Source: Gymnopus androsaceus JB14
Taxonomy: Eukaryota; Basidiomycota; Agaricomycetes; Agaricales; Omphalotaceae
Direction: 5' to 3'
NCBI GenBank assembly: GCA_009733575.1
Contig: ML769494.1
Location: forward strand, 124,001-188,000
DNA: 64,000 bases
Part shown: positions 1 to 64,000 of the stretch, piece after piece
How positions within the stretch are numbered: the first letter of the stretch is position 1
How the letters are laid out: every line of letters starts with the position of its first letter
Position numbers and translations under genes: made by a program
Notes under the pieces: generated by a model
Seen by the model: only the letters and a program-made list of their open reading frames with translations
Told to the model about the DNA's origin: nothing
The model's database searches: none

Positions 1-230
1 GATGCACTGCTTGCAAAGCCAGAATTTGCACTACTCAAGACTATGGACAATGAAGTGCCAGAGTGATCGTGAACGAGCCCGGAATTGGTTTGAAGCTGAG
101 TGAAACAACAGATGCCATTCTTACAGGGATCTGGGAAGCTGGTGGTACGAAAGATGAAGCTGAATTAATGCATTTGCGTCTTGATTTGGTCAGAGTGGCT
201 GCTTTGAGATGGCTTGATTCTCATGACACG
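1..230 (+). pseudogene. 3' fragment of an F-box/LRR-like gene
   Basis: Frame 1 opens with LLAKPEFALLKTM, the same peptide that ends the F-box-like genes on the other strand near 37.9 kb and 8.6 kb. A stop follows after about 21 codons. After a frame change the next stretch (VIVNEPGIGLKLSE) matches the tail of the degenerate copy near 39.55 kb. The window therefore starts inside another copy of this local family. Whether the upstream part is intact cannot be seen. Confidence 0.6.
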
Positions 231-701
231 TATAATTAATTTGTCTTGTATTTTTTTTTGTCGCTTGAATATTTTTGGAGAATCTTTTGCAATGCATCCT
301 TATCTGTATCCTGACTGTCGGATATTCCGCGACGAGTCCGCCTTCCCGAGGCCAATCCCGCTCGTGTAAATTTAGCAGATAAGCTGAACTTGGAAGTTGA
401 AGCACTTTCAACATTTCTGTGCAGGGATGAATCGTCGAATTTTGCTAAATGACCTTCCGTGTAGTACTTACTTGGCCTACAACATGAATACCTCTTGAAA
501 AACGCGGTTTCAACGCGTCGCGTCCAACACACGTGTCTTATCAATATTTGAATAGATTGTCGGCAAATCGGGTCCGACAGCCGTCTTGTGCTGTATTTAA
601 CTAGGCTTGAAGACTATGATCTCCTTTCTTCTTCTCTTTCCTTAGCAGGACTCACCTCCAACTATCAATCTTGAAGACCGTTGCTCAACTCGACCGCAAT
701 A
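231..701. other. intergenic, upstream of URC1
   Basis: No convincing gene. The last 80 bases before the URC1 start are rich in C and T (around 626-650), as is common for basidiomycete promoters and 5' UTRs. Confidence 0.5.
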
Positions 702-2700
702 ATGCCGGTGTCCGATGCAGTATTCACCCAAATCCTTGCGCAATTGCAATCGCTGCAAGTGTCGCAGCAGACGATGCAAGCCAAGGTATGTTAACTTGCT
801 CATAATTATGCTTCTCTAATATCCTTCCCGGTTAGCTCGATGCCCTCAGTTTAGCAGGAAGCGCATCGCCCCCTCCCGCTGAGCCGAAAGGGCTTCCGAT
901 TTACAGTGGTCGACAATCATCGGTCGACAGTACCAGCAATATCCCCCTTTCAGCTAGTGTCGATTCTCTTGATTCTACAGCAGCAGGAGCGGCTGAGCGT
1001 CATCTTTCTTCGCCGACTATGGTACCGACCGATAAAGAGAGAGAGAAATTGCTGTACCCTGGGAGGGTTTTGCTCACAACTTACCCTGACCAACATGGTA
1101 TTTCTCCTTACTCCATCTCCTGGGGTGCTTCTAGTGCCTCTCTTCGTGGACCGGTCATCTGCTCTCGCTTGCCGGGATCTATCAAAGTTCGTAATGCCTT
1201 GGGTGCTCACTCGGGTTCCTATTCCATCTATCGTGCTCTTTCAATCGCCATGGGCTCTCTCTCTCCGACTCACAGACCCGATTATTCAATGACGCAACCT
1301 CCAGTTGATATCCCTCCTAATCCAAGCTGGTTTGATAAGACCAAGATCGTCAGTTTAGACCCTTGGGGACACTTGGTACCCAGTGTGTTCGAGCGGGAGA
1401 TCAGAGAGAAGGAGCAGGGTGGCCTTGGACTAGACATTCGTCCTTCTATTTCTGTCACCAAAGCACATATCAAGCTCAAGGAGATTGATGATTCAGTTAA
1501 ACGAGGGGAGCTCGTCGTCGATGGTAAGGTTGTGTTGCAGAGTGAACCCCTGAAGATGCCGGATGGTAGTCTGATTCCCGGATTGGAGGCTGGTGTAAGT
1601 TGGGGATCTTGACAATGTTCTTAATCAATGTACTAACCTCATTCCTCTAGGTCGAGGTAAATGTCAGCAAAGCTGCTGTGGATCCGATCTGGTATCTTCC
1701 CGGGGTTGCAGAGCGGTTCGGAATGTGCGTCATCTCCCGTATACGCCCGCTATTCGTCGACACTGACTGGTGCCTTTAACTCAGCTCTGAATCCCTGCTC
1801 CGCCGCGCCCTCTTCGAGGATACCGGAGGAATGTACCCCGAGCTTATCACTCGTCCCGATATCAAGGTCTTCTTACCTCCCATCGGAAATTTAACGGTTT
1901 ATATCTGTACGTGTTCATCTATCCTTTCAACGCAATTCACTCATTCATCTACCCAGTTCGGCAACCCTGCCTTCATCCGTGACCCGTCCAAGATGCTCAC
2001 TGTGCGGGTCCACGATGAATGTAACGGTTCAGACGTTTTCGGATCTGACATTTGCACATGTAAACCCTATCTCGTCTACGCGATAGAGGAGTGTATACGG
2101 ACTGCTCAAGGGAGACATGCCGATCAGCTCACTAAAGATGGACAACCTGGAGAACCCGGAGTAGGTGTCGCAGTGTATTTCAGGAAAGAAGGACGAGCTT
2201 TAGGAGAGGTTACCAAGTACCTCGTTTATAACCTCCGGAAACGAGGTGGGGATTCGGCAGGACAAGTACTTTAAGAGTACGGAGTTGGTCGCAGGAGTTA
2301 AGGATATGCGATTCCAGGTTGGTTTGCTTTCTGCTTTCGCTTAGGTTTTATGGCTCATGCATCCTATCTTTTCCTAGGCTCTGATGCCCGATGTCCTGCA
2401 CTGGCTCGGGATCACCAAGATCGACAATATGGTGAGCATGAGCGACATGAAGTATGATGCGATTGTAGGGAGCGGTATTGAGATCAAGAAACGGTAAGTG
2501 TTTCGCTTTCTATCTATCCGATGATTACTGATTCACGCCTTTCCACCAGATACGACATCCCCGCACATCTTATCCCGCCCGACTCCCAAGTGGAAATCGA
2601 CGCCAAGATCGCGAGTGGTTATTTCTCAAGCGGGAAGCAGGTCACTGAGGATGACTTGAAGAAGACGGTGGGGAGGAGTTGGGAAGAGGTGGAGCATTAA
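702..2700 (+). CDS. URC1: GTP cyclohydrolase II-like uracil catabolism protein
   Basis: Multi-exon gene. Exons seen are 702-785, 836-1594, 1651-1724, 1785 to about 2317 with a further intron near 1.9 kb, 2378-2493 and 2550-2700. The N-terminal domain includes YPGRVLLTTYPDQHG and RNALGAHSGSYS. The C-terminal domain carries the cyclohydrolase II zinc site DECNGSDVFGSDICTC and RKRGGDSA. In fungi this two-domain architecture belongs to URC1 of the uracil catabolism (URC) pathway rather than to the shorter riboflavin enzyme. Two oddities: the intron near 1911-1960 does not join in phase unless an upstream donor is used, and one extra G near 2262 breaks the frame between GGDSA and DKYFKSTE. Both flanks of that break match the family, so the cause is either a recent mutation or a base-call error. 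Confidence 0.82.
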
Positions 2701-3717
2701 GAAGCGATTGAGCTCGTAACCTGTTTGATTTCGATTTTGGTTTTGCTTCGTATTTTATTTATCGCGCTGCGACTCGTGAAGGAGTGCACTATTAATTTTC
2801 AATGTATACGATATCTACGATAATATGATAACTAGTTGAATGCGAGTTTCATTTACCAGGTTGACGCTAGGCTTAAAGTCACAGTGACAGTTCCCTCAAG
2901 TCTTGATTCAAGAGGTTGAGAAGAAACCTCGTCACTTTTTCACCGAGGCATGAGCGCTTATTGCAAGTTCGCGCGCTTCTCTTTCATCGCCCATCTTCTG
3001 GGATTCAGAACCCAGACTTGCGTCTCAACTTGCTATGCTGTCGAAAAGCCTCAATTCCTAGTAAGTTCGAATAAGACTCAATCGTGAAGTGTCTTTTCTT
3101 TTATCATTAAATAATAGCGCACCGCTCAGGAATATTGAAGCCTCCAGCTTTTTTTCCGACCCAACGTCAAATCCATAAGCGAACAACCAAAGATCCACGA
3201 TTCGGAACTGATAGATCTCGTCTACATCTTTTCCATATGCAGCGAAATTTGCAGCCTCGCCTTCATGTCCCCACCAATTCGTTGATGCGTTGCAACACGG
3301 CGGACTATTGGGAGTTTCCAATTACTGCACCGGTCGCCGTGCTTGTCATCCCAAAGGGGTGCCTTGCCTCTCACAGACCATTGAGTCAATGATGAAGCTC
3401 GGCCATGGTATAAGATCCTAGAATTGGTGGTAGGATTAACAATTTTGAGGCCAGTACATGCATCTGCGATCTTCCTTCTTGGGCTCTGGAGATCCTTTAT
3501 GACCGAACTTAATCCAACCGAACTTAATCCAACCGTTGTTGACACACCGGTTACATGCGCAAATACATGCCTTTAAGAATCTTATCTTGGCTTGCCGTGA
3601 TGATATTCCTATGTTCGGACACGTACCGCCAAAAATTTCTTTGAAAAATATATATATTCCTATGTTCTGACCCTTGAAAGTACCACGTATATCCCTCCCC
3701 AGCTCTTCCTCTCAACA
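2701..3717. other. intergenic between URC1 and P450
   Basis: No recognisable gene. A 15-base unit, CCGAACTTAATCCAA, is repeated in tandem at 3503-3532, and ATATTCCTATGTTC occurs twice near 3605 and 3656. Confidence 0.5.
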
Positions 3718-6157
3718 ATGATCATAGAGGGAGCTCCGCTTTTTGCTGCTTTCATCCTTGCTCTGATCTTCCTAGCTTTGAATCGTCGCAATGGTAATTC
3801 AAGACCCCTTCCCCCAGGCCCGAAAAAGCTTCCTCTTCTCGGGAATCTCCGTGTATGGCCCATTCTCAAGTTTTTCAATCGTAACCTGATTTTTTACCTA
3901 GGACATGCCTTCTAGTTTTCAATGGATTGCATTCTCCCAATGGGCTAAACAATACGGTAAAATACCCCTCTAACTAGTACTACCGGCGCTGCGAACTGAG
4001 TACGAGGATGGACACAGATTCAGATATACTCCACCTTGAAGTTGCAGGATCCCAATACATTGTGTTGAACTCATATGATGCAGCTGCGGACCTACTTGAC
4101 AAGAGATCGAGTATTTATTCAAGCAGGTAAGTCTTATGCTTGGGCATTCGAAGTTTTCATCTAATGATGGACAGACCTCATGCGACTATGCTATACGATC
4201 TGTGAGCAATGAAATCATGACCCTTCACTCTAAAAATTAAAAATTGACCATACAACGTTTAACAGCGTAGGGTACGTCAGTCCTCAGCAAGCAATAGAAT
4301 GCTCACGCATCAATCCAAACATAGTTGGAACCGGGATCTTGCTCTTAATGTCATACGGAGAAGACTTGAAAGCTCATAGGAAGCTCTTCCAACAAGGTGA
4401 GTTTCAATACGCTAAGGGTTGATCATCGCATAAAATTGTCTTACGCAGAATTCCATCCAAACCATCCCTCGTTGCATCGTCCACATGAAAAGAAAGCTCT
4501 TGTAGTTTTCTTAAACGGATTACTCGAAACGCCGGAGGAATGGATGGGTCATATTCGACAGTAAGGCCGTTTCCTTTGATCATCTCTTCCTGCGTCAGAG
4601 TTTGTGTTCAGCCAACTAAAGTTTTCAATAGCATGACAGGCTCGATTATCCTCCGAGTCGCCTATGGCATCCACGTCCAGCCCAATAACGATCCAGACAT
4701 CCACGCAGCCGAAAAGATGATATCCGTTTTAAACATCGCAGGGCTTCCAGGTGCATTCCTTGTTGTAAGTTCTGCATCGAGCAATTACTCTCTATGTCAT
4801 GAGAAAGATTCTAACCGCTACTATAGGACACTTTACCTATACTCAAATATGTCCCCTCCTGGTTCCCGGGTGCCTCCTTCAAACGAAAAGCAAAGGCTTG
4901 GAATGGGATTCTTGCAGCGACAATTACGCCGCCATTTATGAAAGTCAAGAAAGCTATGGTAAGACTTTCGAACGATCACTGGCACTCCCGTTAATAACAG
5001 ATGCACCCATAGAATCAATGGTACCGCAGAAGACTGCTTCAGCCTACGATGTCTACAAAATGCGAAACATCCAGATCCACGTATCGATTTTCTTTCAGGA
5101 GGAGGAAGAGATCATCAAAGAGACTGCTGGGACTATGTACGAAGGTCTGAAGCTGCTGCTACGTTGCTTCACTTCTTTGCATTTTTCAGTATGTTGAAAA
5201 TTCTTTGCAGGTGGTGCTGACACAGGGATAACCGCTCTCCGGACATTCATCCTCGCCATACTGAATTTCCCCAATGCTCAACGTGAGGCACAGGAGGAAT
5301 TAGATCGTGTCATTGGCAAGGAAAGATTACCAGACTATGATGATAAGGACTCTCTGCCGTATATAACTGCTGTTACCTATGAATGTCTCAGGTAAGATCG
5401 AGCATCGTTTCCCTGAGCTTCGCTTATTGCCTCTGCTGTAGGTGGCAGCCCATTGTACCGTTAGGCAAGTTGATTCTTTATCCTTTTGTGTTCCATGTTA
5501 ATATCATGTAGCCTTCCCTCACCGGGTCGACACGGAGGACACCTACAGAGGATATCTTATACCCAAGGACTCTGTGGTAATACCCAATGTCTGGTGTGTA
5601 GGGTTTCTTGTGGTCGAATCTACTCTGCTCACACACCCTAACTCCTCTCCGTCTCTTACAGGGGAATACTCCGAGACCCCTCAATTTATGGGCCTAATGC
5701 ACACGAATTTGAGCCCAAGCGATGGCTCATCAAAACAAACGGAGGAGAATGGAAGCTCAATCCTGACATGCGTGATCCAACTACTATAAGTTTTGGATTT
5801 GGAAGACGGTTTGTGCCATGCTACTTTATGCTACGTGATGTTAGTCTGATATGGATGTGCTGCAGAGTCTGTCCTGGCAAACACATGGGTCTTTCCTCAC
5901 TTTGGATAAACATTGCATCTCTCCTTCACTCGTTCAATATTACCCCCGCTATTGCTAAGGATGGAAAACCCATCGAGCCCAGAGTGAAGTATGTTTCAGG
6001 TGTGCTAAGGTATGCGCGTTCGCTTCATTCCTCCTTATTCCTTACTTATTTCCTTGGATGCAGCGCTCCTGCTCCGTTTGAATGTACAATCAGACCTCGA
6101 TCAGATGGACATGTGGCACTCGTAAAAGAGGCATTGGCCAGCGAATTGGAGGGATAA
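3718..6157 (+). CDS. cytochrome P450, microsomal type, possible frame breaks
   Basis: Starts with a membrane anchor followed by the proline-rich hinge PLPPGPKKLPLLGNL. Later exons give the I-helix GGADTGITAL, the K-helix ExxR as YECLR, the PERF-like region FEPKRWL and the haem-binding loop FGFGRRVCPGKHM, where the Cys ligates haem. The last exon ends in LASELEG at the stop. About a dozen short introns are present. Families with this motif set oxidise small hydrophobic substrates; the substrate cannot be read from sequence. Two internal joins (around 4265-4325 and 5010-5100) do not keep phase, although the protein on both sides is P450-like, so the gene may be decaying or contain base-call errors. 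The last exon is closely related to the relic at 16,677. Confidence 0.8.
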
Positions 6158-6240
6158 ATAAACAATCAGATTTAGTACTTAGTAGCATAAAGTAAGCGCG
6201 TCAATTCTCTGCTTCCTACTCTTTGGCATATTCACTCCAC

Positions 6241-8844
6241 TGCGGCCTCGTTCCCAGTCCATCTCATTCCAATTCGCCAGTCCAATCGCACTCTATGAAT
6301 CCCTCTAAATTGAACCGAAAATCTCTGATTCTTCAAGGGTCAACTTAACCAAATTTGAGACTACGCCCCGGAACGACAGATTTGCTAGCCTGTCCTATTC
6401 AATTCAAGCCGTACATTCTAAGTTCTAAAGATCCAAAATTGAGAAGAAAAAGCTCTACTGATTTATGAAGGCATAGTCGGTATAACCCTTCCCACTCTCG
6501 TCTCCACCATAGAAAGTTTGTCGGTCATACGCAGACAACGGTAGGTTGCCTTGTAATCTCAAAGGGAGGTCTGGCTGAAAACACAAGGACAGAGTGAGTA
6601 AAGGTTGCGCTCAATTATTGTTCAAAATACTGACGTTGGAGATAAAGTCCCTTCCGAAAGCGACCAACACTCCTTCACGTTCCGCCGCCTTCAGTGCTTT
6701 CTCCCGTGTATAGCCATCTGCGACTACCAATGGCCGCGGTGACCACATGTCAAAGAAGACTTCGTTGGACTCGTTTAGGATTATCCAGGTCTCGCGATTG
6801 AATCATATGAAGATATGCGAGATTCGGATGCCTTTCTCGAAGCTGAGAAATAAAGGTAGGTGTATGTTGGAATAGGATCTTCCATACCCATGGCTGAGAT
6901 ATAACCATTAGCGACCATTATCATTAAGAAAGCAAAAGTACCAACATTGACCGCGACTCCAAGGGCTTAAACGAATCGCAGTCTTGTTTTCACCAACTGC
7001 TTTGGTGACTGCTTCCACAACTTCGAGGGCATACCTGGACCGATTTTCTATGCTCCCTCCGTACTGGTCTGTGCGGTTATTCGATATGTCCTGGAGGAAC
7101 TGGTCGATCAAGAAACCGTTTGCGCCGTGAAGCTCAACTCCGTCAAACCCCGCCTTGTGCACTGCGTCGGCAGCAGCTTTAACAAATAGCTTCACCGACG
7201 CCTGGATCTCCTCGACAGTCATTGGTCTGGGGACTTGGCCTCCCTCCATAGGGATGTCTCCTGCACTGACCACTTCATAAGTGGGATCTATTGCTTTGAG
7301 AACAGCGGGATCCGCAACTCGGCCCATTGCTGCAATTTGAAGGTAGATGTAGCTGCCTTTGGCGTGCACGGCCTTAACCACCTGTTCGTAAGTATACCTC
7401 ATTAGGATGCAAGACTTTTTAGAAAAACCGCGATTCCGTTACCTCTTTCCATGCAGCAATGTGCTCCTCGGTCCATACACCGGGAGCACCTGGAAAACCC
7501 GCTGCGTTGGCTCCAATTATGGTTCCCTCAGATATGAGGAATGTTCCGGGGGTGCTGGCGCGCTGAGAGTAGTACTCTTTCACCACGTTCAGCAGTCCAA
7601 AGGTACTGTTTGTCCGGAGTCGTGTCAGGGGTGCCATAACCACTCGTGTGCTCAGGTTCATGGTACCGACTTTAATCGGTGCGAAAAGGTTGGGAGTGGA
7701 TGCTCGTGCTGCAGACATTGTGTTGTAGTGTTGTTCGTTGGTTCGTTGGGTTGAAAGTGTCGGAGATACTGTCTATACTTTGTAACCTCGACCTTTATAT
7801 CGTTTTGAACAAGTACTCGGCCTTCCAGCTAGTCTTACCAAGAGTATCAGTAATCTTTCTCTTACAGAGCTCTTGCGAGCGTGAATAATGACATCGGTAC
7901 CGATGGAAAAAGTACCACTGGGGGCAACATAGCGTCTGCCATTGAATTGCACGCGTTGCCCTCTCTATTCTTCATGGACCGAGGTCTCATGTCGTCAAAG
8001 AATGAACAATGTCATCATGGCTACATACTGTACCTCGCCGCTTAGTAGCTGGATGGTGCCATAGCTGGATACTTTTTCCAATTAAAATTTTCGGAGAAGG
8101 GAGGATGCCTAGAATATATGTTGTTTCAGAGTTGTAGGAGAGTTCAGACATCTTGAACGAGGTCTGATGAGAAACAATATCGGAGAACAGAAAGATTGAG
8201 AAAAAGCCGTGTTTGTTTAGGCGATGGCAGGTCCTCCTAGCATATCACTCAAGATACGTATTGTACGTGTACGAGAATCAGAATACTGAACATTAGCCAA
8301 ATCTCCAGACTACAATTCGTCGAGTCCCAACCCGAAGATCAAGTTTCTTCAGCGAATAATATAAGCACTGTGATCCGAGACTGGAATCATCCTGTGTGTG
8401 GAGAAGCCAACAAATCTTAACTGGAAACAACAGTCATTAGTCTTCTGCTTCTGTTTCCTTTAGACATACCGAGTGCTTAGCCAGTCTGAATCCGAATACT
8501 TTGGCTTTCGTACCACCAGCTTCCTAGATCCCTCCAAGAATGCCATCTGTTTACAAATTTGCTGCCTGATATCAATCATCCTTGGGCACATCCTCGCTCA
8601 CTTCAATGTTCATCGTTTTGAGTAGAGCAAATTCTGGCTTTGCAAGCAGTACATCATCAATCAAGCGACATGCCCACTGAGTAGCGTTCTTCAGGATGAC
8701 AATGGTAAAGTGCCGTAGAGGGAACCTAATTCGAACCGAATGGGTCCAGGAAAGGTTTAGAATAGGGACTGCATCACCGGAATCCAGATGACATTGAAGA
8801 ACTGTAAACTGCGGAGGTTGGGTGTGTATTTGAGATAATCGAGA
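6241..8844. repeat. segmental duplication, copy 1
   Basis: Collinear with 33,863-38,186 in the same orientation. The pair covers the OYE gene, its promoter and the 3' part of an F-box-like gene. Copy 1 is about 2.6 kb. Copy 2 is the same length once the Helitron-like insertion at 35,583-37,292 is removed. Similarity ends abruptly near 8844 / 38,186. The region 7719-8459 inside this block is non-coding and matches the OYE upstream region of copy 2. Confidence 0.9.
6455..7718 (-). pseudogene. old yellow enzyme (NADPH dehydrogenase-like), decayed copy
   Basis: Same gene as the intact copy at 34,107-35,365. Exon 1 starts MSAARASTPNLFAPIKVG and exon 2 carries the flavin/substrate motif VELHGANGFLIDQF. 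Relative to the intact copy there is one extra base near 6771 and another near 6853, both inside exon 3, so the reading frame is lost between YTYL and the C-terminus. Splice sites of the other introns are kept. The protein family binds FMN in a TIM barrel and reduces activated C=C bonds with NADPH. This copy is unlikely to give full-length enzyme unless the two insertions are sequencing errors. Confidence 0.85.
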
Positions 8845-8868
8845 AAACAGCTCACACTGGGGCAACAC
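8460..8868 (-). pseudogene. F-box/LRR-like gene, C-terminal fragment
   Basis: The minus strand encodes RIRFPLRHFTIVILKNATQW and LLAKPEFALLKTMNIEVSED, matching the C-terminal third of the F-box-like gene at 37,808-39,084. Homology stops at the duplication boundary near 8844 and no N-terminal part follows. The fragment therefore travelled with the duplicated block. Confidence 0.75.
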
Positions 8869-9076
8869 TGGGGAGTTATTATCGTTAAATAGCCCAAAGA
8901 AAGATCACAAAGGGTACAGGTAAAGGAGGTGTAGGTGTAAGCGTAGGTAGAGAGAAAACGTATGAGCAGCTGCAAATATCTGATATAATGTCTTGCGATG
9001 ATAGAATCGTCCCTGGACAGCTTGATCGCGTCATCAGATCGTGACGCGTTCCTGCAACTTGAACTCGACTCTCATC

Positions 9077-10683
9077 ATGGACTCGATAATATCAGCATTG
9101 ACCACCTCGTCCTTCGCATGGCCACTTCAATTCTGCCTCTTCTCCACCGTCGTCACCTACATTGCCTCAGTCTTGACCTCGAACGTCTCGCAAGTGGACC
9201 GAGTCTGGACGTTTCTTCCCTTGATTTACACTGCATATTTCGCCCTTTTGCCTTTATGGCCTCTTGAACAAACGATTCCATTACTTCCCTTTGTTCCTTC
9301 CGACTTGCAATCTGAATCCCAGGATATATTTTGGAGTCCTCGAGCATTAATTCTCCTATTCCTAGTCACGATATGGATGTTCCGACTGTCGTACAACACA
9401 TACCGACGAGGTCTTTTCAGTCTTTCAGACGAAGACTACCGCTGGGCAGTTCTGCGCGCGCAGCTTCCACCCTTTTTATTCCAGCTTGTAAACCTCACAT
9501 TCATCGCTGCCACACAAAATCTCCTTTTACTCACTCTCGGTTATCCGGCCTACCTCGCATCGATGCAGAAACCCCAGATGCTTTACAGCGACGCATTTCT
9601 CGAGCTTTGGGCACTGGGTGTGCTACTGATCGAGTTTACGGCGGATAACCAACAGTTTGTGTATCAGACGTATAAACATGCGTATTTAGATCACTTTCGA
9701 AAAGCCGCGTCGTCTTCTGCGGCTCATACCCATGCATTAGAGGTAGCGTCCAAGGCTGCTTGGCCGTTTGCTTCTCCTTCTCCAGCACAGTCCATTTCCA
9801 CAGCGAATGCTAGCGACTCTGGCCGTACCCTCCTCACCAATCTCCGTTTGACTCCCACCGAAGCCCATCGTGGTTTTATCACCTCAGGTTTCTGGGCCTA
9901 TTCCCGTCATCCTAATTTCGCGTGCGAGCAGACCTTTTGGTGGATTATTTGTTTCATACCGTTCAGTGCGCGTGCGTATCCACTGGTGATGTTTGGGGAT
10001 GGAGCGGTCACTTCCTTTTTGGAAATGATCATGTCTGCATTAGAAAACATCAAGTCTACATTCACATTCACTCACTTCCCAAACCCAACCTCCCTCACCT
10101 CCCTAACACCGTTCCTCCCACTTCTTCCCGCCCTGCTCCTCTCTATTCTCTTCTTTTCCTCAACTCTCTACACCGAAGCCATCTCCAAATCCAAATACCC
10201 TCTGCCTACACCGCTTACCAAACTCGAGTCCCGATGTTTGCCTTTTTGAGTGTACCTCTGACGATGGGGTTGGTTCCGGTTGTAGTGATGGTGCAGATGG
10301 GGACGGGGATGGCTTGGATGCCGGCGTTTGTGCCGTTGGTGATGTTTGTGGGGATTAGTCTCGGGACTAATATGGGCGGGGGAGGTGATGCAGGCTCGGC
10401 GGAACGGGGACAAGGTCCGTCGACGTCAACGGCTACGTCTGGGACGAGTGCTGGGAATGCACGGGGAGGGAGTGGGATTGGACCGATACGTCCAATGATT
10501 GAACTCGCACTAGGCAAAATACTAGTTCCGGTATTGAACGTGATCGAGTGGATAGAGGTACCGGTAGGGAAGTGGTGGTATTTCTTGAGGAACGGGAAGG
10601 AGGAAAGGAAGCGAGTTGAGAGATTGGTTTGGGGCGAGGTGCAGGGGGAGGAGGGTGGGAGGGAGAAAGAAAAGGCTGAATAA
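9077..10683 (+). CDS. DUF1295 family integral membrane protein (steroid reductase-like)
   Basis: An ATG in good context (9077) begins MDSIISALTTSSFAWPLQF. A long uninterrupted exon follows with many hydrophobic segments and the family signature RGFITSGFWAYSRHPNFACE near residue 280, which in DUF1295 and related C14/5-alpha reductases lies next to the NADPH site. The next conserved stretch, YPSAYTAYQTRVPMF, is in another frame: one base appears to be missing near 10,200. Unrepaired, the protein stops after CLPF at 10,249. Continued in the new frame it runs to 10,683, adding a hydrophobic stretch, a Gly/Ser-rich linker and a basic end (GKWWYFLRNGKEERKR). An upstream ATG at 9041 would add 12 residues. 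Substrate is unknown. Confidence 0.75.
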
Positions 10684-10895
10684 GTAGTTCGGACTGGAAC
10701 CTTTTCTTCGTTCTTGTACATGTACTTACTTGGGTATTGTCATTATTATTTGGGTTGCTATACATATTTTCCAGTGGGATAAACTTTCTACTGGAGTCGT
10801 GCTAATTACCTGCCTACTCTTTTCATGTAGCTGAGTAGATACCAATCAAGATTAGTTAGAACAAAAAAAAAAAATTCCTCCTCTTCTTCTCTTAG

Positions 10896-10987
10896 CTCCC
10901 TGGCTGGGAGTCGAACCCAGCTTTCGCGCGAAAAGACTCATATTCTCTTATGACAGGCGCGTGTACTAACCGATATACTACCAGGGA
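10896..10987 (-). tRNA. tRNA-Asp (anticodon GTC), with intron
   Basis: Acceptor stem TCCCTGG pairs with CCAGGGA, the discriminator base is G, and the T arm is CTGGG-TTCGACT-CCCAG. The anticodon stem-loop CGCGC-CTGTCAC-GCGCG gives anticodon GTC. It is interrupted after the base 3' of the anticodon by an intron of about 20 bases. Mature length is about 72 bases. Confidence 0.93.
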
Positions 10988-11248
10988 GTTGCTGACATAG
11001 ACATGAGCCTGAATTCATTGCTCGATCATAGCGACAGAATTTAGAAGAAGTACGCATCGTCACCGGGTAAATCGAAGCCGTCCACCATCGTCAGTTATGA
11101 GTATTTCCCACTGTGTTTTGTCAATAGCGATACGAGTTCAGCGAATGTGGGGAATGTAAAATGGAAAGAGTGACATAAGTGAGGGAGTTGGCCATAAACA
11201 TATCAGCCAGCGCAGCCTTCAGAAATAGAGAGAGAGAAAGTTCCACTA

Positions 11249-11652
11249 CTAGTCAAATTCACGGCATACCAGTCTGTTCACATTGGAGAGATGCTGAACA
11301 ACAACGGCGGAAGTGTTAAGCAACACCTCGTCTTTTTCAGCCTGGTCTCCTTCCTCGAATCCCCACAGAAATAGTATTCGGACATACATAGCCAGACGTG
11401 GATTTCCAGCGAATGATGCAGCAAGTTTTCCGTCGGTTTTCAAATAAGCATCGAGGCCCGCCGTGTTATTCGAAGCTGGAAATCCAGTTCAACTGTCCGG
11501 AAGATGTCACGCTGTGTAGAGCGGACCCAAGCTTGTCCAACCAAGGCACAGCTGCAAAGAGTGGCTCTATCAGAATCATAGAGGTTTTCGATGGGCGTTA
11601 GGCCAACCAGCCCCAATCTAGCGCCCATATTTTTCTTGTTCTCTGAATCCAA
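11249..11652 (-). pseudogene. F-box-like gene, N-terminal fragment
   Basis: Minus-strand peptides CALVGQAWVRSTQRDIFR and LNTSAVVVQHLSNVN in two frames match the start of the F-box-like gene at 39,084 (CALVGQAWVRPSQRGIFR, LNAIATVIQHLSNVK). No full frame and no C-terminal part are present here. With the C-terminal fragment at 8460-8868, which is collinear on the same strand, this could be the other half of one gene, but the middle third is missing. Confidence 0.7.
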
Positions 11653-11779
11653 GTCTGAATCTTTGAATCTTTCACCAGAACTGCGCCTCCCTTGTTTTGC
11701 TCCAAATTCATTGATTCCAAGGTTTGACCATCTTCTTCACCTTTCTAGGAACATTCTGACAATTTTATGGATTCAGAAT

Positions 11780-13430
11780 ATGCCTGAGCGGGGTTCTTGT
11801 CCTAGCTGCGGAATGGATCTCGCGGATCCTGATCCTGAACTTTCCTCGATTTCAGAAATCAAAAATCTACTGCAATCCAACGATGAGCCTCTTCCCACTA
11901 TCAAAGCCGACCTTTTATCACGACAGTCAGTAGTGGAATCGTCTCTTGCGGACATTGTCGAGAGAGTTAAAGGTCTCAAATCCGCCATTGAGCGACTGAA
12001 GAAGCACCAAAAAGCGCTCCAATCAGATTCAGAGTCGTGCAAAATTATCCTCCATGTCGCCCGCAAGGTCCCTGACGATGTATGGGTGATCATTTTCGAG
12101 ATGGCCACTATTACTCAGTGTGGTTCCTCAAGTCAGCCTCTTCCTGCTCCAGTCGCGAACTCAAGAATCACCCAAGCACTATGGAATCTTAGCTAGGTAT
12201 GCTCTCGGTGGCGGAGAGTTTCGTTTTTGTCATCCCCTCTTTGGTCGCATGTCTCTTTGATTCTGGGGAAGGAAGACAGTCTTGCATCGACATTCTTCCT
12301 AACCCGACAACTCGAAAGATGCCGGTATACTCCTGTTAATGTTCATTTGGAAATTCCCAACGGTTGGCAGTATGGTCCTTTATCCCATGCTTTACTCCTT
12401 AATATCGCTGCTCGTTCTGAACGATGGAGAGATGTTTTCGTAAAACACACAGTCCAGGATGATGGACGACTGTGATGTTCTATCGCCAATCAGAGGTGCT
12501 CTTTCTTCACTCCGCACTTTTCACTTTGTCCTCGACTCAACTTTGGAATCTTGTGCAACCATCGATGCCTTCGAGTATGCTCCACAGCTGGAGGAACTCT
12601 TTTTAACCTGTCGTCCAAACCTGGTTAAATGTATCCTCCTCCCATGGACACAGATTCATCGTTTTCGTTACGGGATGGAACATAGCTCTCAAATATCTTT
12701 GGCTCTACTCACCGAAATGCCTAACCTTGTCTCATGTGTATTGGGTGATATTTCCTTCACAAGTGGCCTGCATCTTCAGGATTGTTCTTTGCGAGTCGCA
12801 TCATTGATGTCGCTTACCTTGAACCTTCCCAAGACCAACATATATGGTATACGCCAAGTTCTGGACAACATCTCTGCACCTTCTCTTGAAAGTCTAGAAC
12901 TCCTAGGTGTAGGCAATTCGTCGAAGATTAACCGGGATCTGGTTGATGCCCTCTCCAACTTCTTTCAGCGTTCATGCTGTAATCTTAGGAGCCTCGCACT
13001 CTCGAGTCCGAGTTCAATATCGGCCGACATTATCTCTTTAATTCGGATTATTCCATCATCTTTGACGAAATTGTCTATCACCTCCTTCGGATGATTTTTC
13101 CACCAAATTCAGCGGAAACAGGATCCTCGGGGTTTTACAATATCAACATGATAGTACTCTGCTTCCTCTCCTCGAAGAGCTTGATTTTCGCATTCGCGGT
13201 ATATATATCAATCCACAGATCTTACTGGACGTACTCGAGTCACGACAGAAACCTGCATCATCCCAACTGTCGTGCCCTTGAGAAAGGTTACTTACTATGG
13301 TGGATTATACCTCGGCGAGGAAACCTTGTCGCGTATGCGTGCTCTTGGGGAAAATGGATTAGATCTCGAGATTATATCGCCATCCGAATTCTTCGATGGT
13401 ACATGGAAAAACGACTCAGATTTATCATGA
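11780..13430 (+). pseudogene. F-box protein of the agaricomycete Cys-start type, disrupted
   Basis: Begins MPERGSCPSCGMDL, then a coiled-coil-like helix (VKGLKSAIERLKKHQKAL) and the F-box PDDVWVIIFEMA. The usual next motif, LSQVCSRWRRVS, reads LS-stop-VCSRWRRVSF: a TAG sits in place of the expected CAG near 12,194. Downstream LRR-like text (SPLWSHVSLIL, LSSLRTFHFVLD, LPLLEELDFRIRG) is complete but lies in changing frames, with breaks near 12,471, 13,090 and 13,275, ending FFDGTWKNDSDLS. F-box proteins recruit substrates to SCF ubiquitin ligases. One nonsense change plus at least three frame changes make a working product unlikely. This is a different subfamily from the minus-strand F-box copies. 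Confidence 0.8.
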
Positions 13431-14177
13431 TTCTAACAAAGGCAAGTGCGCATACTGAACCACGCAGTACTTACTTATTTATTATCATGTCGGGGCATTT
13501 TATAGACTTCATGGGTCGGCTAGGCATCTTGCTCGAGGTCCCTACATACCACGGGATCCTTTTTTGTCACCTTTTCAATACTTATGTTTGGATGAGGCCT
13601 CGGATTTGACCCACTTACATACGTAGTAAAAGAAAAACATGCCTTCGAGTTTTGCATTTTGAATTCACTTGATCGAGCTCAAACGAGTAGATAGATAGAT
13701 AGATAGATAGGTACAGTATAAGCATTATCAATGCTTGCTATGCACTGAAATATATGTACTTGATGGCAATCCGCTGAAATAAAAGTGACGGATGGCAATA
13801 TTCTACCGTCACACATCTCCTGACACGCTAAAGTAATCAATCACCATCAATTGACATCCAAGCTGCAATATTTTACTGATATTGCATTGATGGCGTCTAG
13901 TTACATTAGAACAGGCAAGTTCACCATTGAATGTTGACAAACCCCCGATTTACTGATGTCTAAGAGGTACTTAGTCGGAAATGAGAAATTAATGAGGTTT
14001 CTTATTTTCGTCAACCTCTTTGAGGGGACTACTTTAGGCCTATGTTGCATTATCTGGGTGAAGCACATCCAAAACCACTTTTGAATCACGACATATATAT
14101 ACTGACCGATTCGCTACCAGCCGAAATATATACAAGATATCCTAGTTCGATGAGCTTTCATTATCATACCTACTACG
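13431..14177. other. intergenic
   Basis: No gene seen. Contains a short TAGA microsatellite at 13,687-13,711. Confidence 0.5.
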
Positions 14178-15903
14178 TTATGTCTCTTCTTCATCCTCCA
14201 GCTCGATCTTGATACTTGGTTCACCATCGCCACTTTCCCCTAACTGGAACTTCTCCGAGTCCATCTTTTGTACAGTCTCAGAGTCACCACCCAATTCTAA
14301 CTCATTCAAACCCACCACGTCCGTCTCGGTCTCTGTTTCCCGGACCTTCCGCCTGATTATACGGGTCACCTTTGCTTCGACCTTTGTTTTGATGATCTGT
14401 TTTGCCTTCGTCTTCGGCTTGGTACCAGTGATATTCGCGCTTGGACATAGCGGAACTTGTGTCCCGCCCTCAATGCCCTCGACACTACAGTTAGCACTGA
14501 GCGAGCATTCGGTGCACTTGGGCTTAACGGCGGTACAGACTGTCTAGCGTAAAGGGAAATGTGGGTTCAACATTAGAAAGAAAGCATTGCGAAGATGGAT
14601 GAAGTTGGATGACGCAGCGGGCAAACATACCTGTCCGAATCCAACCAACAAGTGGTTTATCTTTGGGTGAAGCTCAAGAGGAAGCCACGATTCCAGAGAT
14701 AACCTACGGAGCGCATATTAGTGATATGATACAAAACGCACGTAGGAAGGAAATAAGAGCCAAATAAACCACAAACGACGGACGTCGCGTTCCGACTAAG
14801 TAAACATACCTCGTCTCTTCTGGAGTCTTCGTCGTCGGCTTATGCCATCCCAAACGATTCGTGATTCGATGGACATGCACATCAACGCCAATTCCAATAT
14901 TCCTAAAAGCTGAATATCAGATAAGGAAAACATAGTAAAAAAACATTGTACTCACAGACCCCACGCGCTCCCCAACATCAGATACGCCATCTTTTTCCCT
15001 ACCCCGGTAAACTCAAGCAGCTCCTCGAGAGTTTTCGGAACATCACCTCCATAGTCGTCCCTGCACTTGACTGCTACCTGCTGTATGTATCCTGCTTTTC
15101 TATTGTAGAATCCCACTTTGGATATAGCGGAGAGAATGAGCGAGGGAGGTGCGGAAGCTAGGTCGGAGGCGGAAAGTGTACCACTGCCATCCTTGGAGTG
15201 GGATTTGAGAGCGAGACGCAAGTTGTTGACGGCAGTGTGAGTGACAACGTCCTTGGTTTGAGAAGAAAGCATGAGGGATATGAGGATTGAAAACCGTTTG
15301 TTCTGAGTAAGCAGTGAATATTAGGTCAAGTATACAGTACTGTTAGCTGAACATTACCTTTTCACCTTCTGGACCAGGCTGCTCTTCTCCTTCACCAGCC
15401 GAATGACACCCCATCGTGTCTACAGCTGCGTCTTTCGCACAGCCAGTAGCTGAGTAACGCATCTCAGCGATTTTGTCATATACGAGGCGCCAGTTTGGAG
15501 GAGGAGAGACAGAAGCAGGTTCGGATTTCGAAATTCTTGGTTTACGGGGAGATTTGGATTTGGATTTCGCTGGTGATACAGTCTGTATTGAGCCCGATGA
15601 TGAAAGCTCTCTTTCTTCTTCTTTCACCTCGAGTTTGACGCGTTTCGCAGGCCGGGGAGAAGAAACCGAGCCCGAATCCTCATTATTTGAGCTCCGCGTG
15701 CGCGACTTCTTCGAGCTGCTCGATCCACTGGACCGACCCAATCCATCCAGAGTCGATTCGTTTGTCTTGGATTCATCAACATCATCGAGCTCGTACAATG
15801 TTACTGAGGTGTTAAATACGCTTGTACGAGATCTCAAAGACGACTGAGACGACCTAGAAGATTCAGAATGATTGAAATTGGAACGCAAAGCTGATTTCGC
15901 CAT
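14178..15903 (-). CDS. NTH1: endonuclease III homologue, bifunctional DNA glycosylase/AP lyase
   Basis: Removes oxidised pyrimidines in nuclear and mitochondrial base-excision repair. Exon 1 (15,903-15,358) encodes a Ser-rich, basic N-terminal extension with [11 protein letters not shown], a likely nuclear signal. Later exons give [11 protein letters not shown], the helix-hairpin-helix [14 protein letters not shown] whose Lys is the catalytic nucleophile, the conserved Asp in GVDVHVHRI and the [4Fe-4S] ligands in [18 protein letters not shown] with C-x6-C-x2-C-x5-C spacing. A charged tail of about 100 residues follows the cluster. Five exons join in phase. The start at 15,903 is chosen for its ACCATGG context; an in-frame ATG lies 15 bases upstream. 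Confidence 0.92.
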
Positions 15904-16676
15904 GGTTCCGGTGCACAAGAAACGTGTACGCGGAAGACGCTCAGCTGCAGAACAAAACGCTAAGCTTCTTCGAATGGTGGTAATGATAGAAAAGCAGTCA
16001 GGCGCTTAGCAACTTGCCCAAGCTCAGCGATGGATCATTATCCTATCAAAGATTCAAAAGGTTTCAGCTCTTCCCTTAGTGGTTTTAAGAGATTCCACTC
16101 TTCAAGTCCGATGGTGTTTCCTATACTTCCGGATCCTAGTCTGACTCTCAGTCTCACCGTCCAGTGATTCTCGAAAAGTACTGATGACTACCGCTCAGTT
16201 GTGGCTTATAGCTCTAACCAGGCAATGTCTTATCTCTAAGCAAACTCTGATTGCACTTCTGGCTAGCAGCAGTCCTACTCAAACCCTATAGGTCGAGCCC
16301 GAGATTCACACTAAGTACCGTCGCTGACACCGATTCGATTTGAACTCACTGGCTCAACCAGTCCTCTAATGCTCATCCACGAGTCAAATTACACTGTTAC
16401 ACTGTTTGTAGGCGTCTATCGTTGTTGAAGTTTCTTAGACTTTTCCACCTTGCACATCTAATCTCGCCACGGAAATCCTAGAGCGATGAAAGAAGAGGAA
16501 AGGAATCTCGAGCATTTCGAGTCCATCGTCTTCTCTCAAGCGACTCATGATCATGAAGTTACTCGGTCTACCCATTCCAGTCAGTGGCAATGTATGTTCC
16601 TCCATTACTTGTACTGATTCACAAACCGGGCCCTACTCAACCCAAAATCACTTTGCATACTTTCAGCCGCCCGCAC
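15904..16676. other. intergenic
   Basis: No gene recognised between the NTH1 start and the P450 last-exon relic. Confidence 0.45.
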
Positions 16677-16759
16677 CCTTCCGATGTACAATTGAGCCTC
16701 GCTCTGAAGAACATGCAGCACTCGTAAGACGGGCACTGGATAACAACTGGGAACTTTAA
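16677..16759 (+). pseudogene. P450 last-exon relic
   Basis: After an acceptor-like TTTCAG the frame reads PAPFRCTIEPRSEEHAALVR and then RALDNNWEL-stop. This matches the last exon of the P450 at 3718-6157 (PAPFECTIRPRSDGHVALVK). No haem loop or other P450 exon precedes it, so it is an isolated fragment. Confidence 0.75.
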
Positions 16760-17054
16760 TTAGGACCCAGCTTGCTTCCTTCTTCTCTGCGCGAGTACCC
16801 AGGTCTGATTATTTCATGATTTCCTTACCCATCACTCTTTTAATCCTTACGAAAGATGACCATCCTCGCATATTTATTCTGTCTAAATTCAGTACGTGCA
16901 AGGTGATACCGCATACTTCTGTACTCCCGGAGCATATTCTATTTCTGTCTCTGTCGCTGGCCGGGGTAATGTCGAACGAGCGAAGTGGGGAGGAAACGGC
17001 CAGCCAGATCGAGAAGAGAACCCCCTGTAAGTAATGAATTTACAAGTGTTCCTA

Positions 17055-17708
17055 TGAGGTACACCAGTTGGTTCGCGTATGTCGGGGTTGAGCTTCCATC
17101 CTCCTTCAGGGACCTCAAGAAGCCACCGCTTGGGTTGATGCGTTGACGCGGAAGTGCATTGACTCGGAGATCTTCGAAATCTAGACATTCAATCTTGCTA
17201 CCGGGATTGGGAAGATTTCTTGCATTTGACATGTTTGCTTGGATGCGACATCATTAGAGCTGATAGCTGAAGTGCTGTTAACGTAGAAGAAGCAACCGTG
17301 ACACGCGTGCGGAGGATAAGATACGCAAAGAACACAACGTACATGCGCAGAGAAGAAAGCAAGCTGAGATTATTTCAAGATAGCTGGCCCTTGCAATCGC
17401 AAGGTGCAGAATGTCCGAATCTCCGGGTCCATCCTTGACGTTAGTCTGGTGCATGCAACTACGGGCAGTAACAGTGAATACCGAATTGCTTAGCCCATTG
17501 GAAAAACGTGCTTCATTGAAAACTCGATGACATATCCTGGCTAACTCAGACTAGTTAACTTAAGGAGAGAGAAGGGCTACAATAGGTTGCCAAGGAAAGG
17601 AAGCTTCTTCGGGCCCGGAGGAAGAGGGATTTTGTGGTTCGAATTGTTTCTCTGAGTTAGAAGGACCAACACAACCACTGCAGCGGAAATGGGCATCGGG
17701 CTCTCCAT
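17055..17708 (-). pseudogene. P450 relic with internal deletion
   Basis: From 17,708 the minus strand encodes a P450 start: MESPMPISAAVVVLVLL, then the hinge PLPPGPKKLPFLGNL. About 400 bases further on, near 17,130-17,055, it encodes KRWLLEVPEGGWKLNPDIRE, the PERF region just before the haem loop. Some 350 residues that belong between them are missing and no haem Cys motif follows. It lies head-on to the plus-strand relic at 16,677, and both resemble the P450 at 3718. Confidence 0.75.
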
Positions 17709-18818
17709 GCTAATGAGAAAGGGGTTCTTATGAGTGACCCACTGAATAAATGTCAGATAAAGCCAGCCGCGTCTCCACCGCCCAGCCCAGCCCATTTTTT
17801 GGAGCAGTGTTACTGTGAGTAGAAGTCGCTGTAATAGCGCTACTCAGAAGTCAATTCAGTACGAATAGGAGTGGTGGTATTCAGGTTCCAGGAATACAGG
17901 ACTGAAACAGTCCCTAGCCTACAATTGAAAGTCGGAAAACGGTATTTTCCATCTTAACCGTAGCATATAAGCCGTAGGTGGCTTAAAACTATTCGCAGAT
18001 AGTCATTCTTGCACTGGCAGAGAGAATCCCCTTGAATGTAGATTGATCGTCGATCAGTAGAACTCGGAGATCTGCAGGTATTTTTTTTTGCTTTAGCCCG
18101 TCGACATCGACAACGATAGCACACTCCCGTACCTTGGCACATTCGGACATTCCGCAGAATCATAGATCGCGGGCACTGCAAATTATAAATGAAAGGATCT
18201 TCCAAATATGCTTTTGAGATACGATTTGGAAGCGAGCGATAATACTTCTGCGTTGATCACCCCTAGTTAGCGGCTGTCTCCAGGATTGCGGCGAAAGCGG
18301 GGGCTTCAAGCTCTCTTGACCTCATTGTCTGTCAGTGTCAGAAAAAGAGCACGCAATGACATGGAAAGTATTAAGAGTGTCGTCTCGATGACTTCCTAGT
18401 CTTTTTCTGTGTTCTCGAAAAAAGCTCGGCACTTTCGTCCGCTACAATCGTAGATATCCCACATATTTTCTGACAAGTATGAAGTGTCATTTTCGAAGCA
18501 GACCTGTTGGAGGAAGAAGGCACGTACGAGATGAGGATCTCCTCTGTTCATGCTGGCACACATGACGTAGTGCTATCTACCCAATACATGCACATTTGAG
18601 ACGACAGGAAAAGGTAGCTAGCAAGCGCTTGGATGCTCTGAGTCTGTCCTGTGTCCAGAATTCAAGGAGGCCTGCAGAAGTTGATAAGTGACGTCGGTTA
18701 CGGCGTCAGGTACAGGTTCCTGGCACCTGTTTCAATTTTAGAGCGGTCAGTCCAAATTTGGGTCTATTTCGGCATGATCAGCATCATGACAGTTATACAA
18801 TTCAACAATCACGGATGA
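17709..18818. other. intergenic
   Basis: No gene recognised; only short, unsupported open frames. Confidence 0.45.
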
Positions 18819-18824
18819 TATAAA
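18819..18824 (+). promoter_or_regulatory. TATA box of the repeat-peptide gene
   Basis: TATAAA lies about 77 bases upstream of the ATG at 18,901 and is followed by a pyrimidine-rich leader, consistent with a core promoter for this small gene. Confidence 0.5.
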
Positions 18825-18900
18825 ATAAATTATCACTGATAAATAAATATCCCTTTCATTGCGACTTTCTCCCATTCACCTTCTAACCAGCCCTCCTACG

Positions 18901-19257
18901 ATGCGAACTACCTTCTCCGTAGCATTTGCTTTTGCCATCTTCTCGATGTTGGCTTCAGCTGCTCCCATTGAGGTACTTGTCTGGATTCATTTTTGTCGTG
19001 CATCCTACTGACTTTTTTCTTGATTATGGTAGTCGAACGTAGTTGTTCGAGGTCCACCGGATTGGAGACGCGAGGGAGCTGAAGTTGCCCGCGGTCCACC
19101 GGATTGGAGACGCGACGAGGTTGCCAGAGGTCCACCGGATTGGAGACGCGAAGGAACTGAAGTTGCCAGAGGTCCACCGGACTGGAGACGCGAAGGAGCT
19201 GGAGTTGCCAGAGGTCCACCAGACTGGAAACGACAGGAGGCTGATAGCGCGATATGA
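18901..19257 (+). CDS. secreted repeat-peptide precursor, Kex2-type (KEP-like)
   Basis: Two exons (18,901-18,972 and 19,033-19,257) give a predicted 98-residue protein. Exon 1 is a signal peptide, MRTTFSVAFAFAIFSMLASA, with a likely cut before APIE. Exon 2 is almost wholly five repeats: RGPPDWRR four times and RGPPDWKR once, separated by the acidic spacers EGAEVA, DEVA, EGTEVA and EGAGVA, with tail QEADSAI. Every unit ends in a dibasic RR or KR, the cut site of the Golgi protease Kex2. The spacers resemble the Glu-Ala tracts trimmed from the yeast alpha-factor precursor. Codons for the repeated residues vary (CGA, CGC and AGA for the first Arg) while the peptide is conserved, which suggests selection on protein. 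By analogy the product is a small secreted peptide around GPPDW, either a signal or a RiPP core. No tailoring gene such as UstYa/DUF3328 was recognised nearby. Family identity and function are inference. Confidence 0.8.
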
Positions 19258-20871
19258 CATACTGAACGGACGACCATCATCATCATCTCCTCACCTTCAT
19301 TCGCTCTTCTTCACCCAAATATCTGCAGTCGTAATTATTGCCTGCATTTCACACTCCTTCAGCGCACCATGTTCTCCACTTCATCCCCAATCTCACCTTC
19401 AGTCCCGCTGGTCCCCGTCGCTTTCGTTAATGCTGTGACCAGCAACACATTCGCATAATCACATACTTCTAGGAATTATTTTCATTGGCGGGGTTCGCGG
19501 CGAGTAGGCTAGTTTGGTTTAAAAAATTATGAATCCTTGGTCCGCATTGTAATGATTCTAGGTTATCTTGCTGCATGTATCTTGTTGTTTCCCCGTTCTT
19601 CTTTGTAGCGCCAAACTATTATTTTTGTAAAACGTTCAAGATCGTTGTACACCCCTTTGCGTCTGATGAATCGCGATAACGACGGCTCCCGACTGGCTCC
19701 CGACCCTTCTCCGTTGCGCGCAGGCAGTCAGTCGGAGGTAGCCGGACCCTGAACGGTATGGCGGTGTTCCTGAGACCTCGCCTCGGCCCTCTTGCCTCAT
19801 GCCTCTTCCACGATTTTAGCATTATCAACACCTCCGCTCATTCGACCTGTCGTTTAAAGTCCAAAACCTCTTCCCTGAATAGAGGTTCGTACACGTCGGC
19901 CATAGCGGCGTCGGAAGTCCATGCTGCATCCACGTACACCCTGGTCCAGTCTGGTCCCCGCATAACTTCAGGTCATGTTGCGAACGGCGTTTCGAATGCC
20001 AAATGGGTATGGTACAGAGACAGGGATTTAGATCCTCATCCTTAAGACAAGAATGTTACTTACCACAAAAAAGCACACCTGTACTAATTAATTTGCCTTA
20101 GTCGATATTCAGTTGTCGATAGGATGACAGTGTCGAAACTGAATCAGTTCAAAATGAGCTACGCAGTGAGCGAATACATAGATAGATATCTCACATACAT
20201 CTCCATCCCCGAAAAGATCTCGATAATTAGAGAAAGCAAGAGATTGCGGTCAGTCAGAATCATTTAGTGCAAAGGGACGAGACGCGTTGCCCTTTTAGTA
20301 ACGATTCGTGTGTGCTTCTCGATTTGAGTTCAGTAAGTAAGCACCGAGAAAAACCAAGGCATACAGTTGATAAAGCTTACGACCTTGGACGGCTCTGATA
20401 AAATTGCCGGTGGAACTGAACCGTAAATTCTGCTGGAAGATCAAGGAGCACTATAGCGTAGGACAATCGCATATGATTTACAGAAAAAACACCCATTCGA
20501 TAAAGCAAGGTTGCAAAATCCTGGACAAAAACTAGTACACTCAGACCAGAGAAAATTCTGCGATGAAGGAGAGCACTGAGGAGGAAGTCATGTCAAATCT
20601 CCGCTGTAGGATAACAGAATAGGCTGCTTACTAGTGTCCAATTCACTGAACTCAAGACGCGTCTGCATACTGCACCTTTGCCCAAAAAGGGCATATGAGT
20701 GGTAAACCACGAATTGAGAGTCATAGAAGCAAAGCATCGATTAGGTGAGTATACAGTGGATTGGATGTACTAGGATTACAGTGTCGATGATAGATTAAAA
20801 GTGAAGAATTTCGTCTAGGGTGAGCCGCATGAGCATATGAGCAAACTGTTGAAAATCACAACGGACCTCTA
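19258..20871. other. intergenic
   Basis: No supported gene. An open frame at 19,758-20,045 has no recognisable motif and is not called. Confidence 0.45.
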
Positions 20872-21475
20872 TTACCGCAACCCCAGTGTCTCCATAGCCT
20901 TATTTAACAGCGTCGGACCCTGTTGTTCTTGAGGCGTCGGAACACCCTGACCATCACTCGCAACCAACTGACTGCCTTTCCTAAGTTGAAGTTGATGCTG
21001 CTCTCCAGCTTTCGTTCGTAATAATTTGAAGTAGTGTTCCGCCGTCAGACCACCAACGGCTTTAAATTTTCCATAGGAGGCGCTTTCCTGTGATTTTGTG
21101 AGGCGGACGGAGGTATGCACGTAGGGTTTTAGCTGTGGAATGATATTTGGAATGAGTAAGAGAAAAAGAAAAAGAAAGACAAACACGGAACGTACGGGAG
21201 ATGATTCAATAGCCTCTAGCGGAGGAGCCACAAAGACCCTCACTTTTTCATCTAATATACGATACTTTGCCTTTCCCCGAATGACGTGTTTACCTGGAGC
21301 ACCAGTACGATGACCTCCAGGAAGAAAAGCCTGTCGAGTACCTGCAGAAATTTATTGATTCTTGTTTTCGAATTTCAGGACTGGAGAACTAACCCTTATA
21401 ATAGTCCTTGTTCCCCCGTTTTGTTGTAAGTGGTCTTCGAGACGCTTTGGACAGTCGCGCTGCTGTTGGGAACAT
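20872..21475 (-). CDS. MRPL27: mitochondrial ribosomal protein mL41 (yeast MRPL27)
   Basis: Structural protein of the mitochondrial large ribosomal subunit. The start MFPTAARLSKASRRP is basic and hydroxylated, like a mitochondrial import signal. The family core LTTKRGNKDYYKGTR follows, split after YYKG by a short intron, then GAPGKHVIRGKAKYRILDEK and VRVFVAPP. A second intron precedes LKPYVHTSVRLTKS. The C-terminus extends to ETLGLR, longer than yeast Mrpl27. The start lies about 180 bases downstream of the end of the next minus-strand gene, so the two are tandem. All joins keep phase. Confidence 0.85.
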
Positions 21476-21658
21476 CGCGGTCGAATAAAAAGAATGCGCG
21501 CCAAGTGTAAGCGCCGGTCGGAAACTCCAAGCTTCAAGACCTGGGCTCGTGTATATAGCAAACTAAGGCTACAGAGTACAACGACAGAGACAAAGAATAT
21601 TAATAAGTAAGGACGAGGCAGCATGCGAAGCATTATTGTCCCAGAGGTACAGTATTCA

Positions 21659-22824
21659 TTAGAAATCCTCCCATTCATCCGAGTAGCTACAACATACGAT
21701 GGGTTGTATATTCCACCACCACCACTAGAGAATATCAGAGTGAGATTGACAGCATCCAAGCGAAGAAGATTCAACTTGCATGATGATTTAACAACCTTCC
21801 CGGCCATTTCCCAAAAACCATATCAATCTCATGATCCAAGCGCGACTGGTATTCGGTGTACGACTCTAGGTCATCGTGGATATCCGAGTCATCATCATCC
21901 GCAAATGAAGGCCGCTTGTGAGGCTGTCGTTGGCCTCCTCGAGAGTCCAATAATGGTGTGCGCTCGTGCATTCTGCTACTTGAATCTTCTGAATGAGAAG
22001 GATCCGATGTATCATTCACTTCCGATCCATGTATCAAGTGAGGTCGTCTTCTCGCTTCTCGATTACGAGAGACCTTCGAGTCAGGCTGTATCTGTTTGGA
22101 TTTTTGCTGCGAGACGAATAGGCGCACTCGTCTAATAATAATAATAACAATCGGGGACGTTAGTTAACGCACGTCATGGAAAGGAGCTCAAACAAACTTA
22201 CTGGCCCAGTGGACCCCACTTTGACACAGTCGATTCATCTTCCCGGAAGCGAATGGGGGCGGAGATTGAAGAAGAAGGCGAGCTAGAGCATGAGCTGGCT
22301 GCTACTTCTCCTTCAGAAGCATCTAATCGGCCATTTAGATGTAAAGAGGATTCTGAATTGGTAAGTGGATTTGGAGAAGGTGGAGGTCGAAGGGGATTTT
22401 TGTGATGCACGCCAGAGGTAATCCTCACTCTGGAACGAAAGCGAATGGATCGTGAAGAGGGTATTGTCATAGGAGGCGTTGAACTTGGAGCAACAGAAGC
22501 AGATGGCTCGGTTGGTGTAGGGATGGATACTGGGAATGCAGTCGAATTCGCTGCCATATTGTCAGTAGTAGCCAGCTGATTTCTAGCAGTGTCCAAGTCA
22601 TCGATAGTGAATCCCTGCAGCTCTTCTGGCGGGGATGTGTCGGTAGGCGTATGGGTCAAATCTATGATGTCTATGCTAGGCGTTGTATCTGGCTGTCGAA
22701 GTTGCTCGGATTCTGCATACATTTTATCAGCGGAGAGCAATCAAATAATACTTCAAGGCTCACGGTAGGACCGTTTTATCTGTAATCTGAGGCCTCCAGA
22801 GCGGGAGGAATCGACATCCTGCAT
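21659..22824 (-). CDS. fungal hypothetical protein, Ser/Pro-rich, WWWW tail
   Basis: Four exons. The short first exon starts MQDVDSSRSGGLRLQIKR. Exon 2 is Ser/Pro/Thr-rich with basic SIRFRSRVRI. Exon 3 has ERTPLLDSRG and ends DMVFGKWPGRLLNHH. Continuing straight on would add Ala-Ser and stop. If instead a GC-AG intron (21,725-21,779) is removed, the frame continues WWWWNIQPIVCCSYSDEWEDF and stops at 21,659, a composition that looks like a genuine conserved end. No catalytic domain or membrane segment was recognised. Function is unknown. Confidence 0.6.
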
Positions 22825-23971
22825 AGTTTTGGTGAGAGAAAACTAGGAGCAACTTGGTCACTGTTCTGCATATCGGCGTCAGCTGGACTCGTCGACTTGA
22901 GATTTCGAGGGCATGAACTAGAACTTGGATCGGAAGCGGGAAAAGAGAAGGTCGTGGTCCTATTTATCTGCGGGCGCGATTACATACTTAGATTAGCCTT
23001 CAATAGCAGTCATGCGACCTAAGCCAATTTAAAGATGGCAGGAGAAGTGATTGTTGAGGGATTTTCTTTTGAGTGGCTTTCAAAGTTCGTGGTTCAGAAC
23101 AAATATGAATTGGGCTATGTAGCCCGACTACAAAATCCATGCGGCGCATCAATTCGGACGCGCCGCCCGCATCGCTCGTTGAAAGGCGTTCATGATCAAT
23201 TGACATTGTGTAAAGGCGTAAAGACATGAAAGGTAAGTACGTACTACGTATGATAAGTTGGATGTCTACTCCTCTGTCTACAGAAGAAAGGACTTGGTAG
23301 GACCGTAAAGACATCGAGGAAGGAAAAAGTCCATGTAAACACTTTCACTTGACAGAAGTGTTATAGTTGAGGAAAAGAATATATGTACGCGACTCCACGC
23401 AGAAAACGTGCAGCATGCAAAAGGCTGCACGTATGGAAGAAGGCTCGACATCGAGGTATGTACAAAGTATGGAGGCGGCTGATGAAAATGCAAATGCGAC
23501 AAGGCGATGGAATGCACATACAACGGTGGTACAGATGTGTTTTTCGATAGCGATAGCGATATCATAGTGCGACGAGCAGATGCGATGCGATGATGATGAT
23601 GATGATGATGATGTTTGAGTGAAAATCAGAATATGAAGAAACAATAAGTACAGGTGATAAGGAAGATATCATGTTGAAGGTCCGTTTTTCCAAGTTGATG
23701 CTAAGTTGGACATTGAGGATTTTGGAGAGCTTGAATAATGTAAGGCGTCCCCTGTAAAGTGTTAGCTTTTGAAATATTGCAGTAGCCAAAGACTTACAAA
23801 ACGCAGAGACGAGAACCAACGATGGGCTGTTCGTTATCCCGCACACCAGTGTGCATACACGATCTGCAGAACATATCCTGATCAATGTTATGACGAAAGC
23901 AAAGCCAGGAAAGCACTCACAATTTATCTCAATCTCAACTCACCCCGTGAGGACGCAAGCGTCCCTCAACC
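22825..23971. other. intergenic, with GAT microsatellite
   Basis: No gene recognised. A trinucleotide run of GAT/ATG lies at about 23,588-23,613. Confidence 0.5.
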
Positions 23972-25574
23972 TCAATACTCGGCATAGAGCTCGCGCGCTA
24001 GCGGCGAGCGTTTTCTCATTCCATCGCCATTTCCACCTTGGGAATGACATCCGCGGTACCTCACAGCCATCTTCTCCCGATGGCGCAACACAAGTGTCGC
24101 GACTAGTTGGGAGGGGCTGAGGACGCAGTGGGGGGAAGAGTGAGAGCCGGGAGTAAAGGGAGATACTGGGGGAGGAGACGGGATAGGTGTGGGTGCCACG
24201 ATGGGTAGTTGCGTTTGCAAGGGAACAAATCCAGTAGAGCTGTCCGACGAGGAGGGACCGAAGAGAGTCAATGAAGGCGTCAACGGTTGCCTACAGGGTT
24301 CGGCAGTTTCTACATCAGCCATGGGAGCATCATTCTCGTCCGTAGGTTCAAGAAATCGTGCAACGGGTGAAGTAGGTCGTTCAGGCCGATCAACGTCCAT
24401 ACCCATCACAACTTCATTCTGTTCCGGAAGACTTATGTCGTCAAAGAACGTGGCACATGTAGCGTGTCCATCGAGATCAGGAAGCACGATTGTCCTAGTA
24501 GGTGTTGCGACTGGCATCATCACAGGCTCGGAATTGACAGTGACCGCGAAACTGGGCGTCGAGACAGTCACAGCAGATAGAGCTACAGGTGCAAGTGGCA
24601 TGCGAAGGTGTGATGGAAGAGATGAAAGAGGCGCAAGCGGCTCTCTCTCGCGATATCCCCAGTCAGCAAGAATCTTGCTTAGCCGATCAACGAGCAGGAC
24701 ATCCTGGCCATGCATGATACGGTCCTGCACGCGCTGCTTCCCTGACAAAGGATCAATGTTCTCGTCAGCCTCCTCTTCTTCATCATCACTGAGGATATCA
24801 AACGTCACACTCCCACTGCTCTCCACATTGTCAACGTCCATCTTGTTAGAGAGTGCCATCTGCTCCCTCCAAATGATTCCATGAGAGATACTCCTCCTAA
24901 TCAACGCAAAGAAGCGCATATCCTTGAAGGAATATGAGGCTGTTTTGCTTGACTGTGGGTCAGCCGCACGCGGTTTGGACTTCTTGGAAGGTGTCGACTG
25001 GCGACGGGGAGGCGAAGAAGGAGCCGATGAAGGCGGATTCTCCTTTCTGTGCGGAGATGAGATGGAATGCACCGAGCTTGAGCGTCGATGACCGAGAAGA
25101 AGATGATTGGAGCGTCGGCGACGGCCTACCGGGAAACTAGAAGAGGGCTGAGGCTCGGACTCGTCTGACGTGGCACTAGGGAACGGAATAACATTGACGT
25201 CCACAGTCTCCAGCGGAGTGTCACGTATCGGCCGAGCGAAAGACCTGGAAAGATTCCTATCTTCATCACAGATGTTGACGGTAACATTCTCCAATGAAAT
25301 CGTGCAAGTTGGAGGCGACTTTCTCGAGCTCGGCGACGCAGAGCGTTTGGGAGATTTCTGGAGAAGAAAAGGAGGAGAGTCTCGATATGGTGGACGTCGT
25401 CAACGATGATGCTGATAATAACGACAAAGACGAGCCTCGAGAATGCGAACGGTCGAGACGCTTCAACTTTGTCGGCGAGGAAGGAAGAAACGACAGCGAC
25501 TTTCTCTTGTTACCACTCGAACAAGTTTGTTCAGCAACATTGTCGTCGCGAACAGAAGACAACATGAAAGTCAT
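23972..25574 (-). CDS. low-complexity hypothetical protein, probably nuclear
   Basis: The ATG at 25,574 opens MTFMLSSVRDDNVAEQTCSS and a Ser-rich region with SPTKLKRLDRSHSRG. A second, much longer frame (about 440 residues) takes over near 25,280, either through an intron not resolved by eye or a one-base break. It holds basic patches (GRRRRSN, STPSKKSKPR), an acidic run (ILSDDEEEEADENIDP), the ordered-looking segment DVLLVDRLSKILADWGYRER and a Pro/Ser-rich end, stopping after LARELYAEY. No known domain was recognised. The basic and acidic patches suggest a nuclear protein, but that is only inference. Confidence 0.55.
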
Positions 25575-27434
25575 GGAGGTAATTCGTTATCGTATACAAG
25601 AGGGAAGGATAAAGGACAGTGGGTGAGCTGGGCTCCAATGTGGTCAAAGGGCTTTGTCGTTAACGTTGTGAAAGGCCCTTGTAAGATGAACGGAAGAAGA
25701 CAACCCAAATTGGCGGCTTTTGATGGGGAGGGCGTTTCGGGCCGAGTCACGTGTGCGCTCCTCGCTCCTCTTGCGTCACTGACGAAAGCAACACAAACGA
25801 CGTCGACGACGAAAGGGAAGGAACAACCAGCCAAAAACTGCTCAGGCTCTCAGTGTTATCTTTAAGTAGTCCGCAAAGTCAATCAGCTGATATCATAATC
25901 ATTCTCATCTTTCGGCGAAACAACGAAACATGAGGAGAACACGTTCCAGGCGCGAGAGTTCAGGTTCATTGATCCATCATTCGGTATTTCGGACGTGCAT
26001 TGTACTGTATATAATCTCTCGCAGAGCCAAAAGTGCTGGCAGTAACTGCAAAGTAGCTACAAGCGGTAGATAATCTCAACCTGACCTATACAGCAGATGA
26101 AGGTTGGACCCCAAAACTGGATCCATGCGAACAACAGGCTCTTAAACCACGAGACAGATGCACGATACCTGCATGGATCGAGGTCAGATCCAGATGAAAG
26201 CGGCGGTTTTACTGTGCATCCACTGCGGTGTGAAAGAGCTAGGACATTCTCGGTGAAACGGGCGCAGTTTGGACGCACGTCCTTCTAGTCAGTATAAGTA
26301 CCGGAGTAGATGCCTCGATTTGGACTCGATTACGGTGTATCCAATTCGCCTTGAGAATAGATAAACCGTCAGTCTTCTGCCGTGAAGGTGAACGATATCT
26401 CGTACATACATATAGGAGAAGTGCGATTGGATGAGTATAAATTTAATACAGCTTCAGAGGCTTCTTTGTAGATATGTAGGGAAGAGTCGAGATCTGAACG
26501 TGTTGATAAACAATGCCAGGAATACGATTCCCTCCGAGTTCTGTACAAACGTCAATTTTGTGAAAGACAAGAATGTCGTTGAATCGTTCCTACTTGCATT
26601 CATGGATCAATTCCCCTTCCTCTTCGGGGTCTAAAGCCCTGGCCCACCCCAAGGGGTTAGGGGATGTCATGACTGAAAGTTATCATGTATGCAGTCAGTG
26701 AGTCAGTGATGTTCCGAACGGAGGAGCACATACAACAATCGTTGTTCCGTGAAGGATGTGACTAGCATGCTAGCCAACCACCCGTGGTCTTGTACCCTCG
26801 AATTCAACGTTGTACAAAAGCACGGACTGACTCGTGAATACGAAAGCCTACCTGAGGAACAAAACAAGCGAGTGGTGCGACAAAAAAAAAACCTAGGCCT
26901 GAAGCGGCCCCTCTGTGAGGCTGTCGTTGGTAAAGTAAGGAGACAACGACAACCTCTCGAGCCGCTTCAGACCTAAATAAATCTCGTCAGACAGTCAATA
27001 AGTAATTAACCTCCCTGCAATGCCAAGCGATACGAGGAGTATATGTATGCTTGACCGAGCCAGCGCCAGCTCAAAGACGTATATATTTCTTGGGAGGCTC
27101 TTATTGTCAATAGTCACTGATCTCCAGTCTTATTCATCGACGGCCATTTGGATAAGTTAGTTGACCTCCTAGGTCGACATATAGTAGCAATAATTCCCGC
27201 GTGGCAGACGCGTACAGAAAGAAAAATTACCGTTCGAAATAATTCGCAAGTCCTAAACGTTGAGGTTCAGTAGTAAGTGCAGCTCTCGGTACAAGCAGGC
27301 GGGGGTATCATGAGAGTTTGATGATTGATCGACGTAGTTGAAATTTTTATTTTTAGCTGCAACCTCGTTTCTGTCTCCAACCACCACCTCTATTTCTACG
27401 ACTGACCCCATACTAACCTTCCAAGGATTCGTTA
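25575..27434. other. long intergenic region
   Basis: No supported gene. It holds an almost perfect stem-loop at 26,894-26,975, listed separately. Several open frames of 60-90 codons lack motifs. Confidence 0.45.
26894..26975. repeat. long imperfect inverted repeat (stem-loop)
   Basis: The outer arms AGGCCTGAAGCGGC (26,895-26,908) and GCCGCTTCAGACCT (26,961-26,974) pair with one mismatch and extend one more base pair outward. The inner arms GAGGCTGTCGTTG (26,917-26,929) and CAACGACAACCTC (26,944-26,956) pair with one mismatch around a 14-base loop. An asymmetric bulge separates the two stems. No flanking duplication or gene is evident. Confidence 0.8.
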
Positions 27435-29056
27435 ATGGCTCGCTTACTCACCCTCGTCTCTCTTTTATTTCTCTCTGTTGGCTCCCAAGTTGCTGCATCT
27501 CCATGTGTCGCGTTTGATGCAAATTGGAATCTCGTTGGTGGTTTCTGAGCTCTTACTCCCTACTCCTTCTGATAGCTATGCTCCAAAAGTATGCATTTGG
27601 GTTCAATGGAAATGACTACAATGCTAGCAGTTCCTCTTCCTGGGCTTCCGGTGCGTTATTTCCCCTATATTATCGAAGAATTTGGTGTCTCATATACCTT
27701 GCAGGGACTGCAACCAGTGTGACTACTTCAGGTCGACCGTGAGTGCTTCAGAAGGAGCATGAAAGTGGTCCATTCTGACAACTCTACGTTTCCAGACCAT
27801 TTGATGGCACAAACACTACTTGCTACCTCTCTCAGGTAAAATCTCATCACTCATCCATTGATAGCCTTTTCAAACTCCAGCATAGTTCTACAATGCTATA
27901 TACGTGCTGAACGGAGACTCTGAAAACCCCTCCGACGTTCATCTCTTCGATCCTACCGCAAAATCTTGGACTACCCAAACTACCACTGGCGGTCCCAACG
28001 TGAGCTATTCCGCTGTCCTCGATCATGATACAAACGTCTTCTGTCAGTCTCTGTTTGCATTATTCATTCCTTCTGCTTCTTACCCAAATTCAAAATTGCA
28101 GACGTGCTTGATGTCACTGGTGAACTCTGGTTCCTCAGTTTCACAAACCTCACCACTGCAGCCCAATCTTCTGCTATTGCTTGGACCAACGTCGAAGCAG
28201 CTGGCTTCAACACTGCTAGCTACCAGCCAGTGATGGCTTTGGCGGATAACCATGTTTGTGAGTTTCACTTTCAATCTTCTTGTCGCACGCATCTTCTTAC
28301 ACATTTCCAGACTTCCTGGATGCCCCTGGTGTAGCTGGAGGAAGCGCTGAGATCTTTGTTATTCATTGTAAGATGCCTCGTCTCTAGACTGACGCCTGTA
28401 CTGAATTCTGTGACAGTCTCGTGGTTCCAGCCTACAACTCAATCGTACGGTGACTTTTCGGCACAACACGGTCAGACTGCTTCCATCTTTTTGCCTGCTA
28501 ATGAAGGTGTAAGTAGCATTCCCTACTTGACAGATATTGCGTCTCATCTCCCCCTAGGTCCAGCTCGCTTTCGCCTACGTCCCCGACGATGGCTCTGCTA
28601 CCTACGTTATTGACGTTATTGTAAGAATTTTTCTACCCTCCTTCTACCAACATCTAACTCTTGACTTGCTAGTCCAACACCACCGTTACCATGGCTGGAC
28701 CTTCCACCAAGGACTCTGGTGCCACCTACTTTGCGTCCGACGCTGCCATCGTCCAGCTTACCTCTTCCGGTGCTGTCAACTACATTCCTTACACCAACAC
28801 GTCGGCCGATACCAGCGCGTCCTGGAGCTCTGTGAAAAACCTCGCTTCCGTCGCACCCACCTCCTCTGCAGGCTCTTCTTCCAAGACGGGCACTGCTTCC
28901 GCTGGATCCAGCTCCTCCACTTCTGGCACGAGCTCTGGCTCCAACTCTGGTTCTAATTCCAATGGCGCCCCTGGGATGTCTGCGAAGAGTGGTAGTGTTG
29001 TGGTTGGAATGATGTCTGCATTGTTGTTGGGTACTATCGCTATCTTCATTTCTTAA
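27435..29056 (+). CDS. secreted, GPI-anchored surface protein
   Basis: The start MARLLTLVSLLFLSVGSQVA is a signal peptide. About nine short introns follow. Spliced text includes YAFGFNGNDYNASSSSSW, FYNAIYVLNGDSENPSDVH, YVLDVTGELWFLSF and a repeated pattern of short hydrophobic strands with N-glycosylation sequons, compatible with a beta-propeller-like ectodomain. The last 90 residues are a Ser/Thr/Gly stalk ending in the hydrophobic tail SVVVGMMSALLLGTIAIFIS with no charged end, the usual GPI-attachment signal. It probably sits at the plasma membrane or cell wall. The biochemical role is unknown. Confidence 0.75.
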
Positions 29057-29559
29057 GACATCTATATCGTATCTCTTGCATTAGGATAGTTTGGACTTTT
29101 TTTTCTTCTTCATCACATCGGTATTCATTGTTTCACTCTCTTCATCAATAATACTCGATGATGAGCCTTTCATACAGTGTGAACGATGATCTTTGAATGC
29201 ATCCAAGGATTCGAAAACAGAGTTGAGCACAACGTTTATATTCGTGACAAGTCGTTGCAAGTCGTGAAAGGTCGTTACAAAGGACAATAATGCAACAATA
29301 AACAGAATACCGCTACTTGTGGGAAAATGTGGGGTTCCTGCGGAGAGGAATGCGGAGATGGGAAAGAGGAAAGCAAGAAGCTAGCCCGAAAGCAAAGATA
29401 ATGCAGTTGATAAATAATTGCAGCATTCCAAAGGCTGGAAGGAATAGGACAGCAATAAACAGACCGTGAAAGCAGAACGCATAAACATACAACAAAAACA
29501 ATAAACAGGAAGGACAAATGCCAAAGGACCGACCGACCACTGGCTTTTAACAAGCTCTA
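29057..29559. other. intergenic, convergent 3' ends
   Basis: Lies between two converging genes; nothing recognised. Confidence 0.5.
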
Positions 29560-30112
29560 TTATGATCGTTTGCCTGCTGAACTAGGAGGCCGTGAATTTG
29601 CGCTCTCACTCTGACCTCTTGGCCGAGATTCTGATAGAGCTGACGGCGAGCGTTTTGGTAGAGAAAGGTCATCTTGCGATCCCTTGGCGAAAAAATCGTC
29701 CTCGTCTTCGTAAGGTGAAGATGATGCATTGATCTAGACGACAAAGTCCAGCTTTATAAAATAACAATGTCACGGAGCAACGTACCCATTGTCCCAAAAC
29801 GTCCGCCACCCGCGCAGCTTCCTCTGGGCTAAACCGACACTCTGTTCCCTTCTCCGCATGTAATCTCAGCAGCTCACTCAACGACCTTTTTCCTTTCGTT
29901 CCAGCCGGACCTTTCGGGGTTGCATCAATTTCTCCGTTTGCAGGAAATGCAACGGAATTGCGGGGTGTTTTCGTATTTGTAAGCGCGTCCAGTGTGAGGT
30001 CAACTTCGTTTACTATCAGTGAACGATCCCAATCTTCACTCTGAGACCCGTTCGAGTGAAGGGAGAGTTGTGACATGGAAAATTCTGCAGCAGCAGTGGA
30101 ATCGGAGGACAT
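29560..30112 (-). CDS. small acidic hypothetical protein
   Basis: Two exons (30,112-29,786 and 29,733-29,560) give about 166 residues. The conserved-looking core is RSLSELLRLHAEKGTECRF-SPEEAARVADVLGQW, a helix ending at the splice junction. It continues as INASSSPYEDEDDFF and a Ser/Pro/Arg-rich tail ending SAGKRS. No signal peptide or membrane segment. Not recognised as a named family. Confidence 0.6.
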
Positions 30113-30594
30113 GGCGCAAGGAGAGAGTGAAGAATGGTGATGATAGTAGTGGCAATAGAGGAGCCTTTGGTGTTAGAGTGGGTTCTGGCGATACTATCGT
30201 GAATTAATCGTGAAATTCAGGCGTATCTCGCCGAGGAGAGTGTGGGCTGGGATTCTAAGCGAGATCTATACTAGAAATGAAGGTAAACTTTGGGATATTA
30301 GAGAACACGCAGAACTTACAGATAGAGAAAAGAGGACGAGGAACCCGAAAATACGGTAGACGGAAGGGGGAGAAAGAGGAGATTCTGAGTAGCCGATGAA
30401 TGTTCACTCCGGCGAGTCTCACGCGCACGCCGCGTCAATCAACAAAAGACAATGGGCGCTTAATGTTTATTGTGCTACATACATAGCGCTTTGGCCCAAT
30501 TTGACATCTGCCCACCTATCAGTAAGGACAATCCCAAAGCGGCTTAAATGAAGCTTTTATTTGATTCTGTAAGGCAGGAATATTAATTATATAT
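30113..30594. other. intergenic
   Basis: Promoter side of the small acidic protein and 3' side of TSR3; no gene seen. Confidence 0.5.
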
Positions 30595-31899
30595 CTATTC
30601 ATTATCCGAATCAGGAGGTCCTTTTGTATGCTGCTCAAGACCTAGATGCACTAGGCTCGTCTTCTTCTCCATCTCCTTCCGAGTCTTGCTGTCCTCACCG
30701 CTCTCAGAACCATCATCTTCGTCCGATTCAATGTCACGCTGATAATTCGGATTTTCAAAGAGCAAGTCTTCTCCAGAGTCATCGGCGTGTGCATCTGGAA
30801 AACTGTTTAAGCATACATAATTTGGACGTGCACAAGTGCAATACTGACTCTTTTCTCTCCGAGACTCATTCCAATTGTTCTCCAGCTCCTCCATAATCTG
30901 CTCTTGAGCTGCGCTTACTTCTGCCGCGGTCGTGCATTTCTTATACTTTTCCAAGAACGGTCTGGAGCGAGCGGGTTATAGGTTATATGAGCATAAACCA
31001 GAAGTATTCACCTGTTCACTTTGTAAAATGATCCTCCCCAGCCGAATCCAGCCAGAAGAATCTCAGCATAAGAATCAAAGCCAGTAATGTAAAATGCAGC
31101 AGCGAGAGCCTCGACGCAATTCAAGCGCCATGGTTTTCCATAGTTTGTAGGGTTGGTCGCCAAGAGATACGGTACTAGAACCAATTGAGTACGAAAAAGA
31201 TGATCGATTGGATCGCAACGCACATAGTCTTTCATGCGGACTAGCAATCTTGCCAAAAGGCACATCGTCCAAACGCGCCCAAGAGCACTCCGACGACGGC
31301 AAGCCCATTTTTGAGGATTATCTCCCGGTCTGAAGGGGATATTACTAGACTGCCTTTCGGTCTGTGAAGAGATCAACTGGTCGGTCAGTGAGCGATGTAA
31401 TCTGTTGGTATTGGCTCACGAGACAACGATACCTCTGAACCTTCCCTGGCCGACTTTGAGTTCCTTGATGAGGCCGAGTCGCGCAAGCTTCTTTCCGGAG
31501 CAGCGTCGAGGATCACAGTGATTGAAGTCCTGGTGGTGGAGAGCTTGTTCAATAATTGAAGGTTACAATAAACCGCGCTTGAAGTATCTTACCCACATCG
31601 CGACTGGACACATCGATTCGTCGTTCGTTCTCGTGTACTTCTTCTTCTTCTTCTTCGGCTGCATGCACGCATCAATTATCTACCCTTGATAAATAACGAA
31701 TCAACGTACAGTCGGCTGCATCATCTACGGAGGCGATAACACTGTCTGGCTTTCGATCGTCAATAGATCGTTCTCTATTCAACTTTCCCTTTCCGCCAAT
31801 CCTTGCGCCTCCCCTCCGAGGTCCTGCTCCTCGTCCGCTTCGTTTTCCTCGGGAGCTTGAACCACCTGAAGGACCTGGTTCTGAATTTTTTCGACCCAT
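30595..31899 (-). CDS. TSR3: 18S rRNA aminocarboxypropyltransferase
   Basis: Tsr3 transfers the aminocarboxypropyl group of S-adenosylmethionine to a hypermodified 18S rRNA pseudouridine in late cytoplasmic 40S maturation. Visible motifs: a basic Gly/Arg N-terminus ([13 protein letters not shown]), then [72 protein letters not shown] and [20 protein letters not shown]. An acidic tail ends PPDSDNE. One extra base near 31,294 separates AVV from ECSWARL, which belong in one frame. The join of exon 1 across a GAA microsatellite (31,640-31,660) is also out of phase. As the core is otherwise fully conserved, base-call errors are as likely as real damage. Confidence 0.88.
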
Positions 31900-32148
31900 T
31901 ATCTCTGTAGAGCGAAAAGGCGATTGGAAAGATGATGGTCAAAAGAGAAGAGTAGGTCCCACGCTTCCGATCAAAATCTCAAAACAACTTAGGTGAATCT
32001 AAATTTGCGCGAACAGATTTACAGAGCAGATGTTCATTTCCACGACAAAAGCGTAAATGTAGTCTATATTTTGCATTACACAGAGGTTGATATATTGTAT
32101 CGGTATACCTGCAATCTGGGTTCTGTGGAACGCCCACTGCATCTACAT

Positions 32149-33645
32149 TCACACCGAGCTTTTCGCAGGCATGACCATAGTTGGAGGCAGGGTTGTAATC
32201 GGTGGCAGCAATGAAGCAGCCGTCTTCCGCGCATTTTGAATCAACAACTGATCCATCACCACTAAGCTAGCCATTGCCTCGACTATGGGTACAGCACGGG
32301 GGACAACACAGGGATCATGACGGCCACGGGCTGCTAGGGATCCAGGCGTACCGTCGTATTGAGCTGTAGACTGCGCTTGGGAGATGGTTGCAGGAGATTT
32401 GAAACCAACGCTGTTATAAGGACGATATTCAGTAATGCTAGAAGAACAGTGAAGGGAATGAGGGTATGTACCGGAAGTAGATATCCTCTCCGTTGGTGAT
32501 TCCACCTTGAACACCTCCACTCCAGTTCGTTTTTGTTCCAAGTCTACCGTCTTCGCGTCTCACGAAGGCATCATTATGCTTGCTTCCGGGTACTTCTGTA
32601 CCGCGGAAGCCAGACCCTATCTCGAAAGCCTTAGTGGCAGGGATGGAGAGCATGGCATGAGCGAGAGTGGCCTCGAACTTGTCGAAACAGGGCTCTCCGA
32701 GGCCGGAAGGGACATTGCGGATAACACAAGTGACAGTACCACCTATAGAATCTGACGCTTCTTTAGCTCGAATGATTCGCTAGAATAAAAAGGACGTGAG
32801 ACTAGCGAAGAATGCTTGTATGTTTAGACCAACGTGCCTTGGTCATTAGTTCAGCAGTATCCAGATGAGGACATCGCGTCGCATGCTGATCAACCTGTTC
32901 TCGGGTGACCGTTGATAGAAGTTTCCGAAAGTCTTCACTCAGTGCATCTCCGACATTGTCATCGTCAGTCGGTAGATAGGGAAGGAATGGTCGGAGGGAA
33001 GATGGATTTTACCTACGGAGGATACAAAGGCGATAACTTCGATTCCATAGGCAGCTTTCAAGTATTTCTCAGCTATGGCTCCGGCTGCAACTCGACCTAG
33101 AATCCAAATATATTAGTTTGAGCAATGGCTGAGAACTTAACATACCGATGGTTTCTCTGGCACTACTTCTCCCCCCACCACTGCTGGCTTTGACGCCATA
33201 TTTTTCCAGGTATGTATAATCAGCATGACTCGGCCGCGGATACGAGTCTGTCTCGGAATAATCATGCGGACGCTGATCTTCGTTCTTGACCATGAGAGCG
33301 ATGGGTGTCCCTAGGGTAACACCGAGCTCTAGCCCACTCTGCAGATGTACCCGATCTTTCTCATTTCTCTACAAGAATGAGAGAATCAAGATGGGATCGA
33401 ATTAAAGAATCGATACTATACGAACGGGAGTTGTAAGGTTACTCTGTCCAGGTCTTCTTCTGTCCAGCTGGGCTTGAATGTCATCGGCAGACAGTGTAAG
33501 GCCCTGCATATTCCTGGTATAAAAATAATGAAAAATATTGAGAAAAATAGCTAACCGGAGGACATCCGTCGATAATAGCGCCTACCGAAGCGCAGTGACT
33601 TTCGCCAAAAGTTGTAACGCGGAAAAGGTGTCCAAAGGTAGACAT
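32149..33645 (-). CDS. ARO2: chorismate synthase
   Basis: Last shikimate-pathway step, converting EPSP to chorismate with reduced FMN. The start [20 protein letters not shown] contains the first family signature, followed after an intron by [20 protein letters not shown]. The second signature is [16 protein letters not shown] and the third [19 protein letters not shown] near the C-terminus. Six or so short introns were placed and the joins checked keep phase. The fungal enzyme is usually bifunctional, with its own flavin reductase activity. The gene start lies about 220 bases from the edge of duplication copy 2. Confidence 0.93.
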
Positions 33646-34106
33646 TTTGGGGGGAAGCTGGTAGGGCAACTGACTTTTTAAATGAAGGGGACTACGGCGC
33701 TGAAGGCCGAAAGGTTTGAGAGGATTGAACGTCCGCGGCCGGGAGAAGTAGAAAAGAAGGAAAGCGATGAATCGATTATTTAATTGCCGGTCTACCGGCA
33801 TACTCGCCTCACTTGAACATGTACACCAACGTCGACGTTGGGAACATCGGTATCGACTCATCTGTGGCCTCATTCTCAGACCATCTCATTCCAACTCGCC
33901 GATCCCATGAATCCCTCTGACTCGAACCGAAATCCTTTGATCCTTCAACGATGACACCGAATTCGAGACTACGCTCAGGTCCTCATTTGTCGTCTGATAA
34001 ATGACATGTTCCTCGATTCATACCATCAAATTCGGATTGCGCTGGCTTGTCTATTTAATTAAAATTGTACATCTAACTAAAGATCCAAAATTGAGAAGAA
34101 AAAGCT

Positions 34107-35365
34107 CTACTGATTTGCGAAAGCATAGTCGGTATAACCCTTTCCACTCTCGTCTCCACCATAGAAAGTTTGTCGGTCATACGCAGACAACGGTAGGTTG
34201 CCTTGTAATCTCAAAGGAAGGTCTGGCTGAAAACACAAGGACAGAGTGAGTCAACGTCGCGCTCAATTATTCTTCAAAATACTGACGTTGGAGATAAACT
34301 GCCTTCCGAAAGCGACCAACACTCCTTCACGTTTCGCCGCCTTCAGTGCTTTCTCCCGTGTAAAGCCATCTGCGACTACCAATGGCCGCGGTGACCACAT
34401 GTCAAAGAAGACTTCGTTGGACTGTTTAGGATTATCCAGGTCTCGCGATTGAATCATATGAAGATATGCGAGATTCGGATGCCTTTCTCGAAGCTGAGAG
34501 ATAAGGTATGTGTATGTTGGAATAGGATCTTCCATACCCATGGCTGAAACATAACCATTAGCGACCATTATCACTGAGAAAGCCACAGTACCAACTTTGG
34601 TCGCGATTCCAAGGGCTTAAACGAATTGCCGTCTTGTTTTCACCAACTGCTTTGGTGACTGCTTCCACAACTTCGAGGGCATACCTGGACCGGTTTTCTA
34701 TGCTCCCTCCGTACTGGTCTGTGCGGTTATTCGATATGTCCTGGAGGAACTGGTCGATCAAGAAACCGTTTGCGCCGTGAAGCTCAACTCCGTCAAACCC
34801 CGCCTTGTGCACTGCGTCGGCAGCAGCTTTAGCAAATAGCTTCACCGATGCCTGGATCTCCTCGACAGCCATTGGTCTAGGGACTTGGCCTCCCTCCATA
34901 GGGATGTCTCCTGCACTGACCACTTCATAAGTGGGATCTATTGCTTTGAGAGTAGCAGGATCCGCAACTCGGCCCATTGCTGCAATTTGAAGGTAGATGT
35001 AGCTGCCTTTGGCGTGCACGGCCTTAACCACCTGATCGTGTATGCTATTAGGATACTAAACTCTTCAGACAGAGCATTTTTATGCATACCTCTTTCCATG
35101 CAGCAATATGCTCCTCGGTCCACACACCAGGAGCACCTGGGTAACCCGCTGCGTTGGCTCCAATTAGGGTTCCCTCGGATATCAGAAATGTTCCAGGTGT
35201 GCTGGCGCGCTGAGAGTAGTACTCTTTCACCACGTTCAGCAGTCCAAAGGTACTGTTTGTCCGGAGTCGTGTCATGGGCGCCATAACCACTCGTGTGCTC
35301 AGGTTCATGGTACCGACTTTAATCGGTGCGAAAAGGTTGGGAGTGGATGCTCGTGCTGCAGACAT
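34107..35365 (-). CDS. old yellow enzyme, FMN-dependent NADPH oxidoreductase
   Basis: Four exons in phase. Exon 1 (35,365-35,090) holds 92 residues from MSAARASTPNLFAPIKVG. Exon 2 has LQIAAMGRVADP and VELHGANGFLIDQFLQD with NNRTDQYGGSIENRSRYALE. Exon 3 carries GMEDPIPTYTYLISQLRERH and PRPLVVADGFTREKALKAAK. Exon 4 gives PDLPLRLQGNLPLSAYDRQT and ends YTDYAFANQ. His177 and Asn180 match the substrate-binding pair of yeast OYE1 (His191, Asn194). The position of its proton donor Tyr196 is Phe182 here, in both genomic copies. The family reduces alpha,beta-unsaturated carbonyls. With Phe at this site an isomerase-like or weaker reductase activity is possible. Confidence 0.9.
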
Positions 35366-35718
35366 TGTGCTGTAGTGTTGTTCGTTGGTTCGTTGGGTTG
35401 AAAGTGTCGAGATACTGTCTATACTTTGTAACCTCGACCTTTATATCGTTTTGAATGAGTACTCGGCCTTCCAGCTAGTCTTACCAAGAGTATCAGTAAT
35501 CTTTCTCTTACAGAGCTCTTGCGATGACATCGGTACCGATGGAAAAAGTACCACTTGGGGCAACACAGCGTCTGCCATTGAATCACCTTGCTTGTCAAGG
35601 TCTTTCATTTACCATAATTCAGCCGACGGAACTAACATCGCAAATAAGTACAAATAACATTTCCGTCGGAACACAAGCGCTTATGTTCCAGCGCTTATTG
35701 ACGTATTACTAGTACTAC

Positions 35719-36382
35719 TTACTTCCTTCGTTTGCATCTCCGTTTCTCGTTTAGCTCCTCCAACCTATCTCCCTCCTCAAGTAATTCTGGCAAATGCCCC
35801 TGTAAAGATAGCTTTTCATCAAACATTCTTAACAACCGAAACCAAATCGTCTTTCGACCCGAGCCACGGGATAGTGCAACATAGATATTAAATAGATCTA
35901 ATGATCCCCCAGGTGGACTTGCAACATCCAGAATCACTGGGACAAGGGTTTGTCCTTGTGACCTCAGGCTGTAGTCAGTAAATGCATATGCAAGTGTCAA
36001 AGGAAACTGCTTTCATTTCACAGTGCATGACACAGGAGGTCCTTTGCATTGTTGTACCATGATTCTCATGGTTTGAACTCAAGGCTGGATTGGAATAACT
36101 CCCTTTATGTGTGACTTGTATTTGGTCCATCTTTACAAGGATGTAGAGAGGAAGATACTTCAGTTACACCACTGTATCATTTTCAGGTATGGGAGGCTCG
36201 TCTGGATGAAGAATGATGTCTTCAATAGTACCGCATGCTCCATTTGCTAGGTCAAGGTCTGTTTCAATGTTTTGAAATACCATGACTTTTGCTCCAATTG
36301 CAATGGACAGTGTTTCCGGAAGATCCTGCTTAGTATTACGCCTTTTCCCTTTTGTTGTTCTCTGACTTCCACGCAGTGCCAT
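35719..36382 (-). pseudogene. PIF1-like helicase C-terminal remnant
   Basis: On the minus strand, IGAKVMVFQNIETDLDLANG and CGTIEDIILHPDEPP are followed, after a frame change, by YLPLYILVKM, then AYAFTDYSLRSQGQTL and FNIYVALSRGSGRKTIW. These are the C-terminal motifs of PIF1-family helicases found in the Rep-helicase protein of fungal Helitrons. The N-terminal helicase motifs and the Rep nuclease are missing, so the protein is non-functional. Confidence 0.85.
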
Positions 36383-36583
36383 TCCATATCGTTCCGGAAT
36401 GGTGAATGGTTGAGCCGTTATCTGATCTTCAGCTGGACAGATGAATATTCACTGTCCCTGCACGCAACAGTGTTTCCATAATGCTGCTTCATCACCTTTT
36501 AGCTCTGACCACATACACCCTCAAAACTCTCTACACATCGTTACGATCGTGTAGTTGTCTGTTTATAAGAGACTACTCAAAAA

Positions 36584-36831
36584 CTGGCCGGTTCATGATG
36601 AGGCTCTGAAAGCTCGCGACAAGCTCAAAGCCACCCATACACTCAATATCCCACCTTTCTATGACCAACATTTTTGCCTCTGCACTCACTGTTTCCATAA
36701 TGCTGCTTCATTCCATTGCATCTTTTAGCTCTGGCCGGTTCGTGATGAGGCTCTGAAAGCTTGCGACGAGCTCAAAGCCACCCATACACTCAATATCCCA
36801 CCTTTCTATGACCAACATTTTCGCCTCTGCG
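36584..36831. repeat. imperfect direct repeat inside the insertion
   Basis: A block of about 100 bases starting CTGGCCGGTTC occurs at 36,584-36,684 and again at 36,731-36,831, 147 bases apart, with few differences. A flanking TGTTTCCATAATGCTGCTT is also duplicated (near 36,469 and 36,690). This looks like a local duplication within the mobile element. Confidence 0.8.
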
Positions 36832-37033
36832 CTCCCTCCGAATATCATTCCACTCTTGAGAATGCACTCATGGAGGTCAAGTTTACTCCGACTGGGCACA
36901 TTGTTAAGAAAGGGGACAACACCAAAACAGTGTTTATGGCTGATGTGCAGGATGATCTTGTGATTTATGCTCTACCTCCTCGTCTAATTTCTCCCAGAAA
37001 GTGTTGCATCTCTGCTCTTCATCCTTCTTCTCC
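36731..37033 (+). pseudogene. unidentified coding remnant inside the insertion
   Basis: An open stretch on the opposite strand to the helicase reads PVRDEALKACDELKATHTLN, IPPFYDQHFRLCAP, MEVKFTPTGHIVKKGDNTK and FMADVQDDLVIYALPPRLIS. It looks like real protein rather than chance, with balanced composition and only one frame used, but it lacks a plausible start. It may be host sequence captured by the element or a second element protein. Family not recognised. Confidence 0.4.
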
Positions 37034-37807
37034 AAAGAAACATTGTACAGTACCTACTAGTAATAATAAACATCTATATCATTACTACCACTCGTTTCAA
37101 CTGCATTTTGACTACATTGCAACTACACAATAGCTACAGGTCTTCTACTTAATCCGTTCTGTCTCTTAAATCATCTACTTCATACTATTACTTTAATACA
37201 ACTTTGCGCAATGCGCATTGAACATCATTTGTTAGGCATTTGCCAATGGGAGCAAGCAAGGTGGTGCGCTGTGGCACACGGCACTTCTCGAGTTGCACGC
37301 GTTGCCCTCTCTATTCTTCATGGACCGAGGTTTCATGGCGTCAAAGAATGAACAATGTATCATGGCTACATACTGTACCTCGCCGCTTAGTAGCTGGATG
37401 GTGCCATAGCTGGATACTTTTTCCATTAAAATTTTCGGAGAAGGGAGGATGCCTAGAATATATGTTGTTCAGAGTTGTAGGAGAGTTCAGACATCTTGAA
37501 CGAGGTCTAATGAGAAACAATATCGGAGAAGAGAAAGATTGAGAAAAAGCCGTGTTTGTTTAGGCGATGGCAGGTCCTCCTAGCATATCAATCATAAAAA
37601 GCACAAGATACGTATTGTACGAGAATCAGAATACTGAACATTAGCCAAATCTCCAGACTACAATCCGTCGAGTCCCAACCCGAAGATCAAGTTTCTTCAG
37701 CGAATAATATAAGCACTGTGATCCGAGACTGGAATCATCCTGTGTGTGGAGAAGCCAACAAATCTTAACTGGAAACAACAGTCATTAGTCTTCTGCTTCT
37801 GTTTCCT

Positions 37808-39084
37808 TTAGACATACCGAGTGCTTAGCCAGTCTGAATCCGAATACTTTGGCTTTCGTACCACCAGCTTCCTAGATCCCTCCAAGAATGGCATCTGTTT
37901 ACAAATTTGCTGCCTGATATCAAGCATCTTGGGCACATCCTCGCTCACTTCAATGTTCATCGTTTTGAGTAGAGCAAATTCTGGCTTTGCAAGCAGTACA
38001 TCAACTGAGCGCCATTCCCACTGAGTAGCGTTCTTAAGGATGACAATGGTAAAGTGCCGTAGAGGGAACCTAATTCGAACCGATGGGTCCAGGAAAGGTT
38101 TGAATAGGGACTGAATCACCGGAATTGAGATGACATTGAAGAACTGTAAATTGCGGAGGTTGGGTGTGTATTTGAGATAATCGAGAGTCGAGTCTTGGGT
38201 ACTGATAAGACAAAGTACACAGAGATAGAATTAACATATCGACGCACCAGGACTGTGAGTGAATACGAGTGCGGAGACCCTCAGCCCCAAGTCGCTGAGA
38301 TTTTTACCAACATACTGCAAAATTCTGACTACCGTGTCCGAATCGGATACTTCAAGATGTAATACTCGTAGATGGTGAATGTCAAATGGGCACGACTGAT
38401 GCTGAAACCAAGCCAAGAAAAAGGGAGTAACTCCACTGTGACCGTAAAACCGCATTTTATCGAGTTGTGTAGACCGAACGGGATGATTGTTGGCATATGT
38501 GTCCTCTATATCCAACTCTGGAACAGGCGAAGGTTCCACGTCGGAATTATTATCCCACGTATCGAAATACAGCACCTTCAAAGAAGTGTCGTGGCGTAAT
38601 AAAGATAGCAGATTGGCAAATGTAGAGATGGAAAGCCGATGTAGAGAAACGCAAATCAAGGAATTAGCCGTGAACACCCCGTTTTCAGCAAGGGCGAGAG
38701 GATGTCCCAGTCGACGGCAAAGAGCGCCAGTTCCTTCACATTAGAGAGATGCTGAATAACAGTGGCTATAGCATTAAGCAACACTTCTTCAACCTGCCAG
38801 TTTCCTCTCCGGAATCCCCGGAGAGATAGTTCTCGGACATAAGACGCTAGATGGGGCTTTTCAGCGAATAACGCGCAAAGCTGATCATTGGTTTTCAGAT
38901 AAGCATCGATGTCCGCAGCATCATCCTGACTCGATGGCAATTCGAGAGCAATTCTCCGGAAGATGCCACGCTGCGAAGGGCGAACCCAAGCTTGGCCAAC
39001 TAGTGCGCATTTGAGAAGAGTAGGGTTATCGCGGTAGAGGTTTTCGAGAATGTGGTCTACAAGTTCGTGTGGGAGTTGCATCAT
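37808..39084 (-). CDS. F-box/LRR-like protein, one frame break
   Basis: The start MMQLPHELVDHILENLYRDN is an F-box-like helix, followed by CALVGQAWVRPSQRGIFRRI and LRR-like segments such as VIQHLSNVKELALFAVDWDI. The frame then shifts by one at a run of four G near 38,670, where five would be needed. It continues VFTANSLICVSLHRLSIST to GLRVSAL. A further exon gives RIRFPLRHFTIVILKN and ends SDSDWLSTRYV. The join into the last exon could not be fixed in phase. F-box proteins act as SCF substrate receptors. This is the longest of the local minus-strand copies; it may be functional if the G-run is miscalled. Confidence 0.6.
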
Positions 39085-39479
39085 GGTAGTGATTCAAAAG
39101 AATAAACAAAATAATTTACGTTGACGCCGAACCGTGGCTATATCTTTTGATTTCGTTATCCAGCGGTTCACCTGTTAAATTTACACGAGCGAGCTCTTGT
39201 CTCGACCGAAAATGGGTTGGAAATAGATAACTTGGTCCTCGAGGCTGGAGAAAAGTCGGAATCTACAAAAACAGCAAGATCAGTGCTGTAGAATAAACAT
39301 TATGATTTAGCCAAATCTTCGAACTGCAATCCTCAGCAATTAAGCACTGTCACCGAGACTGGAATTATCCTGGTATAGTGTTAGAACCTGAAGCGACGAG
39401 CCAATGAAGTTGTTTAACTGAAAACATTATTCATTAGTCTTCTATGACATACCTAGTACTTGGTCTCTCTGAATATGGC

Positions 39480-40240
39480 TTTCGTACCACCAACTTCCCA
39501 GATCCCTCCAAAAATGACTTAGTTGGGGTTCCCACTAATTTCACTCAGCTTCAAACCAATCCCGGGCACATTCACGATCACTTCAATGTTCATAGTCTGA
39601 AGTAGAGTAAATTCTGGCTTTGCAAGCAGTGCATCAACCAAATGCCATTCCCAGTGAGTATCCTCAATCCGGATGATAATGGCAAGTGTTGTAGAGGGAG
39701 CCTAACTGAACCGATGGATCCAGAAAAGGGTTGAATAGGGACTAAATCGCTGGAATCGTGTTGACACTGAAAGAAGCGTAAGCTGCGTAGGTTGAGGGTA
39801 TAATAGGAAACCCTCAGCCCCAACTCACTGCGATTTCTGCCGACATACTGCAGTCTTCTGAACACCGCGTCCAAAGATACCTCAAGATGTAATGCTCGTA
39901 AATGGTGAACGTCAAATTGGCACGAGTGATGCTGAAACCAAGCCAGAAAGAATGGAATACCTCCACTGCGACCTGAAAACCGCAATTTATCGAGTTGCGT
40001 AGACTGGAGTGGCACCCGTCTCCTAGTCCCCGGACATGAGATGCTAGATAGCTCCTCCGACATAAGCATCGATCAGCGCGGCGTCATTCTGAAGTGGCAG
40101 TTTGAGAGTAATTCTCCGGAAGATGCCACGCTGCGAAGAGCGAACCCAAGTCCGGCTAACTAGTGCGCATTTAATGAGTAGCTTTATCGTGGCAGAGGTT
40201 GTCGAGGATGCAGTCTACAAGTTCGGTTGGGTGGATGATA
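39480..40240 (-). pseudogene. degenerate F-box/LRR-like copy
   Basis: Reads as a damaged paralogue of the neighbouring gene. LDKLRFSGRSGGIPFFLAWF and VHHLRALHLEVS match LDKMRFYGHSGVTPFFLAWF and IHHLRVLHLEVS, but stops and deletions break the N-terminal part (39,990-40,230) and the C-terminal part. Its tail region is the closest relative of the fragment at window positions 1-230. Confidence 0.8.
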
Positions 40241-40311
40241 GTAATCTGATAATTTGACGCCCAACGCGGCCAACATTTGGTGGCGCTTATCTGCTCAACT
40301 TAATCCACGAC

Positions 40312-41005
40312 ATGTCTTCAGTCCAATCGGCGTCCAACCGTTCCAGAAACCAGAATCGGAAAAAAGCCAATGAAGATGCTTCTTATATTGGCCCAGCACC
40401 ACCCAATTCTGCTGGAGTGAAAAGGCAGGCCGGAGTGTTAGAAGGAGAGTCCTCGAGAGCGAAAAGGAAAAAGGTCGAGCCAGCTCCTGTTGTGCATAAT
40501 AAGCTCCCTGAGAGCGAAAATAGAATATCTATGGTGCGTATCGCTTGATTTTCAATCCTCGTCGATACTAAACGCGTAGCAATATTAGGTCGACTTTGCC
40601 AAAATGCCTTCTCCTTTCATTTACCGCTATCTCGCAACATTTGATCTTATCCCTCCTATTCGACCTCTCCCAAACTCTGCTGATGAACCCCCGCCGCCTT
40701 ATTCTCTTGGACCAAACTACCAACCACCTTCTCGGGCACCATCTCCTGTCGCAGTAACAACGCCTGCAAACCGACCACGACGTGACCAGAACTCCAAAAG
40801 ACGCAGTTCTCGGTTGTCGGAGGAAGAAACCCTCTTCCAGCGGACGCCCGTTCTTGCAGATGTGCACGATTTACATCTCGTCCTTGCTGGATTGGCGGAG
40901 AAGCATTTCCGCGAAATGGCACCTATAAACGGCAGAGAAGAGGTCGACACACTTGCGGCATTCATTTTTGCAGTCGAAAGGTTTAAAGGTGGAAAACCTA
41001 GATAA
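40312..41005 (+). CDS. SAP30-like protein with Sin3-binding domain
   Basis: Two exons joined in phase at about 40,533 (ISM-VDFAKMP). The N-terminus is basic and disordered (SRNQNRKKAN, SSRAKRKKVEP, a likely nuclear signal). The middle has PSPFIYRYLATFDLIPP. After a Pro/Arg-rich insert the C-terminus reads HDLHLVLAGLAEKHFREM and DTLAAFIFAVERFK. This order, with a short helix, a 'V/L..HF' helix and then a 'TL..FI.AV' helix, resembles the Sin3-binding domain of SAP30 from the Rpd3/Sin3 histone deacetylase complex. The match is by eye and moderate; the domain here is split by a long insert. Confidence 0.6.
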
Positions 41006-41586
41006 TACATGTTGTCACTTTTTGGATGCGCCTGTTTATGTGCTAATGCACTAATGCCGTCTGCAGCCTTTGCTCGGTGAGCTCGGCCTCGGTCTCTGTT
41101 TTGTTCCCATGCATTATACATTATATATACATCGTTCTGTTGTTTGTTTTTCGTCTGTACATTTGCTTTTACTTACTTTCTATGGCCTCATCGCGGATCG
41201 CAGCGGTTAATGTTGGTCGATCAATAGGAATACATACTTTCTACGCCGCGATGAATGCTTTGGGAATCCCCAGTTCTAGATTAGTGGCGCGTCTTTCGGA
41301 AGTGCGGTTGATATTTGACTAAGGCTGAATTCGGAAACGCGGCAAATCATTGGAAGGCATGTTGTTTTTTACATCTATCGATATCCTTACGGTATAACTT
41401 TACAGATATGCAGATTCAACAAACATCCCCGAGCTTCGAGGCACAAGCCGAATCTGATCTGACGCGTTCTACTGTTATTCGTCGGAATTCCCGTCGGAAC
41501 CTGGCCGTGTCTAGAAGTATAAGTTGTCGTGCATGATCTTATAAGTTGTAAATTCCACTCAACACAATTCTCCTTACTGACAAGGC
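41006..41586. other. intergenic
   Basis: No supported gene; upstream region of the next P450. Confidence 0.5.
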
Positions 41587-43826
41587 ATGAATCCTATCCT
41601 CCAAGTTCTCGTCTCGGTTATCGGGACGCTCAGTGCCTATGGGCTCTTTCTCGTAGCACAATACGTTTATTGGCAACTAACCTCTCCCTTGCAAACCCTC
41701 CCTGGTCCACCGAACAGTAGTTTTATGTACGGAAACTCGAGGGAAATTCAAGATGCGGTGCGTATATTCTCAAAATTGAGATGCGAAATGTTGAATAACA
41801 TCGCCTAGGAAAACTCTGTGGTGCACGAGAAATGGGTTGAGGAATATGGGTCTACTATAACTTACAAGTGGTTCTTTGAGAATCGACTATACACGCTCGA
41901 CGCTAAAGCTCTAAACCACGTTCTGATGAACTCTTACGACTACCAAAAGCCTGAGATCATCCGGTGGAATTTAAAGAACATTCTTGGCTCTGGTTGGTTG
42001 ATTTTTTCCCTCCCTGGACACTATCCGCCTCATATCATCAAATTTTCAGGGATTCTTGTTCAGGAAGGTGACGAGCATAAGCTGCAGCGGAAAGTGATGG
42101 TCCGTTACTTCATTGCTCTAGAGTCTTCTGCATAGAACTGATATGATCGATCATTCAGAACCCTGCATTCGGTGCATCCCAAATACGCGAACTGACGGAA
42201 ATTTTTGTTGATGAGTCGTTACATGTACGAGAAATCTGACATTGCTTTCTCCGAGTTTTTTTTACTGACGGCTATTCAGTTGAGGGATGTATGGATGGCT
42301 CAAGTGGGTACAGACGACAAGTCAGCTCGTGTTGATGTTCTATCTTGGCTCAGTAGAATGACGCTCGACGTGATTGGCCGCAGTGGTACGACTTCCAACC
42401 TCCTTCCTTGCATACCTTACCCTTAACATCGCGCTGCGTAGGGTTCAACTATAGATTTAATGCGCTGGGTTCCACAGAGCCCGACGAGCTGAACAAAGCA
42501 TTTTCTATCATCTTTGGAACCTCGACTCGTCTAACATTGTGGACTATGCTTCAAAGTTTCATCCCTATTCTACGTGTATTCGTAAGTGAACTGCTCTGCT
42601 GAATGCCGTTATCGATGTGTGTTACTGACATACGTTTTCTAGCCAACCAGCAACGAGTCCACAAAGAAAGATGCGCGACAGACAATGGATCGCATTGGTC
42701 AACAGCTTCTCCAAGAAAGCAAGAAACATCTAATGGCGACGGGGGAAAAGGGAAACAATTGGCGCGCAAAGGATCTGCTATCGTTACTGGTCCGATCGAA
42801 CATGAGCAAGGACATTGCTCCGAATCAACGGATGAGCGACGAAGATGTTATTGCTCGTATGTGTTTAATGTTTGTGGAATGTTTCTGTACTCATTGGAGC
42901 CTAATTTAGAGGTCCCATCGTTCATCGTGGCAGGCCATGAAACCACATCCACAGGTACATATATCTACGATTTGTTGATTTCTTCATTTACAAGAGAACA
43001 ATTCACAGCGACGACGTGGGCACTCTATGCTCTGACGCAGCACAAGGAAATTCAGCGTAAATTACGTGAAGAACTACTGCAAGTCCCGACTGAAAGCCCG
43101 ACAATGGACATTCTTAATTCGTTGCCGTACCTCGACGCTGTTGTGCGAGAAACACTCCGCGTACATGCACCTGTGCCTAGTACGGGAAGGGTAGCAATGA
43201 AGAACGATATATTACCGCTGGCAACTCCGTTTACTGATAAGAATGGCGTGGTGCATGATGGGATCCCGTGAGTAGCCTCCAAATGCTGCCAGATATTCAG
43301 AACGCTCAGACATTTATTTCTACAGAGTGCGGAAAGGCGAGAGTATCTTTATCCCAATCTTAGCAATGAACAGAGCCAAGTCCTTGTGGGGCGAAGACGC
43401 TCGGGAATTCAAGTTGGTTCTCAGTTCCTCTTCATTATAAAATCCGATTTATGGTGTGTTTCTGTAGTCCTGAACGCTGGATGAAGCCCGATGGAATACC
43501 AAATTCTGTCTCATCGATCCCAGGGGTTTGGGGTAACATGATGTCCTTCCTGGGAGGACCTCATGCTTGCATTGGATACAGATTTTCACTGGTCGAGTGC
43601 GTAAAATACTGTTCGGCTATTTTGCATTCTCGAAGCTGATATGTATTCTTGATATAGGATGAAAGCTCTGCTTTTCGTACTTGTCCGGGCGTTCGAATTC
43701 GATCTTGCGGTCCCGAAGGAGGATATCATTAGCAAGACATCCATCGTGCAGCGTCCTCATTTGAAGAGCGAGCCTGAGAAGGGAAGCCAGCTTCCTCTGT
43801 ACATCAAGCCATATATTCCTTCATGA
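41587..43826 (+). CDS. cytochrome P450, intact, CYP4-clan-like
   Basis: An N-terminal membrane anchor ([20 protein letters not shown]) is followed by [16 protein letters not shown]. About eleven introns join in phase throughout. Key motifs: [20 protein letters not shown] (C-helix region), the I-helix [20 protein letters not shown], the K-helix [22 protein letters not shown] and the haem loop [20 protein letters not shown] with the Cys ligand. The protein ends [10 protein letters not shown]. The FxGGPxACIG loop and overall layout fit the fatty-acid/alkane-hydroxylase-like families expanded in agaricomycetes. The exact substrate is unknown. It is not closely similar to the P450 at 3718. Confidence 0.9.
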
Positions 43827-44002
43827 ATTAGGCTGGTAGGATAGTAAAGAGAATATGACTGTGTAATTTATGGTCCATACATTAGCTTGCCTCACCTTAA
43901 TTATAGGTATTTAAACTATCTTTGAACTTGTACTTGTGCTCGGCTGGAGTCTAGCATTGTAGCTCAAGTGGATGTAGGTTGCGTAGCAAGTATAAATTTG
44001 AG

Positions 44003-44314
44003 ACAATTTCGATCGACGTTCCGTCATGTATCATAGCAGCCTCTGAACTGATATAAATTTCATCATTTTTAAACATTGGTCTTTTTTCGAGCGTTTTCTG
44101 CATTACAGCCCATTACATGCGACAGTGAACTGTGGTGGATTTTTGGTGGATTGCTACTTGAAAGTTATTGATACTTATTGGCACTCAGAACTGGAGCTAA
44201 ACCAGTGAACTGAACTAATTATTTGATTCATCATGCATCATTGAGGACAATGAACTAATGAACTGGGGGTGTCAATGCGTCATGCATCATCTTGGATGAA
44301 TCGATCGAAATTGT
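44003..44314. mobile_element. MITE-like element, copy 1
   Basis: Bounded by perfect 14-base inverted repeats ACAATTTCGATCGA and TCGATCGAAATTGT. Inside are further inverted CATGCATCAT-type motifs and AGTGAACTGAACTAA. No coding capacity. A second member in opposite orientation lies at 46,291-46,670. A clean target duplication is not visible on the left side. Confidence 0.7.
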
Positions 44315-44444
44315 ACATTAATCCTGAGATATATTATTGGACGGGTGTAAAATATAGCTGTGAATGGAAAGGAAAGTTCATCTAGGAGTGGACAAGTGCA
44401 ACTTCAATCCTGTAACTACCCACTGCGCTGTCCTAATCCGTCTA

Positions 44445-45156
44445 CTATGCCTTCTTCACATGGTTCTCCAACTGCTTCATCATTTCTTCCCTCTTCTTTC
44501 CTTGCATTCCATGGAGCAGAGTCTTAAGCCCCTCAATTGTGAGGAAGTTATGGTCCTCCCAATGAAAGCCTGGGACGACGACTTCTGTTATCAAACACCC
44601 ATACTCAACGTCCTCTGGCAGGAGACGAGACATCTTCCACACCCCAGTGCCAACTAAAAGCTGCCGGGATTCTCCCGCAGCAATGTTCGTCCCCATAATA
44701 CGTTTTTCGATTGTAGGAGGGTTAGTAGGGTATATCAGAGTGTATTCTGCACGACCCTGATGTAGGACATGGTAAGTCTGCAGTGGAATTAAAGGAGGAG
44801 ATAAGAATAATAATGATTGTTAGTGAGTTTAAACAAACGAACCACGGATTTGTTCATATGGATAACACCACTTGGGCTGTCCTTCGTAAGTAGGTAATAG
44901 ATCGAGGTACCCAGAGAACGGGGTTCATTGCCTTTGTACAACTCTTAATGCAACTAGGTAAGGCAGTTAGAGAACCACCTACTGGCGAACGGCGACGAGA
45001 CTTGAGCGGTTTGACGATCGGTTTCCGCAAAGTATCCTGGAATATGTAAGATTATGGTAGAGAGGTGCTTTCGAAAGTGAACCTACCTCCTTCCGGATGT
45101 TTTTGCAAGTTCAATTCCTTGATAAGAGCGTCCGTATCAATCCATTGTGACAACAT
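44445..45156 (-). CDS. Cupin_5 (DUF985) family protein
   Basis: The start MLSQWIDTDALIKELNLQKH leads to HPEGGYFAETDRQTAQVSSP, the opening of this cupin family. The next exons give the strand pair GTSIYYLLT and YHVLHQGRAEYTL, then MGTNIAAGESRQLLVGTGVW, KMSRLLPEDVEYGCLITEVV and VPGFHWEDHNF. A basic helix ends the protein (QLENHVKKA). Such proteins are small double-stranded beta-helix folds of about 160-190 residues; their substrate is generally unknown. The gene sits between the two MITE-like elements. Confidence 0.8.
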
Positions 45157-46290
45157 TGGAATGGAAGAGGCTTCGCTGGATGAGAGCAGCAGTTGGGGAG
45201 GGAAGGAAAGGGAAAGAAAGGGAGGAAAATAATGGTTTTATGTCCGAGATAGTTGTCATGTTTTATGCGTTCCCCAAGCGGGTAGTGTGCTTGCATCCCT
45301 TGAACTAAGTACTTACTCACGTACAATGAAAAACGGGGAATATATGATAAGATGCAGACCCTGAAAATGATAAGGTTCTTCTATCGCCCACCTAGGTTAG
45401 ATGTTCTAATGTTGATGCGCCATTCGCAATATAGAGTAGTAGGCGGTATGTAGTCGGGGTCGGAGCAGCTCGGTGATTCTCGATGAAGGAATGACCTCCC
45501 GAGCATCCGAGTATCCGTCGGAATGCATCCAATGCGTACAGGGCACAGCAGTTGTCCAGTGTCCAGTGTCCAACTTCCAGTGTAAGTAAAGGCGTAGACG
45601 TCGTGACGTAGATTCCTACTGAGGCCTTCCCTGTTCGGATTCCGAGTGCGTTACGAAAGAAAAATACCATATAGGAATAAGTAGATCTAGAGGCGTATCG
45701 CTCCAACATTCACTGGTGTTTTTTGAAATGGGTGATCCGAGCTGAAAGGAAAATAACTACTTACTTGTGAATCCGATAAGGATTAATCGGATCCAATCCT
45801 GTGGGATTACTAGAGTCTAATTAGCGCACGAACCCACCTTGCGAGGTTGGAAGTGGTTGCATCGTAAGCAGGTGAGTTTAGACTCAGATCGCTGAGACAT
45901 GCGGCGAATTGACCTATGATTGTTTATATGTAGGTCCCTTTATAAGTCTTGTCCTGGTGAGACAGGAGCTCCGGCGTTCTCTTCGTCTCGCCAGGTACGT
46001 TCTCAAAGTATGTTTAGTTTCTTTCTGATGGTTCTCTTCGTCTCGACAGAGAGTGTATTCACTTCGCGCTACCCACCCACCCTGACTCTTACCTTATGTG
46101 TACAATACTGGGTCGATTTTGGCTAAAGCGAAGGTTAACTAAGCTGATTAGATTGAATAAATCTCACCGTTACTGAGGCACCGATTGGGGGTCAAGAAGA
46201 TGGCTAGGGTTGAGAAGAGGGTTAGACTAAGTAGACGTGCATGCCAATATGTAGTATTGGTCATAGGTCTGGTCTCCAGAGTCTACTGTA

Positions 46291-46670
46291 GAATTTCGAT
46301 CAAGTGTTCATCCAGGATGACGCATGATGCATTGACACCGACGGTTCATTAGTTCACTGTTGTCAATGATGCATGATGCAAAAAAATTTTAGTTCAGTTC
46401 ACTGTTGAGTTGATACTTTTTCAGAGTGAAACGTGCACTAAAAGTTTGTTGTGAGCCGGGAAATGGATAAAAAACTTCCTTTGATACCCAATGTGACTGT
46501 GCCATGCAAAAAATCCAGCTGCAAACAGAAAGAAATGAAAATTTTGATCATTTATGCACGAAATGATGAATTCCACCCAAGTTCAGAGGCCATATGATGC
46601 ATGATGAATGTGGATTTTAGTTCAGTTCAGAGGTGCCCATGATGCATGACTGAACACTCAATCGAAATGG
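46291..46670. mobile_element. MITE-like element, copy 2 (inverted)
   Basis: The ends GAATTTCGATCAAGTGTTCA and, on the other strand, CCATTTCGATTGAGTGTTCA are imperfect inverted repeats. The element is flanked by TA on both sides (46,289-46,290 and 46,671-46,672), as for Tc1/mariner-type insertions. Its left half aligns with the reverse complement of the copy at 44,003-44,314. No coding capacity. Confidence 0.7.
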
Positions 46671-47937
46671 TACAGTAGTGGAACTCCAATGGTGAAGGCT
46701 GGTACACTATACACAAGTATTGTGCAGTTGATAACAAGACTTGGCTGGGTTCTTCAGGTTAAGGCACAGGAAAGTCAGAGATATAGAACTTGAGTGTTTG
46801 AGGGAGAAATGCATATAGGCTACAGCAGCTGTGCAGTTCCAGTGTCCAACGTCCAGTGTAAAGGTATTCAACGGGATACTCAACCTACCAAGCTGCATTG
46901 CATCGAGCCCAAGGTGGGCATTGGTTCATATCATCCAAGGAAATGCACTGCTCTTTAGCACGGTTCCGAGATTATCTTCTTTTTTTTTTGGGAGACTCGG
47001 GAAGAAGGTCGGAGTCATGTATATACTTGGTAATATCGATCTCGCTCCAGTGAAGGCCGACATATCAACATCGTATAGCTATGTGGTTATCGGGCCACGG
47101 TGAGTGCGCAGTTAATAACGAGAGGATTGAGATTCAGATTCCTTGGCGTCTAAGTAAACAAGGTTTTCGAGTATCCGAGTATCTTTGCGAGTATCCATGA
47201 GGAGGCATCCAATGCGCACAGGCTACAACAGCTGCGCAGTGACCAGTGACCATTTTCCAGTGTAAGTAAAAGGTGCTGAAAGGCCTACGGGAGCCTCAAA
47301 GCTGCCTCAGGCGTAGACCCCACCAGGCGACCGGAATTGCATTGCAGTGGGGTGGGGTGGGGCCAGGTGGGCATTGGTTTTGAAGACTTCCATGCTCCGA
47401 GTGGGAAGGAAAGTAGAATATGAATAAGTGGAGGTGTATGTATCACTCCAGCATCCACTGGTGTTTGCTGAAATGGGGAATCAGAGTCGGAAAGAAAATG
47501 AATTACTATATGAGGGATTTAGATTCAAACTCGAGCCCCGGAGACGTGCATGGTATCGGTCGCGACATACCGTTTATCTCCCGCCTCCTGAATCCAGCGG
47601 AACTCCAACGGTGAAGGCTGCCAGTAGTATACTGTCTATATCATATCGGTCGGTCACTGTGAGTCTACTGCCATGGCATTTCGAGGTCATGTTCTAAAAA
47701 TTTTGAATTTTGGTCTAAAATAAATATCAGCAAAAAATCAGATTATTCAAAAGAAACTTACTGGGGCACTCAAATTTTTTCTGCTGTTATGCGTTATGGA
47801 ACATGTCCCTGAAACACTACCTAACATGTAGTTAGGTAGTGGGGAAGCGCCGGAAACGCGTTTCGCGCACGGGCGCCTGTGAGCTGCGTACAATTAAAAC
47901 GCTGTTCACGGCAACAATTCTCATTCAGCATAACAAT

Positions 47938-47961
47938 GTCCCCTTCGGGGTGACATACGAA

Positions 47962-47992
<31 letters not shown>

Positions 47993-48057
47993 GGCCCCTG
48001 CACAAGGATGACACGCTTTTCCGGAGTGGTAGATCTACGGATCTCAATATTTATTTT
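47938..48057 (+). ncRNA. U6: U6 spliceosomal snRNA
   Basis: A 5' stem-loop (GTCCCCTTCGGGGTGAC) is followed by the invariant ACAGAGA box (47,976-47,982), the catalytic AGC triad (47,988-47,990), ATGGCCCCTGC and AAGGATGACACGC. The 3' end is a T5 run at 48,054-48,058, a polymerase III terminator. U6 pairs with the 5' splice site and U2 in the active spliceosome. No intron is present. The exact 3' end is set by the T run. It lies inside the repeat field, so a dispersed copy rather than the main gene cannot be excluded. Confidence 0.93.
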
Positions 48058-49941
48058 TGTTTTATTCTTGTTTTTTGTACAACGATGCATGGAGAGAGTA
48101 TACTTTTGTTTCATTTTTTTTTGCTATGAGTTCTGTATCTAGTATGTATCTGTATTTCTTTACTTCTGTAGAGGATGTCTAAGGAATAGATGCGTATCGC
48201 TCCAGCATCGGTGTTTTCTGAAATGGACTGGGAATCCGAGTTGGAACTTTATTTAACTTGGGAGAAATACAGTACGAATATTAATAATAATGAGATCTCT
48301 CGAGTTTTTTTTTGGTAGGGACTCGGGAACACGGTCGGATTCATGCATACTTGGTCGTGACATATCTCCCGCCTCCAGGTCTGGATGCATAGAGGCGACA
48401 GCAGCTGCGCAGTGTCCAGTGTAAGTAAAGGTGTTCAATGGAAGACTGGGGGACGTAGATTACTACCAAGCCGCATTGCATTGCATTGGGGCCGGGTCCT
48501 CACCATATAAAAAAAAATGCACTGAAAGTTCTCTAGCACGGTTCCCGAGATTTTTTGGGGGGACTACTAGTACCCGCGAAGACGGCTCAGAGTAGTATCG
48601 GTCGTGACATATCTCCCGCCTCCGCCTTCAGGTTTGGATCTGAAATGCAAACACCAGTGAAGGCTGACATATGTACATCCTATGCTAGCTAAGCAACTGC
48701 TGGAAAGTACTGTTACTGCGGTTATTAAATGATAATAAGTTGTGAACGAGAGGCTCGAGATGCTTGAGATTCAGAACTTGGTGTCCAGTGATAGTACGCA
48801 AGCAAGTTTTCCGAGTACTTATCCGAGTAGTATCCGTCGGGATGCATCCGGTGCGTAGTACTACAGTAGCTGCGCAGTGTCCAGTGTTCAACGGGAGACT
48901 CGGGGGGATATAGACTCCTACCAAGGGCACTGTAGGGCATTGGTTTGAGGCTAGAGTCCTGGTCCGAGTATAACAAAGGGAAGTAAACAGAGGGTGGGGA
49001 AGATGGTTAGACTCGAGAGTAATGCATCGTATCGGCCGTGAAAGCGTGAAAGTTATCTCCCGTCTCGAGCCTCCATTCGCAGGTATTATATCGGTCACTG
49101 TGACATTGGTTTTCTACCTAAATTTTTTTGTATTAGTAAAGCACTAGTAGTGGTTGAAATCCTTAAGCTGCCAGTGAGGCGAGTCCGAAAGTGCTGAGTA
49201 GCAATGTGTATAGCATACTTGGTCCCGCAAGTCACCGAGCCTGATTAAGCCTAGGAAGGAGGTCTCTGATTCTCAAGCAGAGGCAGAGGCAAGCTGCGGA
49301 TAGCAGCAACAGCGAACGGATATCCGGAAATGCCATTGGTTTCTGTTTGGGATACTCCGAGTCAGTTCAGCGTCCGCATTGCATCGGAATAGACTCGAAG
49401 ATTAAGGATTAAACGCTAGGATCTACATGCGCACCTGCATCGTATCGGTCGCGGCGCGTCGAGGAACATGGATAACGGAGGCTCATCGAGTATTGAATGT
49501 TGAATGCCTCATATATATATTTAACGGACGTTACGACCGTCAGTAATATTGATACTAACCGACGCATGAGTTAGCAAGTGCTGTACAGCGGCGCGCAGCT
49601 GATTTTTGACAGGACAGAATGAGATTCAGAATACTGACAGACACGCAAGCATCTGCAGATGGACGGGTTGAGTGGCTGGAATCAGATGCTTCACCTGCTT
49701 CCACTGAGAAAGGTTATAAATGAATGATACACCAATGAGAAAATGAAACGTTCAGGGTGGGCGGCAAAGGTTAGGCTAGTAAGCGCCGGCGCCCAAGCGA
49801 GAATCGGGGCAGTGAAATCATCCACCATCGATATCACAGCCAACAGCCAACGGTTACATACGCGTACCGTACGGCTGTCAGTGCCACTGCCAAGGCAAAG
49901 CAAAAGCATCGAGAGTCATTGTCAACTAACATTGGGCGTCT
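48058..49941. other. repeat field and SKT5 upstream region
   Basis: From 48,058 to about 49,110 this is the degenerate repeat field. From there to 49,941 no gene is seen. Confidence 0.5.
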
Positions 49942-52566
49942 ATGAATCCTTATTCGGTACCACCACCTCAATATCCTAATAGCAGCGGCCCTCACTTTGA
50001 AGATCCATTGGCTGCTCCGAAACCAACTAAAATCGATCCAGATATACCCAAGAATGTAAGTCTCGAATGGACGGAATTCGATAAACTAATTCTGTATAGA
50101 TGGCTCGCAACTTGGATGAACAACTGGCTCAATCCGCATATCACCCAGGAGGGTTCAATATTCCTGGACCACAAGCACCATGGCAGCAGAGCCTTCTTCC
50201 AACCCCTCCGCACAATCCATCGCAAAGTCCAGCTCCATCCATTCTCCCATTCCCAAACTACAATCCCTCATCGATGACGATGGCACCTATACAACAAAAT
50301 AATCTCAGAGCGGTTAGCCCTGCGCCAACACTGAGCAATCACGTTTCTCATGGCTCCAACGACCCACCATCACTAACGGCTCCCCTTCCAACGATTCCCG
50401 CTCTATCCGCTGCCCTGCCCACCATACAAAACCCGTCCCACGATCCAGCTCTGCGGGTAGCCTGGGTACGAGACGTGCTGTTCCTCGTCGACCGAGCCAG
50501 TGCCCAAGCCGGCGGCTCAGCTCTCGGTGAACCCCAAGTCGGTCCTGTCACGATCCACGATCCACAGCTGCTACGCCTGACCCAGGTCGCTGTCCCCATC
50601 ATCCTCCAAATCGCTGATGGTGCACAAGCAGGGACGACGCTCCCCGCACACATCGCCGAAGCACTCTACCACCGCGCCTCTCTCACCGCCTCTGGTGCCT
50701 TCCCCGAACACATCCAACGCAATCCTCGTCAAGCCTTTCGCGATTTCGAGCAGTCTGCGAGAGCTGGCTATGGCAAGGCCTGGTTTCGCATCGGCAGAGA
50801 TTATGAGGGCTTTGGGGACATGCCGCATGCCAAAGAGTGCTTTGAGCGTGGGGTCAGAGCTGGTGTCGCTAGTTGCCTCTATCGTCCTGGGTATGGCCCA
50901 GCTATTGGGTCAGTTGACCCTTCCTTCGTCTCCAGAGACTGCATTACCACTGTTACATCGAGCTGCCCTGCTTTCGTCCATCGATACCCCTCAGCCGGCC
51001 TATGTATATGCCTTGCTCCTGCTGGGCGAGTTTACACAATTACAAGTCGACCCAGCCTTGTTTTTCAGGCTGGGCTTGATCCCAGCGCAGTGGGCTCATT
51101 CCGGCGGGAACATTGGCCTCCTCCAAGAAGCCCGCACCCACCTCGAAAAATCCGCCTACCTCCACTTTGCCCCCGCACAATACAAGCTAGGCCACGCCTA
51201 CGAATTCGCCACTCCCCCATTCGAATTCGATGCCCTCATGAGTGTAGAATGGTACTCCCGCGCCAGCCAGCAAGGCGAAACAGAAGCTGATATGGCACTC
51301 TCCAAATGGTTCCTATGTGGTTCCCGCGTCGGCGGTGCAGACGGCACAGGCGCGCCATTCGATCCCACAGCAGGCGGATTCGACAAGGACGAACAGCTCG
51401 CGCGTGTATTCGCTGAAAAGGCCGCTCGCAAGGGCTTGCCCAGTGCGGAATTTGCCATGGGGTATTATTGCGAAGTGGGTATTGGCGGAGTGAAGGATTT
51501 GGATGAGGCTATTGCGTGGTATCGCAAGGCCTCTGCCCATGCGAATACCGATGCATTGGAGAGGCTTGGTGCGTTAGAACAGCCGGATGGTACCACACAG
51601 ATGCTGTCGAGGATGGAACATGATAATATTACAGAGAGTAAGCTTGTGAGGACTAGGACGCAGGCGAAACAGAGGAGTGAGGCTCAGAAGGTTAGGGATG
51701 GGTATATGGCTCAGCAGGGGCCACCGCAGGGTCCACAGCAGGGGCTATCGCCGCCTCCGCAAGGCCCTTACAGACCTGGTCCGGGTCTCCCGCAAGGCCC
51801 TAGTCCGAGAAGACAAACGCAGGATTCGAGACCGGTGGTCGAGTTGATCAGGAAGAATACGTTGACGAATTATCAGCAACAAGGGCAAGGGAGACCTGTA
51901 CATGCAGGGACCTTGCCTCCTGGTGCCAGTATACCTGGAGCCTATCCAGGGAATAATGGTGAGTGGTTTGAAGAGTATGTTTTCGTTGGAGATTGTTGTT
52001 TTATTGTTCGAGCTCGAGTCCCATCGTTTTTGGAGTTTGGCTTTCGTTCGTTCTTCGATTTCTGTTTCAATTTTCATTCAAATTTCTTCCTTCTCTTCCC
52101 TTCATCCAACTAACATCCTCCCTTCCACACAGGTCCCCGCCCAATGTCCGCCCAATCCCAACCTCTCCCTGGGTCTGGCCCAGGCGTTGGCCCCCGTCGT
52201 CCTGGCCAACAAGCCCAAGCCTTCCCCAACGCAAACAGATATACCCTCGTCGACCCCGGGTCTGGGTCCGCTTCGTCTGGTAGTCCACTAGCTCCCAGAG
52301 CAGATTCGAGATCTCCTTCGAGAGCGGCGGGAAGGCCGCCTATGAGGAGGGGTGCGAGTGGGGCGGGGTCGCCGGCTCCCGGGCCAGGAGGACCTGGAGG
52401 AGGGTACGCAGGATCACCAAATGCGGGGCCTAATGGACCAGCGGGCGCACCACCTGGCATGGATAATGGTGCCCCGCCCGCACCGAAGCCGCCAGGTCCT
52501 CAGACGTTTGCGGAAATGGGATTCACGGGTGCGAAAGTGGAGGATGAAAAGTGTGTTATTATGTAG
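49942..52566 (+). CDS. SKT5: chitin synthase activator with Sel1 repeats, prenylated
   Basis: Three exons: 49,942-50,055, 50,100 to about 51,961, and 52,133-52,566. The N-terminus is Pro/Gln-rich. The central Sel1-like helical repeats include YGKAWFRIGRDYEGFGDMPH, LQEARTHLEKSAYLHFAPAQ and KDLDEAIAWYRKASAHANTD. The C-terminus is Pro/Gly-rich and ends CVIM, a CaaX farnesylation box identical to that of yeast Chs4/Skt5. Family members recruit and activate chitin synthase III at the bud neck or hyphal septum. One extra C near 50,886 breaks the frame between CLYR and LGMAQLLGQLTLP, which belong together; both halves are otherwise complete. Confidence 0.88.
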
Positions 52567-52965
52567 GGAATGCTATCATAATTTGTTTGTGCTCTTGTTG
52601 TTGCGGTGGTTTTGCGCTTTCGCTATACCTACACGTTGTTTCTTTTTCTTTCCTCGTATATCTAGACATATGTATATATCTTAATTGTTCCTTTCTGTAT
52701 CGCCTTTCTTACTTACTTGACGTGGACGTTGACTCAATTTCCTGCTCTATCATCTTAAGCACATACGCGCGTTATTTATTTCCTTTCTTATACAAGTAGT
52801 TGGTGTGTTTCATCTTTCATGTTTTTTCTTTGTTTGTTTAAAAATCAAAAGTATTCACTGCGGCGAATGAAATATGTATGTACCAAGTATTGTGTATGTA
52901 GACAAAGGATTGAATATCGTAAGAATAGATACTAACAGGATTAAAAAGAGATGCACAACTCGTAG
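52567..52965. other. intergenic
   Basis: 3' flank of SKT5; nothing recognised. Confidence 0.5.
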
Positions 52966-53056
52966 TACACCGTTCGGGAATCGAACCCGAGCCGCTTGCT
53001 TTACAATCTTCTCGTGAGTTGGAAGGCAAGCATGATAACCACTTCACCAACGGTGT
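52966..53056 (-). tRNA. tRNA-Gly (anticodon TCC), with intron
   Basis: Acceptor stem ACACCGT pairs with ACGGTGT, the discriminator is A, and the T arm is CTCGGG-TTCGATT-CCCGA. The anticodon arm CTTGC-CTTCCAA-GCAAG gives anticodon TCC. It is split 3' of the anticodon by an intron of about 19 bases. Mature length is about 72 bases. Confidence 0.88.
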
Positions 53057-54066
53057 CAGGGCATTGGCTATCAAAATTATCCAAATCACTTTAGATTACT
53101 AAAAGTTGAACGCTTTTAAAGATGGTCCTCTTCAACCTTCACCTAATCTAAAGAATCCACTCCGATTGACTAGCGCGACTGGACTATTATGAACTGTTTT
53201 TTCTCATAATATTCGAATCTATTGATTAACGAGAACATCGACCGCTGGCAGGAAGAATTCAAGACCCAGCCTTCTGAACCGGACGCTCAACTGACAGAGC
53301 TCTGCAGGAGATGGATTTCAAGGCCGCTTAGCGATTGGGCTGGACTCTTTCCCTCTCCAGCATGCTCATACCATAATCAGTCGAAGCATGCATGCTACGC
53401 CGCTTGGATTCAATGTGCTTCAGACTGTTCAAGGTCCCGCCGCTACGATGTTGCTGTTGAATATCAATATAACTATTGGAGTGAAAACGTTTTAACTAGG
53501 TCACGGTCTCGTTAGGCCTTGACAGTGAAACGTAGGCGCTGTAAAGTTCCAATTCCACCTCGTCTTGTCTAGTCTCGCCCATTCATCTACAAGTTTCAAC
53601 TTTGAATAGTGTCTCTCTCTCAGCGTGATTCTGCTCAAACCATGTGCCTTGTGAGTATATTCAACATCGCAGTGGTAACATACGCAAAACCGCCGGTGTC
53701 AAAAATCTATAGTGTATAATTCCAAAGTTAAAACCACGATTTTGTAGTCGGGACGGTTTTATTTTGATGAAGTGACAATATTCTGATCAAACCTCGCAGT
53801 GTCTTATACTTACTGACTGACCGCTATAGAATTCGCTAGTATCATGTATATGCACACCATGTGCCCCCGCCAGCGGTGTCGTGTGGTTACGCAGCGATGT
53901 CTAGCCTTTTCGGTTATTTCTGCGAAACTCTTCAAAAGAAATTTGGAATTGGTCTCAATGCAAGGGCGCGTATAAAGGTGCAGTTAGAAGGGAAAGGTTT
54001 TTACCATTCTTCATACGTACCGTTCGGGTCACTGTATAGAGCCTTTCCTTCGAAGCGAAAACCATA
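53057..54066. other. intergenic
   Basis: No supported gene. An open frame at 53,222-53,515 (97 codons) has no recognisable motif and is not called. Confidence 0.45.
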
Positions 54067-55006
54067 ATGATGAAGCTCTTCCTCCTTTCAGCTCTGGCTT
54101 CCGCCTCTTCGTTGGTTTCTGCTCAGCACGCCGTGCGTCGTTCTCTCTGCCTCAATTTCACACCTCAGACTAATATTTCTCTTTCCAGTTCACCCTCATT
54201 AACCAGTGTTCGTCTAATGTTGCCCCTACTATTGCCAACACGGCATGTGGTTATAGCCCGCGTACGTAGCATTGCCAGAAAATTACTCTCACATCGTGGC
54301 TCATGTGCTTCACCGACTAGGTTGCGCCGGTGCTGCTGATTACAGTGGGTTTCCCCAACTCATCTTCATCTTCTCCTTGCTGACCGCGTTTACCGCGAAT
54401 AGCGGGTGCTCAACCTGGAGTCCTGACCCCTGGTGCAAGTGAGGTCGTGACTCTTCCCGTTGACGTACGTCGCTTGCAATAATCTCGGTTCATCCGCCTT
54501 ATTGATACACCGTTATACCTTTGATTAGTGGGTCGGCCGCATCTTTAATCAGAATGGTGCCTGCGGTGCCAGTGGTGAAGACTGTACTATCACCGAGTTC
54601 AACTTGGGTACGTGTTGAATACGCTGTCCGAATCCGGTCACAGTACTTATCTCTGGGGTTTCCCCGCGCAGACACTGGTAGTGCATTCACTGCCCAAGCC
54701 TACGATATATCCAACATCCAGGGTTTTACTCAATCTATCGAGATTGAAGCTGCTGGCTGTGATACCGTTAGTTGCACTAACGTGGACTGCAGTGTGAGCT
54801 CGATATTCGTAAATATGTTCATGGCACTGACTGTTTTTGTAGTGCGACGACGCCTTCCCTCCCGGATCTCAGGTAAGTTTATACTTCGCCGCGGGATACT
54901 CGTTGAACTCATTTCGTTTTAGGACGACACTCCTTGTGGCGACGATGCTGCCGTCCGTGCTTGCGGCCCTGGAAACATTGCTTTTACTATCGTTTTCTGC
55001 CCTTAA
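54067..55006 (+). CDS. thaumatin-like (PR-5 family) secreted protein
   Basis: The signal peptide MMKLFLLSALASASSLVSAQ is followed by FTLINQCSSNVAPTIANT, the opening beta strand of the thaumatin fold. Spliced exons give GAQPGVLTPGASEVVTLPVD, WVGRIFNQNGACGASGEDCT, DTGSAFTAQAYDISNIQGF and the cysteine-rich end CDTVSCTNVDCSCDDAFPPG to ACGPGNIAFTIVFCP. At least ten Cys are positioned as in other small basidiomycete thaumatin-like proteins. Seven introns join in phase. Such proteins are secreted; some bind or cut beta-1,3-glucan and several act in fruiting-body or lignocellulose settings. Confidence 0.85.
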
Positions 55007-55200
55007 ATTATTATATATCTAGTGGCGAGGTGGAGCTCTCTATAAACTTTCCTGTCAAAATAATCAACAGTGCTTTTTCTCATCTCAACTCCATAATTCG
55101 ACTCTGAGAGGTTTTGTATACTCAGATTACTTGAACCAACATGCTGTGATATTCGTCAAAAAATAGCGACTATGTACTAGAAATACGATGTAAACTAAAC

Positions 55201-56217
55201 TCAAGCTTTCCAAGGTCCCGCATCACTCATCGAACATCCCTCAGGGCATTGACAAGATCCACCAAGACCTTTAGGCAGGTTCTCCTCTGGAATCTGACCC
55301 AGGAGAACGTCCTTATTCTTCGATCCCAGAACTTGAATCTTAGCCACTGTCACTTCATCTAACCAAGGCTTGACAACGGCCCATACACCTGTGAACAACA
55401 TGGGCGCGTTTATAATGTAAAACTTGCCCATGGTCTCGGGATAATGGTCCTGGCCTATCGATGCAGCGGACATTACATAGTCTTTGACGCGATAAAAATT
55501 ACGGAGAGACACGTCTTTGAGGTCGAGGATTGTGCAGTAAGTCGTGACTGGATGTCCGACGAGAGTTGAGCATGCAGGTAGACGCTCAGTCATGGACTTT
55601 TCGTACTCGTATACGAGACGTTTAAGTTGACGGTCTGCAGTAGTGACGGAGTAGAGAGCATTGATGTCCAGGGAACCGAGTCGTTCAATGTAGATCGGGC
55701 GTCCATCCTGAACTGTGATATGAGCGCTTTGAATAGCTTAATGAGAAACGATGCACACCTTGTCTACTTTATGGTAGTACTGAGGATAATACTTATCTAC
55801 CTCTGCCTTTTCCTTGTAGTCAAAGCTCCTGTGCATATTTTTAGTTGGAGCGCGCTATGTTTCAAGAGACAGGATTCACTGGACAATCTCTTCCACACCG
55901 AAATCCTTCCTCCACTTCTCATTTGCTAGCCACATAGTTTTGGCTGCTGCAACATCAAACCGTCGTGCTCGTAGAAACCTTTCAAAGCATTTAGATGTAC
56001 AGCTCGCAATCGTTACGCGATCGTCCTACCGCAGGAGTCCAGAATCACCCATTCTAGTCTCTACAAACCCATCCTCTCCTTCCAACATAAATGTGGTATC
56101 CGTTTGTTCCTTCAATTCCTTCTTCAGCTGGTCGAGGGCAGATTGTTGCGTAGCGGTGAGATTGCCAAGATGCCCGGGTGGGGGTTGATATTGCCCCTGA
56201 GATGCACTGGTAGCCAT
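55201..56217 (-). CDS. SEC14: Sec14-type phosphatidylinositol/phosphatidylcholine transfer protein
   Basis: The start [20 protein letters not shown] leads into the CRAL-TRIO N helices ([19 protein letters not shown]). [20 protein letters not shown] and [19 protein letters not shown] follow. The lipid-binding domain shows [40 protein letters not shown] and [20 protein letters not shown]. The protein ends SDAGPWKA. All five or so exons join in phase and the length is typical of fungal Sec14. It acts at the Golgi in phosphoinositide-dependent secretion. Confidence 0.9.
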
Positions 56218-56522
56218 TTCGTTAAGTCGTTAATGTCCTCGAATATCGTATTGCAGTGATTTGGAATCGCAGTCTCACAGAGGGTGTTGTGGTAAGAGAA
56301 GAATAGCGCCTGGCGTCTAAAGGTCTACTTACCGAGCCATCGATGATCGCGGCGATTTGGCTCGGCCTTCATAACCGTGCAGACGAAAGTACAGTGTAAC
56401 ACAAGCAAAAGGCAATTTGAGAATTCTAGTCAAAAACTCAGAGTTCCTCGTTCGTATAATACATACTACAAATATTTACAATTTATTTAAGGCTAGCAGC
56501 TGTCTGGTCATAAACGGCCATT
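56218..56522. other. intergenic
   Basis: About 300 bases between the SEC14 start and the 3' end of the CofD-like gene; nothing recognised. Confidence 0.5.
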
Positions 56523-58553
56523 CTAGACATTGCGAGTCAAAATCTCCTCGATTGCGGTCTTCATCGTATCAGCAGTAAATCTAGGAAGTCCACTATGCTC
56601 TTCAGGAATCACTTCTGTGCATCTGACACCGAGGGCCTATCGAGAACCAATTACTTGTAGTCAAACCGAACAGCTAGGATGTGCTCACAGTAATTTTATC
56701 CTCATCGACTGAGATTGTGCCACCTCTCAGATACAGAACATCGGTGACGAAGGCCGAAATAGGATACATGGTGCTCGCATTGCCTAAACCGATTGGTTGA
56801 GGCTGGTACTGGCTATTCAAGGTGCGGGCTATAGCTCTGCGGTGGATGTCAAAACGAGAATCCTAATCAAAGAAAAAACGCGTACTGTACATAATCAACA
56901 GCAGAGTATCCAGTGGTCTCTCTGTCATTTTCGACATTCACTGGCAGGTGGTCAGTTAAGCGCCATCTCGCATAGAGATAGCTTACGCAGTAGGATTTTT
57001 GCCCGAAGCGAAACAGAACCAGCAATTTCGCGGGCCACCCCTCGTAGGGCCAAGCACGGTATGATACTGAACATCTTCGTGAGCCTCAAACGAGGATGTT
57101 AAAAATTGGACCCAACCTTGTCCAAAGCGAACCACAAGAATACACCAATACATTGCTGGTTCTGAGGCTGGATAAATATTCTGGGTTGGGTGAGGGGTGT
57201 ATCTCGATGCCATACGCATTTATGTAGAACAGCCCTATCATAATAAAGACAATTAAGCACCGGGGTCTGCGAGTTCACTTCTAGCTCACTGTGGATACGA
57301 GAGCTTAGAGGTTTATAATCTTTCTTGCCCTCAGCCTGAAACAGAACATTTTGTTGATGATTTTCCAGTGGAGACCATTCTTCATTGGAATCTTCGAGAT
57401 TAATCTCAGGGATCTGCGCAACTGGGTGGGATATATCACATTGTCCAATGATTCTCTCTCCGTCCTCCTGTGGATAAACTTGAAGTTAATCGTATCAAGC
57501 GGGAGAGAAAGCGCACCAATTCGACAGCAATAGTAACCTAACGATTTGTCACAGGCATATTAGCTTGGCTGTTAATGGTAGAAGAAAACGAGCCCCATAC
57601 ATACCGTATGATTGGTCACAATCACGGGTAGTATATTAGCTTGGCTATTAGTGATAGAAGAAAACAAGAATATCGCTGAGGGAAGAGAGCGAAAGAATCC
57701 TTGAGCCGCGGCGAGGAAGTAATTTCCAATACTGAAGTCGTCAATCCCAAGAGCCTCTAATAGCATGGCATTGTTTACCTTCCATTGATGAAAGTGAAAT
57801 TTTTGTGTGCGCGCTTCAGCAACTCACTCTCAAAGTATACCAAGAAACCTACGTGGTTGTGGAGAGTGAAAATAATTGTAAAAGCGAATTCATACATACC
57901 ACGAATAGTTTCCTTGCGATCTGTTGGAATCCCATTCCAAAGAATGCTCCTTCCTTCGACTATATCTCTCCACTCCTCTCGTGCTTGGCGCTCAGAATAA
58001 TGAGGCGGTAGCCGATAAGCGAGGAGGGTCCTAATGGCCTCCAAAGGTGATGAAGGTGGGGCGGAGGGAATGAGTCGCACTAATCTTGACCGAATATCAC
58101 CTTTAAACAGGAGTAAGTAAATCGAGAATTGAGAAAGTACACAGAAGTAATACCGATAGATGGACCGCCAAGAACGCGTATTATTTCACTGGAGGAACCA
58201 CCGTTATCTGATACAGGGAGGACGTAGCATGCCTTTGGGAACGCTGTGCATATTGCATTTCCGCCTGTTCCCCCAGAAATGAGAACGAACGAGATGGAAT
58301 CTAAATGATTTGATTCATTGGCTGTCATGGGTGGCGTCTGGAAGGTTTCCAGAGAAGGAGGGTGTATTTCCAAGTGCGGGGCGGGACGTGAGACCGCTGG
58401 AGTAGTGCTCTGCATCGGGAGATCGAAGACGGAAGACCCAGGACTGTCAATACCGCTTGAATGGATACCGTCTATCGGCGTCGGAAACCCGACTCCTCTT
58501 CCAGGACCTAAGGACGCTTTGGTATTGGGGGTAGCGTCGAAAAGGGAGTCCAT
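56523..58553 (-). CDS. CofD/YvcK-like protein (UPF0052, yeast YNL011C type)
   Basis: The Ser/Pro-rich start MDSLFDATPNTKASLGPGRG is followed by the nucleotide-binding motif FVLISGGTGGNAICTAF and VLPVSDNGGSSSEIIRVLGG, then SIGDIRSRLVRLIP, GRSILWNGIP, KRAHKNFTFINGSIGNYFL and LPSAIFLFSSITNSQANILP. Further exons give FYINAYGIEIHPSPNPEYL and NVLVYSCGSLWT. The end reads YLRGGTISVDEDKIT and MKTAIEEILTRNV. The family resembles the 2-phospho-L-lactate transferase CofD, but the reaction of the fungal members is not established. The exon joins read are consistent with an intact gene. Confidence 0.85.
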
Positions 58554-58867
58554 CGGTGTTACCTAGGGTAGAGAATATTTAAAAGTAATCGCGTTCTGAA
58601 CGTGTCAAGCGATGCGAGGCGCGCCTAGTTTGACGCCCATTGATAATTGATTGTCTGACAGAACTCAGAAAACATTGATTCCCTGTACATTTTAATACGT
58701 GTCTAATGCGTAGCGGTATATTCAAGTGCATGAAGCAGGAGAAGTACAGTCCAAGATATGGTACAGTGTAGAATACATGGGTTTCGTCGACAATCCTGAA
58801 GACCTAGAACCATGGTATCAGAGCATTCCTCGATAATCAAGACTGCCCGACGCACAATCATGCTGCT

Positions 58868-59400
58868 TTATGCTTGCCTTTCTTCGATGAAGGCGCCTAT
58901 TTCATATGCGTTATTAGGAGAATCGGCATGTTCTATATGTTGGATGGAAGGGCCAGAGTCACTGCTGTCCAGACCTAGGCCACGCTCGCCAGCTGAAATG
59001 TGACTGTGTCTATGAGAAGCATGATTATGATCACAAGAAGATTCGGATTCAGTGTCTGAATCGTCTTCGTCGGAAGATTCATCGAATGCTTTCGGTTTAT
59101 GATAAATGCAACAGACTAAAGAATTCAAGCTCAGAAATCTCGAAATCAACCAAAAGACGGACTTTTTGAAGACTTTTTCCCCGCTCCTTCATTATCCACT
59201 ACATCCTCTCTCCAAATAACCTTTTGTCGAGGCTTGCGCGTCGATGCACGAAGCTTCAAGGTACCAGTTGTAGAATTGGCAGGATCGTTGGACGAACCTT
59301 GGTCTTCGCTCGGTGGTGTTCCGGTGATCGTTATAGTTCGAGAGCCGTCACCAGGAGCAGAAGTATGGGGACGACGCATAGCAGAAGTTCGAAATGACAT
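58868..59400 (-). CDS. YPI1: protein phosphatase 1 inhibitor (PPP1R11/YPI1)
   Basis: Two exons. The N-terminus is disordered (MSFRTSAMRRPHTSAPGDGS). RKPRQKVIWREDVVDNEGAG contains KVIW, the RVxF-type docking motif for PP1. GKKSSKSVCCIYHKPKAFDE, spanning the intron, is the Cys-containing core, followed by an acidic run (SSDEDDSDTESESS) and a His-rich stretch. This order is diagnostic of Ypi1/inhibitor-3, a regulator of PP1 (Glc7). The start lies 132 bases from the divergent gene at 59,533, so a shared promoter is likely. Confidence 0.88.
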
Positions 59401-59532
59401 GATGGTTGAAAGAGACGCTCATATCGCTCCTGGTTTGACGCCCATGATCTGGCGCTTGTTAGTACCTTGGACACAACGTTCATCACCTCACTACAGAACT
59501 CAGAAAACTTCTATATCTAAGGCTGCAGGATC

Positions 59533-60344
59533 ATGCCTCAGTTTCAGGCTCTTCCTGGATTCTACAAGCTGCTCTTTTTGTATTTTGAACCTGGTGAATA
59601 TTCCTGCAAATGGAATAACTACTTGGACACTCTGATCATGCTGCAGTTTCTACGATCAGTCCTGCTCTGATAATATGGCTATGGGGCGCGTCCTGGTTTC
59701 ATCATCAGCTGGTTCCCAGCTCTGAATCCTCCCCTCCTTCTGGATTCTTGGATAATCGTTCCGTTCTTGCTGTATGGCAACTAGGCAATTGTTCGTACAC
59801 ATTGTTTTTGTTAGCCCATATTTCTTGTATTTTTACGCTTGTATTCAACAGGCTACATGCTGTTAGGATTGATATCTTCTTTAGCCTTCAGGGCTGTAAG
59901 AAACGCCCTTCCAGACAATCCTGTTGCACAAGAACAAATTATTGGCTCCACATTCACCGCTTTGGCAATTGCAGATGTGAGTTCCCATAAACCAGTACCG
60001 GTAACCCTTGTCATCTTTTCTATGCTGACATATGCGGCAGGTTACTCAGTGAGTGAATGAAAACATAAATGTCTGAAACAAACTGATTGATCTCGGACAG
60101 TGTATTGGCGAGCTTTGTTGGCCTTCCTTCCGAACTGCGATTCAGCCCTGCTTCATGGAATGCTACCTGCCACGGTAATGTAACTTTCACGCTGTTCCTT
60201 TTCTCTATGAGGTATGCGATATCAATGGTTACTTGTCGATTACTTACTGATACTTTCACCAGGATGGCATGGTTTATGGGTATTGGAAGACGCCGATATT
60301 ACTACGGTCAATCGCGACCTTTAAAGGTGGATAAAACTAAATAA
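59533..60344 (+). CDS. DUF7704-like integral membrane protein
   Basis: Five exons. Exon 1, MPQFQALPGFYKLLFLYFEP, joins across a 53-base intron to VSTISPALIIWLWGASWFHH. The next exons give VLAVWQLGNCYMLLGLISSL, STFTALAIADVTHVLASFVG and NVTFTLFLFSMRMAWFMGIG. The protein ends in a basic tail, GRRRYYYGQSRPLKVDKTK. Four hydrophobic segments are seen. The 'FYKLLFLYFEP ... VWQLGN.Y.L ... IADVTH' pattern matches small fungal four-helix proteins of the DUF7704 type, whose function is unknown. All joins keep phase. Confidence 0.7.
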
Positions 60345-60595
60345 TCCAACAGTCACGTACTAGTGCTACCTATAATGTCTGACATAGCTGCTGTATTGAC
60401 TAGTCTCATGAACGGCTTGGATTTAATTTCCTCAGATAACGAGGGTGCTGTTCCAGGCTGGATCCTCGTGAACTGTCTTCAAATACCGACGAATCCTTCT
60501 CGTAGGGATTGCGACTTCCGAGAATAAAACTACGACTATGTTATTAGCACATTTCATTATTGGGGAATTAAGTCTTACATGAGGTCTGCGTTCCG

Positions 60596-61860
60596 TCACT
60601 TGTTTCTGATAATGTATCGTCTTGGAGGTGGGGGAGGAGTGCGGACCCGGCGACTCTCTGTCGCAGTAGCGTTCTCATAATAGCTGGACAATTCCTCAGA
60701 CATATCTTGTGGCGCAAGATCAAGTGACCTTGTTGCTTGCTGGGTCTGATGCTGCCAGTCCAAGATAGACTGCGTACGGCTGTCTGCTTGAGTCGATTCT
60801 GTAGCGGAGGAGCCCGAACGTTGAGTGGTTACGGCAGCAGTGCGGGCTCGTGAAGTCGTCTTGGAGAGGAAGATAAAGGGATTGAGTCTCCACCATGGAG
60901 TGACAGCTTGAGATTGGACGGATTCATGTAGGATAGGCCTTCTTCTACGTCGACGAATTCGAAGAAATAAAAGCAGTCCGCACACTAGGATTAGGGCTGC
61001 AAGGCTTCCAAATACAGCTCCGAGAATAGTTGTCAGTGGGTTGGCTTTTGAGCTGCCTTCACTGGAATCATAACTGTAAATGGAAGACTACAAGTGAGCT
61101 TGAATCATGAAAATTGAGCTGATTGCTCACGAATACACAATGGAGTCAAGGATTATGATACTATCTGGTCCTTCAAGTTGGCCGCTTTGTATGAGCAACT
61201 GGTGCTCTGTCATCGACATGGAAGAATTGCTGTAAACAACAACACCGTACTGCCAGTTGTTTTGAATGTCGGTCGGGGTTGGAGGATAAAAGCCCACTTC
61301 CATTCCATCTATGAAGAAAACCATTTGGTTGGTAATGCTGAATTGAGTGCTTCAGTACAGAAAAGTATACAGGCTTCTGGAGAACAACATACTTCGATGA
61401 TGGAGGAATAATACAGGTTACATAGACCGCATTTCCTGCATATGCATAAGAGAGGATTAATTAGTCATGAGATAATAAGGCGAACATGTCTGCATTTACC
61501 GAGAATTTAAACGACGCGGAGCGGGGAGCGCCAGATCTGACGGCTCCGCTGCTCACGTTAGAAGACTTCTCGACGGTCAGAACATCGAACAACATCCATA
61601 AGACTAATCCTACGACTCACAAAGAAGGATTCATGCCATGTTTGATTATAAGCATTCGCTACAGATAGAGACGAAAAATATGGACAATGGCTACAGTTCG
61701 GTGCTATGCTCCACGCATCTGTGGGGCTGTATAATATTTGGGAATGAGTGCGAGGATCGCCGAGCTGGTCGTCGACGGTGATATTAACGAGAGTAGTAGC
61801 CACTCTTGGGCATCGAAGATAAATAAGAAGAGAGCTGAACAAGAACGTGGTAAAGAGCAT
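60596..61860 (-). CDS. single-pass membrane protein with secreted ectodomain
   Basis: The signal-like start MLFTTFLFSSLLIYLRCPRV is followed by TLVNITVDDQLGDPRTHSQI and YSPTDAWSIAPNCSHC. A jelly-roll-like second part comprises GNAVYVTCIIPPSSK, MVFFIDGMEVGFYPPTPTD, YGVVVYSNSSMSMTEHQLLI and IIILDSIVYS. The transmembrane helix TILGAVFGSLAALILVCGLL is followed by the stop-transfer RIRRRRRRP. A Ser/Thr/Gln-rich cytoplasmic tail ends PPPPPRRYIIRNK. This architecture is common and expanded in agaricomycetes; ligand and role are not known. Confidence 0.75.
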
Positions 61861-62686
61861 GAAAAAGAAGCCTTAAGCTCTGAGAGAAATGAATGATCAG
61901 AAATGACAAGGGAGCTCCGAGCTAGCAGCAGTATTATACCACTCGCAAATCCACTGCCTCTGCAATAATGTAGAGTATGCGAGTGTCAAAAGTACTGGAA
62001 TAGATATCCGTCTACAAAGGCCATGCCTTCCCATCACAGGTACTGCATCTGCAATGTTGATTGCATCAACGACAGATTTCACCAGCCCGTCGCGTTGACA
62101 AAACATTTGACAAGATCAAAGCAGTTTCTTGGAGACACTAGTACTAACACGTACTGCGAAGAGTCGACTTGAAGAAGCACCTTCCTTCTGGAGTTGCACA
62201 AACCTACTAGATCATAATGTCGACGTCCCAGCGTTTGATGGGCCTTTAAAATGAACACTTCGGAGAGTTCGAGCAACGTATTGATCTTCCACCCATCATA
62301 GTCGCGTTGAAAGTATACCACTCGGTAACCGCCCGAAACAGTAACCACGCTTACATCTTGTCTCCCGGAGCCGACTCCTGCGGTCTCGAGCTTACATTGG
62401 ATTAATACCTATGGATTACAAGCAATCATAAGTGCTATATAAAATTGAAAAACTGCTTGGTGGGCTCACATCAGTTACTTAGTCAACTTGAAGCCGTCCA
62501 GAAGCCGCTGAAATGCCAATACGAGGAATGCAAGGAATAGCATTTAAGATCTGAAATGAAAGATTACCGAACAACCGGGATGTAGTTCGGTCAAGTCCGA
62601 AGACTCCGAGCGCGCCTCCGAAGTCGCGTGCTTTACTGAGGCGCGCTAACAAGGCGCCTCTTCTTGACTCCATCTCGTCTTATAAC
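61861..62686. other. unresolved region upstream of GCN20
   Basis: Minus-strand open frames at 61,897-62,106, 62,079-62,348 and 62,479-62,673 could be exons of a small gene (for example YRVVYFQRDYDGWKINTLLE). No domain was recognised and no consistent splice chain was found. The GCN20 promoter must lie in its right part. Confidence 0.3.
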
Positions 62687-64000
62687 ATGTCCTCTGAAGA
62701 TATCGCAGAAGAAATCAGAAACGCGCTTCCAGGGGCAGAAGAGGTTATTGTCCAGTATCTGTCTGGCTATCTGATTGACGATGCTGGTGAAGAAGAGGAT
62801 GTTCTGCAAATCGCTCGTGAAATGCTAGAGTCATTAGCTGGGGGACAGAATGCAGAGCTGGAAAAGTTGATGACCCGACTGGGAGACCTGCTTGAAGACC
62901 AGCTCGTTGCGAGACAAAAGCACAAATCAAGTCCGAAACTTCAAAAACTCGATAAAGTGATGGATATGAGCAAGACGCAAATATCTAGTACCATTGCCTT
63001 GGGAGAGGGAGTTGATTTAGAGTCTATTAACAAGGGAAAGTGAGTATTTCCTTCATAATATCTTACTTTGTAGCTCCTAATATTAGTCGCAGAGCATCAA
63101 AAGTAGACGTTAAGAAGCTTGAGAAACAGGAAGCAAAACTAAAGGCAGGCCTATCCCTCCGAAATGAACATAGGAATACTGATCTCTTCTACAGGCAAAG
63201 ATAGAAAAACGTGCCCGGAGAGATCTTTATGAAGGATCCAAGCTGCTAGATGCCCACCGAAAACAGGCAAGTCATTCTGGTTTGTTTTTGAATGCAACTA
63301 ACAAATGAGACGAACAGCAAACGTACGAGGAGATGTTCATGAAGGTTAGCATTCCGCCGCAATCCATCTCACGTCTATAAAATTCTTCCCAAGATAAACC
63401 CGTTGGAAGCGGCCAATTCGAGAAATAAGAGCAAGGACATACATCTTCCTTCGATCGACGTCAGTTTTGCCTCAAATCGCATCTTGTACGCCAGCATTTT
63501 CCGTTCTAGCACGGTTCTCCTCTGATCCTTCTACTTTAATGAAGATCTGGTGCGACTCTGACCCTCGCTCATGGAAGACGATATGGTCTCATTGGTCGTA
63601 ATGGTACGTCGGCTACTGTCCGTTTATCTCAATTTAGCTGAAAGAGCGCTAGGTGTTGGTAAATCAACACTTTTACGCCACATCGCAATGAGGGAGGTTC
63701 CAATTCCAGCTCACATCACTATCCTTTTCGTCGAGCAAGAGGTGCGTACTCATGCTATTACAGTATGGCGCTGCTAATGAACAAGTCAGATTGTCGGGGA
63801 CGATACACTAGCGATTGAATCCGTTCTAAAAGCTGATGTTTGGCGTGATCACTTACTGAAAGAAGAGGCCGTGCTTAACGCCAAGTTGAGTGAACTCGAA
63901 GCTGAGGGTGATGACAAGCGCTTCGAAGATGCACGAGAAGAGGCGTCAGCACGGCTTGCCGAAGTCCATGCGCGGCTTTCAGATATGGATGCAGAGAGTG
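62687..64000 (+). CDS. GCN20: ABC-F ATPase GCN20 (ABCF3), 5' part
   Basis: The start MSSEDIAEEIRNALPGAEEV begins the N-terminal helical domain that binds GCN1 in yeast. Later exons give RASKVDVKKLEKQEAKLK, QTYEEMFMK and NKSKDIHLPSIDVSFASNRI. An intron then leads to LSGATLTLAHGRRYGLIGRN, which is split again inside the first Walker A motif (GRNGVGKST). LLRHIAMREVPIPAHITILF, VEQE and ESVLKADVWRDHLLKEEAV follow, with the coiled linker of ABC-F proteins at the window end. GCN20 works with GCN1 on stalled ribosomes to activate the eIF2alpha kinase GCN2. The gene is cut off at 64,000; the second ABC domain lies outside. Confidence 0.92.

Follow-up and report, generated by a model that had tools for sequence, protein, structure and literature searches.

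Precursors of ascomycete alpha-pheromones consist of a signal peptide followed by repeats that are separated by Kex2 sites. The definition and counts of Kex2-processed repeat proteins (KEPs) come from PMC6339444 and PMC7329392, and KEP peptides are widespread in mushrooms. According to PMC9769878, in which the functions of KEPs are called largely unknown, many basidiomycete KEPs have a C-terminal Trp. Mass spectrometry detected one C. cinerea KEP in two lengths (the longer DDDPEGPPAPSW and the shorter GPPAPSW), as well as SGTGEASAADW in L. edodes and SGVAADW in Pleurotus. After expression of C. cinerea KEPs in Pichia, the peptides QMRPPSW and QYKAPSW were seen and cleavage after a single Arg was suggested. 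In the same source, knockouts of six C. cinerea kep genes gave no phenotype, and synthetic peptides had no antibacterial action.

The gene analyzed here lies in the window, that is, the whole analyzed stretch of 64,000 nucleotides (positions 124001-188000 of contig C112, in a genome of 83.3 Mb and 934 contigs). It is very probably an agaricomycete-type KEP with Trp-ended peptides. Its signal peptide, short repeats, and dibasic cut sites are those of the Trp-ended KEPs described in PMC9769878 (C. cinerea 490115 and 447393, P. ostreatus 1091723, and L. edodes 2599). The linear peptides of these KEPs end in PSW or ADW, whereas the predicted core of the window gene is GPPDW, and within this group the gene differs in having a single Arg in its spacers instead of an STE13 ladder. 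The putative Basidiomycota alpha-type pheromone-like KEPs of PMC6339444 have the alpha-factor-like layout in common with it; unlike them, the window gene lacks an XA/XP ladder, and EA-KP ladders occur in related copies on contig C246. The layout is also that of ascomycete alpha-pheromone precursors, for which a C-terminal PCW is noted in Fusarium and others (PMC6339444); the window core contains no Cys. Dikaritin precursors of the ustiloxin type likewise combine a signal peptide with Kex2-separated repeats (PMC7329392).

The sequence-only reading had presented the peptide as a candidate new one whose motif could not be assigned to a described product. This was upheld only in part, since Trp-ended agaricomycete KEP peptides were already described: [PA]PSW and AADW forms have been detected by mass spectrometry (PMC9769878), while no paper naming GPPDW was found in a literature search, the relatives in the supplementary tables of the KEP surveys being beyond its reach. 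Among the papers listed for PPDW and PPSW strings, none dealt with fungal peptides, judged by title and abstract.

Structure of the window gene

On the sequence evidence, 18901-19257 is a real two-exon gene (Table 1). Its spliced translation (98 aa plus stop) bears out the earlier description of a signal peptide exon followed by five RGPPDW-[RK]R units with short spacers. The units begin at residues 30, 44, 56, 70, and 84, the Tandem Repeats Finder program gives a repeat unit of 42 bases, and the reading frame is preserved across the 6-base length change in the second spacer. As in KEPs generally, the protein contains near-identical internal repeats (here five), and a dibasic KR/RR site closes 5/5 units; as in Trp-ended agaricomycete KEPs, a C-terminal [PA]-[DSA]-W core precedes this site. 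Hydropathy analysis indicates a signal peptide (12-residue maximum of 2.43 at residues 7-18, against -0.75 elsewhere), and we take the sequence A-S-A to fit the signal peptide cleavage pattern.

Table 1. Features of the window gene and their positions in the window
Feature	Position	Strand	Sequence and details	Basis
TATA-like box, weak (presumed)	18819..18827	+	TATAAAATA; ~80 nt upstream of ATG	
Exon 1: signal peptide and start of pro-region	18901..18972	+	MRTTFSVAFAFAIFSMLASAAPIE; hydrophobic segment VAFAFAIFSMLA	similar exon 1 in paralogue C29
Intron, 60 nt, phase 0	18973..19032	+	GTACTT...TTATGGTAG (GT start, TAG end)	sequence model; position as in C29
Exon 2: five repeat units, tail, stop	19033..19257	+	tail QEADSAI	spliced translation
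Unit 1	19048..19071	+	RGPPDWRR, preceded by SNVVV	translation, codon pattern
Spacer 1	19072..19089	+	EGAEVA	translation
Unit 2	19090..19113	+	RGPPDWRR	translation, codon pattern
Spacer 2	19114..19125	+	DEVA; 6 nt shorter, in frame	translation
Unit 3	19126..19149	+	RGPPDWRR	translation, codon pattern
Spacer 3	19150..19167	+	EGTEVA	translation
Unit 4	19168..19191	+	RGPPDWRR	translation, codon pattern
Spacer 4	19192..19209	+	EGAGVA	translation
Unit 5	19210..19233	+	RGPPDWKR	translation, codon pattern

A Pfam search with the window protein gave zero matches, an NCBIfam search gave one chance match far below the cut-off (15.5 of 350 bits), and a PDB sequence search with the precursor found no match. 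An antisense open frame of 122 residues (18911-19276 of the window, - strand) runs across the repeats, most plausibly as a side effect of their being in frame.

The window frame is not a product of chance, because it has a counterpart on contig C29 and the changes in its core are mostly silent. Across the 83-Mb genome, a 17-base codon pattern for PPDW[KR]R had 30 matches, compared with 4 when the pattern was reversed. Four contigs with repeat precursors hold 28/30 of these matches (C246, 12; C29, 10; C112, with the window gene, 5; C68, 1), and the remaining two are singles on C7 and C201, where no repeat frame is present. As had been noticed from the letters, synonymous codons vary among the window units while the peptide stays constant; this concerns Arg (CGA/CGC/AGA), Asp (GAT/GAC), and Pro (CCG/CCA). 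The comparison of codon changes between repeat units, proposed in the sequence-only reading, gave a pN/pS of 0.108 for the core and 0.409 for the spacers. Departures from the core consensus were synonymous in six cases and non-synonymous in two, whereas ~6.1 non-synonymous ones were expected; the resulting P = 0.003 is only a guide, because the plain uniform substitution model takes no account of transition bias or of the common descent of the units. Between units of the paralogues, the core pN/pS was 0.053 for C29, 0.000 for C209, and 0.142 for one C246 copy.

Paralogues and database relatives

The same genome was searched with the window protein and with PPDW and PPSW codon patterns. On C29, from position 129123, MRANGILAAVALLFSMLAVVTAHPIE is followed by a phase-0 intron and then by ten PPDW units in an open frame. 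This intron is 51 nt long and sits after ..PIE, at the position where the 60-base intron had been predicted in the window gene. The exon-1 DNA alignment of the two genes scored 14.5, while the maximum in 2000 codon shuffles was 10.5; this similarity is the best evidence that both the start and the intron of the window gene are right.

Contig C246 carries four PPDW/PPSW precursor copies, three of which have 88-91% DNA identity to the fourth over 0.8-1.2 kb. Three copies are open from ATG (277, 232, and 223 aa) and have a single intron directly after the signal peptide; in the remaining copy (~44.8 kb) a stop lies 71 codons into the exon-2-like stretch, and the repeat frame is open for 192 codons. 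The C246 cores are SPPDW, SPPSW, and APPSW, and XA/XP dipeptides after the Kex2 site (the STE13 signature) are present in spacers such as EA-KP. In addition, a PPSW precursor on C209 has six RGDPESSNWPPSW cores, 6/6 of which start with Arg-Gly; compared in pairs, they show 85 synonymous differences and 0 non-synonymous ones. The C209 intron reads as phase 2, in contrast to phase 0 in the window gene, C29, and C246.

The relatives on C68 and C30 are shorter and, like one C246 copy, apparently decayed. Two inverted, diverged PPSW precursor-like copies, apparently decaying, were observed at C30:252500-260000. Among the matches listed, several open exon-like frames without a Pfam match occur near the C246 and C68 precursors, and the sequence flanking these precursors seems to have been copied along with them. 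Among the matches listed for the window and 11 paralogue-region loci, the only common neighbours were the precursor frame and its antisense frame.

Protein searches of 5.8 billion sequences gave 2, 4, and 14 matches at E limits of 1, 0.01, and 1, respectively; two matches were shared between searches, leaving 18 distinct proteins, and the search at E 0.01 scored the best 8000 candidates. The window protein itself was absent from the protein matches. Named relatives at E < 0.01 belong to Hohenbuehelia grisea, Amanita thiersii, Crassisporium funariophilum, Suillus ampliporus, Mycena pura, M. rebaudengoi, A. inopinata, and Pleurotus eryngii. The sequence-only reading had suggested looking for related repeat proteins in other agaricomycetes. 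P-[DSA]-W-[KR]R cores were found in six named genera with E < 0.01, namely Hohenbuehelia, Amanita, Crassisporium, Suillus, Mycena, and Pleurotus, and at weaker E in three more (Galerina, Sanghuangporus, and Paxillus), the core being common to the relatives partly by selection because the queries were rich in PPDW and PPSW. The matches from the latter three genera, Westerdykella (Ascomycota), and Glomus (E 0.019 to 0.97) are leads by motif. A 12-residue hydrophobic segment with a mean >= 1.85 is located in the first 100 residues of 15/18 relatives (in the first 36 in 12 of them), while hydropathy gives no clear signal peptide for P0001, P0004, and P0012; P0004 also has no dibasic sites after its repeats. 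A viral origin was considered in one scan of viral contigs, where none of 8 pattern matches was confirmed as a relative.

Predicted processing and the mature peptide

The proposed Kex2-processed repeat precursor gains support from the paralogues, the relatives, and the mostly silent core changes. We hold with good confidence that the signal peptide would route the precursor into the secretory pathway, that Kex2 would cut after the five RR/KR pairs, and that Kex1 would trim the basic residues, leaving fragments that end in ..GPPDW. For related precursors, the release of Trp-ended peptides is demonstrated in PMC9769878. Linear GPPDW, at most five per precursor, would be freed by a further cut behind the constant single Arg (V-[AV]-R|G), for which the chances appear about even; without this cut, the products would be 10-12-mers, e.g., EGAEVARGPPDW. 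That the constant Arg of RGPPDW is possibly a second cut site is a point absent from the sequence-only reading. The peptide would then be secreted and act outside the cell, as a candidate self-signal or in contact with other organisms; the hormone-like role proposed in the sequence-only reading is a possibility. According to a profile search of the genome, the Kex2 P-domain is present in at least two places (C5 and C19), a lower bound because of introns, and DPPIV-N has two matches at one locus on C27.

Fragment analysis was performed for 21 precursors split at KR/RR, 20 of which gave internal Trp-ended fragments of 5-14 residues (n = 90). C209 was dropped since its fragments were too long, P0004 was dropped as well, one C246 copy was used, and the first fragment of each protein was omitted. 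Among the 70 unique fragments, position -3 is Pro in 68, position -4 is Pro or Ala in 61, and position -2 is Asp, Ser, or Ala in 64. GPPDW is flanked directly by RR and KR in P0002 of Hohenbuehelia grisea, and SPPDW lies between two KR in P0016 of Sanghuangporus. A complete XA/XP ladder leads to a 5-residue core in 23/90 fragments, to four residues in none, and to six in one. Ladder pentapeptides unique per protein number 15, against a mean of 3.6 with shuffled spacers (0/2000 shuffles as high). Cores of 3, 5, and 7 residues agree about equally well with the ladder phase (24, 23, and 22 fragments), because the ladder has a period of two residues. In DPP-IV specificity, Pro at P1' blocks the removal of a preceding x-P or x-A. 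With Pro at position 3, STE13-type dipeptidyl peptidases should come to a halt, which would make the pentapeptide x-[PA]-P-[DS]-W a natural end point. With this rule added, 25/90 fragments end as pentapeptides, 11 of them supplied by P0003 alone, and 65/90 stay longer. It is the directly flanked cases and the proline rule that favour a 5-residue core over 3 or 7.

Where a fragment contains a single basic residue, it occupies position -6, immediately ahead of the pentapeptide, in 8/20 cases (null mean 2.25, P = 0.00075, four proteins), of which four are the window gene's own, and at -8 in 6/20. The STE13 signature is absent from the window spacers, which begin with EG or DE, so the window pentapeptide depends on the putative monobasic cut. 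In a C246 protein with VER|GP-SPPSW and VER|DP-SPPSW, an Arg cut plus the trimming of one dipeptide would also yield a pentapeptide. In place of the STE13 ladder of some relatives, the window gene appears to rely on a single Arg, and the best candidate product is linear GPPDW, with predicted cuts at RR/KR and, probably, at the lone Arg that precedes Gly. In this genome, one core, x-PP-[DS]-W, is packaged in three ways (single Arg, STE13 ladder, and plain dibasic); since the same core stands under different processing styles, its mature form should be predictable and the paralogues may be redundant.

A variant of this explanation dispenses with the single-Arg cut, so that the products would be the longer Kex2/Kex1 fragments EGAEVARGPPDW, DEVARGPPDW, EGTEVARGPPDW, and EGAGVARGPPDW. 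We consider it a possibility of some weight, though not the favoured one. The calculated [M+H]+ values are 571.251 for GPPDW, 1283.602 for EGAEVARGPPDW, 1141.527 for DEVARGPPDW, 1313.612 for EGTEVARGPPDW, and 1211.580 for EGAGVARGPPDW. The dibasic pairs are the sole canonical Kex2 sites in the window protein, its spacers are free of an STE13 ladder, and the C. cinerea KEP seen in two lengths (PMC9769878) would agree with longer products; against this, Arg-Gly stays constant across 5/5 window units amid varying spacer residues (E/D, G, A/T, E/G) and also begins the C209 cores, P0002 has GPPDW alone between its dibasic sites, and the Pichia products suggested single-Arg cleavage. It is unlikely that the dibasic pairs stay unprocessed, be it in a repetitive protein that is secreted or part of the wall or in a silent relic: the apparent decay of relatives on C30, C68, and C246 would be in line with a relic, but the reading frame of the window gene is unbroken and its core changes are mostly silent, W-[RK]R ends 5/5 units, and living mushrooms do process related precursors (PMC9769878).

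Least probable of all, to the point of being nearly dismissed, is a cyclic dikaritin-type RiPP precursor with a core cross-linked by UstY-type oxidases, as the sequence-only reading had allowed. Dikaritin precursors share the signal peptide, repeats, and Kex2 sites, and the genome contains at least 51 exon-level matches to the UstYa family (DUF3328), but 0/51 are on C112, C246, C29, C209, or C68 (these counts being lower bounds), and the lack of a UstYa match on the window's own contig makes the dikaritin assignment unlikely. Cyclization of dikaritins needs Tyr or Phe in the core, and GPPDW has neither. A Pfam scan of 20 of the 154 window ORFs >= 90 aa found no UstYa; GTP cyclohydrolase, DUF1295, two P450 pieces, Sel1, and CRAL-TRIO scored above their cut-offs, none of which would evidently modify the GPPDW peptide. 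In basidiomycetes, DUF3328 genes lie near few KEP genes, 103/1680 according to PMC7329392. Several UstYa matches are closely spaced on C5, C64, C47, and C339, and true dikaritin-type clusters may be located elsewhere in the genome.

Weak Ste2-like similarities in the genome

Class I (Ste2-class) receptors are stated to be confined to Ascomycota in PMC12842992 and PMC13308352, and the latter attributes basidiomycete mating to STE3-type receptors. It is a doubtful idea that the x-[PA]-P-[DS]-W peptides form an alpha-factor-like family of mushroom signals read by divergent Ste2-class receptors. If Ste2-like genes did respond to x-PP-[DS]-W peptides, alpha-factor-type signalling would extend beyond Ascomycota. 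The genes in question, found on C121 (about 25127-26375), C318, and C142, encode three related membrane proteins with a weak likeness to Ste2; they are a receptor lead of candidate rank, and their link to the PPDW peptides is hypothetical.

The STE2 Pfam model exceeded its cut-off of 27.2 bits only in the exon-level genome search (C121, 29.8 bits), while the whole proteins of C121 and C142 scored 17.7 and 20.8, respectively. STE2 was the sole Pfam match, below the cut-off, of both the spliced C121 protein (357 aa; E 0.0022) and C142 (E 0.00026); C318 had zero Pfam matches, and the TP of the loop motif is missing from it. In reversed and block-shuffled controls of C121 and C142, STE2 appeared in 0/6, and E-values of this order are weak evidence because two control sequences gave other chance Pfam matches (E 0.018 and 0.058). 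A plain hydropathy scan of C121 showed six separate segments, not seven. C121 alone matched the alpha-factor receptor in PDB only at E 0.17, and the best PDB match of the three-protein profile was the yeast alpha-factor receptor (E 0.024), around the first loop, where C121 and C142 have RRTP[LI]FI.N in common. STE3 has 33 matches in the genome, which together with the database relatives point to an agaricomycete, and one true STE3 piece, used as a control, matched STE3 only.
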